DNA of 64,000 nucleotides from Corynebacterium urealyticum (GTDB lineage Bacteria > Actinomycetota > Actinomycetes > Mycobacteriales > Mycobacteriaceae). Below the pieces are notes generated by a model. It did not search any database and was not told the DNA's origin. It saw nothing but the letters and a program-made list of their open reading frames with translations. Where the stretch lies: the NCBI GenBank assembly GCA_020741275.1, contig DYZK01000007.1:1-64000 (forward strand), given 5' to 3'. Position 1 is the stretch's first letter. Each line of letters starts with the position of its first letter. Below are positions 1-64,000 of this stretch, piece after piece. Both the position numbers and the translations under genes were made by a program.

Positions 1-248
1 CGATCCGGCAGTGCGCCGAGGATCGCGGAGGTGTCGAGGATGGCGTCGTAGTAGGAGCGACCCTGGAAGGGAGCGGAGTCGAGGCCCTCGTTGACCAGGC
101 CGTCGGTGTAGTCGTTGACCAGGCGGGTGGCAGTGCCGGCGAGGTCGCGACCGGTGGCGGAGTCGCGCCAGTATGCCTCGAGCGCCTTCTTGAGCTCGCG
201 ATCAGGTCCGATGCGTGGGACCCCGGCGGTGGTTGCGTGGAAAGTCAT
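1..248 (-). CDS. metE: 5-methyltetrahydropteroyltriglutamate--homocysteine methyltransferase (cobalamin-independent methionine synthase), N-terminal part, truncated by window edge
   Basis: Minus-strand translation MTFHATTAGVPRIGPDRELKKALEAYWRDSATGRDLAGTATRLVNDYTDGLVNEGLDSAPFQGRSYYDAILDTSAILGALPD resembles the MetE N-terminus. Confidence 0.85.
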   Translation of the reverse strand, partial: MTFHATTAGVPRIGPDRELKKALEAYWRDSATGRDLAGTATRLVNDYTDGLVNEGLDSAPFQGRSYYDAILDTSAILGALPD

Positions 249-488
249 GTTTTCCTTCTTCGTGGTTGGTGTTGGTGACTCACACAGCGGTCGTGCCCAA
301 CCCGAAGGCGCAAGAAAGCATGAAACCCCGGGTGATATTCCCTAGCGGCTGTGGCAGTGGTGGCGCACAGAGTGGTGGCTAGGCGGATATCTCAGGCAAA
401 ACCAACGGTTCCTACCGACCGTGTCCGGGGCTCCAGGGGTCGGCAGGTGCTCGCGGCGAACCGTTGTGCGTTGGGTGATATGAAACAC

Positions 489-504
489 TAGACAGCTTGG
501 TCTG
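489..504. promoter_or_regulatory. McbR-type operator TAGAC-agcttg-GTCTG between metE and the ECF operon
   Basis: Matches TAGAC-N6-GTCTA with one mismatch; divergent promoter region of metE. Confidence 0.6.
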
Positions 505-704
505 TCAACTGCTGTGGAAGAAATAGTGCCCGACCAGTCAGGTTGAGTGTGGCGCCCACCCTGCCCGGCCTCCCGGCAGGCCCGGCGTGATCATTTGACG
601 AAACTTAGGTCCATCGACCACGATGTTTGGGCAACTTTCCACTTTTCCCGCGCCGAGGTGACATAGGCTTTTCGGGGATCGCTTCAACCCTGTTTGGAAT
701 AGCT

Positions 705-1451
705 ATGTCACGTATGCAAAAAAGCCTCCTTGGCCTGGCGGTTCTCATCATCGCCGCGACGTGGTTGACCCTCGTCATCTCCCAGCCCACGGACTCGAAT
801 TGGGAGTCGCTGGCTGACTCCCGCAGCTCCACGATCGCCCTCGTGGGCTTCCTCGTTCCGGCGATCCTCGCCCTGATCGCGGTCGTGCCGCAGCTGCCAG
901 TGCGCACCCTCTCGCTTATCCCGGTGGCCCTGGCGCTGAACATCATCACCGGCCAGGTCATCGGCACCATGGGTCTGCCACTGCCGCTGTACATGGATTC
1001 CATCGGTACCGTCCTGGTCGGCGCGCTCGCCGGCCCCTGGGCGGGCCTGGTCACAGGTGTGCTCAGCTCCCTGGTATGGGGAACCTTCAACCCGACCGTC
1101 GTCCCCTTCGCAGCGGCCTATGCCTTCGTGGGCGTGGCTGCTGGCCTGCTGCGCAAGCTCTTCGTCGGCGCGTGGTGGCGCGTGGGTGGAGCTGGCCTCG
1201 TCGTCGGCTTCATCACGGCCTTGCTCTCCGCACCGGTCGCCTCTTTCATCTTCGGTGGCACCGCGGGCACCGGAACGGGGCTGCTGGTCACCGCCTACCG
1301 CGGCCTCGGTCTCGACCAGCTGACTGCCGTGTTCCTGCAGTCCTGGACTTCCGATCCGATCGATAAGCTCATCGTCTTCACCATCGTGTGGCTGGTCCTG
1401 CGCTGGCTACCGAAGCGCACCCGCGTGACCTTCAGCCCCGAGAGCAAGTGA
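705..1451 (+). CDS. ECF transporter S component (substrate unknown), multi-pass membrane protein
   Basis: Hydrophobic protein with LPLYMDSIGTVLVGALAGPWAGLVTG motif; followed by T and A components; ATG at 705 chosen within ORF 627..1451. Confidence 0.7.
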   Translation: MSRMQKSLLGLAVLIIAATWLTLVISQPTDSNWESLADSRSSTIALVGFLVPAILALIAVVPQLPVRTLSLIPVALALNIITGQVIGTMGLPLPLYMDSIGTVLVGALAGPWAGLVTGVLSSLVWGTFNPTVVPFAAAYAFVGVAAGLLRKLFVGAWWRVGGAGLVVGFITALLSAPVASFIFGGTAGTGTGLLVTAYRGLGLDQLTAVFLQSWTSDPIDKLIVFTIVWLVLRWLPKRTRVTFSPESK

Positions 1452-2140
1452 GAAAACTTCATCCCTATACGCCGCTGACCGCCGCCATCTGCGCGGTGGT
1501 CGTGGTGTTGCTGGCTCACAAGCTGGTTGTCTCGCTCACCGCGCTGGGTATCGCTATTCTGCTCGCGGCGTTTTTCCGGCCTGCTCGTGGCCCGCTGTTT
1601 GCGGCGGTGCTGCTCGCGATTCCGACCACCGTGGGCCTGTTTTTGATGCACGCCCCCTTTGGACGTCACCCTGTCTTCGGTCCGCTGACCTCCGACGGGA
1701 TGCAGCTTGCAGGCTTGCTTTCCCTGCGCCTCTTCGGCGCCGCGGCGATTGGACTGACCCTCGGGTCCTTCGTGGATGGGGATCGGTTGATGCGGGCGAT
1801 GCAGGAGCGGTTCCCGGCGAAGATCGTTTACGTCGTGGGCTCCACCATCCGGCTGTATCCGATGGCCCGGGCCCGGGTGGAAACACTGAACCAGATGTTC
1901 ACCGTGCGCGGGGTCAACACCGCAGGGGTACGTGGGAAGTTGAACTTTGTCATGCCCCTGATCGTGGGGCTGGTCGACGACGCCGCGCAGCGCGCCCGGC
2001 CCCTGCAGCGCACCGGGATCGGGGAGCCCGGCCCGCGCACCGTGCTGAACCCGGTGGCAAACCCTGCTGGGCAACGGATTCTGCGCTGGGTTTTGATCGC
2101 CGCCACGTGCGCGGCCATCGTGTGGATTGGAGTGAGCTAG
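1448..2140 (+). CDS. ECF transporter transmembrane T component (EcfT/CbiQ family)
   Basis: GTG start overlapping the upstream stop; membrane protein with ARVETLNQMFTVRGV region typical of EcfT. Confidence 0.7.
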   Translation: MRKLHPYTPLTAAICAVVVVLLAHKLVVSLTALGIAILLAAFFRPARGPLFAAVLLAIPTTVGLFLMHAPFGRHPVFGPLTSDGMQLAGLLSLRLFGAAAIGLTLGSFVDGDRLMRAMQERFPAKIVYVVGSTIRLYPMARARVETLNQMFTVRGVNTAGVRGKLNFVMPLIVGLVDDAAQRARPLQRTGIGEPGPRTVLNPVANPAGQRILRWVLIAATCAAIVWIGVS

Positions 2141-2144
2141 CGCC

Positions 2145-3236
2145 ATGCCAGTGACCCGTTTTATTTGGGGCGATGGGCTCTCGGACCATGCCTGGCAGGC
2201 TGCGGAGGCCACCGGGGCCGCATGGGTGGGTAATAACGCCTCCGCCCATATCTCGCTGCTGCGCGCCACGGTGGCCGAGGAGCTGGCCTTCGGCATGGAA
2301 CAGCAGGGCGTGCCGCGGGAGCAGATGCGCCCCCTCGTGGATCAGGCTCTTCAGACCTGGGGCCTGCAGCACGTTGCAGCACAGGACCCGATGCGGCTAT
2401 CCACCGGGCAGACCCGCCGCATGGCGATCGCCCAGGCGCTGCTGACGCGCCCCGGAGCCCTGGTTCTCGACTGTCCGCTGGACGGACTGGATACGGCCGC
2501 GGTCAACCAGCTCGCCGAGGTATTGGACGCTTACCCCGGCGAGGTGACCGTCTACGATCGCCGCCCGTCTGCGGTCTCGGAGGCTGCCGTCCAGCAGTTC
2601 CAGCTTTCCGACGGCGAGCTGCGGGAACGGCCGATTCCGGAGTTCGACCTGCCTAATTTCCCACCCCGTACCAGCGACGACGGCGCCGCCCCGCAGCGTG
2701 TCGCGCTGTCCGCCCGGGACGTCCGCGTCCGTGGCTTGGGGCCGTTTACCGTCGACGCCCCGGCAGGCCAGGTCACCCACATCGCCGGGCCCAATGGCTG
2801 CGGCAAGACCTCGTTGATGCTGGCAGCACTTGGCCTGGTGGACTACGAGGGTGCCATCACGGCCGGCCGGTGCGGCTGGGCCCCCACTGCGCTGGACCAG
2901 TCCTTCCTCCACCGCCGGGTGATCGACGAGGTCGCTGGCGACCGCGAGGCTTTAGAAATTTTCAGCCTGGAAAAATGGGCGGAGGAGCACCCCCTGGATG
3001 TTCCCACCTCCGACCGCCGACTGGTGCTGGTGGCGGCGACGATGGTGGGACAGCCGGACGTCCTGCTGCTCGACGAACCGACGGTGGGCCTGGACGTGGA
3101 CGGCCATCGCAAGTTGCTGGAGGGCGTCGATGCCTTCGTGCGGCAGGAGCGGAAGCCTGCGGTGCTATGGACCTGCCACGACCAGCGGGTGGCGGACGCG
3201 GTGAGCGACCGCTCGATCGTCATCGCGCCGGATTAA
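2145..3236 (+). CDS. ECF transporter energy-coupling ATPase, two fused ABC domains with complementary degeneracy
   Basis: N-half has LSTGQ signature but no P-loop; C-half has GPNGCGKTS Walker A, VLLLDEPTVGLD Walker B and TCHDQR. Confidence 0.8.
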   Translation: MPVTRFIWGDGLSDHAWQAAEATGAAWVGNNASAHISLLRATVAEELAFGMEQQGVPREQMRPLVDQALQTWGLQHVAAQDPMRLSTGQTRRMAIAQALLTRPGALVLDCPLDGLDTAAVNQLAEVLDAYPGEVTVYDRRPSAVSEAAVQQFQLSDGELRERPIPEFDLPNFPPRTSDDGAAPQRVALSARDVRVRGLGPFTVDAPAGQVTHIAGPNGCGKTSLMLAALGLVDYEGAITAGRCGWAPTALDQSFLHRRVIDEVAGDREALEIFSLEKWAEEHPLDVPTSDRRLVLVAATMVGQPDVLLLDEPTVGLDVDGHRKLLEGVDAFVRQERKPAVLWTCHDQRVADAVSDRSIVIAPD

Positions 3237-3264
3237 AACACCGCGCCGCAGCCCGAGGGGGCGG

Positions 3265-3720
3265 TTAGTTGATGACCTCGACGGCGTCCTCGTTGACCTG
3301 GACGTCGCGGGCCAGGGCCATCGGGTCGCGGGAGGGGCCGTCCACCACATCGCCGGTGGCGGTGTCGAAGACCGAGCCGTGTTTCGGGCAGATCGCGACG
3401 GTCATACCGTCCTGCTCGGCGATCTTGTCGATGCGGCCGCGGGCGTGCGGGCACTCGGTGGAGTAGGCCATGAACTTATCCTTGTCCGGCTGCGCGATGA
3501 TCCAGTTATCGATGATCTTCGCCCCGCCGACCGGAATGTCAGTTGTCGCGGCCTTCGCTACGGTCTCCTCGCCCGCGCAGGCGGCGAGCAACGCGCCCGC
3601 GGCCGTGGCTGCCGTCGCCAGCGCCGCGCCGCGCAGCAGGCTGCGGCGGGAGCAGGAGAACTGGCCGGCACCGGTGGCCGAGGCAGAAGTGGGCTGGGGA
3701 TTCGAAAACTGCGAGCTCAT
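3265..3720 (-). CDS. Rieske (2Fe-2S) domain protein with Tat/lipoprotein-like signal
   Basis: CSRRSLLRGAALATAATAAGALLAAC signal; CPHARGRI...CPKHGSVFD Rieske cysteine/histidine pairs. Confidence 0.85.
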   Translation of the reverse strand: MSSQFSNPQPTSASATGAGQFSCSRRSLLRGAALATAATAAGALLAACAGEETVAKAATTDIPVGGAKIIDNWIIAQPDKDKFMAYSTECPHARGRIDKIAEQDGMTVAICPKHGSVFDTATGDVVDGPSRDPMALARDVQVNEDAVEVIN

Positions 3721-3871
3721 AGCTCCATTATGGGCGCGCCACGACCCCAAATCCACTAGCTGTCCCTGGCGTGGTTCACGCAGCCTCCGGGGGATGGAAA
3801 GGCCGAGTAGCTGCGGGATGATCGCGAAAGCTGATTAGACGCGCCCGCGTTGCCAGCTAGAATTGCGCTTC

Positions 3872-5185
3872 ATGTACACCCCACAAGCGATCGGCACCCC
3901 CAACAGTGACTGCGCGACAGTCGTCGTGATCCTGGGGGCCGGTGAGCTCGGCCGTGAGCTGACCATCGCCCTCCAGAGGTTCGGCGTCGAGGTGCACGCC
4001 GTGGACCGTTACCAGGGCGCGCCCGCACACAACGTGGCCAATCACTCGCACGTGCTGGACCTCATGGACGGCGACGCGCTGCGCGAACTCATCACTGAGG
4101 TTCGCCCGCACATCGTGGTCCCAGAGATCGAAGCGCTGGCGGTGGACGTCCTCGCTGAACTGGAAGAGGAAGGCACTGTCACCGTCGCCCCGACGGCGCG
4201 GGCCGCGCAGTTGACGATGGACCGCGAGAAGATCCGCACGATGGTCAGCGAGGAGCTGGGCATTCCCACGGGCGTCCACCGCTTTGCGTCCACCCCCGAA
4301 GAGCTCACCGCCGCGGCCGAGGAGATCGGCTTTCCGTGCGTGGTCAAGCCGGTCGTGTCCTCCGCGGGGCGGGGGCAGAGCTACGTGGCCAGCGCAGACG
4401 AGCTCGACGCCGCCTGGGACTTCGCTCTTTCCGACGTCCGCGTGACCTGCGAAAAGGTCATCGTCGAGCAGTTCGTCCCCTTCGACTACGAGATCACCCT
4501 GCTCACGGTGCGCAGCATCGACCCGGTCAGCGGCCAGCCCGCCACCTGGTTCTGCGAGCCCATCGGCCACCGCCAGGACCTCGGCAAGTACGTGGAGTCC
4601 TGGCAGCCCGCGACGATGGGGGACTCCGCGCTGGATAATGCCCGCTCCGTGGCGGCGCGCGTGACCAACGCCTTGGGCGGCCGGGGAGTGTTTGGTGTCG
4701 AGCTATTCATCAAGGGCGACGATGTGTATTTCTCCGAAGTCTCCCCGCGTCCGCACGACACGGGCATGGTGACCATCGGCACGCAGCGCTGCAGCGAGTT
4801 CGAACTGCACGCCCGTGCAGTGTTGGGGCTGCCGATCGATACGACTCTGATCTCCCCGGGCGCCTCCGCCGTGATCCTCGGTGAGGACCTGCCGGAAGAT
4901 GCGGCGGTGGAGTACCACGGCCTGGCCGAGGCGCTCGCCGTCCCGGAGACCAAGGTCCGTCTCTTCGGCAAGCCGGCCAGCTACAACCGACGCCGCATGG
5001 GCGTGGCCGTCTCCACCGCGGAGACGATCGAGGACGCCCGCGACCGGGCCGCCGACGCCGCCGGGGCAATCAAGATCCAGGCAGCGGAGGTCGCACACGA
5101 CACCCACGCGGCTCCTGAGGACGCCGACAACTCGGCTGAGGACGAGGCCGACCTGCCGACGGGCGAGCAGCCCGCCGTGGACTAG
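3872..5185 (+). CDS. purT: formate-dependent phosphoribosylglycinamide formyltransferase 2
   Basis: ATP-grasp protein; ILGAGELGRELTIALQRFGVEVHAVDRY, FFSEVSPRPHDTGMVT-like (YFSEVSPRPHDTGMVT) PurT motifs. Confidence 0.9.
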   Translation: MYTPQAIGTPNSDCATVVVILGAGELGRELTIALQRFGVEVHAVDRYQGAPAHNVANHSHVLDLMDGDALRELITEVRPHIVVPEIEALAVDVLAELEEEGTVTVAPTARAAQLTMDREKIRTMVSEELGIPTGVHRFASTPEELTAAAEEIGFPCVVKPVVSSAGRGQSYVASADELDAAWDFALSDVRVTCEKVIVEQFVPFDYEITLLTVRSIDPVSGQPATWFCEPIGHRQDLGKYVESWQPATMGDSALDNARSVAARVTNALGGRGVFGVELFIKGDDVYFSEVSPRPHDTGMVTIGTQRCSEFELHARAVLGLPIDTTLISPGASAVILGEDLPEDAAVEYHGLAEALAVPETKVRLFGKPASYNRRRMGVAVSTAETIEDARDRAADAAGAIKIQAAEVAHDTHAAPEDADNSAEDEADLPTGEQPAVD

Positions 5186-5252
5186 CCTGCCGCCGTTGCT
5201 ACTACTCCCGGCGGTTTAGGGGGTCCTCGCTGGTGGGACTACACTTTGAGGC

Positions 5253-6146
5253 ATGGCTGTTAGCGCGACCGACCTCAAAGAATCCCGCATCCTGCTGTAC
5301 TACTGGTTCACGCCCATCGCGGACCCTACGGCGATAATGCTGTGGCAGAAGCAGCTCTGCGAAAGCCTCGGACTGACCGGGCGCATCCTTATCTCCGAAC
5401 ACGGCATCAACGGCACCGTCGGTGGCTCCCTGCATGCCTGCAAGCAGTACGCGCGCCGCACCCGCGAATACCCCGGCTTCAAGGGCATGGAGTTCAAGTG
5501 GTCGCAGGGCGGGGCGGAGGACTTCCCGCGCCTGTCCGTCAAGGTGCGCGACGAGATCGTCGCCTTCGGCGCGCCGGGTGAGCTGAAGGTCGACGAGAAC
5601 GGCGTCATTGGGGGAGGAACCCACCTGAAGCCGGAAGAGGTCAACAAGCTGGTCGAGGAGCGCGGCGACGACGTCGTCTTCTTCGATGGGCGTAACGCGA
5701 TGGAGGCCGAAATCGGCCGGTTCAAGAACGCCGTCGTCCCTGATGTGGAGACCACCCACGACTTCATCAAGGAATTGGAGAGCGGCAAGTACGACTGGAT
5801 GAAGGACAAGCCGGTCGTCAGCTACTGCACCGGCGGGATCCGGTGTGAGGTGCTCAGCGCGCTGATGAAGAACCGCGGCTTTGAGGAGGTCTACCAGATC
5901 GACGGCGGCATCGTCCGCTACGGCGAGAAGTACGGGGATAAGGGCCTATGGGAGGGCTCGCTGTACGTCTTCGACAAGCGCATGCACATGGAGTTCTCCG
6001 AGGATGCGAAGCAGCTTGGCTTCTGTAAGAACTGTGGGGCGGCGACGAATGCCTTCCACAACTGCGAGAACTCTGAATGCCGCGAACAGATCCTGCTGTG
6101 CGAGGATTGCGCGGCCGACCCGGCGGTGACCTGCGGGGAGTGTTAG
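5253..6146 (+). CDS. trhO: rhodanese-like tRNA uridine(34) hydroxylase (UPF0176/TrhO family)
   Basis: CTGGIRCE rhodanese active site, [24 protein letters not shown]-terminal Cys-rich segment. Confidence 0.85.
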
Positions 6147-6153
6147 CCGCCGG

Positions 6154-6717
6154 CTAGTCGAGCTCGAGCTGCATCTCCACGTGATCGATGCCCTCGACGT
6201 TGAAGGGCTCGTCCACGGTTTGGAAGCCGTAGCCCTCGTAGAAGGGCACGGAGTGGCTCTGTGCCTCGATCTTCAAGGTGGATTTCTGGGTTGTGGGGTC
6301 CAGGGCTGCCGCGCGCTCGCGGACGACCTCCAGGGAGCGCTCGAAAAGGTTGTGCGCGATCCCGTAGCCACGCAGGTCCGGGTGGACGCAGAGGCGGCCG
6401 ATGTGCTGCTCCTCCGGCGGGCCGAAGACGCGCACGGTGCCCACGAGCCGCATGGGGGAGCCGGGGTCGGCAGTGCCCCACGGGTAGTCCGGGCCGCTGC
6501 CGGGGTGGACGTAGGCCAGCAGGTGGTGGGTCTCGGGCAGTGCGTCCTGGTCGTCGATCTCCGGGAACGCGGCGCGCTGCTCATTAACGAAGACGTCCAC
6601 CCGCAGTTTGTAGAGGGCATGGACCTGGTACGCGGGCATGGACAGTAGGGTTCGCCCGGTGATGTAGACCTTTGGTGCTTCTTCTACGGCGTCGTTTTCC
6701 AGAGTCATGAATCGCAT
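6154..6717 (-). CDS. GNAT family N-acetyltransferase
   Basis: RLCVHPDLRGYGIAHNLFERSLEV acetyl-CoA binding motif; FYEGYGFQTV; ElaA-like layout. Confidence 0.75.
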   Translation of the reverse strand: MRFMTLENDAVEEAPKVYITGRTLLSMPAYQVHALYKLRVDVFVNEQRAAFPEIDDQDALPETHHLLAYVHPGSGPDYPWGTADPGSPMRLVGTVRVFGPPEEQHIGRLCVHPDLRGYGIAHNLFERSLEVVRERAAALDPTTQKSTLKIEAQSHSVPFYEGYGFQTVDEPFNVEGIDHVEMQLELD

Positions 6718-6891
6718 GTTACCTAAGCCACAAGGGCTCTGAGAGGGAAAAGAAACCCCCACGCAATACGGGGGTAGAGCTGTGCCTTTGCAGTCAGAAT
6801 GTTAGTTTTGACTATCTATTGGGATTGGGCTCTCCCCGAACGAGTGGGGGCGGTCAGCGCGGCTTTGGTGCCACGCTGACCAGGGGAGTGG

Positions 6892-8355
6892 TTACTCCCC
6901 GGCGTACTTGGAGTGGTGGTGCATCTCGTCCCACTCGCGGACCTTCTTGCGCTCGCGGCCCTCGGCCTCGCCGAGTCCGCGCTCGTGCTTATCCAGGGCG
7001 TACCAGCCCTCCCAGTCGGTCCAGGAGATGTTCTTGGAGCGCAGCAGCTCCTCAACACTCTCCAGCTCCGGCTTTGCTGGCAGGAAGCCGATGCCCTTTG
7101 CGACGTCGGTCAGGAGGTTATCGACAGCCTCGTTGGCGTCACCCTTGGTGTTACCGATCAGGCCGACGGGGCCGCGGCGGATCCAGCCGGTGGCGTACAC
7201 GCCCGGCAGGGTCTCACGCTTCTCCGCCTCCGGGTCGGCGCTGCCCGGCACGCCCGCGATACCGTCCGCGGTTGGACCTTCGGCAAGGACGCGGCCGCCG
7301 ACGTTCGGCAGGACGTTCTCCTTCTCGTCCCACGGCAAGTCGGCCTGCTGGTCAGACTTGTATCCGACGGTGCGGTAGACCGCGCCGACCGGCCACTCGC
7401 GGATCTCGCCGGTGGGGGAGACGGAACCGTCGCCGTTGAGCTTCGTGCGCTCGGTGACCAGGGCGGTGACATTGCCCTCAGCGTCCGTCTTGATCTCCTT
7501 CGGGGACTCGAAGAAGTGGATGTAGACGCGGTGCGGCTCCTCGCCCGGGTCGGCGATGGCGTACTGCTCCAGCAGGGAGCAGACCATGTCGGTGATCTTG
7601 GAGCCGCGGCGGGCCTCCTCGGAGGCGGCATCGTACTGGATGTCCTCCGGGTCGACGATGACCTGAATGTTATCGGAGTAGCTGAGCTCCTTCAGCTCCA
7701 GCGGGGTGAACTTCGCCTGAGCGGGGCCACGGCGGCCGAAGAGGTGGACCTCCTTGGCCTTGTTCTTCTTCAGGGATTCGTAGACGTTGTCCGGGATTTC
7801 GGTGGTGAGCAGTTCGTCGCCGGTCTTTGCGATGACGCGCGCGACGTCGAGGCCGACGTTGCCCACGCCGATGACGGCGACGGACTCGGCGTCCAGGTTC
7901 CAGTCCTCAGAGAACTTCGGGTTGGCGTCGTAGAAGCCGACGAACTCAGCGCCACCGTGGGAGGCCTCCGCGCCCGGCAGGTTGAGGTCGCGGTCCTTGG
8001 TCGCGCCGGTGGCGTAGATGACGGAGTCGTAGTGCTGCTTGAGCTCCTCGAGGGTGACATCCTCGCCGATGTTGACGTTGCCGAACAGGCGGATCTGCGG
8101 CTGGTCGAGGACGCGGTGCAGGGAGCGGATAATGCCCTTGATGCGGGGGTGATCGGGTGCGACGCCGTAGCGGATGAGCCCGAATGGGGCTGGCATGCGC
8201 TCGAAGATGTCCACGCTCACGCCGTCGAAGGTGATGTCGCCGCTAGCCTCCGGGATGGTGGCCTTGGCGAGGGCGTTGGATGCGTAAATGCCGGCTGGGC
8301 CGGATCCGATGACCGCGATGCGGAGCGGACGAGTGTTCTTTGCTGCGTCTGACAC
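6892..8355 (-). CDS. fprA: ferredoxin/adrenodoxin-type NADP+ reductase (FprA family; probably Fpr2 of the sulfite reduction cluster)
   Basis: IAVIGSGPAGIYAS FAD motif, VIGVGNVGLDVARV NADP motif, GWIRRGPVGLIGNTKGDA motif. Confidence 0.88.
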   Translation of the reverse strand: MSDAAKNTRPLRIAVIGSGPAGIYASNALAKATIPEASGDITFDGVSVDIFERMPAPFGLIRYGVAPDHPRIKGIIRSLHRVLDQPQIRLFGNVNIGEDVTLEELKQHYDSVIYATGATKDRDLNLPGAEASHGGAEFVGFYDANPKFSEDWNLDAESVAVIGVGNVGLDVARVIAKTGDELLTTEIPDNVYESLKKNKAKEVHLFGRRGPAQAKFTPLELKELSYSDNIQVIVDPEDIQYDAASEEARRGSKITDMVCSLLEQYAIADPGEEPHRVYIHFFESPKEIKTDAEGNVTALVTERTKLNGDGSVSPTGEIREWPVGAVYRTVGYKSDQQADLPWDEKENVLPNVGGRVLAEGPTADGIAGVPGSADPEAEKRETLPGVYATGWIRRGPVGLIGNTKGDANEAVDNLLTDVAKGIGFLPAKPELESVEELLRSKNISWTDWEGWYALDKHERGLGEAEGRERKKVREWDEMHHHSKYAGE

Positions 8356-8463
8356 TTTTATTCAGGGTCCAATCGTTGGTTCTAAGTGCATATTCTTCAC
8401 CCACCAAGCTAATCCCACCGTGAGGGGATTGCGAGATTCTGGGGGGTGGATCACAACAGAGTG

Positions 8464-8479
8464 TAGACAGCATTGTCTA
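8464..8479. promoter_or_regulatory. McbR-type operator, exact TAGAC-agcatt-GTCTA
   Basis: Perfect palindromic half-sites in the fprA/cysI divergent region. Confidence 0.7.
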
Positions 8480-8547
8480 GTTAACGCAATTGGCTTTGCT
8501 GAAATTGCTTGCAACCTGGCGCCTCGACGGTTTACTGTGTCCAGTTA

Positions 8548-8563
8548 TAGACCGCACGGTCTG
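8548..8563. promoter_or_regulatory. McbR-type operator TAGAC-cgcacg-GTCTG
   Basis: One mismatch to TAGAC-N6-GTCTA, upstream of cysI. Confidence 0.6.
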
Positions 8564-8644
8564 TCTAGTGTAGGTTGATCTGCAGTCCGCGCTGCGGATC
8601 CAGGCAAGACCGCCACAACGCACGATCAACTGGAGAAATTCACC

Positions 8645-10324
8645 ATGACTGCAACTACCACCACCCGACCGAGGCCGAAGCGTAAGCCCCGGCCGCAAGG
8701 CCAGTGGCTCGTTGATGGCACCACTCCGCTCAACGACGACGAGAAGATTAAGCAAGAAGACGCCGGCCTCGGCGTCATCGACCGCATTCGCGAGACCTAC
8801 GCGAAGCAGGGCTTCGACTCCATCCCGAAGGAGGACCTCGCGCCCCGCTTCAAATGGGTCGGTCTTTATACCCAACGCCGCCCGGGGCTCGACGGTGTGG
8901 CTACCTCCACGCTCAGTACCGAGGAGCTGCAGGATAACTACTTCATGATGCGCATCCGCCTCGACGGCGGACTGGTCAGCAGCGAGCAGCTGCGCGTCAT
9001 CGGCGAGATTTCCAGCGACTACGCCCGCGACACCGCGGACTTCACCGACCGCCAGAACGTCCAGCTGCACTGGATCCGCATCGAGGACGTCCCGACTATC
9101 TGGGACAAGCTCGAATCCGTTGGGCTGGACACCAACTTCGGTTGCGGCGACGTTCCCCGCGTCATCCTGGGCTCCCCAGTCGCCGGTATCGCCGCCGACG
9201 AGATTGTCGACGCCACCCCGGCCATCCGCACTATCAAGGAGGAGCTGCTCCCCAGTGGCGAGTTCGATAACCTGCCACGCAAGTTCAAGTCCGCGATTAG
9301 CGGCAATGCCCGCCAAGATGTCACCCACGAGATCCAGGACCTGGCGTTTATCGGCTCGAACCACCCGGAGCACGGCCCCGGCTTTGACGTCTGGGTCGGT
9401 GGCGGGCTGTCTACCAACCCGATGCTCTCCCAGCGCCTCGGCGCCTGGGTGCCTCTGGACGAGGTCCCGGAGGTGTGGGCCGGCGTGGTCCGCATCTTCC
9501 GCGACTACGGCTACCGCAAGGTCCGCAACCGCGCTCGCCTGAAGTTCCTCGTCGCCGACTGGGGTGTCGAGAAGTTCCGCAAGGTGCTGGAGGAGGACTA
9601 CCTCGGCCGCAAGCTCGTCGACGGCCCGGACCCGGGGGAGTACCCCGGCTACCGCGACCACGTCGGCATCCACGAGCAGCGGGACGGCAAGGTCTACCTG
9701 GGGGTGAAGCCCACGGTGGGGCACACCGACGGCGCTCAGCTGCAGCGCCTCGCGGAGCTCGCCGAATCCTATGGCTCCACGCGCCTGCGCACGACCCCCG
9801 ATAAGGAGCTGCTCTTCCTCGACCTGACCCCGGAGAATGCAGACAAGCTCGCCGCAGAGCTGGAGAAGGAAGGCCTGTCCGCGAAGCCTTCGGCCTTCCG
9901 CCGCGACATCATCAGCTGCACCGGCTTGGAGTTCTGCAAGCTCGCGCACGTCGTGACGAAGCAGCGCGCTATCCAGCTGGTCGACGAGCTGGAGGAGCGG
10001 GTCGGCGATCTTGATGTGCCGCTGAAGATCTCCTTGAACGGCTGCCCGAACTCCTGCGCCCGCTCCCAGGTCTCGGACATCGGTCTATCCGGCAAGGTGC
10101 TGACCGATGAGGACGGCAACCGCGTCGAGGGGTTCCAGGTGCACCTGGGCGGCAAGGTCGGCCTCGAGCCGGGCTTCGGCCGCAAGCTGCGCGGCAACAA
10201 CGTGTTCTCCGAGGACGTCGGCGACTACGTGGTCCGCGTCGTGGAGAACTTCAAGGAGCAGCGCGAGGCCGGCGAGGAGTTCAGCTCCTGGGTCGCCCGC
10301 GCTGACGAGGAGGCACTGCGATGA
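8645..10324 (+). CDS. cysI: ferredoxin-sulfite reductase (assimilatory)
   Basis: Siroheme/4Fe4S motifs CTGLEFCKLA and NGCPNSCARSQVSDIGL; two-domain NiR/SiR protein. Confidence 0.92.
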   Translation: MTATTTTRPRPKRKPRPQGQWLVDGTTPLNDDEKIKQEDAGLGVIDRIRETYAKQGFDSIPKEDLAPRFKWVGLYTQRRPGLDGVATSTLSTEELQDNYFMMRIRLDGGLVSSEQLRVIGEISSDYARDTADFTDRQNVQLHWIRIEDVPTIWDKLESVGLDTNFGCGDVPRVILGSPVAGIAADEIVDATPAIRTIKEELLPSGEFDNLPRKFKSAISGNARQDVTHEIQDLAFIGSNHPEHGPGFDVWVGGGLSTNPMLSQRLGAWVPLDEVPEVWAGVVRIFRDYGYRKVRNRARLKFLVADWGVEKFRKVLEEDYLGRKLVDGPDPGEYPGYRDHVGIHEQRDGKVYLGVKPTVGHTDGAQLQRLAELAESYGSTRLRTTPDKELLFLDLTPENADKLAAELEKEGLSAKPSAFRRDIISCTGLEFCKLAHVVTKQRAIQLVDELEERVGDLDVPLKISLNGCPNSCARSQVSDIGLSGKVLTDEDGNRVEGFQVHLGGKVGLEPGFGRKLRGNNVFSEDVGDYVVRVVENFKEQREAGEEFSSWVARADEEALR

Positions 10325-10530
10325 GTGTTCCCGATACTGATACCCTGCCACCGGTGAACCAAGCGATCGGTGGGAAGTCCGGGCACAGCAACGGTCGGCG
10401 TGCGACCGTGAACTTCTGCCCCTACTGCATGGGGGAGAACCTGTTCCCGACCACGGAAACGGATAATTCCTGGCAATGCCGCGAGTGCCGTCGCGAGTTT
10501 TCAGTGAAATTCCACGGCCTGTTGGCTTGA
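10321..10530 (+). CDS. cysX: small CxxC/CxxC protein, CysX-like
   Basis: Overlaps cysI stop; CPYCMGEN...CRECRREFSVKFHG; position matches cysX in the Corynebacterium cys cluster. Confidence 0.75.
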   Translation: MSVPDTDTLPPVNQAIGGKSGHSNGRRATVNFCPYCMGENLFPTTETDNSWQCRECRREFSVKFHGLLA

Positions 10531-10553
10531 GCTAAAGCGCTGGGCACATAGCG

Positions 10554-10595
10554 AAACCCCGGCCCCGAGGTGCTGCACCGCGGGCCGGGGGTTCT
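10554..10595. terminator. rho-independent-like terminator after cysX
   Basis: AACCCCGGCCC...GGGCCGGGGGTTCTT inverted repeat. Confidence 0.7.
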
Positions 10596-10642
10596 TGTCT
10601 TTGGTCACTGACACTGCCCGAGACCTCTGGTAGGCATGGGTC

Positions 10643-12049
10643 ATGAGCACTTTTGCATTGCAGAATCCAAGTACTGGCCAAGAAGAAGAGCAGTTCAACC
10701 GCATCAATGATGCCGACCGCGATGCAATTCTGGATCGCGCCACCGCTGCAGGCGAGCAGTGGCGCAAGACCTCTATTGCGCAGCGCGCCGACGTCCTGCG
10801 GAAGACCGCGAAGCTGTTTCAGGAAAACAAGAAGCAGTTGGCGGAACACATCGGGCGCGAGATGGGCAAGCTGACCCGTTGGGCCGAGGCAGAGATCGAC
10901 ATCGTCTCGGACATTTTCACCTGGTACGCCGAGCACGCCCACGAGCTCCTGGCAGATGAGCAGCTTTCCCAGCAAGGCGCACAGCAGACCTGGGTACGTA
11001 AGGAACCCCTGGGCGTGGTGCTGGGCATCATGCCGTGGAACTTCCCCTACTACCAGGTCGCCCGCTGGGCAGCACCGAACCTGCTGCTGGGCAACACACT
11101 GGTGCTGAAGCACGCCTCCATTTGTCCGCTGTCCTCCCAGGCCTGCCAGGACCTGCTGGAGCAGGCCGGGCTGCCGAAGGATGCTTTCATCAATATGTAC
11201 GCCTCCGGCTCCCAGATGGATGCCTTCGTGGCGGATAAGCGCGTGGCGGGTGTATCCCTCACCGGATCCGAGCAGGCCGGTGCCGCTGTAGCGAAGACCG
11301 CCGGCGAGCACTACAAGAAGTCCCTGCTGGAGCTGGGCGGCAACGACCCCTTCATCGTGCTCGACGATGAGAACCTGGACTGGGTGCTGGAGCAGTTCAC
11401 CAAGATCCGCATGTACAACACCGGCCAGGCATGTAACGCCCCGAAGCGACTGATCGTCATGGACGAGTTCTATGACCGCACCGTCGAAATGCTGGAGAAG
11501 CTCATCGGCGACATGAAGGTCGGCGCATATGACGACGAAAACGCCGATATCGGTCCGCTGTCCTCCATCGGCGCCCGCGACGAGATCGTCGAGCGCCTCG
11601 CCGAGGCGGAGAAGAATGGTGATGCCGCCATCCGCGTCGGTGGTAAGGCCATCGACCGCGAGGGTGCCTTCATGGAGCCAACCTTGCTGGTCGACGTAGA
11701 TCCCAAGGCCGACGTTGGCTGCAACGAGATCTTCGGACCCGTGGCGATCGTGTACCGCGCAAAGAACGCAGCAGAAGCCGTCGAGATCGCTAACGACTCC
11801 GACTACGGTCTCTCCAGCTCCGTGTGGAGTACCGACCTGGAGGCAGCCCGCGAGGTCGCCGAGCAGCTGCAGGACGGCATGACCTTCATCAATGAGCACG
11901 CCGTCACCGGCGCGGGCCTGCCCTTCGGCGGAGTCGGCCGCTCCGGCTATGGCCGCGAGCTCGCTCGCTGGGGCGTTGGCGAGTTCGTCAACGAGCACCT
12001 CTACCGGGTGTCTGACCAGTCGAGCGCCGGTCTTTCGCCAGCGCTGTAA
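10643..12049 (+). CDS. gabD: NAD(P)-dependent succinate-semialdehyde dehydrogenase
   Basis: Aldehyde dehydrogenase with LELGGNDPFIVLDD, NTGQACNAPKR active-site motif. Confidence 0.82.
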   Translation: MSTFALQNPSTGQEEEQFNRINDADRDAILDRATAAGEQWRKTSIAQRADVLRKTAKLFQENKKQLAEHIGREMGKLTRWAEAEIDIVSDIFTWYAEHAHELLADEQLSQQGAQQTWVRKEPLGVVLGIMPWNFPYYQVARWAAPNLLLGNTLVLKHASICPLSSQACQDLLEQAGLPKDAFINMYASGSQMDAFVADKRVAGVSLTGSEQAGAAVAKTAGEHYKKSLLELGGNDPFIVLDDENLDWVLEQFTKIRMYNTGQACNAPKRLIVMDEFYDRTVEMLEKLIGDMKVGAYDDENADIGPLSSIGARDEIVERLAEAEKNGDAAIRVGGKAIDREGAFMEPTLLVDVDPKADVGCNEIFGPVAIVYRAKNAAEAVEIANDSDYGLSSSVWSTDLEAAREVAEQLQDGMTFINEHAVTGAGLPFGGVGRSGYGRELARWGVGEFVNEHLYRVSDQSSAGLSPAL

Positions 12050-12075
12050 TGGCTGAGTAATAACTCAATAAAATA

Positions 12076-12110
12076 GTGGCCGCGGGGTTCTCCCCGCGGC
12101 CACTGTTTTA
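12076..12110. terminator. strong terminator after gabD
   Basis: GTGGCCGCGGGG-ttct-CCCCGCGGCCAC followed by TGTTTTA. Confidence 0.85.
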
Positions 12111-12126
12111 TATGGACGGCTTAGCC

Positions 12127-13416
12127 CTAGAGCAGCTCCTCGCCGCGGGCGATGTAGCTAGCCATTTCTTCTTCTGGCACCATCGCCCCACCCGTGATCC
12201 ACGCCAGGTGGGTGCCTGCCCGGCCGATGGCTCCGGGGCCGAAGAAGCTGGTCGCGGAGCTCGGCTCGCACTGCACATCCTCGGAGCGGTCGAAGAGCGC
12301 CACGCCCCGGAACATGTTCTCGTCGCTGACTGTGTAGTAGCCGTCGATGAGGTACTGCATCCGCTCGCCGACGAAGCCGGAGGGCCGACCCACGGCAAGC
12401 CCATCGGCGGCGGTGACGTTGTCGATGCCGAAGTCCTGCACTGCCAGCTGGTCGTGGGCGCCGGTGTGCACCCCGATGAACATGGCGGGGGAGTGGGTGG
12501 GCTCGGCGAAGTAGCAGCGCGCGGCGTCGCCGAAGATGGCCTTGATGCCGAAAGCGACACCACCCGGGCCACCGCCGACCCCGCAGGGCAGGTAGACGTG
12601 GAGTGGTTCCTCCTCGGTGACCCGGACGTCCATGGCCTGCAGCTGGCCGGCCAGTCGCGCCCCGGCGACCGCGTAACCGAGGAAGAGGGAGACGGAGTTC
12701 TCGTCGTCCACGAAGTAGACGCGGTCGTCGTCCTCGGCGGCCTTGCGACCAGCGGCGACGGCGACGGAGTAGTCCTGCTCGTACTCCATGACCTCCACGC
12801 CGTGGGAGCGCAGCAGGTCCTTCTTCCACTGCCGGGCATCCGCGCTCATGTGGACCGCGGCTTGGAAGCCCAGCTTGGCGCTCATGATGCCGATGGACAG
12901 CCCCAGGTTGCCGGTGGACCCCACGGCCACGCGATGCTGCCCGAAGAGCTCGCGGGCCTCGGCGGAGTCGAGGAGCCGGTAGTCGCTGTCCGGGGTGATC
13001 AGGCCGTGCTCCAGGGCAAGGGCCTCAGCGTGCTGGAGGACCTCGTAGATCCCGCCGCGGGCCTTGATCGAACCGGAGATCGGCAGGTGGGAGTCGAGCT
13101 TCGCCCACAGCTGCCCCTCGATTCGCTGCCCGGTGAGGTCCTCGATCGCTTCCTTCATCGCGGGCACGTGACGCAGCGGGGATTCGATGACGCCAGCGCT
13201 CGGCGCGGTCTCCGGGAAGACCTGCTGCAGGTATGGGGCGAAGCGCTTCAGTCGGTCCGCGGCGTCCTGGATCTGGTCAGGGCCGATCCCGACGTGCGCC
13301 GGGCCCTCTTCGGCGCGGGGCAGGTCGGGCTTCAGCCATAGGGTCTCCTCGAGCGCGACGAGGCGCTCAAGGAGGGGGTAGTCGGTGATCCACTCTTGCG
13401 GGGTTCGGGTTGCCAT
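12127..13416 (-). CDS. dsdA: D-serine ammonia-lyase
   Basis: PLP fold-type II enzyme; [43 protein letters not shown]. Confidence 0.88.
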
Positions 13417-13466
13417 GGCGCCCAGCTTAGTGAGCTTGCCGGGCGTTCTCTGCCTAATGTCGCCGC

Positions 13467-14549
13467 CTAGCTGAGCCCGTACTCCCGCGCGGTCTGCTGC
13501 GCCTCGGCGACAATCCACTCCACCATCTCCTGGGTGGGGGCGCCTCCGGAGGCGCGGTTGCTGGGATTCTGCATGACGCGGCGCACCACGCCTTCGCAGA
13601 TGATCGCAACTTTCCATAGCCCCAGGACGTGCCAAAAAGCCAATGCCTTTCTGCCCCGTCCCGTGGCGTCTAGATAGCGCTCGGCTAGTTCTTCACCCTT
13701 CGGGAATCCGTCGAGGAGGGGTGCTTCAAATCCAGGGAGGACCAGTCCGTCCTTGACCGGCCAATAAGCAAGCATGGTTCCCACGTCAGCGAGGGGGTCT
13801 CCCAGCGTGGTGAGCTCCCAGTCGATGACCGCGTTGATGATGCCGTCGTCTGGGTTGGCTATGACGTTGCCGACGTGTAGGTCGCCGTGCACCAGCACCG
13901 TTTCCTTTTGTTCCGGGGTGTGTTCCTCCAGGAGAGCCGTGAGTTTATCGAGCGCAGGCAATTCCCGCGTCTTGGTCTTATCCCATTGCCCGGACCAGCG
14001 CTTGAGCTGTCGTGGGGCGTAGGGGTCGTGGGATGCCAGCGTGTCCAGTCCGGTGGATGCGAGGTTGACGCCGTGGATGTGGATCATCGCGTCCAGCATG
14101 TTGGTGGCGATTTTGTGCCGGATGTCCAGCCCCAAAGGGGAAGCGGCTTCTGCAGAGCTAATGGTCACTCCGTCGACCATGCTCATCGCCACGACGGGGG
14201 CGTCGGAGACAGATTGACCATGGTCGACGAGCTCGTCGGTGCTGCCGTAGATCACGGGGACGGGCACCTCGGTGTCGTGAAGGGCCGCCATGATCTTTCC
14301 TTCGCGCACGACGTTGTGGGCGCTGGCGGCAAGTTTTCCCAGTGGCGGGCGGCGGACGATGCAGCGCGCGCCAGTGGTGTCTTCGACGAGGAACGTGAGG
14401 TTGGACTGCCCGTTTCCAACGCGGTTGAGCGCGAGATCACCGTTCAATGGGGTGATGCGGGTGAGCCACGTCTTCAGCTCTTCCATATTGAACGGTACGG
14501 CCGGGTTCTTCGTGGCTGAATTGTGGCTGCCGGTTGTTGGGTCGTTCAC
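13467..14549 (-). CDS. phosphotransferase family protein (APH/ACAD10-like)
   Basis: [31 protein letters not shown] kinase-like motifs; next to acyl-CoA dehydrogenase. Confidence 0.82.
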
Positions 14550-14586
14550 CGTGGCTCCTTCGATAGGTCTGTGCTGTGCCGGGGTT

Positions 14587-15825
14587 CTACTTGTATTTGC
14601 GCAGTTCTTGTCGGGCGATGGTCATGCGATGGACCTCATCCGGGCCATCGGCCAGCCGGAGTGATCGCAGGCCAGCCCACATGTGAGCCAGCGGGGTATC
14701 GGAGGTCACTCCCTCGCCACCGAATACTTGGATGGCTTCGTCCACGATGCGGAGCGCGACCTGTGGGGCAGCAACCTTGATGGCAGCAATTTCCTGGCGA
14801 GCGGCCTTATTGCCGACCGTGTCCATCATCCAGGCGGCCTTCAAAGTCAATAGCCGGGCCTGCTCGATGTCGATGCGGGCGTTGGCGATGCGTTCTTGGA
14901 TCGTGTCGCGCTCGGCCAGCGCTTTGCCGAAGGTGCTTCGAGACAAGGCTCGTTCGCACATCAGCTCGAGTGCGCGTTCTGCCATGCCGATGGCACGCAT
15001 GCAGTGGTGAATCCGACCTGGTCCCAAGCGGTCCTGGGAGATCCGAAAACCCGCTCCCTCCTCCAGGAGGATGTCGTGGTCGGGGACGAATACGTCCTTA
15101 AATTCCAGTTCGGCGTGGCCTTCGCGGTCGTGGAAGCCGAACACGGGAAGGTCGCGAAGGATTCGGACGCCGGGGGCGTCGGCGGGGACAACCAGCATGG
15201 ACTGCTGGCGGTGGGGCTCAGCCTCTGGGCTGGTCTTGCCCATGACGATGAGCACCTTGAGGTTGGGCCGCATGCCGTTCGAGCTAAACCACTTCCGCCC
15301 GTTAAGTACATACCCATCGAGGGGCTTATTCGAGCCTTCCGCTGTGTAACCGGTAACCCGTTCCATGCGCATTGACACATTGGTGGCATCTGAGGAGGCG
15401 ACTCCAGGTTCGGTCATGGCGAATGCGGAGCGGATTTCACCGTCGAGCAGCGGATTCAGGTACTCCCTGCGGTGAGCATCAGTTCCATAAAGCTCGAGAA
15501 CCTCCATGTTCCCCGTATCCGGGGCGTTGCAATTGCAGGCTTCGGGGGCGAGTTCGGGGGAGCGACCCATGATTTCTGCCAATGGGGCGTAGTCGACGTT
15601 GCTCAAACCCGGGCCCGTGCCGGGGTGGGGGTGGAAGAGGTTCCATAGGCCCTGCTTCTTGGCTTCGGCTTTGAGGTCTTCAAGGATCGCTGGGTGGTGG
15701 TGCGGATCGCCGGAGTCGGTCATCTGCCGGTGATAGATCGGCTCGGCCGGGTAAACGTGTTCATCCATGAAGCGAAGGAGCTTTTCCTGATACTCCTTCG
15801 AGCGCGCGCTGGGTGCGAAGTCCAT
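14587..15825 (-). CDS. acyl-CoA dehydrogenase
   Basis: [59 protein letters not shown]. Confidence 0.87.
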
Positions 15826-15880
15826 ATCTTTCCTCGTTCTGGGCTGTTTGGGGTGCTGTTGCTTGGGTGGGTGATCGGAC

Positions 15881-16687
15881 TTAGGGCTGGACGAGCATGC
15901 CGCCATCGACAACGAGGTTTTCACCAATGAGCCAGGTCGTTGCGGGTGCTGCGAGGAAGGCGATAGCAGCGGCGATGTCTTCGGGCTCGCCAATTCGCTG
16001 CGCGGGGGTGATAGCCGCGACGGCGTCTTCGTGTTCTTTCCACAGCGCTTCGGAGAGCTTGGTGCGCACCACGCCTGGGGCGATCGAGTTGACGTGGATG
16101 GTGGGGGCGAGCTCGTTGGCCATCTGGCGGGTCATGTGCAGCAGCGCAGCCTTGGTCCCGTTGTAGACGCCGAGCTTTGCTTCCTCGGTGAGAGCGCCGA
16201 TGGAGGAGAGGTTGACGACCGCGCCCTTGCGGTCGGTTCCCATGCCTGCGTCCTTCGCAGCGGCGGTCCAGATGACGGGGCCGATGACGTTGACTTCGTA
16301 GGTCTTCGCCATGGCTTCGGGGCTCTGCTTGTGGATTGGTCCGTAGGCGGGGTTGGTTCCGGCGTTGTTGATCAGGACGTCAATGCTGCCGAATTCTTGA
16401 ACCGTGGCCTCGCAGGTCCTTCGGGCTGCATCGGGGTCTGCGACGTGAGCAGCGATTCCGATGACGCGACCGGCGTTGGGGCTCAGCTCGGCAGCTTCGG
16501 CCTGAATGGCTGCAGCAGCGGGTTCGACGGTTTCTTGTTTGCGGCCGGTGATCGTTACGTTCGCGCCACTGGCAGCCAATAGTCGAGCCGTGGCGTATCC
16601 GATGCCACGGGTGCCACCGGTCACGATCGCGTTGTGACCGGAGTAGTCGTAGGTGATCGGCTTGTTTGCTGGGGTGTGGTGAGACAT
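15881..16687 (-). CDS. SDR family oxidoreductase
   Basis: [40 protein letters not shown] (YxxxK). Confidence 0.87.
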
Positions 16688-16738
16688 GAGGACCTACCTG
16701 CCACTCTGTGTTGTTTCGGTGAACAACGTTGATCCTAA

Positions 16739-16760
16739 TGTGAGTTGAATCACGATTCAA
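16739..16760. promoter_or_regulatory. composite operator upstream of SDR gene: TGTGA-N6-TCACG overlapping TTGAATC-ac-GATTCAA
   Basis: Perfect 7+7 bp inverted repeat; same compound motif recurs at 18487. Confidence 0.6.
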
Positions 16761-16847
16761 TCGTTTCGGGGATTTCAGTCCTGGCTAGCTTTTCGGGGGA
16801 GTTGGAGGCGACCTGCGATGGTTGGGGCCTGGCCCTTTTTTGGTGAC

Positions 16848-17519
16848 CTAGAGGCCTAGTGTGCGAAACCAGATGTCGTTGACGGTGCTGACGATGCGCT
16901 CAATAGTGCGCGCTTTATGTTCCTCGGTCGTGGCGCCACCGCCTGCCTCGCCGGCATCGGGGATCATATTCTCGACGAAGACTGAGTAGCACAGTCGGGA
17001 GACCATGATGGACAGGCTGAGGGCGAGCATCTCGGCATCCCGGTCACTGGCGAGAGTGCCATCGTCTTGGAGTGACTTAATGAGCCGTTGATTGCGGGTG
17101 GTGAATCCGCGCGCCCGAGAGGTGCGCAGCTTGTGCATTTCGGGGTGGGTCTGCGAAACCTGCTCCATCAGGGCGAGTTCCGGGGCGTTGTTGGCGTAGC
17201 TTTCGACATATGCGCGATTGGCGGCGCTGATGAGTTCGCGGGGGTCGTCGCTGGCTATTCTTCCGCTGGCGCTGCGCATCTCATGTTCAACTTGTTGCAG
17301 GACGGCTGTGAAGAGATCTTCGCGGTTCTCGAAGTAGGTATACAGCGTTCCCGCTGCGCATCCGGCCTCTTTAGCAACATCGAGGAGCTTCGTCGCGGTG
17401 TAACCATCGCGGACAAAAACCTTCCGGGCAGCGGCGAGGATTTCCTCGCGCCGGGCGGCGGCTCTGGGCGATACCTTCTCAGTTTTCTGGAGTTGCTCCT
17501 GGGGCGGATGTGTGGCCAT
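16848..17519 (-). CDS. TetR/AcrR family transcriptional regulator
   Basis: N-terminal HTH REEILAAARKVFVRDGYTATKLLDVAKEAGCAAGTLYTYFENREDLF. Confidence 0.9.
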   Translation of the reverse strand: MATHPPQEQLQKTEKVSPRAAARREEILAAARKVFVRDGYTATKLLDVAKEAGCAAGTLYTYFENREDLFTAVLQQVEHEMRSASGRIASDDPRELISAANRAYVESYANNAPELALMEQVSQTHPEMHKLRTSRARGFTTRNQRLIKSLQDDGTLASDRDAEMLALSLSIMVSRLCYSVFVENMIPDAGEAGGGATTEEHKARTIERIVSTVNDIWFRTLGL

Positions 17520-17576
17520 AGACTTGATCCTAAGGCACCTTAGATTGCCCGATATCTCAGAAAGTTGAATTTTCGC

Positions 17577-18392
17577 ATGACAGGAACGATCTACCTGCTC
17601 CGGCATGGCCAGGCGGATTCTGCTGCTGCAGGGCGGGGTCAATGGCAGAGGGGAATGGAGGAGCAATACGATCGCCTCACCTGCGTTGGGCGTCGGCAGG
17701 CGCGGCTCGTGGCTGCGGAGCTGCAGCGAAGGCTCAAAGGGGGCGCAGTGCTTGTATCGGGCCCCTTGCGCCGCCAGCGTGATACTTTGGCACCGCTCGC
17801 CGAGTCGCTCGAGCTTGATCCAATCCTCATCGAGGGGTGGTGTGAGTTCAATTCCGACTCTGTCGTGATGCCCTATCTTGACGAGCATCCGGAGGAGCGT
17901 GACCGCTTAGCGGAGGTTTATCGGCAGGCGGAAGGCGGCGGGGATTGGGAGCTGCTCATCGAGGGGCACCGCCTGCTGGGGATCGTCTTGGATCGGGCAC
18001 TGAGCCGTTGGGTGGATGCTCCGGAGTTTCAGGAGTTCCGCAGCGAGGTGCTCAACGCGTTCGCGACTGTGGTGGAGTTGGCTCGCGAGCGGGATGTGGT
18101 TGTGGCGACGAGCGGTGGCCCGATTAGCGTGATTGTCTCCTCGCTCTTTGGTTCTCATTTTCGCCACCTGATCGGGCGTACCTACACCGCCTCCTTGACT
18201 GTGCTGAGGGTTCTCTCGAGAGAGGCAGGGGCCAGCGCTGATGGATGGGTTGGTGGCGCTCGCCAGTTGGAGGTGGCGCCGTTCGATGGAGGGGGCCGAG
18301 GTGTGGACGGGCTTACTCCGGTGCGGCTCGTGAGCTACAACGAACATTCACATCTTTTTGATGGGGCGGAGCGGTTGCTTCACCTGAGGTAG
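17577..18392 (+). CDS. histidine phosphatase (phosphoglycerate mutase) family protein
   Basis: IYLLRHGQADS phosphohistidine motif; LTCVGRRQARLVA. Confidence 0.85.
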   Translation: MTGTIYLLRHGQADSAAAGRGQWQRGMEEQYDRLTCVGRRQARLVAAELQRRLKGGAVLVSGPLRRQRDTLAPLAESLELDPILIEGWCEFNSDSVVMPYLDEHPEERDRLAEVYRQAEGGGDWELLIEGHRLLGIVLDRALSRWVDAPEFQEFRSEVLNAFATVVELARERDVVVATSGGPISVIVSSLFGSHFRHLIGRTYTASLTVLRVLSREAGASADGWVGGARQLEVAPFDGGGRGVDGLTPVRLVSYNEHSHLFDGAERLLHLR

Positions 18393-18452
18393 TCCGCCGG
18401 TGGTTGCTGGCGTCGGATAAAGGTCCGCGTAGTTGTTTTTCGAGAAAAACAT

Positions 18453-18508
18453 TTGCCAGGGAAAGGGTTTCTGCTAACCTCGCGCTTGTGACCTGAATCA
18501 CGTTTCAG
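18453..18508 (+). promoter_or_regulatory. putative promoter (TTGCCA-N16-TAACCT) followed by composite GlxR-like/TetR-like operator
   Basis: -35 18453-18458, -10 18475-18480, operator TGTGACCTGAATCACGTTTCAG 18487-18508. Confidence 0.5.
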
Positions 18509-18564
18509 ATTTCAACTCTGGGTCACGCTCCGCGGTTCGTTGATACGCCGAAAGGATTACCGCT

Positions 18565-20202
18565 ATGCCCATCCCAAGCCCTTATCCAGACGTCACAATC
18601 CCACAGATTCCTCTTTATGACGCCATCTTCGGCGACCTGTCGGGCGGGCTGGCAAACAAAACTGCGCTCATCGATGGTCTGACTGGCGAGGAGATGACAT
18701 TTCAGGAACTGAAGGCGAGTTACGAGCGCATGGCAGGCGCTCTCGCTGCTCGCGGGGTCGGGAAGGGGGACGTGGTTGCGCTGCACTGCCCCAACCATGC
18801 CGCGTTTGTCATTTCCTACTTCGGCATTCTTCGATCCGGGGCCACGGTGACGACGCTAGGCTCCTTGGCGACTGCTGAGGATGCTGAAAAGCAGTTGCGG
18901 GCGGCGGATGCAAAGATGCTGTTCACCACAGATCTGCTGGGCACCGCAGGCATGGAAGCTGCGCAGGCGAAGGGGATTCCGGCTGAAGGGATTATTAATC
19001 TCACCGATGCCGAGGCTGGGCTCAAGGCGCTTCTCGCCGAAAATCACTCTGCGCCTGAGGTTGAAATCAACGCGGACGAGGATATTGCTGTGTTGCCGTT
19101 TTCTTCGGGAACCACAGGGATTCCGAAGGGTGTGAAGCTGAGCCACCAGAACCTGGTCGCCAATCTCTTCCAGGTGTCCCCGTCCATGCAGCACAATGGC
19201 ATGAATACCGGCTCGGTGGTCTGTGGTGTCCTTCCCTTCTTCCACATTTACGGTATGAACTGCCTGCTTGGGGCGGCTCTGTTTCAGGGGTGCACGATGG
19301 TCACCCTGCCGAAGTTCGAGTTGGAATCCTTCTTGTCAGCACACGAGCGATTCAACATTGACTGCACCTTCATCGCGCCGCCGATCGCTGTTCTACTCGC
19401 GAAGCACCCGGCGGTGGAGTCCTATGACCTGAGCTCTCTGCGCGCTATCCAGTCCGGAGCAGCACCGCTCGACCGGGAGCTTGCCATCGCGGTGCAGCAG
19501 CGGCTCAGCGTGGATATCTACCAGGGCTTTGGGATGACTGAAACCTCCCCGGTTACCCATAACTCTTTGGTTAACGTGACGCCTCTAGAATCCGTTGGCG
19601 CTCCATTGCCAAATACTGAGATCAAAATCGTTGATATCTCCAAGGATGATCTGCCGGAGATTCCCGCGCCCACACAGTCGGGCGAACGATCGGCGGTTGG
19701 TGAAATGTGGGTCCGCGGTCCGCAGGTGATGAAGGGCTATCTCAACAACGAGGAGGCCACGGCCCGGACCCTGCTGCCGGATGGTTGGTTGCGCACCGGT
19801 GACATGGTCGCCGTGGACTCAGAAGGTAATTGCTACGTCGTTGATCGCGCGAAGGAATTAATTAAATACAAGGGCTACCAGGTGCCTCCGGCAGAGCTGG
19901 AGGCGCTGCTCCTGGCCCGGGATGACATTTCTGATGCCGCGGTGGTCGGCTACGTGCGCGAGGAAGACGGCGAAGAGATTCCTCGAGCTTTTGTTGTACC
20001 GCAGCAGAATTCTGCTGGCGTTCCGGCAGAGATTGACCCGGAGGAGCTGAAGGCGTGGGTTGCGGAGCGGGTAGCGCCGTATAAGAAGGTTCGCATCGTG
20101 GAGTTTGTGGACGCTGTTCCAAAATCTGCCACCGGAAAGATCCTGCGCAAGGACCTGAAAAACCGCCCACTCGACGCGCAGCTGGTGCCAACACCACAGT
20201 AG
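18565..20202 (+). CDS. AMP-binding acyl-CoA synthetase (4-coumarate--CoA ligase-like)
   Basis: PFSSGTTGIPKGVKLSHQNLVAN, YQGFGMTETSPVTH, SATGKILRKDLK. Confidence 0.87.
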   Translation: MPIPSPYPDVTIPQIPLYDAIFGDLSGGLANKTALIDGLTGEEMTFQELKASYERMAGALAARGVGKGDVVALHCPNHAAFVISYFGILRSGATVTTLGSLATAEDAEKQLRAADAKMLFTTDLLGTAGMEAAQAKGIPAEGIINLTDAEAGLKALLAENHSAPEVEINADEDIAVLPFSSGTTGIPKGVKLSHQNLVANLFQVSPSMQHNGMNTGSVVCGVLPFFHIYGMNCLLGAALFQGCTMVTLPKFELESFLSAHERFNIDCTFIAPPIAVLLAKHPAVESYDLSSLRAIQSGAAPLDRELAIAVQQRLSVDIYQGFGMTETSPVTHNSLVNVTPLESVGAPLPNTEIKIVDISKDDLPEIPAPTQSGERSAVGEMWVRGPQVMKGYLNNEEATARTLLPDGWLRTGDMVAVDSEGNCYVVDRAKELIKYKGYQVPPAELEALLLARDDISDAAVVGYVREEDGEEIPRAFVVPQQNSAGVPAEIDPEELKAWVAERVAPYKKVRIVEFVDAVPKSATGKILRKDLKNRPLDAQLVPTPQ

Positions 20203-20335
20203 GTAGTGGCATGGTTTGTCCTGGTTCCAGCTAGCAGTCGCGCCCTGCGAGTTCCCGGTCCTTTGGCCGGGGACTCTGGCGTTCTGGACCGTGGTGTGGG
20301 GTGTACACGTCAGCTCACGCTTCAGTAACGATGCC

Positions 20336-21442
20336 TCAGCGCTGTTGGGGGTGCGTCGTACCTCCCGCGACCCGCTCTGCCAGCCGGACGATCGCCGCGT
20401 TGACCTCCTTTGGCGCCTCCAGCGGGAGCATATGACCCGCGTTGGTTACCTCGACCAGCTCCGCACCCGGCCACGCATCGATAATCTTTCCGGCCTGTTC
20501 GCGCGATGTGACGTCGTCGTTGTCCCCGACGAGGATAATCCCGGGCACGCCGGAAAGATGCGGGACGACCGCCGATTCGTCGTGATCCCGCAGGTCGTCG
20601 AGGAAGCCCAGGTAGGTATCCAGCGGTGTTTCGTTGATCATATAGGCATGCAGGTCGATGATCCGGCGGTTCGTGGGGCGGGAGAATACCGCGATCGCGA
20701 GCGCAGGAGCGATCAGACCAGCGATTTTGTCGCGCAGCCTTCGCACCCTCTTCGGTGAGGCCTTCAGTAGCCCTGCCAGCCAGCCGACGACGCGCAGATT
20801 CAGCAGCTCCGGCACACCGTTCGCGGCGAAGCGGTCGATGGCCGTGGATACCAGCACGAGCCCCGCGATGCGGTGCCACACGTCCTCGGGGGCACGCCGC
20901 AACGCGGCGAACGCGATCTGTCCACCCAGGGAGTGGCCGGCGAGGATGAGCTTCCCGGCCGGTGCGCGCTCGGCGATGACTGCGAGGACGTCCTCCGCAG
21001 CCGTGTCCGTCGAACACAAGGAGGGCGGCACCTCACCGGTCTTGCCGTGACCGCGCAGGTCGAGGGTGAGCAGGCGCACTCCCGGCAGCTCTTTACGCAG
21101 CCCGCGGAACTGGCGGTACCAGGAGTCCGCGCCGAGGGTGAAGCCGTGGATGAACACGATCGTCAGCGGTTCCGCGCTGGCCGTCTCTGCGGCCGAGTCC
21201 CGGTCGGGACCTACCTCATACCAGCGCAAGGGGATGTCCGTGCCGCGGTCGCCGACGGTGAGGACGCCGGTGGCGTCGAGGTCGCGGATTCCTGGCCTGA
21301 CCGGGCGCGGTGCTCCGGGCTTCGGGGCGAGGCGGGCCTTCTTCTCCTTGATCCGGGAGCGGACCTCCGTGTCTAGGCTGCTGACGGAGTTGCGCGCGAT
21401 GCGGGTGAGGTTTTTGGCGTGCTTCATGAGCCTGCGATTCAT
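20336..21442 (-). CDS. alpha/beta hydrolase
   Basis: FIHGFTLGADSW, LILAGHSLGGQIAFAA, VTNAGHMLPLEAP; overlaps glycerate kinase stop. Confidence 0.8.
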   Translation of the reverse strand: MNRRLMKHAKNLTRIARNSVSSLDTEVRSRIKEKKARLAPKPGAPRPVRPGIRDLDATGVLTVGDRGTDIPLRWYEVGPDRDSAAETASAEPLTIVFIHGFTLGADSWYRQFRGLRKELPGVRLLTLDLRGHGKTGEVPPSLCSTDTAAEDVLAVIAERAPAGKLILAGHSLGGQIAFAALRRAPEDVWHRIAGLVLVSTAIDRFAANGVPELLNLRVVGWLAGLLKASPKRVRRLRDKIAGLIAPALAIAVFSRPTNRRIIDLHAYMINETPLDTYLGFLDDLRDHDESAVVPHLSGVPGIILVGDNDDVTSREQAGKIIDAWPGAELVEVTNAGHMLPLEAPKEVNAAIVRLAERVAGGTTHPQQR

Positions 21443-22644
21443 GAGGGTCTGGTGGCGAGCGTGCGGGCCAGATTCTCGGCCGTGGATTCGAGGTTGCCGG
21501 CCGTGCCAGCGATCGCAGAATGGAGCGGCTCCGGGCGCTGGCCGATGGTGAAGACCGCGGTGATTCCGGCGTCGTAGAGCGGCTGCATGTCGCTCGCCGC
21601 GCCGCTGTCTTCCTTCGTCACACCGACGGATCCTGCCAGCACGAATACTGGGGTGCTTCCCGCGCGCCGGGCGATGCCCACCGGCACCTTGCCGGAGAGC
21701 GATTGACCATCGATCTGACCTTCCGCGGTGATGATGGCATCCACCCCCGCGGCGAGGGAATCGAAGCCCACGGCCCCCAAGAGCGCGTCGATGCCGGGGC
21801 GGATCTCCGCTCCCAGGGTGGCCACGAGCCCGCCGGCGAACCCACCGGCAGCACCCGCGCCGGGCATGTCCGCGATCGATGTCCCGCAGCTCCGAGCGAG
21901 AACCTCCGTCAGGTGCTCCGCGCCGCTTTCCAATCGGGCCACGCACTCGGCGTCCGCACCCTTCTGCGGAGCGAAGATTGCCGCGCAGCCGCGGGCGCCG
22001 AGGACCGGGTTATCGATATCGGCGAGGACCGTGATCGAGGTCGCGGTGATGGCCTCTGGAATGCCGGAAAGGTCGAGGGAATCGACGTCGGCCAGCGTGG
22101 CCCCGGTGGGGAGGAACTCCTCGCCGGAGGCGTCGCGGAACACGGCGCCGAGCGCGGCGACCGCCCCGCAGCCGAGGTCGTTGGTGGCCGATCCGCCCGC
22201 CCCGATGAGGATCCGCGTCGCGCCGTTGTCCACCGCGTCGCGGATCAGCTCGCCGACGCCGTAGGTGGTCGAGTTTTCGACGTCGCGGTTCTCGCCCATC
22301 AGCGGCAGTCCCGCGGCGGCTGCCATCTCGATGACGGCGGTGCGCTCGTCCAGCAGGGCGTAGGTCGCCGCCACCGGTGCGGCGGTGGGGCCGTGGGGGC
22401 CGGAGACCTCGCAGCTCACGCGGCGCGGGAAGTCGCTGGTCGTGGCGCTGTCCTCGGCGGAACCGGTCTCGCCCTGGTGGGCTGCGAGCATGGCCTCGAC
22501 GGTGCCTTCCCCTCCGTCTGCCATGGGGACGGTGACGATCAGGGCGTCGGGAATCGCCCGCAGCAGCCCGCGGGTGATGGCAGCGGAGGCCTCGCCCGCG
22601 TTGAGCGCTCCCTTGAAGGAGTCCGGCATGACGGCAAACTTCAT
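21439..22644 (-). CDS. glxK: glycerate kinase
   Basis: MKFAVMPDSFKGALNAGEASAAITRGL, DGGEGTVEAML, GAGGSATNDLGCGAVAALGA. Confidence 0.9.
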   Translation of the reverse strand: MKFAVMPDSFKGALNAGEASAAITRGLLRAIPDALIVTVPMADGGEGTVEAMLAAHQGETGSAEDSATTSDFPRRVSCEVSGPHGPTAAPVAATYALLDERTAVIEMAAAAGLPLMGENRDVENSTTYGVGELIRDAVDNGATRILIGAGGSATNDLGCGAVAALGAVFRDASGEEFLPTGATLADVDSLDLSGIPEAITATSITVLADIDNPVLGARGCAAIFAPQKGADAECVARLESGAEHLTEVLARSCGTSIADMPGAGAAGGFAGGLVATLGAEIRPGIDALLGAVGFDSLAAGVDAIITAEGQIDGQSLSGKVPVGIARRAGSTPVFVLAGSVGVTKEDSGAASDMQPLYDAGITAVFTIGQRPEPLHSAIAGTAGNLESTAENLARTLATRPS

Positions 22645-22689
22645 GGCTTCGAGTGTAAATCCTTCGCTGGACACGGGATGGAAAGCACG

Positions 22690-22717
22690 AAGCCGAAGCC
22701 CCGCAGGGCCTCGGCTT
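22690..22717. terminator. hairpin between glycerate kinase and gntP
   Basis: AAGCCGA...TCGGCTT inverted repeat. Confidence 0.45.
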
Positions 22718-22735
22718 AGGCAAGCTTTCGTGTTG

Positions 22736-24136
22736 CTAGACGATGAACAGGCTCAGCACCCACACGAAGAGCATCGCGGTGACGCCCATGAGGCCAGTCA
22801 CCACGGTCTGCGAGCGGTAGGCCTGCTGTGGGGTCATCTTGGAGAAGTTCGTGACGACCCAGAAGTGCGAGTCATTCGCGTGGGAGACGGTCAGGGAGCC
22901 GGCGGAGATCGCCATGACAGCGAGGCCGACCTGCAGCGGGGTCTCCAGGCCAAGGACGGGCAGTAGTGGGGCGACGATGCCAGAGGTCGTGACCATGGCG
23001 ACGGTGGCGGAACCCTGTGCCGTCTTGAAGAGTGCGGCGACGAGGAATGGGAAGAACAGGCCGAGGCCGGCCAGCTCGGTCGCGTTGTTGGAGATGAAGT
23101 CGACGACGTCCGTCTCTGCGATGACCTTGCCCAGCACGCCACCGGCTGCGGTGATGAAGATGATCGGGCCGACGATGCGCAGGCCCTCCTCGGTGAACTG
23201 GTGGAAACGATCCATCATGTGGGTCTCGGCCAGCAGGACCACGGCCAGCAGGAAGCCGATCGCGAGGGCCAGCATTGGGTTGCCCAGGAAGACGATGAGG
23301 CGTCCGAGTCCCTCGGTCCACTTGAACATGTTTGCGATCGAGCCACCGGCCATGAGGATGATCGGGGCGATGATCGGGAGCACCGAGGTCAGGGTGCTCG
23401 GCAGTCGGGTGTAGGAGTTACGCAGCTCCTCGTAGGCGGCTTCGACGTCCTGATCTGGGATGACCTCAGACTCCGGCGTGGTGATCTTCTTGCCGATGTA
23501 CACGGAGAAGAAGTAGGAGACGATCAGCACCGGGATGGATACGAGCATGCCCAGGCCGATGACGAGCAGGAGGTTATCCTCCAGTCCCAGGTTGGAGGCC
23601 GAGGCGATGGGGCCTGGGGTTGGCGGGATGAAGACGTGGGAGGTGAACAGGCCCGCCGAAAGGGCGATTGCCATCGCTACAGGGGAGGCGCCGGTGCGCT
23701 GCGCGAGGGCTCGGCGCACCGGGTTGAGGATGACGAACCCGGAGTCGGAGAACACCGGGATACACACGATCCAGCCCATCAGCTGGATGGCCAGCACGGG
23801 GTGCTTCTTGCCGATGAGGCGCACGAGTGCGTCGGCGAGCTGGAAGGCGGCGCCGGTTTTCTCCAGGACGTAACCGATCAGCGTGCCGAAGATGATGACG
23901 AGGCCGAAGGACTTGAAGGTGCTGGAGAAACCTTCGCCGATGAGGCTGGTGATGCCCGTGGTGATGACTTCACCATCGGCGTCCTTTGCGTCGAGCAGTG
24001 GCACGCCTCCGATGAGTCCGAAAACGAGGGAGACGAACAGCAGCGACAGGAACGGGTGGATGCGCAGCTTGGAAATCATGAGGATGAGCGTCACGATCGC
24101 GAGGACGAAGACGCCCATCAAAGGCAATCCGGTCAT
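22736..24136 (-). CDS. gntP: GntP family gluconate/glycerate-type permease
   Basis: Multi-pass membrane protein; FIPPTPGPIASASNLG, SHANDSHFWVVTNFSKM. Confidence 0.87.
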   Translation of the reverse strand: MTGLPLMGVFVLAIVTLILMISKLRIHPFLSLLFVSLVFGLIGGVPLLDAKDADGEVITTGITSLIGEGFSSTFKSFGLVIIFGTLIGYVLEKTGAAFQLADALVRLIGKKHPVLAIQLMGWIVCIPVFSDSGFVILNPVRRALAQRTGASPVAMAIALSAGLFTSHVFIPPTPGPIASASNLGLEDNLLLVIGLGMLVSIPVLIVSYFFSVYIGKKITTPESEVIPDQDVEAAYEELRNSYTRLPSTLTSVLPIIAPIILMAGGSIANMFKWTEGLGRLIVFLGNPMLALAIGFLLAVVLLAETHMMDRFHQFTEEGLRIVGPIIFITAAGGVLGKVIAETDVVDFISNNATELAGLGLFFPFLVAALFKTAQGSATVAMVTTSGIVAPLLPVLGLETPLQVGLAVMAISAGSLTVSHANDSHFWVVTNFSKMTPQQAYRSQTVVTGLMGVTAMLFVWVLSLFIV

Positions 24137-24241
24137 GTGATTCCTTCGGTGGTGAGGGGGGGGTATTTGTGAGGTTGATGCTATCGGACGGGGGATTACT
24201 TCGTTATTGGGGCTATATTTTCGTCGTTTAGGGCTAGGAAG

Positions 24242-24257
24242 TAGACCAGGCGGTCTA
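24242..24257. promoter_or_regulatory. McbR-type operator, exact TAGAC-caggcg-GTCTA
   Basis: gntP/cysH divergent region. Confidence 0.7.
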
Positions 24258-24349
24258 AGTAAAAGTGCAGGTGGTCGCTCTTTTCTCGGGCGGGCTTTTG
24301 CGCTTCTATTGCATGTGTCACAATTCCCGCCTAGTATGTGCCCTAATCC

Positions 24350-24365
24350 TAGACTGAGCGGTCTG
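24350..24365. promoter_or_regulatory. McbR-type operator TAGAC-tgagcg-GTCTG
   Basis: Upstream of cysH, one mismatch. Confidence 0.6.
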
Positions 24366-24460
24366 TCTGGCTTTCTACTCCTCCGAGGGGAAGTCGGGCT
24401 CACCACACGGCAGAACAAACGACGACAAACACGACGACAAGAACGCAACGAGGAGCCGCA

Positions 24461-25312
24461 GTGCCGGAGCGCAATTCCCAGGCAGGCATCACTCAACAGC
24501 CTCAGCCCCTGTTGAGCCTCAACACCCACAACGACAACTGGCGTGACCCCGAGGTCAGCCCCGCCCAGCCAGATGGGCAGCCTGCCCAGACCACAACCAC
24601 CCCGATCCCCGACGACCGTCGCAGCTACCACGAAGAGCTGGTCGCCACCTGGAAGGACAAGCTGGAAAACGCCAGCGCCGCAGAGATCCTCTCCTGGGCA
24701 GCTGAGAATCTCGACGGGCCCGTGGCCATCACCCTCAGCATGCAGGACACGATCCTCGCCGAGCTGGCCCAGCGGGCATTTGATGGCCAGCAGGCCGATG
24801 CTGAGCTCGTCTTCCTCGACACCGGGTACCACTTCCCGGAAACCCTCGACACCGCCGCCGCCGTCGAGGAGCGTTACAACCTTCCGCTGCGCCGCATCAC
24901 CCCGACCCTGAGCCGCGCGGAGCAGGACGACGTGTACGGGCCGAACCTGTACCAGCGCAACCCGACGGCTTGTTGCCGAATGCGCAAGGTCGAGCCCCTG
25001 GCGCGGATGCTCGACCCCTTCGAGGCCTGGGTCTCCGGCGTCCGCCGCGTCGACTCCCCGCTGCGTGCCAACACCCCGGTCATCGAGGTGGACCGCACCG
25101 GACGGCTGAAGCTCAACCCAATCGCGGCATGGACCGACGAGGATGTCCAGCGCTTCATCGAGGACAACGACCTCATCATCAACCCACTGACTAAGCAGGG
25201 CTACCCGTCCATCGGCTGCGCCACCTGCACCCTGCCCGTCGCCGAGGGGGAGGACCCCCGCTCCGGACGCTGGGCAGGAACCAACAAAACAGAATGCGGA
25301 CTACACGTATGA
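24461..25312 (+). CDS. cysH: adenylyl-sulfate (APS/PAPS) reductase
   Basis: CC...CxxC iron-sulfur pattern (TACCRMRKVEPL; CATCTLP) and TECGLHV C-terminus; GTG start. Confidence 0.88.
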   Translation: MPERNSQAGITQQPQPLLSLNTHNDNWRDPEVSPAQPDGQPAQTTTTPIPDDRRSYHEELVATWKDKLENASAAEILSWAAENLDGPVAITLSMQDTILAELAQRAFDGQQADAELVFLDTGYHFPETLDTAAAVEERYNLPLRRITPTLSRAEQDDVYGPNLYQRNPTACCRMRKVEPLARMLDPFEAWVSGVRRVDSPLRANTPVIEVDRTGRLKLNPIAAWTDEDVQRFIEDNDLIINPLTKQGYPSIGCATCTLPVAEGEDPRSGRWAGTNKTECGLHV

Positions 25313-26271
25313 GCACCACGACTACCACCCCAGAACAGACCAACGCAGAACAGACCAACGCACCACAGAACACCGAGCTCTCCAGCCCGCACCTCGCGGA
25401 ACTGGAAGCCGAATCCCTCCACATCCTCCGGGAGGTCGCCGGCCAGTTCGACCGACCGGCACTGCTTTTCTCCGGCGGCAAGGATTCCGTCGTCGTCCTG
25501 GAGCTAGCCAAGCGGGCCTTCCACCCCGCGCCAGTGCCCTTCGAGCTGCTGCACGTGGACACCGGCCACAACTTCCCGGAGGTCCTCGAGTTCCGCGACC
25601 GCATCGCCGCCGATCCGCGCATCAACCTGCACGTCGCGCACGTTCAGGACTGGATCGATAGCGGCGCGCTGCAGGAGCGCCCGGACGGTTCCCGCAACCC
25701 GCTGCAGACCGTCCCGCTCGTCGAGACCATCCAGCAGCGCGGTTACGACGCCGTCCTCGGCGGCGCTCGCCGTGACGAGGAAAAGGCGCGCGCCAAGGAG
25801 CGCGTGTTCTCCATCCGCGATGGCTTCGGTGGCTGGAACCCCCGCCGCCAGCGCCCCGAGCTGTGGGGCCTGTACAACGGCAAGCTGCAGGCCGGTGAGA
25901 ACATGCGCGTCTTCCCGATCTCCAACTGGACCGAGGCCGACGTGTGGCACTACATCCGCGACCGCAAGCTCGAGCTGCCGCCGATCTACTACTCCCACCA
26001 GCGGGAGGTCTTCAACCGTGGCGGCATGTGGCTCTCCGCCGGCGAGTGGGGCGGCCCCCGCGAAGGCGAGGAGACGGTCACCAAGACGGTCCGCTATCGC
26101 ACCGTGGGCGACATGTCCTGCACCGGCGCGGTTCTCTCCGACGCCACCACCCCGCAAGAGGTGATCGAGGAAATCCTCACCTCCACCACCACCGAGCGCG
26201 GCGCCACCCGCGCCGACGACAAGCTCTCTGAATCCGCCATGGAAGACCGCAAGAAGGAAGGCTACTTCTGA
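25309..26271 (+). CDS. cysD: sulfate adenylyltransferase subunit 2
   Basis: LLFSGGKDSVVVLELAKRAF PP-loop; GGARRDEEKARAKERVFS. Confidence 0.93.
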   Translation: MSTTTTTPEQTNAEQTNAPQNTELSSPHLAELEAESLHILREVAGQFDRPALLFSGGKDSVVVLELAKRAFHPAPVPFELLHVDTGHNFPEVLEFRDRIAADPRINLHVAHVQDWIDSGALQERPDGSRNPLQTVPLVETIQQRGYDAVLGGARRDEEKARAKERVFSIRDGFGGWNPRRQRPELWGLYNGKLQAGENMRVFPISNWTEADVWHYIRDRKLELPPIYYSHQREVFNRGGMWLSAGEWGGPREGEETVTKTVRYRTVGDMSCTGAVLSDATTPQEVIEEILTSTTTERGATRADDKLSESAMEDRKKEGYF

Positions 26272-27623
26272 TGACCGCCCCGACCACCCTCACCGAATCC
26301 ACCACCACGACCACCGGGGCCGATCAGGCGAGCGCAACCACGGCGACGTCCTACGAAGAAGCCCCGACCCTGCGCCTGTGCACCGCAGGCTCCGTCGACG
26401 ACGGCAAGTCCACCTTCGTGGGCCGCCTGCTGCACGACACCAAGTCCATCCTGGCCGACCAACTGGAGTCCGTGGAGCGCGTCTCCGCCGCCCGCGGCCT
26501 GCAGAACCCTGACCTCTCGCTGCTGGTCGACGGCCTGCGCGCAGAGCGTGAGCAGGGTATTACCATCGACGTGGCCTACCGCTACTTCGCCTCCGACCGC
26601 CGCAGCTTCATCCTCGCGGATACCCCGGGCCACGTTCAGTACACCCGCAACACCGTTACCGGCATGTCCACCTCCGATCTGGTGGTCATCCTCGTCGACG
26701 TCCGTAACGGCGTGATCGAGCAGACCCGCCGTCACCTGACCGTCGCCGCCCTGCTGGACATCCCGCAGGTTATCGTCGCTGTGAACAAGATCGACGCGGT
26801 GGACTACTCCCAGGAGGCCTTCGACACCGCCGCGAGCCAGGTTCGCGAGCTCGTCGACGAGCTGCGCGGGGCCTTCGGCGAACAGAAGCTGCCGGTCGTG
26901 GACATCGTCCCGATCAGCGCGCTGGTGGGCGACAACGTCGTCTCCAAGTCCGAGAACACCCCGTGGTACGAGGGCGAATCCGTGCTGACCATCCTCGAGG
27001 ACGCCCGCCCCGCCGCCGTGGCCACCGAGGAATTCCGCTTCCCGGTGCAGTTCGTCATCCGCGACCACGCCACCGACTACCGAGGCTACGCCGGCCGCAT
27101 CACCTCCGGCGAGGTCGCGGTCGGGGACACGGTGCACGCTGGCTTCCGCAGCTCCCGCGTCGCTGGCATCGACACCCCGGACGGCCCGCAGCAGCGTGCC
27201 ACCGCCGGGCAGTCCGTCACCCTCCGCCTGGAGGATGAGCTGGACATCTCCCGCGGCTCCATCCTTTCCGACGAGACCCTGCCCGAGCCGGTCACCCAGT
27301 TCTCCGCCCTGGCCTTCCACCTGGCGGATGCTCCGGTGCGGGTCGGTTCCAACCTGCTGCTGCGCTACGGCCCGGCAGAGGTACGCGCCCGCGTGCTCGG
27401 CATCGACGAGCAGCTGAGCATCGCCGATGGCGCGGCTGCGGAGGCAGGGGAGGCCGGGGAGCCGGCCACTGCCCTGGAGCAGAATGACGTCGCCCGCATC
27501 CGCGTGGCTGTGGCCGACCCACTTTCGGTGGAGGCTTACGTCCGGGGCGGGCAGACGGGCTCGTTCCTGCTGATCAACCCCTCGACCGGGGACACATTGA
27601 CCGCGGGCTTGGTGAGCAGCTGA
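26271..27623 (+). CDS. cysN: sulfate adenylyltransferase subunit 1 (GTPase)
   Basis: GSVDDGKSTFVGRLLHDTKSI, DTPGHVQYTRN, VNKID. Confidence 0.93.
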   Translation: MTAPTTLTESTTTTTGADQASATTATSYEEAPTLRLCTAGSVDDGKSTFVGRLLHDTKSILADQLESVERVSAARGLQNPDLSLLVDGLRAEREQGITIDVAYRYFASDRRSFILADTPGHVQYTRNTVTGMSTSDLVVILVDVRNGVIEQTRRHLTVAALLDIPQVIVAVNKIDAVDYSQEAFDTAASQVRELVDELRGAFGEQKLPVVDIVPISALVGDNVVSKSENTPWYEGESVLTILEDARPAAVATEEFRFPVQFVIRDHATDYRGYAGRITSGEVAVGDTVHAGFRSSRVAGIDTPDGPQQRATAGQSVTLRLEDELDISRGSILSDETLPEPVTQFSALAFHLADAPVRVGSNLLLRYGPAEVRARVLGIDEQLSIADGAAAEAGEAGEPATALEQNDVARIRVAVADPLSVEAYVRGGQTGSFLLINPSTGDTLTAGLVSS

Positions 27624-28393
27624 TGTTTAGCGAGTCTTTCGCCCAGCCTGAGCCGGTGATCGTGCTGGCTCACGGCTCGCGACGCCGCGGCGCCGAGGAT
27701 GTTGTGCACGCGATTGCCCGCGAGGTCGGTGCGCGTGCCGCCTTCCTGGACTTCTCCGAATTCACCTTGGACGCCGTGGTCGGCGAGCTGCGAGCCGCTG
27801 GTCACCGTCGGGCTGTCGTCATGCCCTTGCTGTTCACCAGCGCCTTCCATCTGCGGAAGGACGTCCCGGCGGCCATCGCGGAGGCGGAGCGGAACCACGG
27901 GGTGGCCCTGCGAGCCACCGAACCGATTGGTTTGGGCACTGATGTGGCTGAGCTCCTCGTGGCTCAGTGGCGAAAGGCTCACGGCCACCGCGCGGTGGCC
28001 ACTTCGGTGGGCGACGCGGTGGTGTACGCTGTCGGATCCTCTGTGCCGGGCGCCAACGAGGCGGTCGAGGATTTGGCCGCCGAAGTCGGCCGCTTGCTGG
28101 GGATTCCCGCGCGGGCGATCTTCGCCACCGGCGGGGGAATCAGCGTGGCCCAGCACCGCGAGGAGCTGGATCGGCGCGCTGGGGCGCAGGCCGCACCCAC
28201 CGCGGTACTGCCGCTGTTCTTCGCCCCGGGTCTGCTGCTGGATAAGGCCACAGATGTGCCGGGCACGATCGCTGCGGGCCCACTCGGCACCGCGATCGCC
28301 CCGCTGGTGACCGCACGGGTCGCCGTCCTGACCGGCACGGCGCCCGCTGGTGCCGCGGCTAGCCACTGGGCTACAGAGAGGGTGCCGGCATGA
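27623..28393 (+). CDS. cysY: sirohydrochlorin chelatase-like protein (CbiX/SirB family, CysY)
   Basis: IVLAHGSRRRGAEDVVHAIA; duplicated CbiX-like halves; within cys operon. Confidence 0.75.
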   Translation: MFSESFAQPEPVIVLAHGSRRRGAEDVVHAIAREVGARAAFLDFSEFTLDAVVGELRAAGHRRAVVMPLLFTSAFHLRKDVPAAIAEAERNHGVALRATEPIGLGTDVAELLVAQWRKAHGHRAVATSVGDAVVYAVGSSVPGANEAVEDLAAEVGRLLGIPARAIFATGGGISVAQHREELDRRAGAQAAPTAVLPLFFAPGLLLDKATDVPGTIAAGPLGTAIAPLVTARVAVLTGTAPAGAAASHWATERVPA

Positions 28394-29460
28394 GGAAGAT
28401 CCTGCTTTTCGCCATCGCTGGTCTCGCTGCACAGCTAGTCGACGGCGCCCTGGGCATGGCCTTCGGCGTCACCGCCACGACGGTGCTGCTAATCACCGGC
28501 ATCGGCCCCGCCGCGGCCAGCGCCGCCGTGCACATCGCCGAGGTGGGCACGACCGCCGCCTCTGGTACGGCCCACTGGAAGCTCGGTAACGTTCACTGGC
28601 CCACCGTTTTCGCCCTTGGTGTGCCGGGCGCGATCGGCGCCTTCCTAGGAGCGACGGTGCTCTCCAGGATCTCCACCGCGGCCGCCGAGCCAGTGGTGAC
28701 GAGCTTCCTGCTCCTGCTCGGATTGTGGCTGCTCTTCCGCTCGATCTTCCTCTCCAGCGCCAAGCAGGCGTCGAAGACTAAGGAAGAAAAGCAGCGGGAC
28801 ACCGCGCGCCGGGCGCCTCGCACCCGCGTCGGGCTGGGTCTTCTGGGGATCACCAGTGGATTCCTGGACGCCAGCGGTGGCGGCGGATGGGGGCCCATGA
28901 CCACCTCCACACTTCTGACAGTTGGTAAGACTCAGCCGCGGAAGGTGATCGGAACGGTCAGTGCCTCGGAGTTCCTGGTTTCTATCTCGGCATCCGTGGG
29001 CTTTATCTTCGGGCTGGGTCCGCAATTCCTATCCTTGTGGCAGCCGGTAGCGGGCCTGCTGGTCGGCGGTGTGATTGCCGCACCGATCGCGGCCTGGGCC
29101 GTGAGTCGCATCAACCCCACCGTCCTCGGTGGCCTGGTGGGGCTTCTGCTTGTTCTGCTGAACTCCTCGCGCCTGGTGACCGGGGGAACGGTGAGCTTGC
29201 GCGCGGTGGAGATCGGCCTGGCCGTCCTCGCCGTCATCGTGCTCTGGGGGGTGTGGCGTGGCAAAGCTGGGGCCCGCGCTAAGGCGGCTGCTGAGGATTC
29301 TGCTGAGACGGCAACCGAGAACTGTGGTGCAACGCAGGCTTCCCAGGCAGACGTAGACGGCTCCGCCGAGACAGCGGTGGGGCAGGGGGATGCGGACCCA
29401 GGGGCGGGGCGGAATTCCGGCCAGCGCTATAGCCGGGTGCACGCGGGGGAGCGGCGCTAG
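28390..29460 (+). CDS. cysZ: sulfite/sulfate TauE/SafE-type permease (CysZ)
   Basis: Eight-TM profile, QLVDGALGMAFGVTATTVLL; GFLDASGGGGWGP. Confidence 0.82.
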   Translation: MRKILLFAIAGLAAQLVDGALGMAFGVTATTVLLITGIGPAAASAAVHIAEVGTTAASGTAHWKLGNVHWPTVFALGVPGAIGAFLGATVLSRISTAAAEPVVTSFLLLLGLWLLFRSIFLSSAKQASKTKEEKQRDTARRAPRTRVGLGLLGITSGFLDASGGGGWGPMTTSTLLTVGKTQPRKVIGTVSASEFLVSISASVGFIFGLGPQFLSLWQPVAGLLVGGVIAAPIAAWAVSRINPTVLGGLVGLLLVLLNSSRLVTGGTVSLRAVEIGLAVLAVIVLWGVWRGKAGARAKAAAEDSAETATENCGATQASQADVDGSAETAVGQGDADPGAGRNSGQRYSRVHAGERR

Positions 29461-29677
29461 CGCGCTAGGGGGCTGGTGCTGGGGCTCGGTCCGGTGTGGC
29501 CTGCGGATCCGGGGCATGCCACCAGCTGTGGGGCGGCGAGGCAGCGCGGGGGAGCGCTGCCACCTTCCATCCTTAGGCCTTCGAACCGGGGAGATATATA
29601 GGGGTAGAAAAGGGGTGTAGGAAGTCACGATCCGAACGTGCGTTGTGACGCGCGTTACGTTATTGTTTCACCTAGAA

Positions 29678-29693
29678 AGTGAAGCCGATCACA
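29678..29693. promoter_or_regulatory. GlxR/CRP-like site AGTGA-agccga-TCACA upstream of pta
   Basis: GTGA-N6-TCAC core; one mismatch to TGTGA-N6-TCACA. Confidence 0.4.
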
Positions 29694-29778
29694 GTGATAG
29701 TTGTGGGTAACGAACCTACCACTGACAAAAGAGAACTGTGGTCGGCTAACCGCTACGAAGCCCTGGAGGATGAACTAG

Positions 29779-31200
29779 GTGATCGTCAAAGCAGTCGTAA
29801 GCCCCCTGGCTAGCGCAGCAGCGCAGCGCCCCAAGATCATCAAGGCGACTAACGCCGGTGGCGGCAACAGCGCCGACCTTTTTGAGCACATCCGTCCGTC
29901 CCACCCAGACTTCCCCCAGGCCCTGGAATTCGGCAGCACCACCAGCGCCGACGTCCTCGTCGGCACGGGGTCCGTTTCCTTCGACGCCCGCCTCGCCGGT
30001 GCGCTGGGTGCCTCCCACATCCTCGTCGCAGGTTCCGACGCCGACCGCATCTCCGTGCAGCAGTCGCTCGGCCAGCTCGTCCGCATCGGCCGCGTCCCGG
30101 CGGGCATCGCCATGCTGGAGGGTCCGGCCAGCACCTCCTCCGCGCTGGAGTGCGAGGGTGAGGCCATCAGCTACGTCGAGCTGGGCAGCGTCCACAAGTC
30201 CGAGACCCGCGAGCCGATCGTCGGCCCGGAACTCTTCGAGCGCAACCTCATCATCCAGGCCCGTGAGAAGAACGCGCACATCGTCCTGCCCGAGGGCGAC
30301 GACGACCGCATCCTGCAGGCAGCCCACCAGCTGCTCGAGCACAACGTGTGCCGCCTGACCATCCTGGGCGACCCGAGCGCGATCGCTCAGCGCGCCCGCG
30401 AGCTGCAGCTGGACCTCTCCGGCGCGACCCTCACGAACCCGAATAGCGGTACCCAGTTGGAGGAGTTCGCCCAGGACTTCGCGGAGCTGCGCAAGTCCAA
30501 GGGTGTGACCCTCGACGAGGCGCGGGAGACCATGAAGGACATCTCTTACTACGCCACGATGATGGTCCACAAGGGCCTGGCCGATGGTCTGGTCTCCGGT
30601 GCGGCGCACACCACCGCGCACACCATCCGCCCGAGCTTCCAGATCATCAAGACCGCCCCGGGCGCCTCCGTGGTCAGCTCCATCTTCCTCATGGTCATGG
30701 ACGGCTACCTGTGGGCCTTCGGCGACTGTGCGGTCAACCCGAACCCGAACGCTGAGCAGCTCGCCGAGATCGCCGCGGTGTCCGCGAAGACGGCAGCCCA
30801 GTTCGGCATCGACCCGAAGGTCGCGATGCTGTCTTACTCCACCGGAACTTCCGGTGCGGGCGAGGATGTCGAAGCTGTCGCCGCCGCCGTCGAGAAGGCG
30901 AAGGAAGACAACCCGGACCTGCAGCTGGACGGACCGCTGCAGTTCGACGCCGCTGCCGTCGCCTCCGTGGGGCACAAGAAGATGCCGGAATCGGACGTGG
31001 CAGGCAAGGCCAATGTCTTCATCTTCCCTGACCTCAACAGCGGAAACATCACCTACAAGGCGGTGCAGCGTACGGCGAACGCATTGGCGGTCGGCCCGAT
31101 TCTGCAGGGTCTAAACAAGCCGGTCAACGACCTGTCCCGTGGCGCGACCGTTCCGGACATCGTCAACACCGTGGCGATCACCGCGATCCAGGCCGGCTAG
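29779..31200 (+). CDS. pta: phosphate acetyltransferase
   Basis: GLADGLVSGAAHTTAHTIRPSFQIIKT, PDLNSGNITYKAVQRT. Confidence 0.93.
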   Translation: MIVKAVVSPLASAAAQRPKIIKATNAGGGNSADLFEHIRPSHPDFPQALEFGSTTSADVLVGTGSVSFDARLAGALGASHILVAGSDADRISVQQSLGQLVRIGRVPAGIAMLEGPASTSSALECEGEAISYVELGSVHKSETREPIVGPELFERNLIIQAREKNAHIVLPEGDDDRILQAAHQLLEHNVCRLTILGDPSAIAQRARELQLDLSGATLTNPNSGTQLEEFAQDFAELRKSKGVTLDEARETMKDISYYATMMVHKGLADGLVSGAAHTTAHTIRPSFQIIKTAPGASVVSSIFLMVMDGYLWAFGDCAVNPNPNAEQLAEIAAVSAKTAAQFGIDPKVAMLSYSTGTSGAGEDVEAVAAAVEKAKEDNPDLQLDGPLQFDAAAVASVGHKKMPESDVAGKANVFIFPDLNSGNITYKAVQRTANALAVGPILQGLNKPVNDLSRGATVPDIVNTVAITAIQAG

Positions 31201-31258
31201 GCACTCGAGCTAAAACACCACTCACCCCTCACCACTGCATCCTGAAAGGACAATCACC

Positions 31259-32500
31259 ATGGCACCCTCCGAGCACGATCCAGCAGCAGGCGAGATCGAA
31301 TTCGTCCTGGTTCTGAACTCCGGTTCCTCTTCCATCAAGTTCCAGGTCTTGGACCCGAGTGCAGACGCGCACGAAGAGCCGTTCATTACCGGCATCGTCG
31401 AGAAGATTGGCGAGCCGAAGGGTCACATCAAGATCGCCACGGCCACCACGAAGATGGAGGACTCCCGCCCGATCCTGTCCCACTCGGTGGGCCTGGAGCG
31501 TGCATTCGGCATGATGTCCCTGCTGGGCTGCGGCCCGCAGGACCTGAACCTCATCGCGGTTGGTCACCGTGTCGTGCACGGTGGTGCGACCTTCTCCGAG
31601 CCGGTGCTGATCGACGACAAGATGGTCGCTGAGATCGAGAAGCTCGTCCCGCTGGCGCCTCTGCACAACCCAGCGAACATCGACGGCATCAAGAACGCTC
31701 GCGCCCTGCTGGGCCACGTTCCGCACGTCGCGGTCTTCGATACCGCGTTCTTCTCCACCCTGCCGGAGCACGCGGCGCACTATGGCCTTAACAAGGAGGT
31801 CGCGGACAAGTACCACATCCGCCGCTACGGCTTCCACGGCACCAGCCATGAGTTCGTCTCCCGCGCGGTGCCGAAGATCATGGGCCGCGAGCCGGAGAAG
31901 GTCAACCAGATCACCCTGCACCTGGGCAACGGTGCTTCTGCTGCGGCGATCCGCGGCGGCGAGGCGATCGATACCTCCATGGGCCTGACCCCGCTGGCTG
32001 GTCTGGTCATGGGCACCCGTACCGGTGACATCGACCCGAGTGTGATCTTCCACCTGGCACGCGCTGGCAGCATGAAGGTCGACGAAATCGATAACCTCTT
32101 CAACCGGAACTCCGGTCTGAAGGGCATCGCGGGGGTCAATGATTTCCGCGAGATCAAGGAGCTGATGGACCAGGGCGATCACGATGCCCGCCTGGCCTAC
32201 GAGATCTACATTCATCAGCTGCGTCGCTTCATCGGTTCTTACATGCTGATCCTGGGTCACACGGATGCGATTACCTTCACCGCTGGTGTCGGCGAGAACG
32301 CTGCGTTCGTGCGCAAGGACGCGATGGCTGATCTGGAGGGCTTCGGCATCAAGATCGACGATGATCGCAACCTCAACAAGGAGGGCGTGGAGGGCCCGCG
32401 TGTGATCTCCACGGATGACTCGAAGATCAAGGTCTTCGTGGTCCCGACGAACGAGGAGCTGGCCATCGCGCAGTACGCGATGGAGCTGGCCGAGCAGTAG
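31259..32500 (+). CDS. ackA: acetate kinase
   Basis: [50 protein letters not shown]. Confidence 0.96.
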
Positions 32501-32523
32501 GCCTCGCCGAGCAGTGATGGGAT

Positions 32524-32556
32524 AGCTGGTGGCTTGCGGGCCACCAGCTTCTTCCT
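32524..32556 (+). terminator. terminator after ackA
   Basis: AGCTGGTGGC-ttgcgg-GCCACCAGCT followed by TCTTCCTTTG. Confidence 0.7.
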
Positions 32557-32558
32557 TT

Positions 32559-32616
32559 GTTTTGCAGAGTTGAGTGTCGGTTTTCGTGCGTTTTCCGACC
32601 TTAAACTCTGCAAAAC
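32559..32616. repeat. 58-bp dispersed palindromic element, copy 1
   Basis: GTTTTGCAGAGTT...GTCGGttttcgtgcgttttCCGAC...AAACTCTGCAAAAC. Confidence 0.85.
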
Positions 32617-32639
32617 GGGTGAGGGGAGGGCGCGCGGGG

Positions 32640-32683
32640 CTTTAGCTATCGAGGCCGACCCAGGTGGTGGCCCCGCTGCGGAG
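32640..32683. repeat. 44-bp direct repeat copy A (fossil of the last 13 codons and stop of moaE)
   Basis: Identical to 34353..34396; minus strand encodes [13 protein letters not shown]-stop. Confidence 0.92.
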
Positions 32684-32697
32684 CAAGCGCCGCGCGG

Positions 32698-34020
32698 CTA
32701 GCGCGGGAACTTCACGTAGCTCGGCAGCGCAGCTGGCTTCGCGATGGGCTGCTTCTTCAGCTGCATGTCCACGCCCATGTCCTTGGCGAAGATCAGCCGG
32801 GTGGACTCGTAGATCTTCTCCGAGTTCTCATTGAGCTCGAACACACGCGCACCGCGCAGAGTGTGCTGCTGCCACGTGCCGTCCATCAGGCCATAAGGGG
32901 CGAAACCAGTGCCCGGGCAGTAACCGAGCTCCACGCCGAAGTAGTCGCCTTTATAGCTATTGATGTGGTCGTGGCCACAGTAAATGCCCAGGACATCACC
33001 CCGGTCGCGCGCTGCGCCGTAGATCCCGGAGTTGAAGGAGCCGTAGTACACGTCCTCGTTCTTCACGCCTTCAATGTTGAAGGTGGCCTTGGCCTTGGCG
33101 TGGCTGGCCGCGAGGTGCTTGGCCGGGCCACCGAACCACATGTCGCGGTGCTCGTAGGTGGGGATGTGGAAGTACATGAGGCCAGGGATCTTCGTGCCAT
33201 AGCGCTTCTCAGCCTCGATGGACTTGCCGACGTACCATTCCACCTGAGCTGGGCGGATGTAGTCGTAGCTGGGCACGTCGTCGTTGTCTTGCACGGGGTC
33301 GGCCTCGGGCAGGTAGTTCCCTGAATCGAGCAGCCAAATCGCGAACCTGGCCTGCGCAGGGTTCTTGGCAGACGCGATCAACAGTTGGGCATCGGAGTGG
33401 CCGAAGGGGCGGTCGGGTGCCACCGGGTTCAGGTTGTGCTTGTATTGGCGAACGAACTCGGCCATGTGGCGCTCGTACACGCCGGTGTTGGCGTCCTCGA
33501 CAGAATCTTCATCATGATTGCCGAAGGTGATCGCCCACGGGATGGAGCGGGACTCCATCGGCAGGACCACGTTGTTGATGGCTTCGTAGACCTGGCGGGG
33601 GTTCTTCGGGCCGGAGGTGATGACGTCGCCGTTGATGAGCGCGAAGTTCGGCTTCTCCTGGTCGAGGACTTTGCCCATGAATTCGATGGTGCGGCGGTCG
33701 GTGAGGTGGTCGTCCTGGGTGTCGTTGAACTGGACGATCTTAAAGCGGCCGTTGGGTTGGAAACGCAGTGGGAGCTTGCCGTGGGCGCCCGCGCCGGGGT
33801 TGGTTCCGCCCGGGTGGGAGGAGCCGTTGCTGGAGCCGAAGAGTGAGCTGTGCGATGACTGGGCCTGGGCGTTCGGCGCGAAGCCGGCGGCGGCTGCGGT
33901 GGCGGCGAGGATGGAGCCGCCACCCAGCAGGGAACGGCGGCTGACCTTGCGGTTTGGGGCGGGATTGTCGGATGGCAAGGGGTTGTTCATCTCCGATTGT
34001 TGCGCTGGTTTGTTGGACAA
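32698..34020 (-). CDS. secreted (Tat) metallophosphoesterase
   Basis: KVSRRSLLGGGSILAATAAAAGFAPNAQAQ Tat signal; QFNDTQD, GNHDED, YCGHDHIN motifs. Confidence 0.87.
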   Translation of the reverse strand: MSNKPAQQSEMNNPLPSDNPAPNRKVSRRSLLGGGSILAATAAAAGFAPNAQAQSSHSSLFGSSNGSSHPGGTNPGAGAHGKLPLRFQPNGRFKIVQFNDTQDDHLTDRRTIEFMGKVLDQEKPNFALINGDVITSGPKNPRQVYEAINNVVLPMESRSIPWAITFGNHDEDSVEDANTGVYERHMAEFVRQYKHNLNPVAPDRPFGHSDAQLLIASAKNPAQARFAIWLLDSGNYLPEADPVQDNDDVPSYDYIRPAQVEWYVGKSIEAEKRYGTKIPGLMYFHIPTYEHRDMWFGGPAKHLAASHAKAKATFNIEGVKNEDVYYGSFNSGIYGAARDRGDVLGIYCGHDHINSYKGDYFGVELGYCPGTGFAPYGLMDGTWQQHTLRGARVFELNENSEKIYESTRLIFAKDMGVDMQLKKQPIAKPAALPSYVKFPR

Positions 34021-34161
34021 TCCGAGAGGTTAGGACGCCGAGATGACGTGGAATCAAACGCAGAATGAAGTGTCGCGGGGCGGGGGTGGCCTGGCTGAGG
34101 GTGTGGTTTTGGCCTTCCGTGATTCGCTCGCCCTCATCCGGGTTTTCCCACTCCCATATGC

Positions 34162-34219
34162 GTTTTGCAGAGTTGGATGTCGGTTTTCGTGCGTTTTCCG
34201 ACCTTAAACTCTGCAAAAC
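34162..34219. repeat. 58-bp dispersed palindromic element, copy 2
   Basis: Near-identical to 32559..32616. Confidence 0.85.
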
Positions 34220-34352
34220 GGGAGAGGGGAGGGTGCTCGGGAGTGCGACGCTGCACAGCACTCTGCAAAACAGGGGAGGGAAGTGAAGCGCGAGAGCGGA
34301 AAAAGGGGGAGAGGGGAAGAGGAGCGCGGAAGGGGTGCGGAGGCGCGCGGGA

Positions 34353-34396
34353 CTTTAGCTATCGAGGCCGACCCAGGTGGTGGCCCCGCTGCGGAG
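34353..34396. repeat. 44-bp direct repeat copy B (3' end of moaE coding sequence)
   Basis: Identical to 32640..32683. Confidence 0.92.
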
Positions 34397-35581
34397 TTTT
34401 TGCTCCTTCCAGATCGGCACCCGTGCCTTCACCTGGTCAGCCAGCTCCGCGGTGGCGGCGAAGGCCGGGCCCCGGTGCGCGGCGGCGACGATGACGAGGA
34501 ACGCCAGGTCACCGATCTCCAGCGGGCCCGTGCGGTGCGCCACCCAGGCGCGGACCTCGGGGTGGGCGGCCACGACCTCTTCCACGACCTCCCGCAGCAC
34601 GTGCGCCGCGCTCGGGTGGCAGCTATAGGTCAGGGTGTCGACGAGCTCGCCGCCGTCGTGATCGCGCACCACCCCCTCGAAGGTGCTGACCGTGCCCATC
34701 GCCGGGGTGGCGGTGACGTCCTTTGCCGAGCTGAGCAGCGACTCCAGCGGCTCCTCGGTGATCCGAGTGTGGACGACCACGCCCGTCTGCTCCGCGACGT
34801 GCGGCGGGTCGGGGACGGCTGGTCCGTAGCAGCAGCCACTCCCGTGCAGCGTGTGGTTCTGCTCGGCAGCGCTCGACTCAGGGACATGGGTGGGCGCAGG
34901 TGGCGAGGCTTCTGGCGCCGGGCCTTGCGTGGCCTGGGCCCCGTGGTCGCCCCCACCCGCGAGCTGGTCCAGCAGGTGCTCGAGCACGCCGTCCAGCACC
35001 TCTAGGCCGTCGCGCACCCCGCCGCGGGACCCGGGCAGCGTCATGACGAAGGCGTGCTTGGGGCAGGATTCCCGGAGACCGGCAGAGGACGGCCCCGGGG
35101 AGCTACCCTCGGCGTGCGCTGCACGTGGGCGGTCGAGGATCCCGGCGACGCAGCGGGAGAGCACCGCCGTCGGCACCTTTGCAGCGCCCACGCGGAAGAA
35201 CTCAGCGGCGATGCCCGGCAGCGGGCGGGTGAGGAAGCGCTCCACCGCATTCACGGTGACGTCGCTGGGGGAGACCCCGGTGCCACCGGAGGTGAGCACC
35301 ACGTCGGGCAACGCGTCGAACGCCGGGATCGCGGCCCCGCCGCCAGCAGCAGCGCCGCCGGATCCGGTGAAAAGCTGCTCCATGACCGCGGGGACATCCG
35401 CGTCCGCGACGATCAACGCATCCGGGGTCTCGATCCCGCGCTCCCGCAGCCACTCCACGGCCAGCACGCCGGAGCGGTCCTCGTACTCGCCCGCGGCCGC
35501 CCGCGTGGAGGCGACGATCACCAGGCCCGTGCGCCCGGCATTCCTCGCCGCGAGGTCCTGCGCCGATCCCGCGCTAGTCAT
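34355..35581 (-). CDS. fused molybdenum cofactor protein: MogA/MoaB-type domain plus C-terminal MoaE (molybdopterin synthase large subunit)
   Basis: N-term [36 protein letters not shown]...[15 protein letters not shown] (MogA/MoaB); C-term [16 protein letters not shown]...[50 protein letters not shown] (MoaE). Confidence 0.9.
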
Positions 35582-36086
35582 CGACGCTCCAATCCCCGGA
35601 CTTGCCGCCGGCCTTCGCCAGCACCCGCAGGCCCGTGATCTCGGCGTGCTTATCCACGGCCTTGATCATGTCGTACACCGTCAGAGCCGCGCTGCTCACC
35701 GCGGTGAGCGCCTCCATTTCCACGCCGGTGACACCGCGGGTTTTCACCGTCGCAGTAATCCGCACCGCCGGTGCAGGCTCGGTGGCCTTCTCGAAGTCGA
35801 TGGTGATCTTGCCCAACGGCAGCGGGTGGCACAGCGGAATGATTTCCGGGGTCTTCTTCGCACCCATGATCCCGGCGATACGCGCCACCGGCAGCGCATC
35901 CCCCTTCGGCAGGCCGGCCTGGTCGCCGTCCCCATCCTGGAAGATCATGGCGAGGACGTCCTCCCGGGTCCGCAGGAAGCCCTCCGCCGTCGCGGTGCGG
36001 GTGGTCTCGGACTTGGCGGTGACGTCCACCATGTGGGCGGAGCCATCACCGCGCACATGAGTCAGCTGCGGCTGCGAGTCGGACAT
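35574..36086 (-). CDS. moaC: cyclic pyranopterin monophosphate synthase
   Basis: [55 protein letters not shown]. Confidence 0.94.
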
Positions 36087-36155
36087 ATTCTCCACGCTCC
36101 TTGGGGCCAAGAACTAGCTTTCGCTACACAGCTTAACTTTCGGGGCGGACACGCC

Positions 36156-36962
36156 TTAGCTGCGGCGGCCTCGCTGCACCAGGCGCAGCCCGGCAATACC
36201 GCCCACGACCAGGACGTATACCGCCAGCAGCACCAGGCAGGCGCCCAACGCGCGGTCCATATCGTTGGAGCTCAAACCCAGCTCGATGAGCAGCGGCAGG
36301 GTGCGGGTCCGACCCGCGACGTTGCCGGCAAAGGTCAACGTCGCCCCGTACTCACCCAGCGAGCGGGCGAAGGCCAGGACCAAACCCACCGCGATCCCCG
36401 GCCACGCGATCGGCAGAATGACCAACCGCAAGACCTCGGACCTGTTCGCCCCGTCGACGGCAGCGGCGTCCTGAACGGAATCCGGAACCGAACGCAGCGC
36501 CGTCACCGCGGTAGCGACGACGAAGGGGAGGGTGACGAAAACCTGCACCACGACGACCCCCAGCGTCGTGTAAGCAACCGACCACCCCGCGCGCTCCAGC
36601 AGGGGCCCAAGCAGGCCGGGACGTCCCCAGAAAAACACCAGCGCCAGACCGCTGACCACGGGGGAGAGCACCAGCGGGGCGTAGACCGCGAGCTGGATGA
36701 GCTGCGATAGCCCCGGGCGGCGGCGCTGAAGGCGGGCGAGCCACAGCGCCAGCGGGACGCCGAATAACCCGGAGAGCGCGGTGGCGACCGCGGCGGTGGA
36801 TAGCGAAAGCCCCAGCGAGGTCAGCACTTCCGGGGCGGTGACGAGTTGCAGCGCCTTCGGCCACGGGATGTTCAGCAGCAGCCCCAGCATCGGGCCCGCG
36901 ATGAGTGCGAAGGCCGGGATTGCTAGCGCGAGCGTCCAGAGGGGGAAGGCGCGGGTGCTCAC
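36156..36962 (-). CDS. modB: molybdate ABC transporter permease
   Basis: BPD permease EYGATLTFAGNVAGRTRTLPLLIE motif; next to modA. Confidence 0.9.
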   Translation of the reverse strand: MSTRAFPLWTLALAIPAFALIAGPMLGLLLNIPWPKALQLVTAPEVLTSLGLSLSTAAVATALSGLFGVPLALWLARLQRRRPGLSQLIQLAVYAPLVLSPVVSGLALVFFWGRPGLLGPLLERAGWSVAYTTLGVVVVQVFVTLPFVVATAVTALRSVPDSVQDAAAVDGANRSEVLRLVILPIAWPGIAVGLVLAFARSLGEYGATLTFAGNVAGRTRTLPLLIELGLSSNDMDRALGACLVLLAVYVLVVGGIAGLRLVQRGRRS

Positions 36963-37855
36963 TCTTGGGTCACTCCAGGGCCGAAGCCGTGGTCAGCGAG
37001 GATGCGCTGGGCGGTCGGGGTGGCGAGCCAGCGGACGAACTCGGCGGCCTTGGCGTTATCGGCGCCTGCATCCGTGCTGGCAGCGGGGTAGTTATTCGGC
37101 GCGACGTGTGCGATCGGCAGGGTGGTGATCTTTGTGCCCTGGCGCTGGATGGCGGCGGCGTCGGAGGCGTAGATGAAGCCCGCGTCCACCTGGCCGGTGG
37201 CGACCTTGGTGGCGACGTTCGAGACGTTGGCCTCCTCGGAAGGGTTCTGCAGCTTGATCGGTGTGCGGCCGGCCTTCTCGAGAGCCTCGTGGGCGAGCGT
37301 GCCGCACGGGACCTCCGGGGCGCAGATGGCGACGCGGGCACCCTTGGCTAGGTCCTCGAGAGAGTTGATCTCGGTCTTGGGGTTTTCTGCGACGGCCAGG
37401 ACCAGCTGGTTGGTGGCGACGATGCGCGGCTCCCCGCGGTCCGTGACGTTGCCGAACTCCGGCAACTTCAGGGCCTTGTCCATGTTCTTCTCATCAGCGG
37501 AAATGAACGCATCGGCCGGGGAGCCCTGCTCGATCTGGCGGACGAGGGCGGAGGAGCCAGCGAAGTTCCATTCGATCTGCTGGCCGTCGTGCTCGGCGGC
37601 GTAGAGCTCCAGCAGGTCATCGCCGGCAACGCTCAGGGAGGTGGCGGCGAAGACGCGCAGGGTCCCGTTCGAAGCGTCCTCCGAGGAGCAAGCGGCCAGC
37701 GCAAGCACGCCCGCGAGTGCTGCGGCGAGCGCGGCGACGAAGCGCTGCTTGTGGCCCGGCGTGCGATGGGCGGGGTCGCGGCCGGCAGCGGTGCGGCGGG
37801 CGGTGCCGCGTGCGCGGCCGTGCCCGGTGCTACGGGGCGCGGGGCGGATGATCAT
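36959..37855 (-). CDS. modA: molybdate ABC transporter substrate-binding lipoprotein
   Basis: LRVFAATSLS...NFAGSSALVRQIEQGSPADAFISADEKNMD; LALAACSSED lipobox. Confidence 0.92.
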   Translation of the reverse strand: MIIRPAPRSTGHGRARGTARRTAAGRDPAHRTPGHKQRFVAALAAALAGVLALAACSSEDASNGTLRVFAATSLSVAGDDLLELYAAEHDGQQIEWNFAGSSALVRQIEQGSPADAFISADEKNMDKALKLPEFGNVTDRGEPRIVATNQLVLAVAENPKTEINSLEDLAKGARVAICAPEVPCGTLAHEALEKAGRTPIKLQNPSEEANVSNVATKVATGQVDAGFIYASDAAAIQRQGTKITTLPIAHVAPNNYPAASTDAGADNAKAAEFVRWLATPTAQRILADHGFGPGVTQE

Positions 37856-37901
37856 GGATCTGATCCTAGGCGAGCCCCTCGATGGCAGCGCGCTAAGCGC
37901 A

Positions 37902-40508
37902 TCAGAACCACGTGCGCGGGCGGATCATATTCGCCATATCCACCAGGCGGAAGCGGTGCAGATCGAACTGCGCCTGCCGCGCCAGCATCCGCAGCCCCTG
38001 CTCCAGCCCCAGCCGCAGCCCACGCTCCGTGAACGGCACGTCGAAGAGCGGGCTTTCGCTGCTCACGTCGTTGCCCTTCTTCTTATTGATGTAAATCCAG
38101 TTCAGCCCTGCCAGCATCACCGCGAGGCGGACCTGCTGCATCCGTGGCTCGTTCGTCGGCATGATCTCCAGGCGCCGCGCCGCGCGCCGGATCCGTGACT
38201 CCGAGAGCCTACTGCGGTCGCTGATCAGCATGAGAATGCTGGTCAGCCGCGCCAGCCGGTGGTGTCGCGAAGCCACTGGCACCCGGTCCAGCACACCCAC
38301 CGCCGCATCCACCAGGCCTTCAGCGACGAGCTGCCGCGCAAGCCCGAAAGCAGAGGAAACAGTCGTAGGGTTCGTCGCCCACACCAGGCCGTACAGGCGC
38401 ATTGTCTGCATCCGCAGCGTGGCGGGCTCCTGCGACAAATGCCGCGCTGGGGGAACCTTCACATCCTCGGTCATCGGCGTGCGGTAGGCGTAGGACAGCA
38501 TCGCGCCGAGCTGGGCGGTCTCGTCGTCGAGCAGCTTGGTGGTGTTGACCCCCTGCTGCTGCATGAGCAGCTCGTTCGTCGCTGCGAGAGCCAGCTTCGG
38601 TGCCGGCTCGCCGGGCAGCAGATGCAGCACCTCGTTGAAGTGGTACTGCGCGGTCACAAAGTCGCTGCGCAGCAGCGCCGCGACACCGGAGAGCCACCGG
38701 AAGCGCCAGTCGTCGCCCAGCCAATCCTGCACCTCGTCGAGCTTGTCTTGTGCCTCCTGGGCCTGCCCCATGTCGAGCCGCGCCCGCACCATCGTCAGCG
38801 GGATCTCCACGGAGCTGGACATCTGCGGCTGCTTGGCCGCGGACTCCAGCGTGTCCAGCACTTCCCCGGGCTCCGTGTACCGCGCGGCGGAAAGCAGCGA
38901 CGCGCCGGGGTCGCTCGGGTCGGTCAGCGGCAGCGGGAGTGCCGCGATGACCTCCGAGGCGGCGATCTGCACGGACCGCGGGATGCCGTCGATGAGCTGG
39001 TCGGTGCGGAAGAGCATGTGCTTCGTTCCATAGGTGGAACGCTGCGCGGTGAAGCGGGTGTCCAGGTGCGCGTGCTGCACCCGATCTCGGATCGCCAGCA
39101 CCTCGCGCAGCACGCCGACCATCTGGTTCGCGAGCGTGACCGCGGAGCTGAAGCGCTTATTCGGATCCGGGTTGGTGGCCCGCAGCAGCAGCCGGTAGAG
39201 GGACATGTACCGCTGGAACAGTGGTTCCTCTTCCGGGGTGGGCAGCTCGGGGTCGTAGGCGCCATTGGTGATGGGAAGGTTCACGACCAGCGATGCCAGT
39301 GTCCGCCCCACGGTGTAGATATCGCTGGCCACGGTCGGTCCGGTGCTGCCGATCTCGGGCGCCTGGAAGCCCTTGGTGCCGAAGATGTGCCCGTATGCCC
39401 CGATGCCGCTGACTGCGCCGAGGTCGATGAGTTTGACCTGGTCCTCGGTGATGATGATGTTGTCGGGCTTGAGGTCGTTGTAGACCACCCCGCGGGAGTG
39501 CAGGTAGTCCAGGGCTGGCAGGACTTCCAGCATGTAGCCGATGGCGATGTCCACCGGCAGGGTGTTGTTGGGTGACTCACGGCGCCGTTCGCGCAGGGAG
39601 GGCCCGCCCACGAACTCCATGACGATGAATCCGCCGGGGGAGCGGGGGTCGTCGATGAAGTTGAAAATCTTCACGATGCCGGGGTGGGTGATGTCCGCGA
39701 GGAAGGCGCGTTCGGAGTCAGCGACGGCGCGCTCGTGCTCGTTCTCAGTCGCCATCAGGCCCTTGAGGACGACGTAGCGGTTCGCGACATTGTGGTCGGT
39801 CGCGATGTAGATCCATCCCAAGCCGCCGTGGGCGATGGGGCCCAGGATTTCGTATTGTCCTGCGATGAGGTCCCCAGCCTTCAGCGTGGGCGGGTCGATG
39901 CCCTTCGCGATGGCGGCGCTGGGGTCAATGATCGCCTTTTCGGGGACGGTGGGCGTGATGAACGGCAGGTGGACCATGCCGTCTGCGACGTTCTTGCCCT
40001 CGCGCGCCGCGCCGCGCAGTTCGCGGAAGGTGGAGAGTGCCTCCCTGCGGGAGCGCTCCCCGGAGTCGACTTTGACGGGGTCGGTGGTCGCCCCGCTGGT
40101 GCTGCTGCCGACCTCGGTGGCGGAGGTGGGGACGTCAGCCTGGCTGCGTCCTTGGCCGGTGCTGCCGGGTTCGATGAGGTCGGAGAGGTCGCCGAGGTCC
40201 GCGAGGTCGAATTCTTCCTCGTGATCGTCGTCGGCGAAGGGGTCGAAGACGACGGCCTCGGTGCCGCTCTCGCCGTCGTCCTCGTCCTTCCTCCCGGCAC
40301 CGGGTTCGGTCGCCGGGCCTGTGGTCATGTCCGGTTCCGTGTGTTCCGTGGTGGCACCGGTGACGGCCTCCGGCCCGGTCACCGCCTCCGGCCCGGTTGC
40401 GGCCTCGGATTCGGTGTGGTCCACTGCCTCACTCTGTGGACTGGCATCCGGTTCTGCGTTGCGGTCGTGCTCCTGAACCTTCTGCTCCGGTGCGTCCTTC
40501 TCGCTCAT
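37902..40508 (-). CDS. pknG: serine/threonine protein kinase PknG (with TPR-like C-terminal region)
   Basis: GQYEILGPIAHGGLGWIYIATDHNVANRYVVLKGL, YNDLKPDNIIITEDQVKLIDLGAV; glnH-pknG operon. Confidence 0.95.
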   Translation of the reverse strand: MSEKDAPEQKVQEHDRNAEPDASPQSEAVDHTESEAATGPEAVTGPEAVTGATTEHTEPDMTTGPATEPGAGRKDEDDGESGTEAVVFDPFADDDHEEEFDLADLGDLSDLIEPGSTGQGRSQADVPTSATEVGSSTSGATTDPVKVDSGERSRREALSTFRELRGAAREGKNVADGMVHLPFITPTVPEKAIIDPSAAIAKGIDPPTLKAGDLIAGQYEILGPIAHGGLGWIYIATDHNVANRYVVLKGLMATENEHERAVADSERAFLADITHPGIVKIFNFIDDPRSPGGFIVMEFVGGPSLRERRRESPNNTLPVDIAIGYMLEVLPALDYLHSRGVVYNDLKPDNIIITEDQVKLIDLGAVSGIGAYGHIFGTKGFQAPEIGSTGPTVASDIYTVGRTLASLVVNLPITNGAYDPELPTPEEEPLFQRYMSLYRLLLRATNPDPNKRFSSAVTLANQMVGVLREVLAIRDRVQHAHLDTRFTAQRSTYGTKHMLFRTDQLIDGIPRSVQIAASEVIAALPLPLTDPSDPGASLLSAARYTEPGEVLDTLESAAKQPQMSSSVEIPLTMVRARLDMGQAQEAQDKLDEVQDWLGDDWRFRWLSGVAALLRSDFVTAQYHFNEVLHLLPGEPAPKLALAATNELLMQQQGVNTTKLLDDETAQLGAMLSYAYRTPMTEDVKVPPARHLSQEPATLRMQTMRLYGLVWATNPTTVSSAFGLARQLVAEGLVDAAVGVLDRVPVASRHHRLARLTSILMLISDRSRLSESRIRRAARRLEIMPTNEPRMQQVRLAVMLAGLNWIYINKKKGNDVSSESPLFDVPFTERGLRLGLEQGLRMLARQAQFDLHRFRLVDMANMIRPRTWF

Positions 40509-40511
40509 CTT

Positions 40512-41663
40512 TTACTCGCCTCCCCTCTCTTCGTTGAGGCCGGGAATCTGCTCCCTGTTGTACTCTTCGCGTTCCTTCTGCAGCGCGGCGGATTCCTCTG
40601 GCGTGCGGTAGTTGGCGGGCAACTCCCTCGCTGGGCCCAGGTACTCCTCGAGCCAGTTCTTATACATCCGGTTCAGTTCGCCGCTGTCTCGCAGTCGCTC
40701 CAGCGTGCGGTTGACCTGCCGGGTGAGCCCCTCGCTCTGCCATCTCACGTGCTCGTCGTCCTTGTCGAGGGACTCCGCGCCGGGCGCCACGACCTTGCCG
40801 GGTGGGGCCATGGCCACGCCGTAGTAGCCCTCGCCCAGGGAAGCTCCGATGAGCTGGGTGTCCGGGTCCTGGGCGGAGAGCCCGGAGAGGATCGCGTCGT
40901 CGGAGTAGATGGCGTCCACCTGCCCCTGCTGCATGGCCATGAGGCAGTCGGTCCACGTGCGGGTCTGCAGGATGCGCTTGGGGTGGAGGAGGTTTGCCAG
41001 CATGCCGGGCGGGAAGTCCTGGGAGGCGCAGACGGTCTTGTGCTTGAGGTCGGCGACGGATTCGATGCCGGAGCCCTTTTGCGTCAGCAGGCGTTCCTCG
41101 ATGTGGAGGTAGGGGATCGAGAACTCCAGCGCCTTTTGGCGTTTCCGCGTGGTGGTCATGGTGCGCAGCACGAGGTCCACATCGCCGGTGCGGAGGGCGT
41201 CCTCGCGGTGCCGGGATTCCACGTAGCGGAATTCCACCTTGTCTGGGTCGCCGAAAATATCGCGGGCAATCTCGCGGGCGAGGTCGACTTCGAAGCCGAT
41301 CAGGTCGGAGCTTTCCGGATCCCGGTATCCGAGCCGGTAGAGGGACTGTGCCACGCCCACGATGAGGCGACCACGCTTGGAGATATTCGGCACATTCTCC
41401 TGCACGCTGGCTGCGGTGGGGGCCAGGGATCCGAGCGGCTCCGTGTGCTCGGTGTAGACGGGTTCGAGGTCGGCGGTGTCGTAGATGCGCGCCTGGGCCG
41501 GCAGGTCGGAGTCGGGCTCATGGGCAACGATCGGCCAGGACGGGCTGGTCGGGGTGGTGGCGCAGCCGGTGAGCAGGGTCGCGGTGCCGAGGAGCGCGGC
41601 GGTGCCCCGGAATAGGCGGGAGTGGCGTGCGCGGGTGGTGCGGTGGTTGGTGTTGATCATCAC
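40512..41663 (-). CDS. glnH: GlnH-like solute-binding lipoprotein
   Basis: LLTGCATTP lipobox; GRLIVGVAQSLYRLGYRDPESSDLIGFEVDLAREIARDIFG (SBP family 3). Confidence 0.88.
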   Translation of the reverse strand: MMINTNHRTTRARHSRLFRGTAALLGTATLLTGCATTPTSPSWPIVAHEPDSDLPAQARIYDTADLEPVYTEHTEPLGSLAPTAASVQENVPNISKRGRLIVGVAQSLYRLGYRDPESSDLIGFEVDLAREIARDIFGDPDKVEFRYVESRHREDALRTGDVDLVLRTMTTTRKRQKALEFSIPYLHIEERLLTQKGSGIESVADLKHKTVCASQDFPPGMLANLLHPKRILQTRTWTDCLMAMQQGQVDAIYSDDAILSGLSAQDPDTQLIGASLGEGYYGVAMAPPGKVVAPGAESLDKDDEHVRWQSEGLTRQVNRTLERLRDSGELNRMYKNWLEEYLGPARELPANYRTPEESAALQKEREEYNREQIPGLNEERGGE

Positions 41664-43081
41664 AGGTACTCCCTCACCCTCAGCCTGGTGCCGGCGAGCG
41701 TGGCGATTGCGGCGACGGCGGTCATGATGGCGACGATCGTTGCGGTGCGTTGTGCGGCCGACTGTCCTGCGGTGAGGACGTCGCGCAGTTGGGCGCGGGA
41801 CTCGCTGATCAGCTCCTGCAGTTCCTCGTCGAAGAGTGTGTAGCTGGTGCGCAGGTCGAGCTGGACGTCATTGGGCGAGCGGTTGGAGTTCGCAACGACG
41901 GCTTGCTGGTCGTCATCGGAGGGGGAGCCCAGGGCGGCGGCGGAGGCAGCTTTGAAGTCGCCGTGCTGCAGTTCGTACACCATGACGGCGTGGGCGGCGT
42001 CCCATTTTTGGAGGTGCTCGCGGGCCAGGACGATGCGGTGTGGGGAGACGACGGACTCGCGGATGGATTCGAGCTCGTTGTCAATCCGGGCGATTGTCCT
42101 GGAGAATTCCTCCTGATTGTCGTCGCCGTAGCTGCGCTGCACGAGCCCCAGGGCTTCACCGGTGCGGGCCTGCTGGGCGGCGATGCGCTGCTGGGTGAGC
42201 GTTTCGAGCGGGCCCATGGAGGACTGGATCCAGTTGGTGCCGGCCTTCCACGTCCAGCCCGCGCTGATGGACGCCACGAGCAGGGCGATGACCATGAGCG
42301 TCGTGGCGGTCAGGTAACCGATATTGAATACGCGGTTGGTGTTGGCCGAGAGCCACAGCTGCGCGATGATCAGCAGGACAACCGCGGCGATGAGCCCGGA
42401 CAGCGGGAACCACATAGGCGAGATCACCTTGCGCTGCTGCTCGCTGACCTGCTTGGAGGTGATGGTGTAAAGCTCTTCCGCGGCGGGCAGCATCGTCCGC
42501 TGCATCAGGTGGGAGGCCTGCGTCAGGTAGGACGCTCCGACGGGGTTGCGGAAGCGGTCGTTCGCGCTCGCTTCGGAGACGAGCTCGACGTAGCGGGGCA
42601 GGCTCGTCTGCAGCTGGAGGACGAGCTCCATCTCGCGGGAGTCGACATCGTCGATGCCGGCGGAGGCCTTGATGATCTCCTGGCTCGCGTTGGCGATGTG
42701 GCGGTCGTAGCTCTGCGACTGGGTGGAGTTCTGCTCCTTGGTTTCGAGGAACTCCGTGGTGGCGGCAGAGTCCGCGACGGAGAGGGAATTGAAGAGTTCC
42801 TGGGCCGCGTTGGACAGAGGTTCGGTGCGGCTCACCAGGGTGTTGAGGTCATCCTGCCGCCAGGTGGAGCTCAGCGCCATCGCGCCACCGGCGGCGAGGA
42901 TCGCGGCGACGAGCAGGAAGGAGATGATCGTCAGGATCCCGGGCGTGGTGGAGATGAAGTTGAGGAAGCGCTTGGGCAGCGCCATGGCGGGGGCAATGAG
43001 GCCGCGAACCGTGCGACCGCCCGCGGGCGAGTCGTCACGATCCATCCACCGATCGGCATCGGCATAGAGCGGCGCAGACAT
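41660..43081 (-). CDS. glnX: GlnX-like membrane protein of the pknG operon
   Basis: Several TM segments; operonic overlap with glnH. Confidence 0.82.
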   Translation of the reverse strand: MSAPLYADADRWMDRDDSPAGGRTVRGLIAPAMALPKRFLNFISTTPGILTIISFLLVAAILAAGGAMALSSTWRQDDLNTLVSRTEPLSNAAQELFNSLSVADSAATTEFLETKEQNSTQSQSYDRHIANASQEIIKASAGIDDVDSREMELVLQLQTSLPRYVELVSEASANDRFRNPVGASYLTQASHLMQRTMLPAAEELYTITSKQVSEQQRKVISPMWFPLSGLIAAVVLLIIAQLWLSANTNRVFNIGYLTATTLMVIALLVASISAGWTWKAGTNWIQSSMGPLETLTQQRIAAQQARTGEALGLVQRSYGDDNQEEFSRTIARIDNELESIRESVVSPHRIVLAREHLQKWDAAHAVMVYELQHGDFKAASAAALGSPSDDDQQAVVANSNRSPNDVQLDLRTSYTLFDEELQELISESRAQLRDVLTAGQSAAQRTATIVAIMTAVAAIATLAGTRLRVREYL

Positions 43082-43275
43082 GGCCTGAGTATAACGCAGG
43101 GCACATTTCACTATTGCCACTCCCGTCACAATCGTTGCGTGGGGCTATGCGGGCGAGTGAAGCCGCACCGTGCGGAGATTTTGCAAGGGGGGAAGCGGTG
43201 GATGGAGGGGCGTGCAGCGTAAAGGCAGACCGCTGATCTGTCGGGATGTCTGCTTTCTATGGCAAACTGGTGCCC

Positions 43276-44286
43276 ATGATCAAAGTGAACTCGCTGTCCA
43301 AGGCATACGGTGGCACCACCGTTGTCGACAACTTGGATTTTGAGGTCAAACCCGGGATTGTCACCGGGTTCCTCGGTCCCAACGGCGCCGGAAAGTCCAC
43401 GACAATGCGAATGATCGTCGGGCTGGACACGCCGACTAGCGGTTCCGCACTGATCGACGGTAAGCGTTACGCGGACTTCGACCGCCCCCTGACTAAGGTC
43501 GGCACCCTTCTGGATGCGAAGTGGGTTCACCCCAACCGCTCCGCGGTCAACCACTTGCGCTGGATCGCCGCGGCGAATGGCTTCTCCCGGACGCGAGTGG
43601 ACGAGGTGCTGGATATCGTTGGCCTGTCCAACGTCGCCGGCCGCAAAGCAGGCAAGTTCTCCCTCGGCATGGGGCAGCGCCTGGGGCTCGCCGCAGCCCT
43701 CCTGGGCGACCCGGAGGTCCTGATCCTGGACGAGCCGGTCAACGGCCTTGACCCGGAGGGCATCCGCTGGGTGCGTGACTTCGTCCGCCAGCTCGCCCGC
43801 GAGGGACGCACGGTGCTGATCAGCTCCCACCTGCTCTCCGAGATGGCGCAAACCGCGGATCACCTGATTGTGATCGGTAAGGGCAAGCTGGTGGCGGATC
43901 AGTCCGTCCATGAGTTCATCAAGAGCTCCTCCCAGACCACCACGATCGTGCGTTCCGAGCACCTCACCGAGCTGGAAAACGCGCTGCGTGAGGAGTCCGC
44001 GAACTTCGAGCGCAGTAAGGATGTCGAGGGCCGCGACATCCTCGTCGTCCCGGACCACGACACCGACTGGGTGGGCGGCCTGGCCTACACCTACGGGCTG
44101 CGCCTGAACGAGCTGAGCCAGAAGTCCGCTTCTCTGGAGGAGGCCTTCATGCAGCAGACCGGGCATTCCGTCGAGTACCAGGCCAAGGCCGGACTGGGCG
44201 CCCCGGGCATTCCCGCCGCCCCATCCACCGCCGAGCCGGGTATTTCGGTCGACGGCGCAGACAACCGCATCGAGAAGGGGGAGTAA
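43276..44286 (+). CDS. ABC transporter ATP-binding protein
   Basis: GPNGAGKSTTMRMIVGLD, FSLGMGQRLGLAAALLGDPEVLILDEPVNGLDPEG. Confidence 0.92.
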   Translation: MIKVNSLSKAYGGTTVVDNLDFEVKPGIVTGFLGPNGAGKSTTMRMIVGLDTPTSGSALIDGKRYADFDRPLTKVGTLLDAKWVHPNRSAVNHLRWIAAANGFSRTRVDEVLDIVGLSNVAGRKAGKFSLGMGQRLGLAAALLGDPEVLILDEPVNGLDPEGIRWVRDFVRQLAREGRTVLISSHLLSEMAQTADHLIVIGKGKLVADQSVHEFIKSSSQTTTIVRSEHLTELENALREESANFERSKDVEGRDILVVPDHDTDWVGGLAYTYGLRLNELSQKSASLEEAFMQQTGHSVEYQAKAGLGAPGIPAAPSTAEPGISVDGADNRIEKGE

Positions 44287-44293
44287 AGAACCC

Positions 44294-45115
44294 ATGAACC
44301 TGATTAAGTCTGAATGGCTCAAGCTCTCCACGACCAAGGCGGTGTGGTGGACCTCCGGGCTCATCCTCTTCTTCGCTGTGGCCTTCGCTGCGTTGAACGG
44401 TGTCGGCGCAGGCCTGATCTACCAATCGGCTACCGAGGGCGATGGCCCAGCTGATGTCGCCGGGGTCGTCGACGCGAAGAGCGCCCTGGACGCGACGGGT
44501 GCGCTGGGAGGCATGCTCGTCTTCGGCATGATGATCATCATTATCCAGGCCGTGCTCAACGTGACCAACGAGTACGCCAATGGCACCGCGAAGAACACGC
44601 TGCTCGCCACGCCGACGCGTCTCCCAGTGCCTTTTGCGAAGGTCCTGGTCTATGGCGTGCTTGCCATGGTGCTGACCTTCATCAGCGCGGTGCTGTCCGT
44701 GTGGACCAACAAGTTCGCGGCCTCCCGCATCATCACCGATAACGACACGCTCCTGGAGGTCGCCAGCTTCGGGGCAGACGGCCTGTGGACCGCGATCGGT
44801 CGCCTGGTGCTGTATGCACTGCTCTCCGTCGTGATTTCCACGGGCGTGGGCTACCTGCTCCGCTCGACTGCGGCCAGCATTGCGGCCCTGCTGCTGTGGA
44901 AGCTCGTTGTTGAGAGCGCGGTCGTGCCGCTGGTCCCGAAGATTCGCGACTGGCTGCCGCCGTACATGCCCTTCAACAACATCGACATGGCGACGATGAT
45001 GATGGACACCCCGGACGCCCCGTGGGGTCAGGTCGGCTCCATCCTCTACTTCGCAGCATTCTGTGTGATCTTCTTCATCGCCGGCCTGATCGCCCTGAAG
45101 AAGCGCGACGCTTAA
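44294..45115 (+). CDS. ABC-2 type transporter permease
   Basis: Multi-TM protein directly downstream of the ATPase gene. Confidence 0.8.
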   Translation: MNLIKSEWLKLSTTKAVWWTSGLILFFAVAFAALNGVGAGLIYQSATEGDGPADVAGVVDAKSALDATGALGGMLVFGMMIIIIQAVLNVTNEYANGTAKNTLLATPTRLPVPFAKVLVYGVLAMVLTFISAVLSVWTNKFAASRIITDNDTLLEVASFGADGLWTAIGRLVLYALLSVVISTGVGYLLRSTAASIAALLLWKLVVESAVVPLVPKIRDWLPPYMPFNNIDMATMMMDTPDAPWGQVGSILYFAAFCVIFFIAGLIALKKRDA

Positions 45116-45138
45116 AAATCCCCGCTAGTTCTTGTTGC

Positions 45139-45178
45139 GCCCAGCGCCGCGGTGCCCGTGAGCATCGCGGCGCTGGGC
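45139..45178 (+). terminator. terminator after ABC transporter
   Basis: GCCCAGCGCCGCG...CGCGGCGCTGGGC then TTTG. Confidence 0.7.
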
Positions 45179-45199
45179 TTTGTGGAGTGAAAAATAAAA

Positions 45200-46408
45200 A
45201 TGGATTCGAAAAAGCAGCAGCTCGGTGTGCTGACCTTGGCGGGCTTCGCGCTGCTCTCTGCGGGCGGGCCGCTGGGCACGGACATGTACCTGCCTGCTCT
45301 GCCACTGATCGGTCGGGATCTGGGGGCGAGCCCCGCCGTGGTGCAGCTCTCCATTACCGCCTACATGGTGGGCATGGCCCTGGGACAGCTGCTGATTGGG
45401 CCGCTCTCGGACGGCCGGGGCCGTCGGGGGCTGTTGTGTTTCGGGATGGTGCTGGGCCTGATTTCCTCCGTGGTGTGCGCAACCGCTCCCACGGCCGTAA
45501 TGTTGATAGCCGCCCGCTTCTTCCAGGGCGTTGCCGGCGGCACCGGCGTGGTGCTCACCCGCGCGATGATCGCCGATAAACTGCGCGGCTCGGCCGCCGC
45601 CCAGGCGCTGTCGGTCATGATGCTCATCATCGGTGTGGCCCCGATCCTTGCGCCGCTGCTGGGCGGGGTCATCAACCAGGCCGCAGGCTGGCGGGCGATC
45701 TTCTTCACGCTGGCGCTGATCGCGCTGGCCCAGATCCTCGTGGCGTGGCGCCAGCCGGAAACGCTACCGGTGGAGCGGCGCCATGGTGGTGGGCCGGTGC
45801 GGATGTACCGGAACATGCTGGGGCTTTTCCGCCGCCCGGCGTTCGTGGGTTATGCGATGGCTTTCGCCTTCGGCTTCGGCACGATGTTCGCTTTCATCGC
45901 CGGTTCCTCCTTTGTCTACCAGGAGGTCTTCGGGTTGAGCTCGGTGGGCTTCTCCGCGATGTTCGCCCTCAACGCTGTCGCACTTCTGAGCGCGAATTCT
46001 TTGAATATCCGCCTGGTGGGCCGCATCGGCGCGCGGCGGCTCCAGCGCATGGCGGTCTGCGTGATCGCTGCGGGGGCGGTGGCGGTGCTGTTGTGCGCCC
46101 TTGTCCTTCCCAGGGACGTCGACGCCGCTATGTATGCCCTGGCGGGTGCGGTGTTCGTGGCTACCTTCGGGGTGGGGTTGAACATGTCCAATTCCACTGC
46201 GCTGGCCCAGGGATTGGCTGCGGATCGCGCGGGCGCTGGCTCGGCGGTCCTGGGGGCGGGGCAGTTCGTGGTGGCCGGGGTGATGAGCCCGCTGGTGGGC
46301 CTGGGCTCCGATCGGATGCTGGCCCTAGGGCTGTGCATGGTGGCCTCGGTGGCGGTGGCTATCGCGGGCACGCTGCTGGCCGCGAAGTTTGCCCCGCACG
46401 CGGAGTAG
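45200..46408 (+). CDS. Bcr/CflA family MFS drug efflux transporter
   Basis: 12-TM MFS; SAGGPLGTDMYLPALP, GQLLIGPLSDGRGRR. Confidence 0.87.
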   Translation: MDSKKQQLGVLTLAGFALLSAGGPLGTDMYLPALPLIGRDLGASPAVVQLSITAYMVGMALGQLLIGPLSDGRGRRGLLCFGMVLGLISSVVCATAPTAVMLIAARFFQGVAGGTGVVLTRAMIADKLRGSAAAQALSVMMLIIGVAPILAPLLGGVINQAAGWRAIFFTLALIALAQILVAWRQPETLPVERRHGGGPVRMYRNMLGLFRRPAFVGYAMAFAFGFGTMFAFIAGSSFVYQEVFGLSSVGFSAMFALNAVALLSANSLNIRLVGRIGARRLQRMAVCVIAAGAVAVLLCALVLPRDVDAAMYALAGAVFVATFGVGLNMSNSTALAQGLAADRAGAGSAVLGAGQFVVAGVMSPLVGLGSDRMLALGLCMVASVAVAIAGTLLAAKFAPHAE

Positions 46409-46457
46409 CGCTACCACCACTAGCGCCGCGACCGGAGTGTTCCTTCGGTCGCCCCGG

Positions 46458-47003
46458 CTAGATCACTCGTTCGCGCTCGCGCTGGAGGTTATCGATGATC
46501 GCCTCCGCAGCGTCAGAGAGTCCGCGCAGGGCGGGCACACCGTCGCGGAGCTTGCGGACATCGGACCGCTCCATCCGGGAGGTGGCCTGGGCGATGAACA
46601 GGGCCCACTGGTCGGTGATGGCGTTCATGACGTCCACCCCCTTGTCGGTGAGGTAGAGGTCCTGGGCGCGGCGATCATAATCATTGGCCTGCCTGTCCAC
46701 GAGGCCGTCGTTGATGAGGCGGCGGACGGTGGCGGAGACGTTGGAAGCGCGGAGGAAGCGCAGCCGGGCGATCTCGGAAACACCGCAGCCCGGGTGCTGG
46801 GAGATGAACTGCAGCACCTCGATCTCAGACTGGGAAATGCTCATGTCTGCGCTGGGTCGGCTCATCAGGCGGCGCGTGGCGGAGAGGAAGTCGAAGACGC
46901 TGGACGCGATTTCGGCGACGTCGACGTCCGGGAGGACTTCCTTCGCCTTGTGCCCGCTGACGTTGGGCTTGGGGCGCTGGGGAGAGGTCGCTGTGCTGCT
47001 CAT
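46458..47003 (-). CDS. MarR family transcriptional regulator
   Basis: wHTH ISQSEIEVLQFISQHPGCGVSEIARLRFLRASNVSATVRRLINDGLVDRQANDYDRRAQDLYLTDKG. Confidence 0.87.
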   Translation of the reverse strand: MSSTATSPQRPKPNVSGHKAKEVLPDVDVAEIASSVFDFLSATRRLMSRPSADMSISQSEIEVLQFISQHPGCGVSEIARLRFLRASNVSATVRRLINDGLVDRQANDYDRRAQDLYLTDKGVDVMNAITDQWALFIAQATSRMERSDVRKLRDGVPALRGLSDAAEAIIDNLQRERERVI

Positions 47004-47154
47004 TACTGTTCCTCGCTCTTGGTCCGTGGCTAGCTGCGTGCGTCAGGGGCAGTTCGGCGGGCCGAAACTTTTCTTTATGTAGCTAGCCAGTCTAGGCGGG
47101 GGCGGGGCCTTTCCGCGGCATTTTGCGGGAGAAAAGTAATTGCACTGCGCTGGG

Positions 47155-48666
47155 CTACTGCAGCGCGCTGGTCAGGCGGAAGACATTATCGAGGTACTGC
47201 TTGTACCACGGGCGGTTCTTCCACTCCTTCAGATCGAGGTGGAGGGAGGCTTCGCGGTAGGCGTCGATGATCTCCTGGAGGCTGTCCATGACCGCGCCCT
47301 CAAAGGTCATGAGGGTGATCTCGTAATTCAGCCCGAAGGAGCGCATGTCCATGTTGGAGCTGCCCATGACGGCCACCTCACCGTCGGCGATGGCGCACTT
47401 GGTGTGCAGCACGGCGGGGGCGGGGTACTGGTAGATCTCCACGCCGGATTCCATGAGTTCCTCGTAGTAGGAGGCCTGCGCGTGCCCGACCATCATCTGA
47501 TCGGATTCCTCGGAGACGTACAGCGACACCTTCACCCCGCGGTAGGCCGCGGTGGTGACGGCCTCGAGGAGGGATTCGTCGGGAATGAAGTAGGGGCTGA
47601 CGATCTGCAGACTCTCCTTGGCGTGATGCGCCATGGAGACAAACAGCCGCAGGTTCGGCTCGGTGGTGAATCCGGGCCCGGAGGGGACGAGCTGCATGAG
47701 CTCGGCGCCGGTGTCCTTCTGTGCGGTGGCGAGACGTTCCGCGTGGACAGAGGGGTCGATGAGGTCCAGCGTCTCGCCGGATTCGGTGTACCAGTCGACA
47801 GCGAAGACAGAGTTGATGATCGACACAATGGGCCCGGTGAACTCGCCCATGATGTCCACCCACTGTCGGCCGAGTTTGAGGTTGCCGGAGTTGAGGTAGC
47901 TGGCGTCGATCATATTCTGCGAGCCCATGAAGGCGCGCTCCCCATCGATGATGACGAGCTTGCGATGATTGCGCAGGTCAGGCCTGCGGAACTTCCAGCG
48001 CCAGGGCTTCAGCGGCAGCATGGCGTACCACTCGATGCCCAGCCGGTCGAGTTTGCGGCCGAACAGGTGGGATTCCGGGTATTTCATGGAGCCCACGTGG
48101 TCGTACATGAGGCGCACTGCCACGCCCCGGTCGGCGGCCCGGGCCAGTGCCTGGAAGAAGGGGTCGGTGGTTTCGTCCCAGGCCATGATGTAGATCTCGA
48201 CGTTGACGTAGCGCTGGGCCTCGTCGATGGCGTTGGCGATCGCGCGGATGGATTCCGCGTAGTCGGAGTACATCTTCTGCATGGTGCCGCCCACCGCGGG
48301 CATCGCGGTGAGTTCGCGGTTGAGCTGCACCATGGAGAGCTGCTCTTCGGTGACGTCCAGGCCTTTGGGGACATCCGGCTCCCCGCTGGACATGTCGCGG
48401 ATCAGCTCATTGGCCTGCACCTGGATCTTGTGGCGGCGCCGGTTGACCACCGGCGAGCCGATCATGACGAACAGCAGGATGCCGATGAAGGGGATGAGAA
48501 AAATAGCCAGCAGCCAGGCCATGGCCGAGGACGGGCGGCGCTTCTGCGGCACCCACCCCAGGGCCACGAACTTCAGCACGTAGTCCAGCCCGACGATGAG
48601 GAAGTGGTACCACTGAAGTTGGTCCACTACTCCCACCGCCATTTGGACTGGCTCTAGCCACCACAT
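47155..48666 (-). CDS. cls: cardiolipin synthase (two PLD/HKD motifs)
   Basis: HRKLVIIDGERAFMGSQN and HTKCAIADGEVAVMGSSNMDMRSF. Confidence 0.92.
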   Translation of the reverse strand: MWWLEPVQMAVGVVDQLQWYHFLIVGLDYVLKFVALGWVPQKRRPSSAMAWLLAIFLIPFIGILLFVMIGSPVVNRRRHKIQVQANELIRDMSSGEPDVPKGLDVTEEQLSMVQLNRELTAMPAVGGTMQKMYSDYAESIRAIANAIDEAQRYVNVEIYIMAWDETTDPFFQALARAADRGVAVRLMYDHVGSMKYPESHLFGRKLDRLGIEWYAMLPLKPWRWKFRRPDLRNHRKLVIIDGERAFMGSQNMIDASYLNSGNLKLGRQWVDIMGEFTGPIVSIINSVFAVDWYTESGETLDLIDPSVHAERLATAQKDTGAELMQLVPSGPGFTTEPNLRLFVSMAHHAKESLQIVSPYFIPDESLLEAVTTAAYRGVKVSLYVSEESDQMMVGHAQASYYEELMESGVEIYQYPAPAVLHTKCAIADGEVAVMGSSNMDMRSFGLNYEITLMTFEGAVMDSLQEIIDAYREASLHLDLKEWKNRPWYKQYLDNVFRLTSALQ

Positions 48667-48687
48667 CTGCTTGTTCCTCTTGGCTGT

Positions 48688-49464
48688 TTAAACGGTGTAG
48701 TCGATGATGACGGGTGCGTGGTCGGACGCGCCCTTGCCCTTGCGCTCGTCCCGGTCCACGCGCCCGGCCTCGGGTGTTAGCCCGCGGGCGTACTGCAGGT
48801 CGATGCGGATGCCTTCGTTCTTCTGGAAGCGCATGGCCTGGTAGTCCCAGTAGGTGTACTGGTCGGCGACGAGCTCCGTGGCCTGGGTCAGGCCAGCATC
48901 CTCCAGCGCGGTGAGCCGCTTGCGCTCGTTCGGGGTGACATGGGTTTTGCCCTCGAACCAGCTGCGGTCCCAGACGTCCTCGTCACGGGGTGCGATGTTG
49001 AAGTCGCCGGTCAGCACCAACTTCTCCGCGGTGCCGTCCTCCCCGGCGTTTTTCGCGTAGGACGCCAACGCGTCCAGCCAGGCCAGCTTGTAGCTGTAGT
49101 GCGGGTCGCGGATTTCTCGGCCGTTGGGTACGTACAGGCTCCACACCCTCACGCCGTTGCAGACCGCGCCGATAGCGCGGGCTTCCTGCTCCTGTGGTGC
49201 GTTGAGGTCCTTATCGAAGCCGGGCTGGCCGAACTCGGTCTGCACGTCCTCCAGACCCACCCGGGACAGGATGGCGACCCCGTTGAAGGAGTGCAGGCCG
49301 TGGTGGGCCTGCTCGTAGCCGGTGTCGCTGAAGTCCGGGAACTGCTTGTCCGTGCACTTGGTTTCCTGCAGGCACAGCACGTCCACGTCGGAGCGTTCCA
49401 GGAAGGCTCGGACCCGGTCTTCGCGGGTGCGGACGGAGTTGATGTTCCACGTGGCGATACGCAT
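48688..49464 (-). CDS. xthA: exodeoxyribonuclease III
   Basis: MRIATWNINSVRTREDRVRAFLERSDVDVLCLQETKC; GDFNIAPRDEDVWD; KGKGASDHAPVIIDY. Confidence 0.92.
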   Translation of the reverse strand: MRIATWNINSVRTREDRVRAFLERSDVDVLCLQETKCTDKQFPDFSDTGYEQAHHGLHSFNGVAILSRVGLEDVQTEFGQPGFDKDLNAPQEQEARAIGAVCNGVRVWSLYVPNGREIRDPHYSYKLAWLDALASYAKNAGEDGTAEKLVLTGDFNIAPRDEDVWDRSWFEGKTHVTPNERKRLTALEDAGLTQATELVADQYTYWDYQAMRFQKNEGIRIDLQYARGLTPEAGRVDRDERKGKGASDHAPVIIDYTV

Positions 49465-49556
49465 AGATGACAGCCTACTGAAGCCTGCGGACACGCCCTG
49501 CACGGCGGGGGAGTCTCTTCGTTCTGCGGCGGGCGTCCGCCCAGCGCGCCCGGTTT

Positions 49557-50723
49557 TTAGTCCAGCTGCAGGCTGCGGTGCCGGTGGTGTTCGGAGAAAC
49601 CCAGGTCGTGGTACAGCCCGCGGCCGGCGGTGTTGCTCTCGATGACCTCCAGGTAGGCCTCCGTGGCACCGTGCCTTGCACCCCAGTGCAGCAACACTCG
49701 ACCCAGATAGGTGGCCAGCCCGTGGCGTCGGAACTCCGGCAGAACCTCCACCGCGGAGTAGCCCAGGAAGGAGCGCCCGGCCTCGGTGGTGGTGATTGTC
49801 GCGCGGGTGATCGCGGCCAGGGTCCCGCCGATGCGGACCTGTGCGAAGCCCAGTGTGCCGTCGATGCGCGTGCGCAGCAGTTCCAGGGCGTGTTCGGGCA
49901 GTGGTTGGCCGCGGAAGTGGTAGCGGGAGAGCCACTCCTCGGTGGGTTGGTCCAGCACCTCGATTTCCAGGGCCTGGCCCGCGAAGTTGGGGTGAACCAG
50001 GCCCGCGTCGCCGCTGAGCACCGGGGGCTCATTGAGGCCCTCCAGCTCGCGGGTCATGACGATAATCTCCGGCCCGCGCGTGCCTTCCAGATTCTCCGCG
50101 GTCCGCCCGATGCGGTCCGGCACCATGAGTGCTGCGGGCAGCTCGTGCTGGGCGTAGAAGGCCTTGATCCCCTCCACTGGGACCGGCTGCAGCGCCGCAT
50201 TGGGGCCCAGCGGCACGGCGGTGTTGGAGCGTTCGGTGATCCCGTCGCCCGCGCGGCACAGCCAGCCTTCAACCCAGGTGTTCTCGGTGCCGGGGAAGGC
50301 CTGCGCGATGGCTTCCTCGACCGCCCGGATGTCGCTGTTGCGCACCGGCTTGGTGCTCAAGGTTTTTAGGACGACGACGCTGCCCGCCGCGATCTCCACC
50401 GGCTCTTGTGCTGCTGCGTTGGGCTCCCGCTTCCGGGGTGCGGGGCGGACGACCAGCGGATCCACGCTGAGAAGCGTGCCGATGACGTCGCTGACCTCCG
50501 GCCGACCGGATTCGGCGAGCCGGCCCGTCACCCGGCGCACCACGACCCGCACGCCCGGGCGTACCGATACCGGGTCGGTGCGGCGGGAGAGTGGGAAGTC
50601 CAGGCCGGGGACGCGCCGGGCGCCGGCGGCCGCGGCGACGAGGTCGGTATCCACCTCGTGGGGCGTGGTCGCGTTGTCAGCTGCGGCGTGTGTTCCTGGC
50701 TGTTGTGCGGAGTGATCCTTCAT
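49557..50723 (-). CDS. GNAT family N-acetyltransferase
   Basis: VEVLPEFRRHGLATYLGRVLLHWGARHGATEAYLEVIESNTAGRGLYHDLGFSEHHRH. Confidence 0.85.
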   Translation of the reverse strand: MKDHSAQQPGTHAAADNATTPHEVDTDLVAAAAGARRVPGLDFPLSRRTDPVSVRPGVRVVVRRVTGRLAESGRPEVSDVIGTLLSVDPLVVRPAPRKREPNAAAQEPVEIAAGSVVVLKTLSTKPVRNSDIRAVEEAIAQAFPGTENTWVEGWLCRAGDGITERSNTAVPLGPNAALQPVPVEGIKAFYAQHELPAALMVPDRIGRTAENLEGTRGPEIIVMTRELEGLNEPPVLSGDAGLVHPNFAGQALEIEVLDQPTEEWLSRYHFRGQPLPEHALELLRTRIDGTLGFAQVRIGGTLAAITRATITTTEAGRSFLGYSAVEVLPEFRRHGLATYLGRVLLHWGARHGATEAYLEVIESNTAGRGLYHDLGFSEHHRHRSLQLD

Positions 50724-50741
50724 GGGGCGGCTAGCTAATCC

Positions 50742-51413
50742 TTAAGCTTCGGCCGAACCGACGTCGTCGTGCCCGAAGGGGTCCTTATCGACCCCTGGCA
50801 GCCAGGTCCGGTTGCCCTCGACGTTCCAGCCCTCGGCCTTGAAAGCCTTCTTCGCGGCGCGCTTGTTCCGGCCGATGAGGGTGTCGGTGTAGAGGAAGCC
50901 GTCCAGGTGACCGACCTCGTGCTGCAGGCAGCGGGCGAAAAAGCCGTAGCCTTCGACGGTCACCGGCTCGCCGTTTTCGTCGATGCCGGTCACGCGTGCC
51001 CAATCGGCGCGGCCGGTGGGGAAGGAGTAGCCGGGGACGGAGAGGCAGCCTTCCTCGTCCTCGTACTCATCGGGCATGGTTTCCGGGATTTCGCTGGTTT
51101 CCAGCACCGGGTTGATGACGGTGCCGCGGCGCATCGGGCCACCCTGGGCAGCGATTTCTTCCTCGGTGCGCTGCTCGCCGTCGGGTCCGTCGATGTCTGG
51201 GCAGTGGTAGACGAAGAGTCGCTTGGCGACCCCCACCTGGTTGCCTGCCAGGCCAACGCCGTGGGCGCGGTCCATGGTTTCGTGCATGTCCGCGATGAAC
51301 TTCTTGAATTCCTCGGTGGGGACGCCGTTGGCGTCGAGGTCTGGTTCCCCGACCTTGTTGGTGGGGTTGTGCAGGACGGGATCGCCAGCGATGACGATGG
51401 GCAGAACAGTCAT
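50742..51413 (-). CDS. def: peptide deformylase
   Basis: [34 protein letters not shown]. Confidence 0.92.
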
Positions 51414-51464
51414 GGCGACCATTTTAGGGTGCGTGGCGTTGAAGGGCCGAAGTGCACTAGCTTT

Positions 51465-51707
51465 ATGAGCATGCCAGCCTCCGTGAATCCCGAAAAATCT
51501 GCTCTGAGTGAGCGGGAGCGCGCCATGCTGGAATTTGAGCGGCAGTGGTGGCGGCACCCGGGGGCGAAGGGGGAGGCGATCCAGGATCGTTTCGGGGTGA
51601 AGCCGGTGCGCTATTTCCAGCAGTTGAATCGGTTGATTGAGAAGCCGGAGGCCCTGGACTTCGATCCGGTGTTGGTGCGCACCCTGCTGCGCCGCCGGGA
51701 GGAGTGA
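51465..51707 (+). CDS. DUF3263-type small protein
   Basis: [67 protein letters not shown]. Confidence 0.78.
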
Positions 51708-51779
51708 GCGCCCCGGAATAGCGGGGCTTCTCGGCGCGCCATTCTCGTGGCGGGTGTGACTGTAGTTAAGATTTGTGTC

Positions 51780-52913
51780 GTGACTGATTCGAATCGACCA
51801 CGCCATTCCCTCGACGACAACTTCGACGACGACCGCCCCCTCGACCTGGAGCCGCAGCACGGCGCCCATGAGGGCCCGGTCGACGCCGAGTTTGAGGACG
51901 CGGAATATTCCGACTACGACGCGGACGGCTACGAAAGCTACGACGATGGCTATGCCGAGTACGAGGATTACGACGGCGATGACGGCGAGCACGGCGACTA
52001 CGCCGATCACGACGACGAGTACGCAGGGTACGGGGACTACGACGACGAGTCCGCCGCCGCGGCCCAGCGCCACCACGAGGCAGGCCGCCGCCGCATCGGC
52101 GGAGCCGCAGTAGCTGGCGCAGCCGGTGCCGGGGCAGCTGGGGCTGGCGCTGGGTCCGCGGGTGCAACGGCAGCTGGGGCTGGCGCCGGTGAGGCCGGCT
52201 CCGGTGCCGCGGCTGGCGAGCCTGGTGGCCAAGTTGGTGCGGAGGCCCGCTCCGGCCAGGGCCTGCCACTGCGCGGCCTGGCCATGGTGTTGATTGCCGT
52301 CGCGATCGCACTGATCGCCTGGGGCGCGGTCAGCTTCGTCAACGGCGGCGATTCCAAGGACGGCAACGTCCAGGCCGGTCAGGGGGACGAGGACACCAGC
52401 AACCTGAGCCCTGCCGAGCAGGCGCGCCTGGCCAAGGAGAAGGAAAACGCCGAGCGTCAGGCTGCCCGCGACAAGGCCGCCAACGATGCAAAGGCTGAGG
52501 AAGCAAAAAAGGCGGAGGCCGAGAAGAAGGCCGCCGAGGAAGCCGAGAACGCCGAGAACCAGGGGGTGCTGAGCGACAAGGACCGCGAGGCCACCCACGT
52601 CACCGTCCTGAACAACTCCCCGATCGAGGGCCTGGCCGGGCGCACCGCCGACGGCCTGCGCGGCGAGAAGTGGGATGCGAAGTCGATCGGTAACCTGCCG
52701 GATTCCGCGTACGTCTTCCGCGAGTCCGTCGTGCTGTACCCGGCCGGCGACGCGAAGGCGAAGGCCGCTGCCGAGCAGATCGCCAAGGATCACGGCCTCG
52801 AGGCCCGCGAGCGCAATCGTGAGATCGACGATTCCCTCCGCGACGTCCAGCTGCTGGACGGTCCGGCACCGGGCGCGGTGATTGTTGTCACGGTGAATGA
52901 CTTGTCTCGCTAG
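51780..52913 (+). CDS. LytR C-terminal domain protein with acidic/Tyr-rich N-terminus and one TM segment
   Basis: GTG start; [27 protein letters not shown]...[25 protein letters not shown] LytR_C-like pattern. Confidence 0.78.
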
Positions 52914-53029
52914 GCGATCTGCAAGGATAGGGAAATAGAACGCGCCGGGGTTCCGCGCCCCGGCTTCACGCGATAGCCGCGCCACGCAGCACCGCCGACT
53001 ATGACAGCCGTGCTGTACCGAGCGAAGGG

Positions 53030-54226
53030 ATGATTGGGCCGATGGACTTTCCCGGATCTGAACCCACCGTTGGACTCGAGTGGGAGGTCGCCCTCATCGA
53101 CCCGGAGACCCTGGACCTGGTGCCACGCGCCGGTGAACTGCTTGACCTCATGGATGAGGTCTACCCGGGCCACCGTGTGACCCGCGAGTTCATGGCCAAC
53201 ACCGTGGAGATGGTCACCACCGTTCACGATGGCATCCCCGCCGCCGTGGAGGACCTGCGCGAGCAGCTGCTGCAGCTGCTGGACTGCGCCGATCGCATCG
53301 GCGTGCAGCTGTTTTCTGCGGGTACCCACCCGTTCACCAACTGGGGCGACCAGGAGATGAGCGACAAGGGAAGCTACCGGGAGATCATCAAGCGCACCCA
53401 GTACTGGGGTCGGCAGATGATCATCTGGGGCATCCACGTGCACGTCGGCGTGGGCTCGAAGGAGAAGGTCTGGCCGATCATCAACGCGGTGATGACGCAC
53501 TACCCGCACGTGCTGGCGATGTCGGCCTCCTCCCCGGCGTGGGAGGGCCTGGATACCGGCTATGCCTCGAACCGCACCCTGCTCTATCAGCAGCTGCCGA
53601 CCGCAGGCATTCCTTACCAATTCGCCTCCTGGGATGAGTGGGAGGAATTCAACCGCGATCAGGATTTTTCCGGCGTGATTAACCACACCGGTTCCATGCA
53701 TTTCGACGTCCGCCCGTCCAAGTACGGCACCATCGAGGTTCGCTTTGCGGATTCCACGATGGCAATCTGGGAGGTCGCGGCGATCAGCGCGTACCTGCAT
53801 TGCCTGGTCGTGTACTTCGAGCGGATGTACGACGCGGGCGAGGAACTGCCGAGCCTGCAGCAGTGGCACGTGGCGGAGAATAAGTGGCGCGCCGCGCGCT
53901 ATGGCCTGGATGCGGAGATCATCATCGATCGGGAGACGACGGAGCGGATGGTCACCGACGAGCTGTGCCGGTGGGTGGAGGAGCTCTCCCCGCTGGCTGA
54001 GGAGCTGGGCTGCAAGGCTGAGCTGCAGGATGTGCTCCGCCTGATCGAGACGGGCGGGGATTATGACCGCCAGCGCGCGGCGGCCCGCGCGGCCGGCGCC
54101 GCATTGGAGCCGGGGGTGCGCACCCGAGGGGATGCGGGTGCCGAGGAGGGCTTCACTCAGCCGCAGGCGTGGCGCGCGGCGGTGGAGCTGACGGCGCGCA
54201 CGCTGCGGGAGACCGCTCGGGACTAG
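53030..54226 (+). CDS. YbdK-type carboxylate-amine (glutamate--cysteine) ligase
   Basis: [54 protein letters not shown]. Confidence 0.88.
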
Positions 54227-54338
54227 CTCGCAGCTGCCACCGGGGCGCCGGACGCTTGCTCCGCCCCCGCAGCACACTGCCTCCCACGCGCACGCCCACG
54301 CGCCTACACGCACGTCCCGCATCCGGCATTGCACAGCA

Positions 54339-54382
54339 CAGCGCCCGCGGCTGCCTTTAAGAAGTGGCAACCGCGGGCGCTG
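54339..54382. terminator. convergent bidirectional terminator
   Basis: CAGCGCCCGCGG...CCGCGGGCGCTG. Confidence 0.7.
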
Positions 54383-54456
54383 AAAGCACTGGTGAGGCGC
54401 TGGGGTTTTGGAGTTTTTTTAAGGCCGTCGCGTGGCCTTGTTATCAAGCTCTTGCC

Positions 54457-55056
54457 TTAGCGGCGGTGCAGCAGCGCTGCGGCAGAGCACAGCGCGTTAG
54501 CGATCGAGGTATCGCGATCCGCACCGAAGCCGACGGCCCAGGTCCGCTTCCCGTTGTGGGTGGCGAAGATGAAGGTCGCGGTGGCTTCGAAGATCTCGTA
54601 CTGGTGGAACTTCAGGATCTCCACGGCCAGGTCGTGATCAGCCAGGATCTCGGACATCGCGGAGGATGCGCCCATCGCGGTGATGGACACCCGGGTGCCC
54701 TGCTGGTCGGTGCGCAGGCCTCGGATGCTGATCTCGTACTGGCGCTTGCCCGCAGACTTCCGCTGGGAGCGCAGCTGCTCCACCTGGATGTCGTTGGGGG
54801 AGTAGGAGCTCCGGAAGGTCTTCCAGTCCATGCCGCGGGCCTCGCCGCGCATCGCCTTGGGCAGTCGCTGCCCGAAGCGGGAGCGGAATGGGTCCTCGGC
54901 GAAGGTGCGGGTGCGCTGGCGGCGCTTCTGGATGCGCGTCTGGGTTTGCGCGTTGAAGGTGATGGAGTTGGAGCGCAGCGCCGGGGTGGTGGTGTAGCTC
55001 TTGTGCTCTCGGCGGCTGGTCTCCGGCTTCGCGAAGCGAATCAGCGTGGTGCTCAT
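54457..55056 (-). CDS. stand-alone protein resembling the linker plus allosteric/dimerisation domain of 2-isopropylmalate synthase (no catalytic barrel)
   Basis: RSRFGQRLPKAMRGEA...MDWKTFRSSY linker-like; VSITAMGASSAMSEILADHDLAVEILKFHQYEIFEATATFIFATHNGKRTWAVGFGADRDTSIANALCSAAAL resembles the LeuA regulatory domain. Confidence 0.6.
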   Translation of the reverse strand: MSTTLIRFAKPETSRREHKSYTTTPALRSNSITFNAQTQTRIQKRRQRTRTFAEDPFRSRFGQRLPKAMRGEARGMDWKTFRSSYSPNDIQVEQLRSQRKSAGKRQYEISIRGLRTDQQGTRVSITAMGASSAMSEILADHDLAVEILKFHQYEIFEATATFIFATHNGKRTWAVGFGADRDTSIANALCSAAALLHRR

Positions 55057-55177
55057 GGTCACTCTTCCTCGTTGTGGTCGGTCCTGGTGGCGCTTGGCGG
55101 TTGTGCTTGTGCGCCGGTTGTTCGGTTCATGGACCGACTCTTAAGCGTGTGCGCTTGTTACCCCGGTGGTGGAGGGG

Positions 55178-55237
55178 TCAGTCCGCGCCTCCACCCGGGT
55201 TGGGTACTCGCTTAAGAAGAATTGTGATCATGGGCAT
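55178..55237 (-). CDS. putative 19-aa leader peptide MPMITILLKRVPNPGGGAD
   Basis: ATG preceded by AAAGGGA; Ile/Leu run overlaps one arm of a nested inverted repeat upstream of the LeuA-like gene. Confidence 0.5.
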   Translation of the reverse strand: MPMITILLKRVPNPGGGAD

Positions 55238-55424
55238 GAATATATCCCTTTCTTTTCACCCCCGCGAGTTGTTCAACAGCTTTTAGACCCAAATGGGGGT
55301 GCAACAGGTGGGATTTATCATCCCATAATATGGGACGCGGCCCGGGGTGTGTGCCCACGGACCGCGTTCACTGTTCCTCGCCCTTCCCTTTTATTTGGGA
55401 CGTCGCCAGCCTCACGCCTGGCGC

Positions 55425-57236
55425 TCAGCCCTGCGGGATATGAAACTTCTCCCAGGCCTTCCATCGCGGGGAGGGTTCCAGGAGCTGGCTTTCCTCGCCG
55501 GCCTCGAAGCGCTTGCCGTCGAAGACCTGGATGTGGCGGGCTGGGTCAGTCTCTTCCGCAAAGTTCGACACAGTAGAGCTCGGTGCAGCGGCCTCTGCGG
55601 CGCCCGCCTCACCCCGGTAGCGCTCGAAGCCCGGGTCGAGGTCGTGGAGGAACTTCCGCCAGCGGCGCAGCATGGCCTCGCTGGTGCGGTTCATCTGCTT
55701 CGCGCCACCGAGCGCGAGGGCGAGCTTGCCGCGGCTGGTGTCCACCCGGCGGAACAGCAGTGGCAGGTCGAGGGCGTGGGTCGCGCCCATCCCGCTGAGT
55801 TCCAGGGAGGGGGTGGTCATGTCCAGCCGGTAGAACCACACCTTGCCCGTGGGGTGCTGCTCGGCCAGTAGATAGGCCGGGGCCACGAAGATCGCGTGCC
55901 CGGTGAACTCGCCCACTACGGAGCGACGCTGAACACCCTTGTAGTGCTGGAGGAGTTCCTCGACGTCCGTGCTCACGTGCTCGGCGAGCGTGAGGGTGCG
56001 CGACCACTGGTGCTTGGTGCGCAGTGGTTCCCAGCGCATGAGGCGGTACTCGTCGCGGTTATAGCCCACGAGCAGCGGCAGGTCGCGCTGCGCACCCTTG
56101 GCCAGCGGGTGCTTCGGCAGCAGGTCGCCGTCCACGATGGGGGCGAAGGGTCCGGAGACCCCCGGTGCGTAGCGGAGGTTGTGGGCCACGAGGGTCTCGG
56201 TAATCTCGCCCAGTTCGGTGGCGGTGGCGCCGAAGAGGTCATCGATGCTGAGGCCACCGGTCTCGGGCACCTCTGCCTTGGCTTTGTCCTTCTCGACGAG
56301 CCCCCGGATCCGGGCGAGTTCCGCCACGGCCTGCTCGCGCCAGTACTTGGCGTTCTCCGGGGTATGCACCATGGCGCCCGCGGGGGACTGCGCGATGGCG
56401 CCGGCGATCACGCCCTCCAGGGCAGGGCTGGTCATCAGCGCGGTAACCATCGCACCTCCGGAGGACTCGCCGAAGATGGTGATGCGCTCCGGGTCCCCGC
56501 CGAAGGCGCGGGCATTGGCCTGGATCCATCTCAGAGCCTCGATGATGTCGGAGAGCCCGGCGTTGGTGTCGATGCGCTCGTCGGCGAAGTCCTTGCCGAA
56601 GAAGAGCTGGCCGAACATGCCGAGCCGGTAATTCACGCCCACGTAGATGGAGTCAGTGGCCTGGGCGAAGTGCTCGCCGGAACGCTGCGGATCGGCCGCG
56701 GAGCCGTGGACGTTGCTGCCGCCGTGCAGGTGAACCGCGATCGGGCGGCGCGCCGTGGCGTCGATCGCGTGCTCCTTATTAATAGGGGCTGTTGCGGGGT
56801 CCGCGGCCGTGGTGTTGTCCACATCAGCAGCCGTGTCAGCGCCCTGTGTTGTGCCCCGTGCCGTACCACGGGGCACAACGACGCTCAGCCACAGGCAGTC
56901 CTCGGAGCCGATCCAACCGGTGGCCTTGTTGCGGAATTGGTAGCAGTATTCGCCATCCGCGCGGGCCTCGAAGGTGCCCTCCCAAGGTGCGATGGGCTCG
57001 GCGCGGCGGAAGCGGCGGGGTCCAATGGGTGGCTGGGCGTAGGGGATGCCACGGAAGGCTGCGGTGCCGGTTTCCGCGTGCCCCTTGACCGCGCCGGTGG
57101 TGGTCTGGACGGTCCAGAAGTCACCGGGCGCGGGGGAGCGCTGTGCTGCGCCCGCCTGTCCAGCGCCGTCTTTCTTTTCAGCACCACCCGCGTTCGCGGG
57201 CGCCTTCTTCGCGCCGCCTGCAACCGATTCCGCCAT
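55425..57236 (-). CDS. type-B carboxylesterase
   Basis: FRGIPYAQPPIGPRRFRRAEP, EDCLWLSVVVP, ITIFGESSGGAMV. Confidence 0.9.
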   Translation of the reverse strand: MAESVAGGAKKAPANAGGAEKKDGAGQAGAAQRSPAPGDFWTVQTTTGAVKGHAETGTAAFRGIPYAQPPIGPRRFRRAEPIAPWEGTFEARADGEYCYQFRNKATGWIGSEDCLWLSVVVPRGTARGTTQGADTAADVDNTTAADPATAPINKEHAIDATARRPIAVHLHGGSNVHGSAADPQRSGEHFAQATDSIYVGVNYRLGMFGQLFFGKDFADERIDTNAGLSDIIEALRWIQANARAFGGDPERITIFGESSGGAMVTALMTSPALEGVIAGAIAQSPAGAMVHTPENAKYWREQAVAELARIRGLVEKDKAKAEVPETGGLSIDDLFGATATELGEITETLVAHNLRYAPGVSGPFAPIVDGDLLPKHPLAKGAQRDLPLLVGYNRDEYRLMRWEPLRTKHQWSRTLTLAEHVSTDVEELLQHYKGVQRRSVVGEFTGHAIFVAPAYLLAEQHPTGKVWFYRLDMTTPSLELSGMGATHALDLPLLFRRVDTSRGKLALALGGAKQMNRTSEAMLRRWRKFLHDLDPGFERYRGEAGAAEAAAPSSTVSNFAEETDPARHIQVFDGKRFEAGEESQLLEPSPRWKAWEKFHIPQG

Positions 57237-57240
57237 CGCG

Positions 57241-58653
57241 CTAGTTCACCTCAGCGGCCGTGCGGGCCAGGAAGAGCAGCTGTGCCGCACCGACGGAGTG
57301 GATCTCGGTCGGGTCCACGGACTCGTCGGCGGAGTGGATGCGGGCCTGCGGCTCAGCCAGGCCGTAGAGGGCCAGCTCCGCACCCGGGTGGGTAGCAAGC
57401 AGCTTATTGGTCAGCGGGATAGAACCGCCGGAGGCGACCTCCGCGATCTCCATGTGCTCCTTGCCAGCAGCCGCGGCGTAGGAGTCCCCCAGTGCGCCAG
57501 CCAGGCGCTGCAGAGCCGGGCCGGTCAGGTCGGCGCTGAAGGGCTCGGCCAGGGACTCGCGCTCGATGCTCATCTTGGCGTTCGGGGCGTGCTTCTCCAG
57601 GTGGGCGACCAGCAGGTCCTGGCACTCCTTCGGCTCCATTCCCGGCGGCACGCGCAGGCTCACCACGGCCGCGGACTCAGCCGGCACGGCGTTCACTGCA
57701 TCCTTGACCGGCAGGGCGTCGATGGCGGTGACGGTAATTGCCGGGCGTGCGACGGTGAGGTCGTTGGGCTTCAAGCCCTGATCGGCGCCGTAGACGTCCA
57801 CGCCGTCCAGCACGCCGGCGTCGCGGCGGAAGGTGGGCTCGTCCGGGCCCACGCCCTCCCAGGTGGTGCTCGGTGCCAGGCCTTCGACGGCGACCAGGCC
57901 CTTCTCATTGTGCAGGGTGCTGAGCAGCTTGATCAGCTCAACGGTCGCGTCCGGGGCGGCACCGCCGAACTGGCCGGAGTGCAGCGGCTGCTCCAGGGTC
58001 TGCAGGCGGACGGTGACCGCCGCGGAGCCGCGCAGGGCGGTGCATAGGCTCGGCACTCCCACGGAGTCGTTGCCAGAGTCTGCGATGAGGAACACGTCCG
58101 CGGCCAAGAGCTCCGGACGCTCGGCCAGCAGGTTCTCCAGGCCGTAGCCGCCGCGCTCCTCGGAGCCCTCCACGACGACCCGGATGCCGACCTTGTTCAG
58201 AACCGGGTACTGCTCAGCGAGCTCGTTGAGGGCGCGCAGGGTGCCCAGGTGCATGCTCACCGAGCCCTTGCAGTCCGCGGTGCCGCGGCCGTACCAGCGG
58301 CCGTCGCGCTCGGTCAGCGTCCACGGGTCGGAGGTCCAGGCATCGACGTTGCCGGCTGGCTGGACGTCGAAGTGGCTGTACAGCAGGACGGTGGGGTAGC
58401 CGTCCTCCGGCTCCCGGAGACCGATGACGGACTTCGATCCGTCGGAGGTGGGGTAGGCCTCGACGGGAACCCCGACCTCGCGGAACTGGCGGACCACCCA
58501 GTCCGCGGCGCCGTCGTTGTGCTCGTCGAGCTCAGGGACGGAGTGGATGGACTGGAAAGCGATGAGTTCGGTCAGCGCGTCCTTAATAAAAGGCAGTTGT
58601 GCCTCGAGGGCCGCGCGGGCCTCGTTCGGGGTAGGAATTGCGTTATTTGTCAT
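57241..58653 (-). CDS. M20 family metallopeptidase (dipeptidase)
   Basis: VLLYSHFDVQPAGNVDAWTSDPWTLTERDGRWYGRGTADCKGSVSMHL, VEGSEERGGYGLENLL. Confidence 0.9.
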   Translation of the reverse strand: MTNNAIPTPNEARAALEAQLPFIKDALTELIAFQSIHSVPELDEHNDGAADWVVRQFREVGVPVEAYPTSDGSKSVIGLREPEDGYPTVLLYSHFDVQPAGNVDAWTSDPWTLTERDGRWYGRGTADCKGSVSMHLGTLRALNELAEQYPVLNKVGIRVVVEGSEERGGYGLENLLAERPELLAADVFLIADSGNDSVGVPSLCTALRGSAAVTVRLQTLEQPLHSGQFGGAAPDATVELIKLLSTLHNEKGLVAVEGLAPSTTWEGVGPDEPTFRRDAGVLDGVDVYGADQGLKPNDLTVARPAITVTAIDALPVKDAVNAVPAESAAVVSLRVPPGMEPKECQDLLVAHLEKHAPNAKMSIERESLAEPFSADLTGPALQRLAGALGDSYAAAAGKEHMEIAEVASGGSIPLTNKLLATHPGAELALYGLAEPQARIHSADESVDPTEIHSVGAAQLLFLARTAAEVN

Positions 58654-58690
58654 GGGATCCAGGGTAACGCTTTTTCCGAAAGTTGCGGAC

Positions 58691-58717
58691 CTTGCACTCA
58701 AGGGGTGCGAGTGCTAA
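58691..58717. promoter_or_regulatory. CIRCE element 1 (HrcA operator)
   Basis: cttGCACTC-N9-GAGTGCtaa. Confidence 0.85.
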
Positions 58718-58725
58718 AAACGGTG

Positions 58726-58752
58726 TTAGCACTTGCACTGGTTGAGTGCCAG
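58726..58752. promoter_or_regulatory. CIRCE element 2 (HrcA operator)
   Basis: TTAGCACTt-N9-GAGTGCcag. Confidence 0.85.
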
Positions 58753-58867
58753 ATAAAAGAACGATCGAGTTCAGTGAGGACGGGTGCAGCGGCACTTACC
58801 CGTCCGTGCCGTCGCGGGCGCTGGATTCGACCCGCATGTGTCGCACCAACTCTAACGGAGGATCTGA

Positions 58868-60517
<1,650 letters not shown>

Positions 60518-60818
60518 TCCCCGTTGCTGAGCCCTAGGCTCGCGTTCTGGGCTCCTTGCATCCCGGTGGGGTGTGAGGGGCCTTTCTGTGTTTTGAGGGG
60601 CGGGGAGTCGGCCCGTGGATGCTTCGCTGGGAAGCAATGGCTTGGCAGGCGCCTGCGCTCAGGGAAATCACAGGAAAGTTGAAAACTTAACCTAAATTTT
60701 TATTGGAATTAGTTTTCATCTGCATGGCCTGGGTCTTACCTGGGGAGGATTTCCTTAGGTTAATTGCAGGTTAACCAGCGGTTATGTCCGATTAGGGCAA
60801 ACTATGAACGCCTATGAA

Positions 60819-60888
60819 TGTGATCCTTTTCACACGTTGGCAGGAACTCGTTACCTGCTCTTGACATAAGTATTTGCTGTGCCATAAT
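60819..60888 (+). promoter_or_regulatory. putative porin-locus promoter with GlxR/CRP site
   Basis: TGTGA-tccttt-TCACA at 60819-60834; TTGACA 60861-60866; CATAAT 60883-60888 (16-bp spacer). Confidence 0.6.
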
Positions 60889-60970
60889 CGGTGACCGTGA
60901 CGCGCTCAGCGTTAATCCACTGTAGGTCCCGTGAAAGTGGCGGGGCTGTCATACTTTTCGAGGAGTTCAT

Positions 60971-61135
60971 ATGAACATCGACATGATCACCACCTTCCTG
61001 GACGACTTCGTTACCTTCTGGAAGAACATCGGCAAGTTCCTGCAGCCGATCTTCGATCTGGTTAAGCCCGAGGAGGGCGACGAGCAGACTGTTTCCTCCC
61101 TCTCCTTCCTCTCCTCCTCCGAGCGCGCGGAGTAG
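60971..61135 (+). CDS. candidate PorH-like small porin subunit, 54 aa
   Basis: MNIDMITTFLDDFVTFWKNIGKFLQPIFDLVKPEEGDEQTVSSLSFLSSSERAE; GAGGAG RBS; amphipathic; groEL–ppk2 synteny; missing from ORF track because of length. Confidence 0.75.
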   Translation: MNIDMITTFLDDFVTFWKNIGKFLQPIFDLVKPEEGDEQTVSSLSFLSSSERAE

Positions 61136-61146
61136 TAAGCCCTATT

Positions 61147-61211
61147 GAGAGCTAACTAAGCTCTCGTATCGCTCTAGATTCGAGCGATACCTAATGCCCC
61201 GCGACGCGGGC
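61147..61211 (+). other. three tandem stem-loops in the intergenic region between the two small porin-like ORFs
   Basis: GAGAGCT-aacta-AGCTCTC; GTATCGCTC-tagattc-GAGCGATAC; CCCGC-gac-GCGGG. Confidence 0.7.
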
Positions 61212-61276
61212 TTCTCTAAAACACAGTTTCCCACTCTCCTGCGGGCGAGCGGGCCTACACTCTAGGAGTTTTCACA

Positions 61277-61390
61277 ATGGAAAACGCAGCCGAATTTTTT
61301 GAGACCATGTCCAAGGTCGCTGACTGGGTCGATGCTCTGTCCAACCTGCTCGGCCTGCTGCCGAACTTCCTCCAGGCACTGGGCTTCTAA
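61277..61390 (+). CDS. porA: candidate PorA-like small porin subunit, 37 aa
   Basis: MENAAEFFETMSKVADWVDALSNLLGLLPNFLQALGF; AGGAG RBS; MEN start and size resemble corynebacterial PorA; upstream of ppk2. Confidence 0.7.
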   Translation: MENAAEFFETMSKVADWVDALSNLLGLLPNFLQALGF

Positions 61391-61413
61391 TTTAAGCCTC
61401 GCCGAGAGCGATA

Positions 61414-61448
61414 AAACCCCGCCACCGCAACGGTGGCGGGGTTTAACT
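61414..61448. terminator. strong terminator after porA-like ORF
   Basis: AAACCCCGCCACCG-caa-CGGTGGCGGGGTTT. Confidence 0.92.
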
Positions 61449-61623
61449 TTTGCCAAAATATACCCGCTCAGTCCACCGCGCCCCGGACGGCCCGTGCCAA
61501 CCAGCGCGAGCTGCGATTCTTAATGCACTTTAAGGGGAGGCGTGACCCACCCCCGCACCTGTTAAGCAGTAGAATAGAAGGCGTAGAAGTCTCACTCACT
61601 AGGCCGAAAAACAGGTGCAAAGC

Positions 61624-62523
61624 ATGAGCAACACCAACGAAGAAGACATGCACTTCGTCGACCTCGCATCCACCGAGGGGTACATGGTGGATGACTCCGA
61701 TGAAGACGACCCGGTACTGATCACCCCAGACGGCGAGCGCGTCGACACCTGGCGCGAGGACTACCCCTACGAAGAGCGCATGAGCCGCGATGAGTACGAG
61801 CACATCAAGCGCGCCCTCCAGATCGAGCTGCTGAAGTGGCAGAACTGGACCAAGGACACCGGCCAGAAGCACATCATCCTCTTCGAGGGTCGCGACGCCG
61901 CCGGTAAGGGTGGCTCCATCAAGCGCTTCAACGAGCATCTCAACCCCCGTGGTGCCCGCACCGTCGCCCTGGAGAAGCCAACCGAGCGCGAGTCCACCAG
62001 CTGGTACTTCCAGCGCTACATCCAGCACTTCCCGGCCGGCGGCGAGATCGTGTTCTTCGACCGCTCCTGGTACAACCGCTCCGGCGTCGAACGTGTCATG
62101 GGATTCTGCACCCACGCGCAGCACGCCGAGTTCATGCGCGAAGTCCCGATGCTCGAGAACATGATCATGGGCTCCGGCATCTCCCTGACCAAGCTGTGGT
62201 TCTCCGTGACCCAGAAGGAGCAGCGCACCCGCTTCGCGATCCGCCAGGTGGACCCCGTCCGCCAGTGGAAGCTCTCCCCAATGGACCTGGCCTCCCTGGA
62301 TCGCTGGGATGATTACACCCGCGCTAAGGAGGAGACCTTCCGCTACACGGATACCAACGAGTCCCCGTGGATCACCATTAAGTCCAATGACAAGAAGCGT
62401 GCCCGCATCAACGCGATGCGCTACGTGCTCAGCAAGTTCGAGTACACCGACAAGGACCACGAGGTCGTGGGCCAGCCGGATCCGCTGCTGGTCAAGCGCG
62501 GTCGCGACCAGATCGGCGACTAA
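61624..62523 (+). CDS. ppk2: polyphosphate kinase 2
   Basis: FEGRDAAGKGGSIKRFNEHLNPRGARTVALEKPTERE, FFDRSWYNRSGVERVMGFC. Confidence 0.95.
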   Translation: MSNTNEEDMHFVDLASTEGYMVDDSDEDDPVLITPDGERVDTWREDYPYEERMSRDEYEHIKRALQIELLKWQNWTKDTGQKHIILFEGRDAAGKGGSIKRFNEHLNPRGARTVALEKPTERESTSWYFQRYIQHFPAGGEIVFFDRSWYNRSGVERVMGFCTHAQHAEFMREVPMLENMIMGSGISLTKLWFSVTQKEQRTRFAIRQVDPVRQWKLSPMDLASLDRWDDYTRAKEETFRYTDTNESPWITIKSNDKKRARINAMRYVLSKFEYTDKDHEVVGQPDPLLVKRGRDQIGD

Positions 62524-62595
62524 GGCTCACCGTTCGCCCCGCGGAGCGCGCGGGGCAGCGGGATCCTGCAGCGCGCTAGTCCCGTGCTCATAGCG

Positions 62596-62634
62596 AAGGG
62601 AGGACCACCCAGCCGGGGTGGCCCTCCCTTTTCA
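62596..62634. terminator. terminator after ppk2
   Basis: AAGGGAGG-a-CCACCC-agcc-GGGGTGG-c-CCTCCCTTTT. Confidence 0.8.
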
Positions 62635-62640
62635 CGTTTC

Positions 62641-63660
62641 CTACGGCGCCAGCTCAGCGACGATCGCCGCGGCAGGCCCCGGTCGCGTGAGCCTATAGTT
62701 CTCCCCGGCCCACAGGTTCAGATACTCCCGATCGCCGGCTTTATCCGCCTCACCGCGCAGAGCAGAGGTCAGGTAGTGGAGCTCCGGGTACAAGCTCGGG
62801 GCGAGCGGCTGGAAGCGGTCGGTAAAACTATTGCGGATCGCACGCGCTGGCTTGCCCGTGAAGGCCGTGGTGATCACAGTCGGCCGCCCCTTGAGCGTCT
62901 GCAGTGCTTGCTGGTGCGTCTTCTTCGTCCCCGCCTCCGCGGCCAGGAGGAAACGGGTACCTACCTGGGTGGCGGCGGCGCCGTTCTCCAGGGCCTCCGC
63001 CACGTCCTGCCTGCTCGCGATGCCACCGGCGGCGATCACCGGCTTATCGGTGGCCTCCTTCGCGTGTGTCAGCAGCTGGGCGAGCGAGTATGCGCAGCCC
63101 TCCTCCGGGGTGGAGAGTACCGTGCCCCGGTGGCCACCGGCCTCCTTGCCCTGCAGCACGATGGCGTCACAATCCGTGGCCGCGAGATGGTCGATCTCCT
63201 CCGGGGTCGTGGCATTAAGCACCACCAGCTTCTGCTTGGCGTGCAGGGCGTCCACGACCTCCTGGGTCGGGTAGCCGAAGGTAAAAGACACGACCTTGGC
63301 AGCAGAGGAGAGTGCGATCTGCACCTTCTCCTCATAGTGATCATCGGTGTTGCGAGGGGCGTCCGGAAAAGAAGCTGGCACAGCCGAGTAGGTGCCCAAT
63401 TGTTCCCGATAACGCTGCCAACTATGCAGCTCCGGGGCGGAGAGGCCCGAGTGGGAGGGTGGGGAGAAGATATTGACCCCGAAGGGTTGGGTAGTGAGTT
63501 TCTCTATGGCTGCAAGGTGTTCGCGGAAAGCATCGGGGGAGAGGTAGCCCGCGGCCGTCATGCCGAGCCCACCGGCATTGGATACGGCGGCAACGAGCTC
63601 CGGGGTGGACGGGCCACCAGCCATTGGGGCAAGGACGATCGGACGTTGCAGGGAGAGCAT
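62641..63660 (-). CDS. nitronate monooxygenase (2-nitropropane dioxygenase family)
   Basis: PIVLAPMAGGPSTPELVAAVSNAGGLGM, VLQGKEAGGHRG, VIAAGGIASRQDVAEALENGAAATQVGTRF. Confidence 0.9.
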   Translation of the reverse strand: MLSLQRPIVLAPMAGGPSTPELVAAVSNAGGLGMTAAGYLSPDAFREHLAAIEKLTTQPFGVNIFSPPSHSGLSAPELHSWQRYREQLGTYSAVPASFPDAPRNTDDHYEEKVQIALSSAAKVVSFTFGYPTQEVVDALHAKQKLVVLNATTPEEIDHLAATDCDAIVLQGKEAGGHRGTVLSTPEEGCAYSLAQLLTHAKEATDKPVIAAGGIASRQDVAEALENGAAATQVGTRFLLAAEAGTKKTHQQALQTLKGRPTVITTAFTGKPARAIRNSFTDRFQPLAPSLYPELHYLTSALRGEADKAGDREYLNLWAGENYRLTRPGPAAAIVAELAP

Positions 63661-63716
63661 GGTGGGCTCCTAAGGGTGTGGGGAATGGTTGTAGTTAGGG
63701 TTGGGCCTAATTATGG

Positions 63717-63774
63717 CTTTTGCAGAGTTTGTGGTCGGTTTTCGGGTGTTTAGCGACCTTAAACTCTGCAAAAC
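63717..63774. repeat. 58-bp dispersed palindromic element, copy 3
   Basis: cTTTTGCAGAGTTTgtGGTCGgttttcgggtgtttagCGACCttAAACTCTGCAAAAC. Confidence 0.8.
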
Positions 63775-63841
63775 CGTGCGGGGGCCGGGCGTGCCACCCG
63801 TGCGGGGCCTGGGGGGTGCTGCCCGTGCGAAGGCTGGGGCC

Positions 63842-64000
63842 TTAGAGTGTCGGGCGGGGGAGGTGATCCGAGCTCGGGGTGTGTTGTTGCTTCGCGGCTT
63901 CTTCGCGGTTGCCTCGCACGAACTTTTCGATCAGCAGGATGGTGATCGGGAACTCCGCGACCATGAACAGGGCGATCAGGATGATCAGCTGGGTGCTGCC
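63842..64000 (-). CDS. C-terminus of a membrane protein, truncated by window edge
   Basis: GSTQLIILIALFMVAEFPITILLIEKFVRGNREEAAKQQHTPSSDHLPRPTL-stop. Confidence 0.5.
   Translation of the reverse strand, partial: GSTQLIILIALFMVAEFPITILLIEKFVRGNREEAAKQQHTPSSDHLPRPTL

Follow-up and report, generated by a model that had tools for sequence, protein, structure and literature searches.

A putative catalysis-free LeuA paralog of Mycobacteriaceae behind a leuA-type leader with valine-rich codons

What is a protein resembling only the regulatory end of 2-isopropylmalate synthase (LeuA) doing on its own, behind a leader peptide gene of its own? The question is raised by a 199-aa ORF on the minus strand (54457..55056; 201 aa if translation began instead at the GTG of position 55062) of the window analyzed here, a 64,000-nucleotide stretch of Corynebacterium urealyticum DNA. 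A preliminary description had proposed that it encodes a LeuA-derived, leucine-sensing protein devoid of catalysis, with a LeuA-like linker and no TIM barrel. The ORF indeed holds only the C-terminal part of LeuA, the catalytic TIM barrel being absent. Taken as a single sequence, the window protein fell below the Pfam cut-off for PF08502, the model expected from that description, and among 30 family members one alone matched it (E 0.054), short of the gathering score. The single window protein did match the NCBIfam 2-isopropylmalate synthase model (positions 426-548, E 1.5e-4). Consistent with this, an AlphaFold model built from 30 orthologs (pLDDT 94, pTM 0.89) adopted the fold of the LeuA regulatory domain, with M. 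tuberculosis LeuA providing the top PDB matches in Foldseek, the leucine-bound form first (3FIG, E 8e-8, query TM 0.74), followed by the regulatory domain of citramalate synthase. Profile-profile comparison with hhalign aligned 139 columns colinearly with LeuA, part of linker subdomain II included, at a probability of 98.4 and an E value of 1e-14 that applies to a single comparison. The relation to LeuA is thus drawn from the NCBIfam match, the profile-profile comparison and the fold together. The conserved core of the protein (54460..54897, minus strand), as delineated by ortholog alignment, model and profile-profile comparison, corresponds to part of linker subdomain II plus the regulatory domain, and 17 columns are invariant in the alignment of 30 stand-alone proteins. 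Judging from these comparisons and the predicted structure, the protein is the linker and allosteric domain of LeuA minus the TIM barrel, in line with the origin first proposed for it.

A search with the single protein had suggested a gene restricted to Corynebacterium, a view ruled out by a family-wide profile search, which returned matches in 364 of 401 genomes, spread over 27 of 30 genera (183 of 199 genomes in one large genus), a few weak ones among them being LeuA. Outside the family, a sample of the order yielded weak matches only, in frames of LeuA length. Within Corynebacterium the profile matched 158 of 242 genomes, a handful of them through LeuA only, leaving about 150 true copies; about a third of the genomes lack the gene. 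LeuA itself was found in 239 of the 242, and the stand-alone gene is kept alongside LeuA rather than as its replacement. In a phylogenetic tree, LeuA and the stand-alone copies split with 100/100 support on a long branch, a topology which, given long branches and a midpoint root, is compatible with one old duplication. Among individual copies, one locus (L309, genome G315) displays a LEU-type leader before a shortened, 144-aa stand-alone copy that matches the profile weakly, and in genome G043 the match is split.

The stand-alone gene is monocistronic and its neighbors vary between the genera inspected, such that no functional hint comes from its neighborhood outside Corynebacterium. In C. gallinarum (L122), a relative of C. 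glutamicum, it lies immediately after an M20 peptidase gene. With M20 peptidase as the annotation of C. glutamicum cg3021 and mrpE as that of cg3027 (PMC6218589), the C. glutamicum counterpart is probably cg3022, which another study lists as SigB-dependent and as encoding a conserved hypothetical protein (PMC1779776). In the window, a carboxylesterase gene (55425-57236) separates the M20 dipeptidase gene (57241-58701) from the stand-alone gene; in the other Corynebacterium loci read, the dipeptidase gene is followed by the stand-alone gene with nothing between them.

An unlisted leader ORF reading MPMITILL... had been pointed out upstream of the gene. That ORF proved real and conserved, nearly all Corynebacterium loci having a short Ile/Leu/Val-rich ORF upstream of the gene, although its start had to be moved to the second ATG (55231): a putative -10 box, TATATT (55239..55244, minus strand), lies 13 nt before this codon, a spacing found in most orthologous leaders, from which the leader is probably leaderless and encodes MITILLKRVPNPGGGAD up to its stop codon (55178..55231, minus strand). 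Outside Corynebacterium the leader usually reads MKR-I/V/L-LVV-x-RRSGV or MPRRLVVATRSGV, each running to the stop codon. The codons likely to act as sensors differ from those of leuA. Leaders of leuA carry a Leu-rich run, with LLL in 27 of 29, whereas the non-Corynebacterium stand-alone leaders all contain Val, mostly as Leu-Val-Val (VV in 49/54), and the Corynebacterium ones contain Val in 57/57, preceded by Ile and Leu. Leader-peptide control tied to branched-chain aminoacyl-tRNAs, as first suggested, is supported at the sequence level, with Leu-Val-Val or Ile/Leu/Val as candidate sensor codons. In one genus with 6-9 Mb genomes (L192, L193, L246, L247, L249-L251) the leaders reach an unusual length (43-44 aa); the spacing from the Val codons to the stop is unchanged. 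One Corynebacterium clade (L006, L058, L061) has kept the gene and lost both leader and A/B pair (see below), a GGCACCC..GGGTGCC hairpin standing in the place of the leader. At L021, strand B and the Shine-Dalgarno (SD) sequence are present and no leader ORF was found upstream of the gene.

For the leader RNA of the window (55231-55054) the predicted folding energy is -63.6 kcal/mol; all 200 dinucleotide-shuffled versions folded less well, and the native value lies 4.9 SD below theirs. Both stems noticed at the outset are located where they had been placed on the minus strand. The outer stem, S1, pairs TCTTAAGCG (55209..55217), which lies over the Leu-Leu-Lys-Arg codons, with CGCTTAAGA (55139..55147), and the nested hairpin pairs GGTGGAGG (55188..55195) with CCTCCACC (55168..55175), the leader stop codon (55180-55178) falling in its loop. 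The outer stem was 91% paired and covarying, with 0/500 shuffles as good, in a clade subset of 13 sequences picked because the stem is present there; genus-wide in Corynebacterium it was 56% paired and conservation was not found. As a general feature of these leaders it was rejected in favor of a clade-specific one.

The most conserved pairings are two others that the preliminary description had not included, both centered on strand B, GTCGGTCC (55131..55138, minus strand). B pairs either with strand A, GGACTGAC (55177..55184, minus strand), which overlaps the leader stop codon, to form a pseudoknot, or with strand C, GGACCGAC (55077..55084, minus strand), before the start codon of the gene. 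Strand C is the SD itself in most orthologs; in the window it lies just upstream of the stretch that, from its sequence, is the probable SD, GAGGAAGAG (55062..55070, minus strand). Across 41 Corynebacterium leaders, A:B was paired in 98.5% of cells (0/500 shuffles as good; no more than 52% in slid controls), five of its eight pairs having changed on both sides, and 96% of cells were paired in 30 leaders from other genera. The duplex of B with the SD region averaged -11.9 kcal/mol at 54 Corynebacterium loci (-7.8 after shuffling) and -12.6 kcal/mol at 53 loci from other genera (-7.5 after shuffling), passing the 5% level in about half to two thirds of the species. The predicted default fold of the window leader has both the outer stem and B:C formed. 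To all appearances, A:B versus B:SD is the anatomy of a translational attenuator, and it is found throughout the family, beyond Corynebacterium. A covariance model of the element (R1) detected it in 136 of 242 Corynebacterium genomes, once in each with one exception, and adjoining the stand-alone gene in the cases compared. In Rfam scans, every match of the window scored far below the gathering cut-off, and the ten orthologous loci scanned yielded one tRNA and one TPP riboswitch, nothing relevant.

The A/B/SD plan is that of leuA's own leader. A second covariance model (R2), built from 30 non-Corynebacterium stand-alone leaders, picked up the leuA leaders in three genomes (E 9e-10, 3e-9 and 1.5e-8) and, at E values of 1e-4 to 1e-2, those of Corynebacterium (1.4e-3 for the leuA of the window organism), with nothing else below E 0.3 in 101 kb. 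Over 111 family genomes, 102 had R2 matches, mostly two each, and all 19 secondary matches read (19/19) stand before leuA. R2 gives no score to the diverged stand-alone leader of the window itself, whose tie to the LEU element therefore rests on gene orthology and on the shared A/B/SD plan. The leuA leader of the window organism had also been considered as a plain terminator; comparison shows a LEU-type A/B plan. The leuA leaders recognized by R2 are the LEU elements of Seliverstov et al. (2005, PMC1262725), a study that reported them upstream of leuA and, apart from that, in a single transposase gene. Because a covariance model of stand-alone leaders recognizes leuA leaders, the gene appears to descend from an old duplication of leuA and, on this comparative evidence, to have kept the leader and the regulatory half and lost catalysis. 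One genus (L291, L292, L295, L297) carries a second leuA paralog, also under a LEU-type leader.

Homology, fold, conservation of the leader, the A:B and B:SD pairings and the difference in codons are all established by comparison. Going further, we infer ribosome stalling, the direction of control, LeuA as the target and its braking. The reading that we prefer, at a probability of roughly 0.5, is that of an ancient leuA paralog governed by a ribosome-mediated translational attenuator and acting in trans on LeuA, more probably as a brake. This paralog would have lost the catalytic barrel, retaining a leader RNA of leuA type together with the C-terminal half made of linker and allosteric domain. 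A ribosome stalled at the Val/Leu/Ile codons would leave A free to hold B, opening the SD so that the protein is made, while a ribosome reaching the leader stop would cover A and let B sequester the SD; the protein would thus appear when charged Val/Leu/Ile-tRNA is short. It would then most likely join the dimeric regulatory domain of LeuA, in keeping with the heteromer first put forward as a possibility, and, as a brake, spare 2-ketoisovalerate for valine. A valine-triggered brake is favored since LeuA draws on 2-ketoisovalerate, the precursor of valine, and since valine falls in M. abscessus when a desensitized LeuA overproduces leucine (PMC11057210). Counted against this explanation are the position of C upstream of the SD in the window, the loss of the leader in the one Corynebacterium clade, B:SD pairing that is not significant in every species, the Corynebacterium genomes without the gene, and reported mutations of the leuA leader codons in Streptomyces whose effects did not fit classical attenuation (PMC1262725).

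The leucine pocket bears on what the protein may do instead. Of the residues defining it in LeuA (PMC2704214), GxGNGP, Tyr554 and the loop over the pocket were constant in 28 LeuA sequences. In the stand-alone proteins GxGNGP is gone, Tyr554 is replaced by Phe in 124 of 135, residues 563-565 are missing in all, and a new FHQ motif occupies the former pocket in nearly all. With the pocket residues largely lost, canonical leucine binding appears unlikely, and the label of leucine sensor, which also sits poorly with Val-rich codons unlike the Leu-Leu-Leu of leuA, is not supported. The FHQ motif, the strong divergence from LeuA and the monocistronic setting with changing neighbors would all suit a free sensor or regulator, responding to or acting on valine, isoleucine, a keto acid, another branched-chain enzyme or RNA and unrelated to LeuA activity; we find this rather doubtful, as both the leader ancestry shared with leuA and the conservation of the linker segment suggest that the protein is connected with LeuA. 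A pocket-dead regulatory domain inserted into LeuA dimers under the same leader logic might instead desensitize LeuA, keeping it active during branched-chain amino acid starvation. In favor of this, the leucine pocket sits at the dimer interface (PMC11057210) and has degenerated in the stand-alone protein, but the sensor codons are Val-rich and more flux through LeuA under valine shortage would drain the precursor of valine, making desensitization unlikely. Less plausible again is that the same amino-acid signal works through transcription attenuation or mRNA decay rather than SD sequestration: the leuA and ilvB leaders of this group have often been labeled transcription attenuators (PMC4046766, PMC13236596), yet no U-tract follows the structure in the window, and B:SD pairing extends across genera. 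A decaying, functionless leuA fragment, for which the missing, shortened (G315) and split (G043) copies could be cited, is highly improbable in view of the invariant columns, the compensatory RNA changes and the retention across the family.

In the mostly open-access literature searched, we found no paper describing the stand-alone protein or its leader; the leader peptides mentioned in RNA-seq work on C. glutamicum are limited to those of trpE, leuA, ilvB and aroF (PMC4046766, PMC3890552). In the leader, a known element recurs as a variant in front of a new gene; the protein, as far as that literature shows, is an undescribed catalysis-free LeuA paralog. Together they point to a so far undescribed regulator of the balance between leucine and valine, made from the control half of a leucine-making enzyme. 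Tentatively, and with less confidence than the preferred reading, we propose that Mycobacteriaceae have a dedicated valine-triggered, trans-acting LeuA regulator, an anti-enzyme that would set the leucine/valine split at 2-ketoisovalerate and would have arisen by duplication of leuA, deletion of catalysis and recoding of the leader from Leu to Val. The pathway leading to leucine in mycobacteria and corynebacteria is of interest both to drug development, as a target, and to industry. With LLL in one of two homologous leaders and LVV in the other, nature itself offers a direct test of which amino acid such control responds to, and the protein would illustrate how the allosteric domain of an enzyme turns into a separate regulator.

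Compared with known systems, the leader shares with the LEU element before leuA (PMC1262725) a leader ORF, a structured region including the stop codon and a pseudoknot. It differs in standing upstream of a leuA-derived stand-alone paralog rather than of leuA, in having Leu-Val-Val or Ile/Leu/Val in place of a leucine-codon run, and in its pairings: the base stem of the LEU element joins leucine codons and SD, whereas here the codon arm has its partner immediately before B, a clade-specific pairing, and the SD pairs with B. The ilvB/ilvBNC leader peptides of Corynebacterium and Mycobacterium (LVVI-type; PMC5784534, PMC13236596) are likewise leaderless short ORFs with Leu/Val/Ile codons, but end in terminators before ilvB, in contrast to the A/B/SD switch described here. 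On the protein side, PF08502 and M. tuberculosis LeuA (3FIG) share the fold and the colinear linker segment plus domain; unlike LeuA, the stand-alone protein has no catalytic domain, falls below the Pfam cut-off and has lost the leucine-pocket signature. IlvN/IlvH and HisZ are non-catalytic proteins that regulate the first enzyme of an amino-acid pathway. The likeness to them, including HisZ as a separate regulatory subunit (PMC9734150), is one of analogy: here LeuA retains an allosteric domain of its own, and its interaction with the stand-alone protein is putative.
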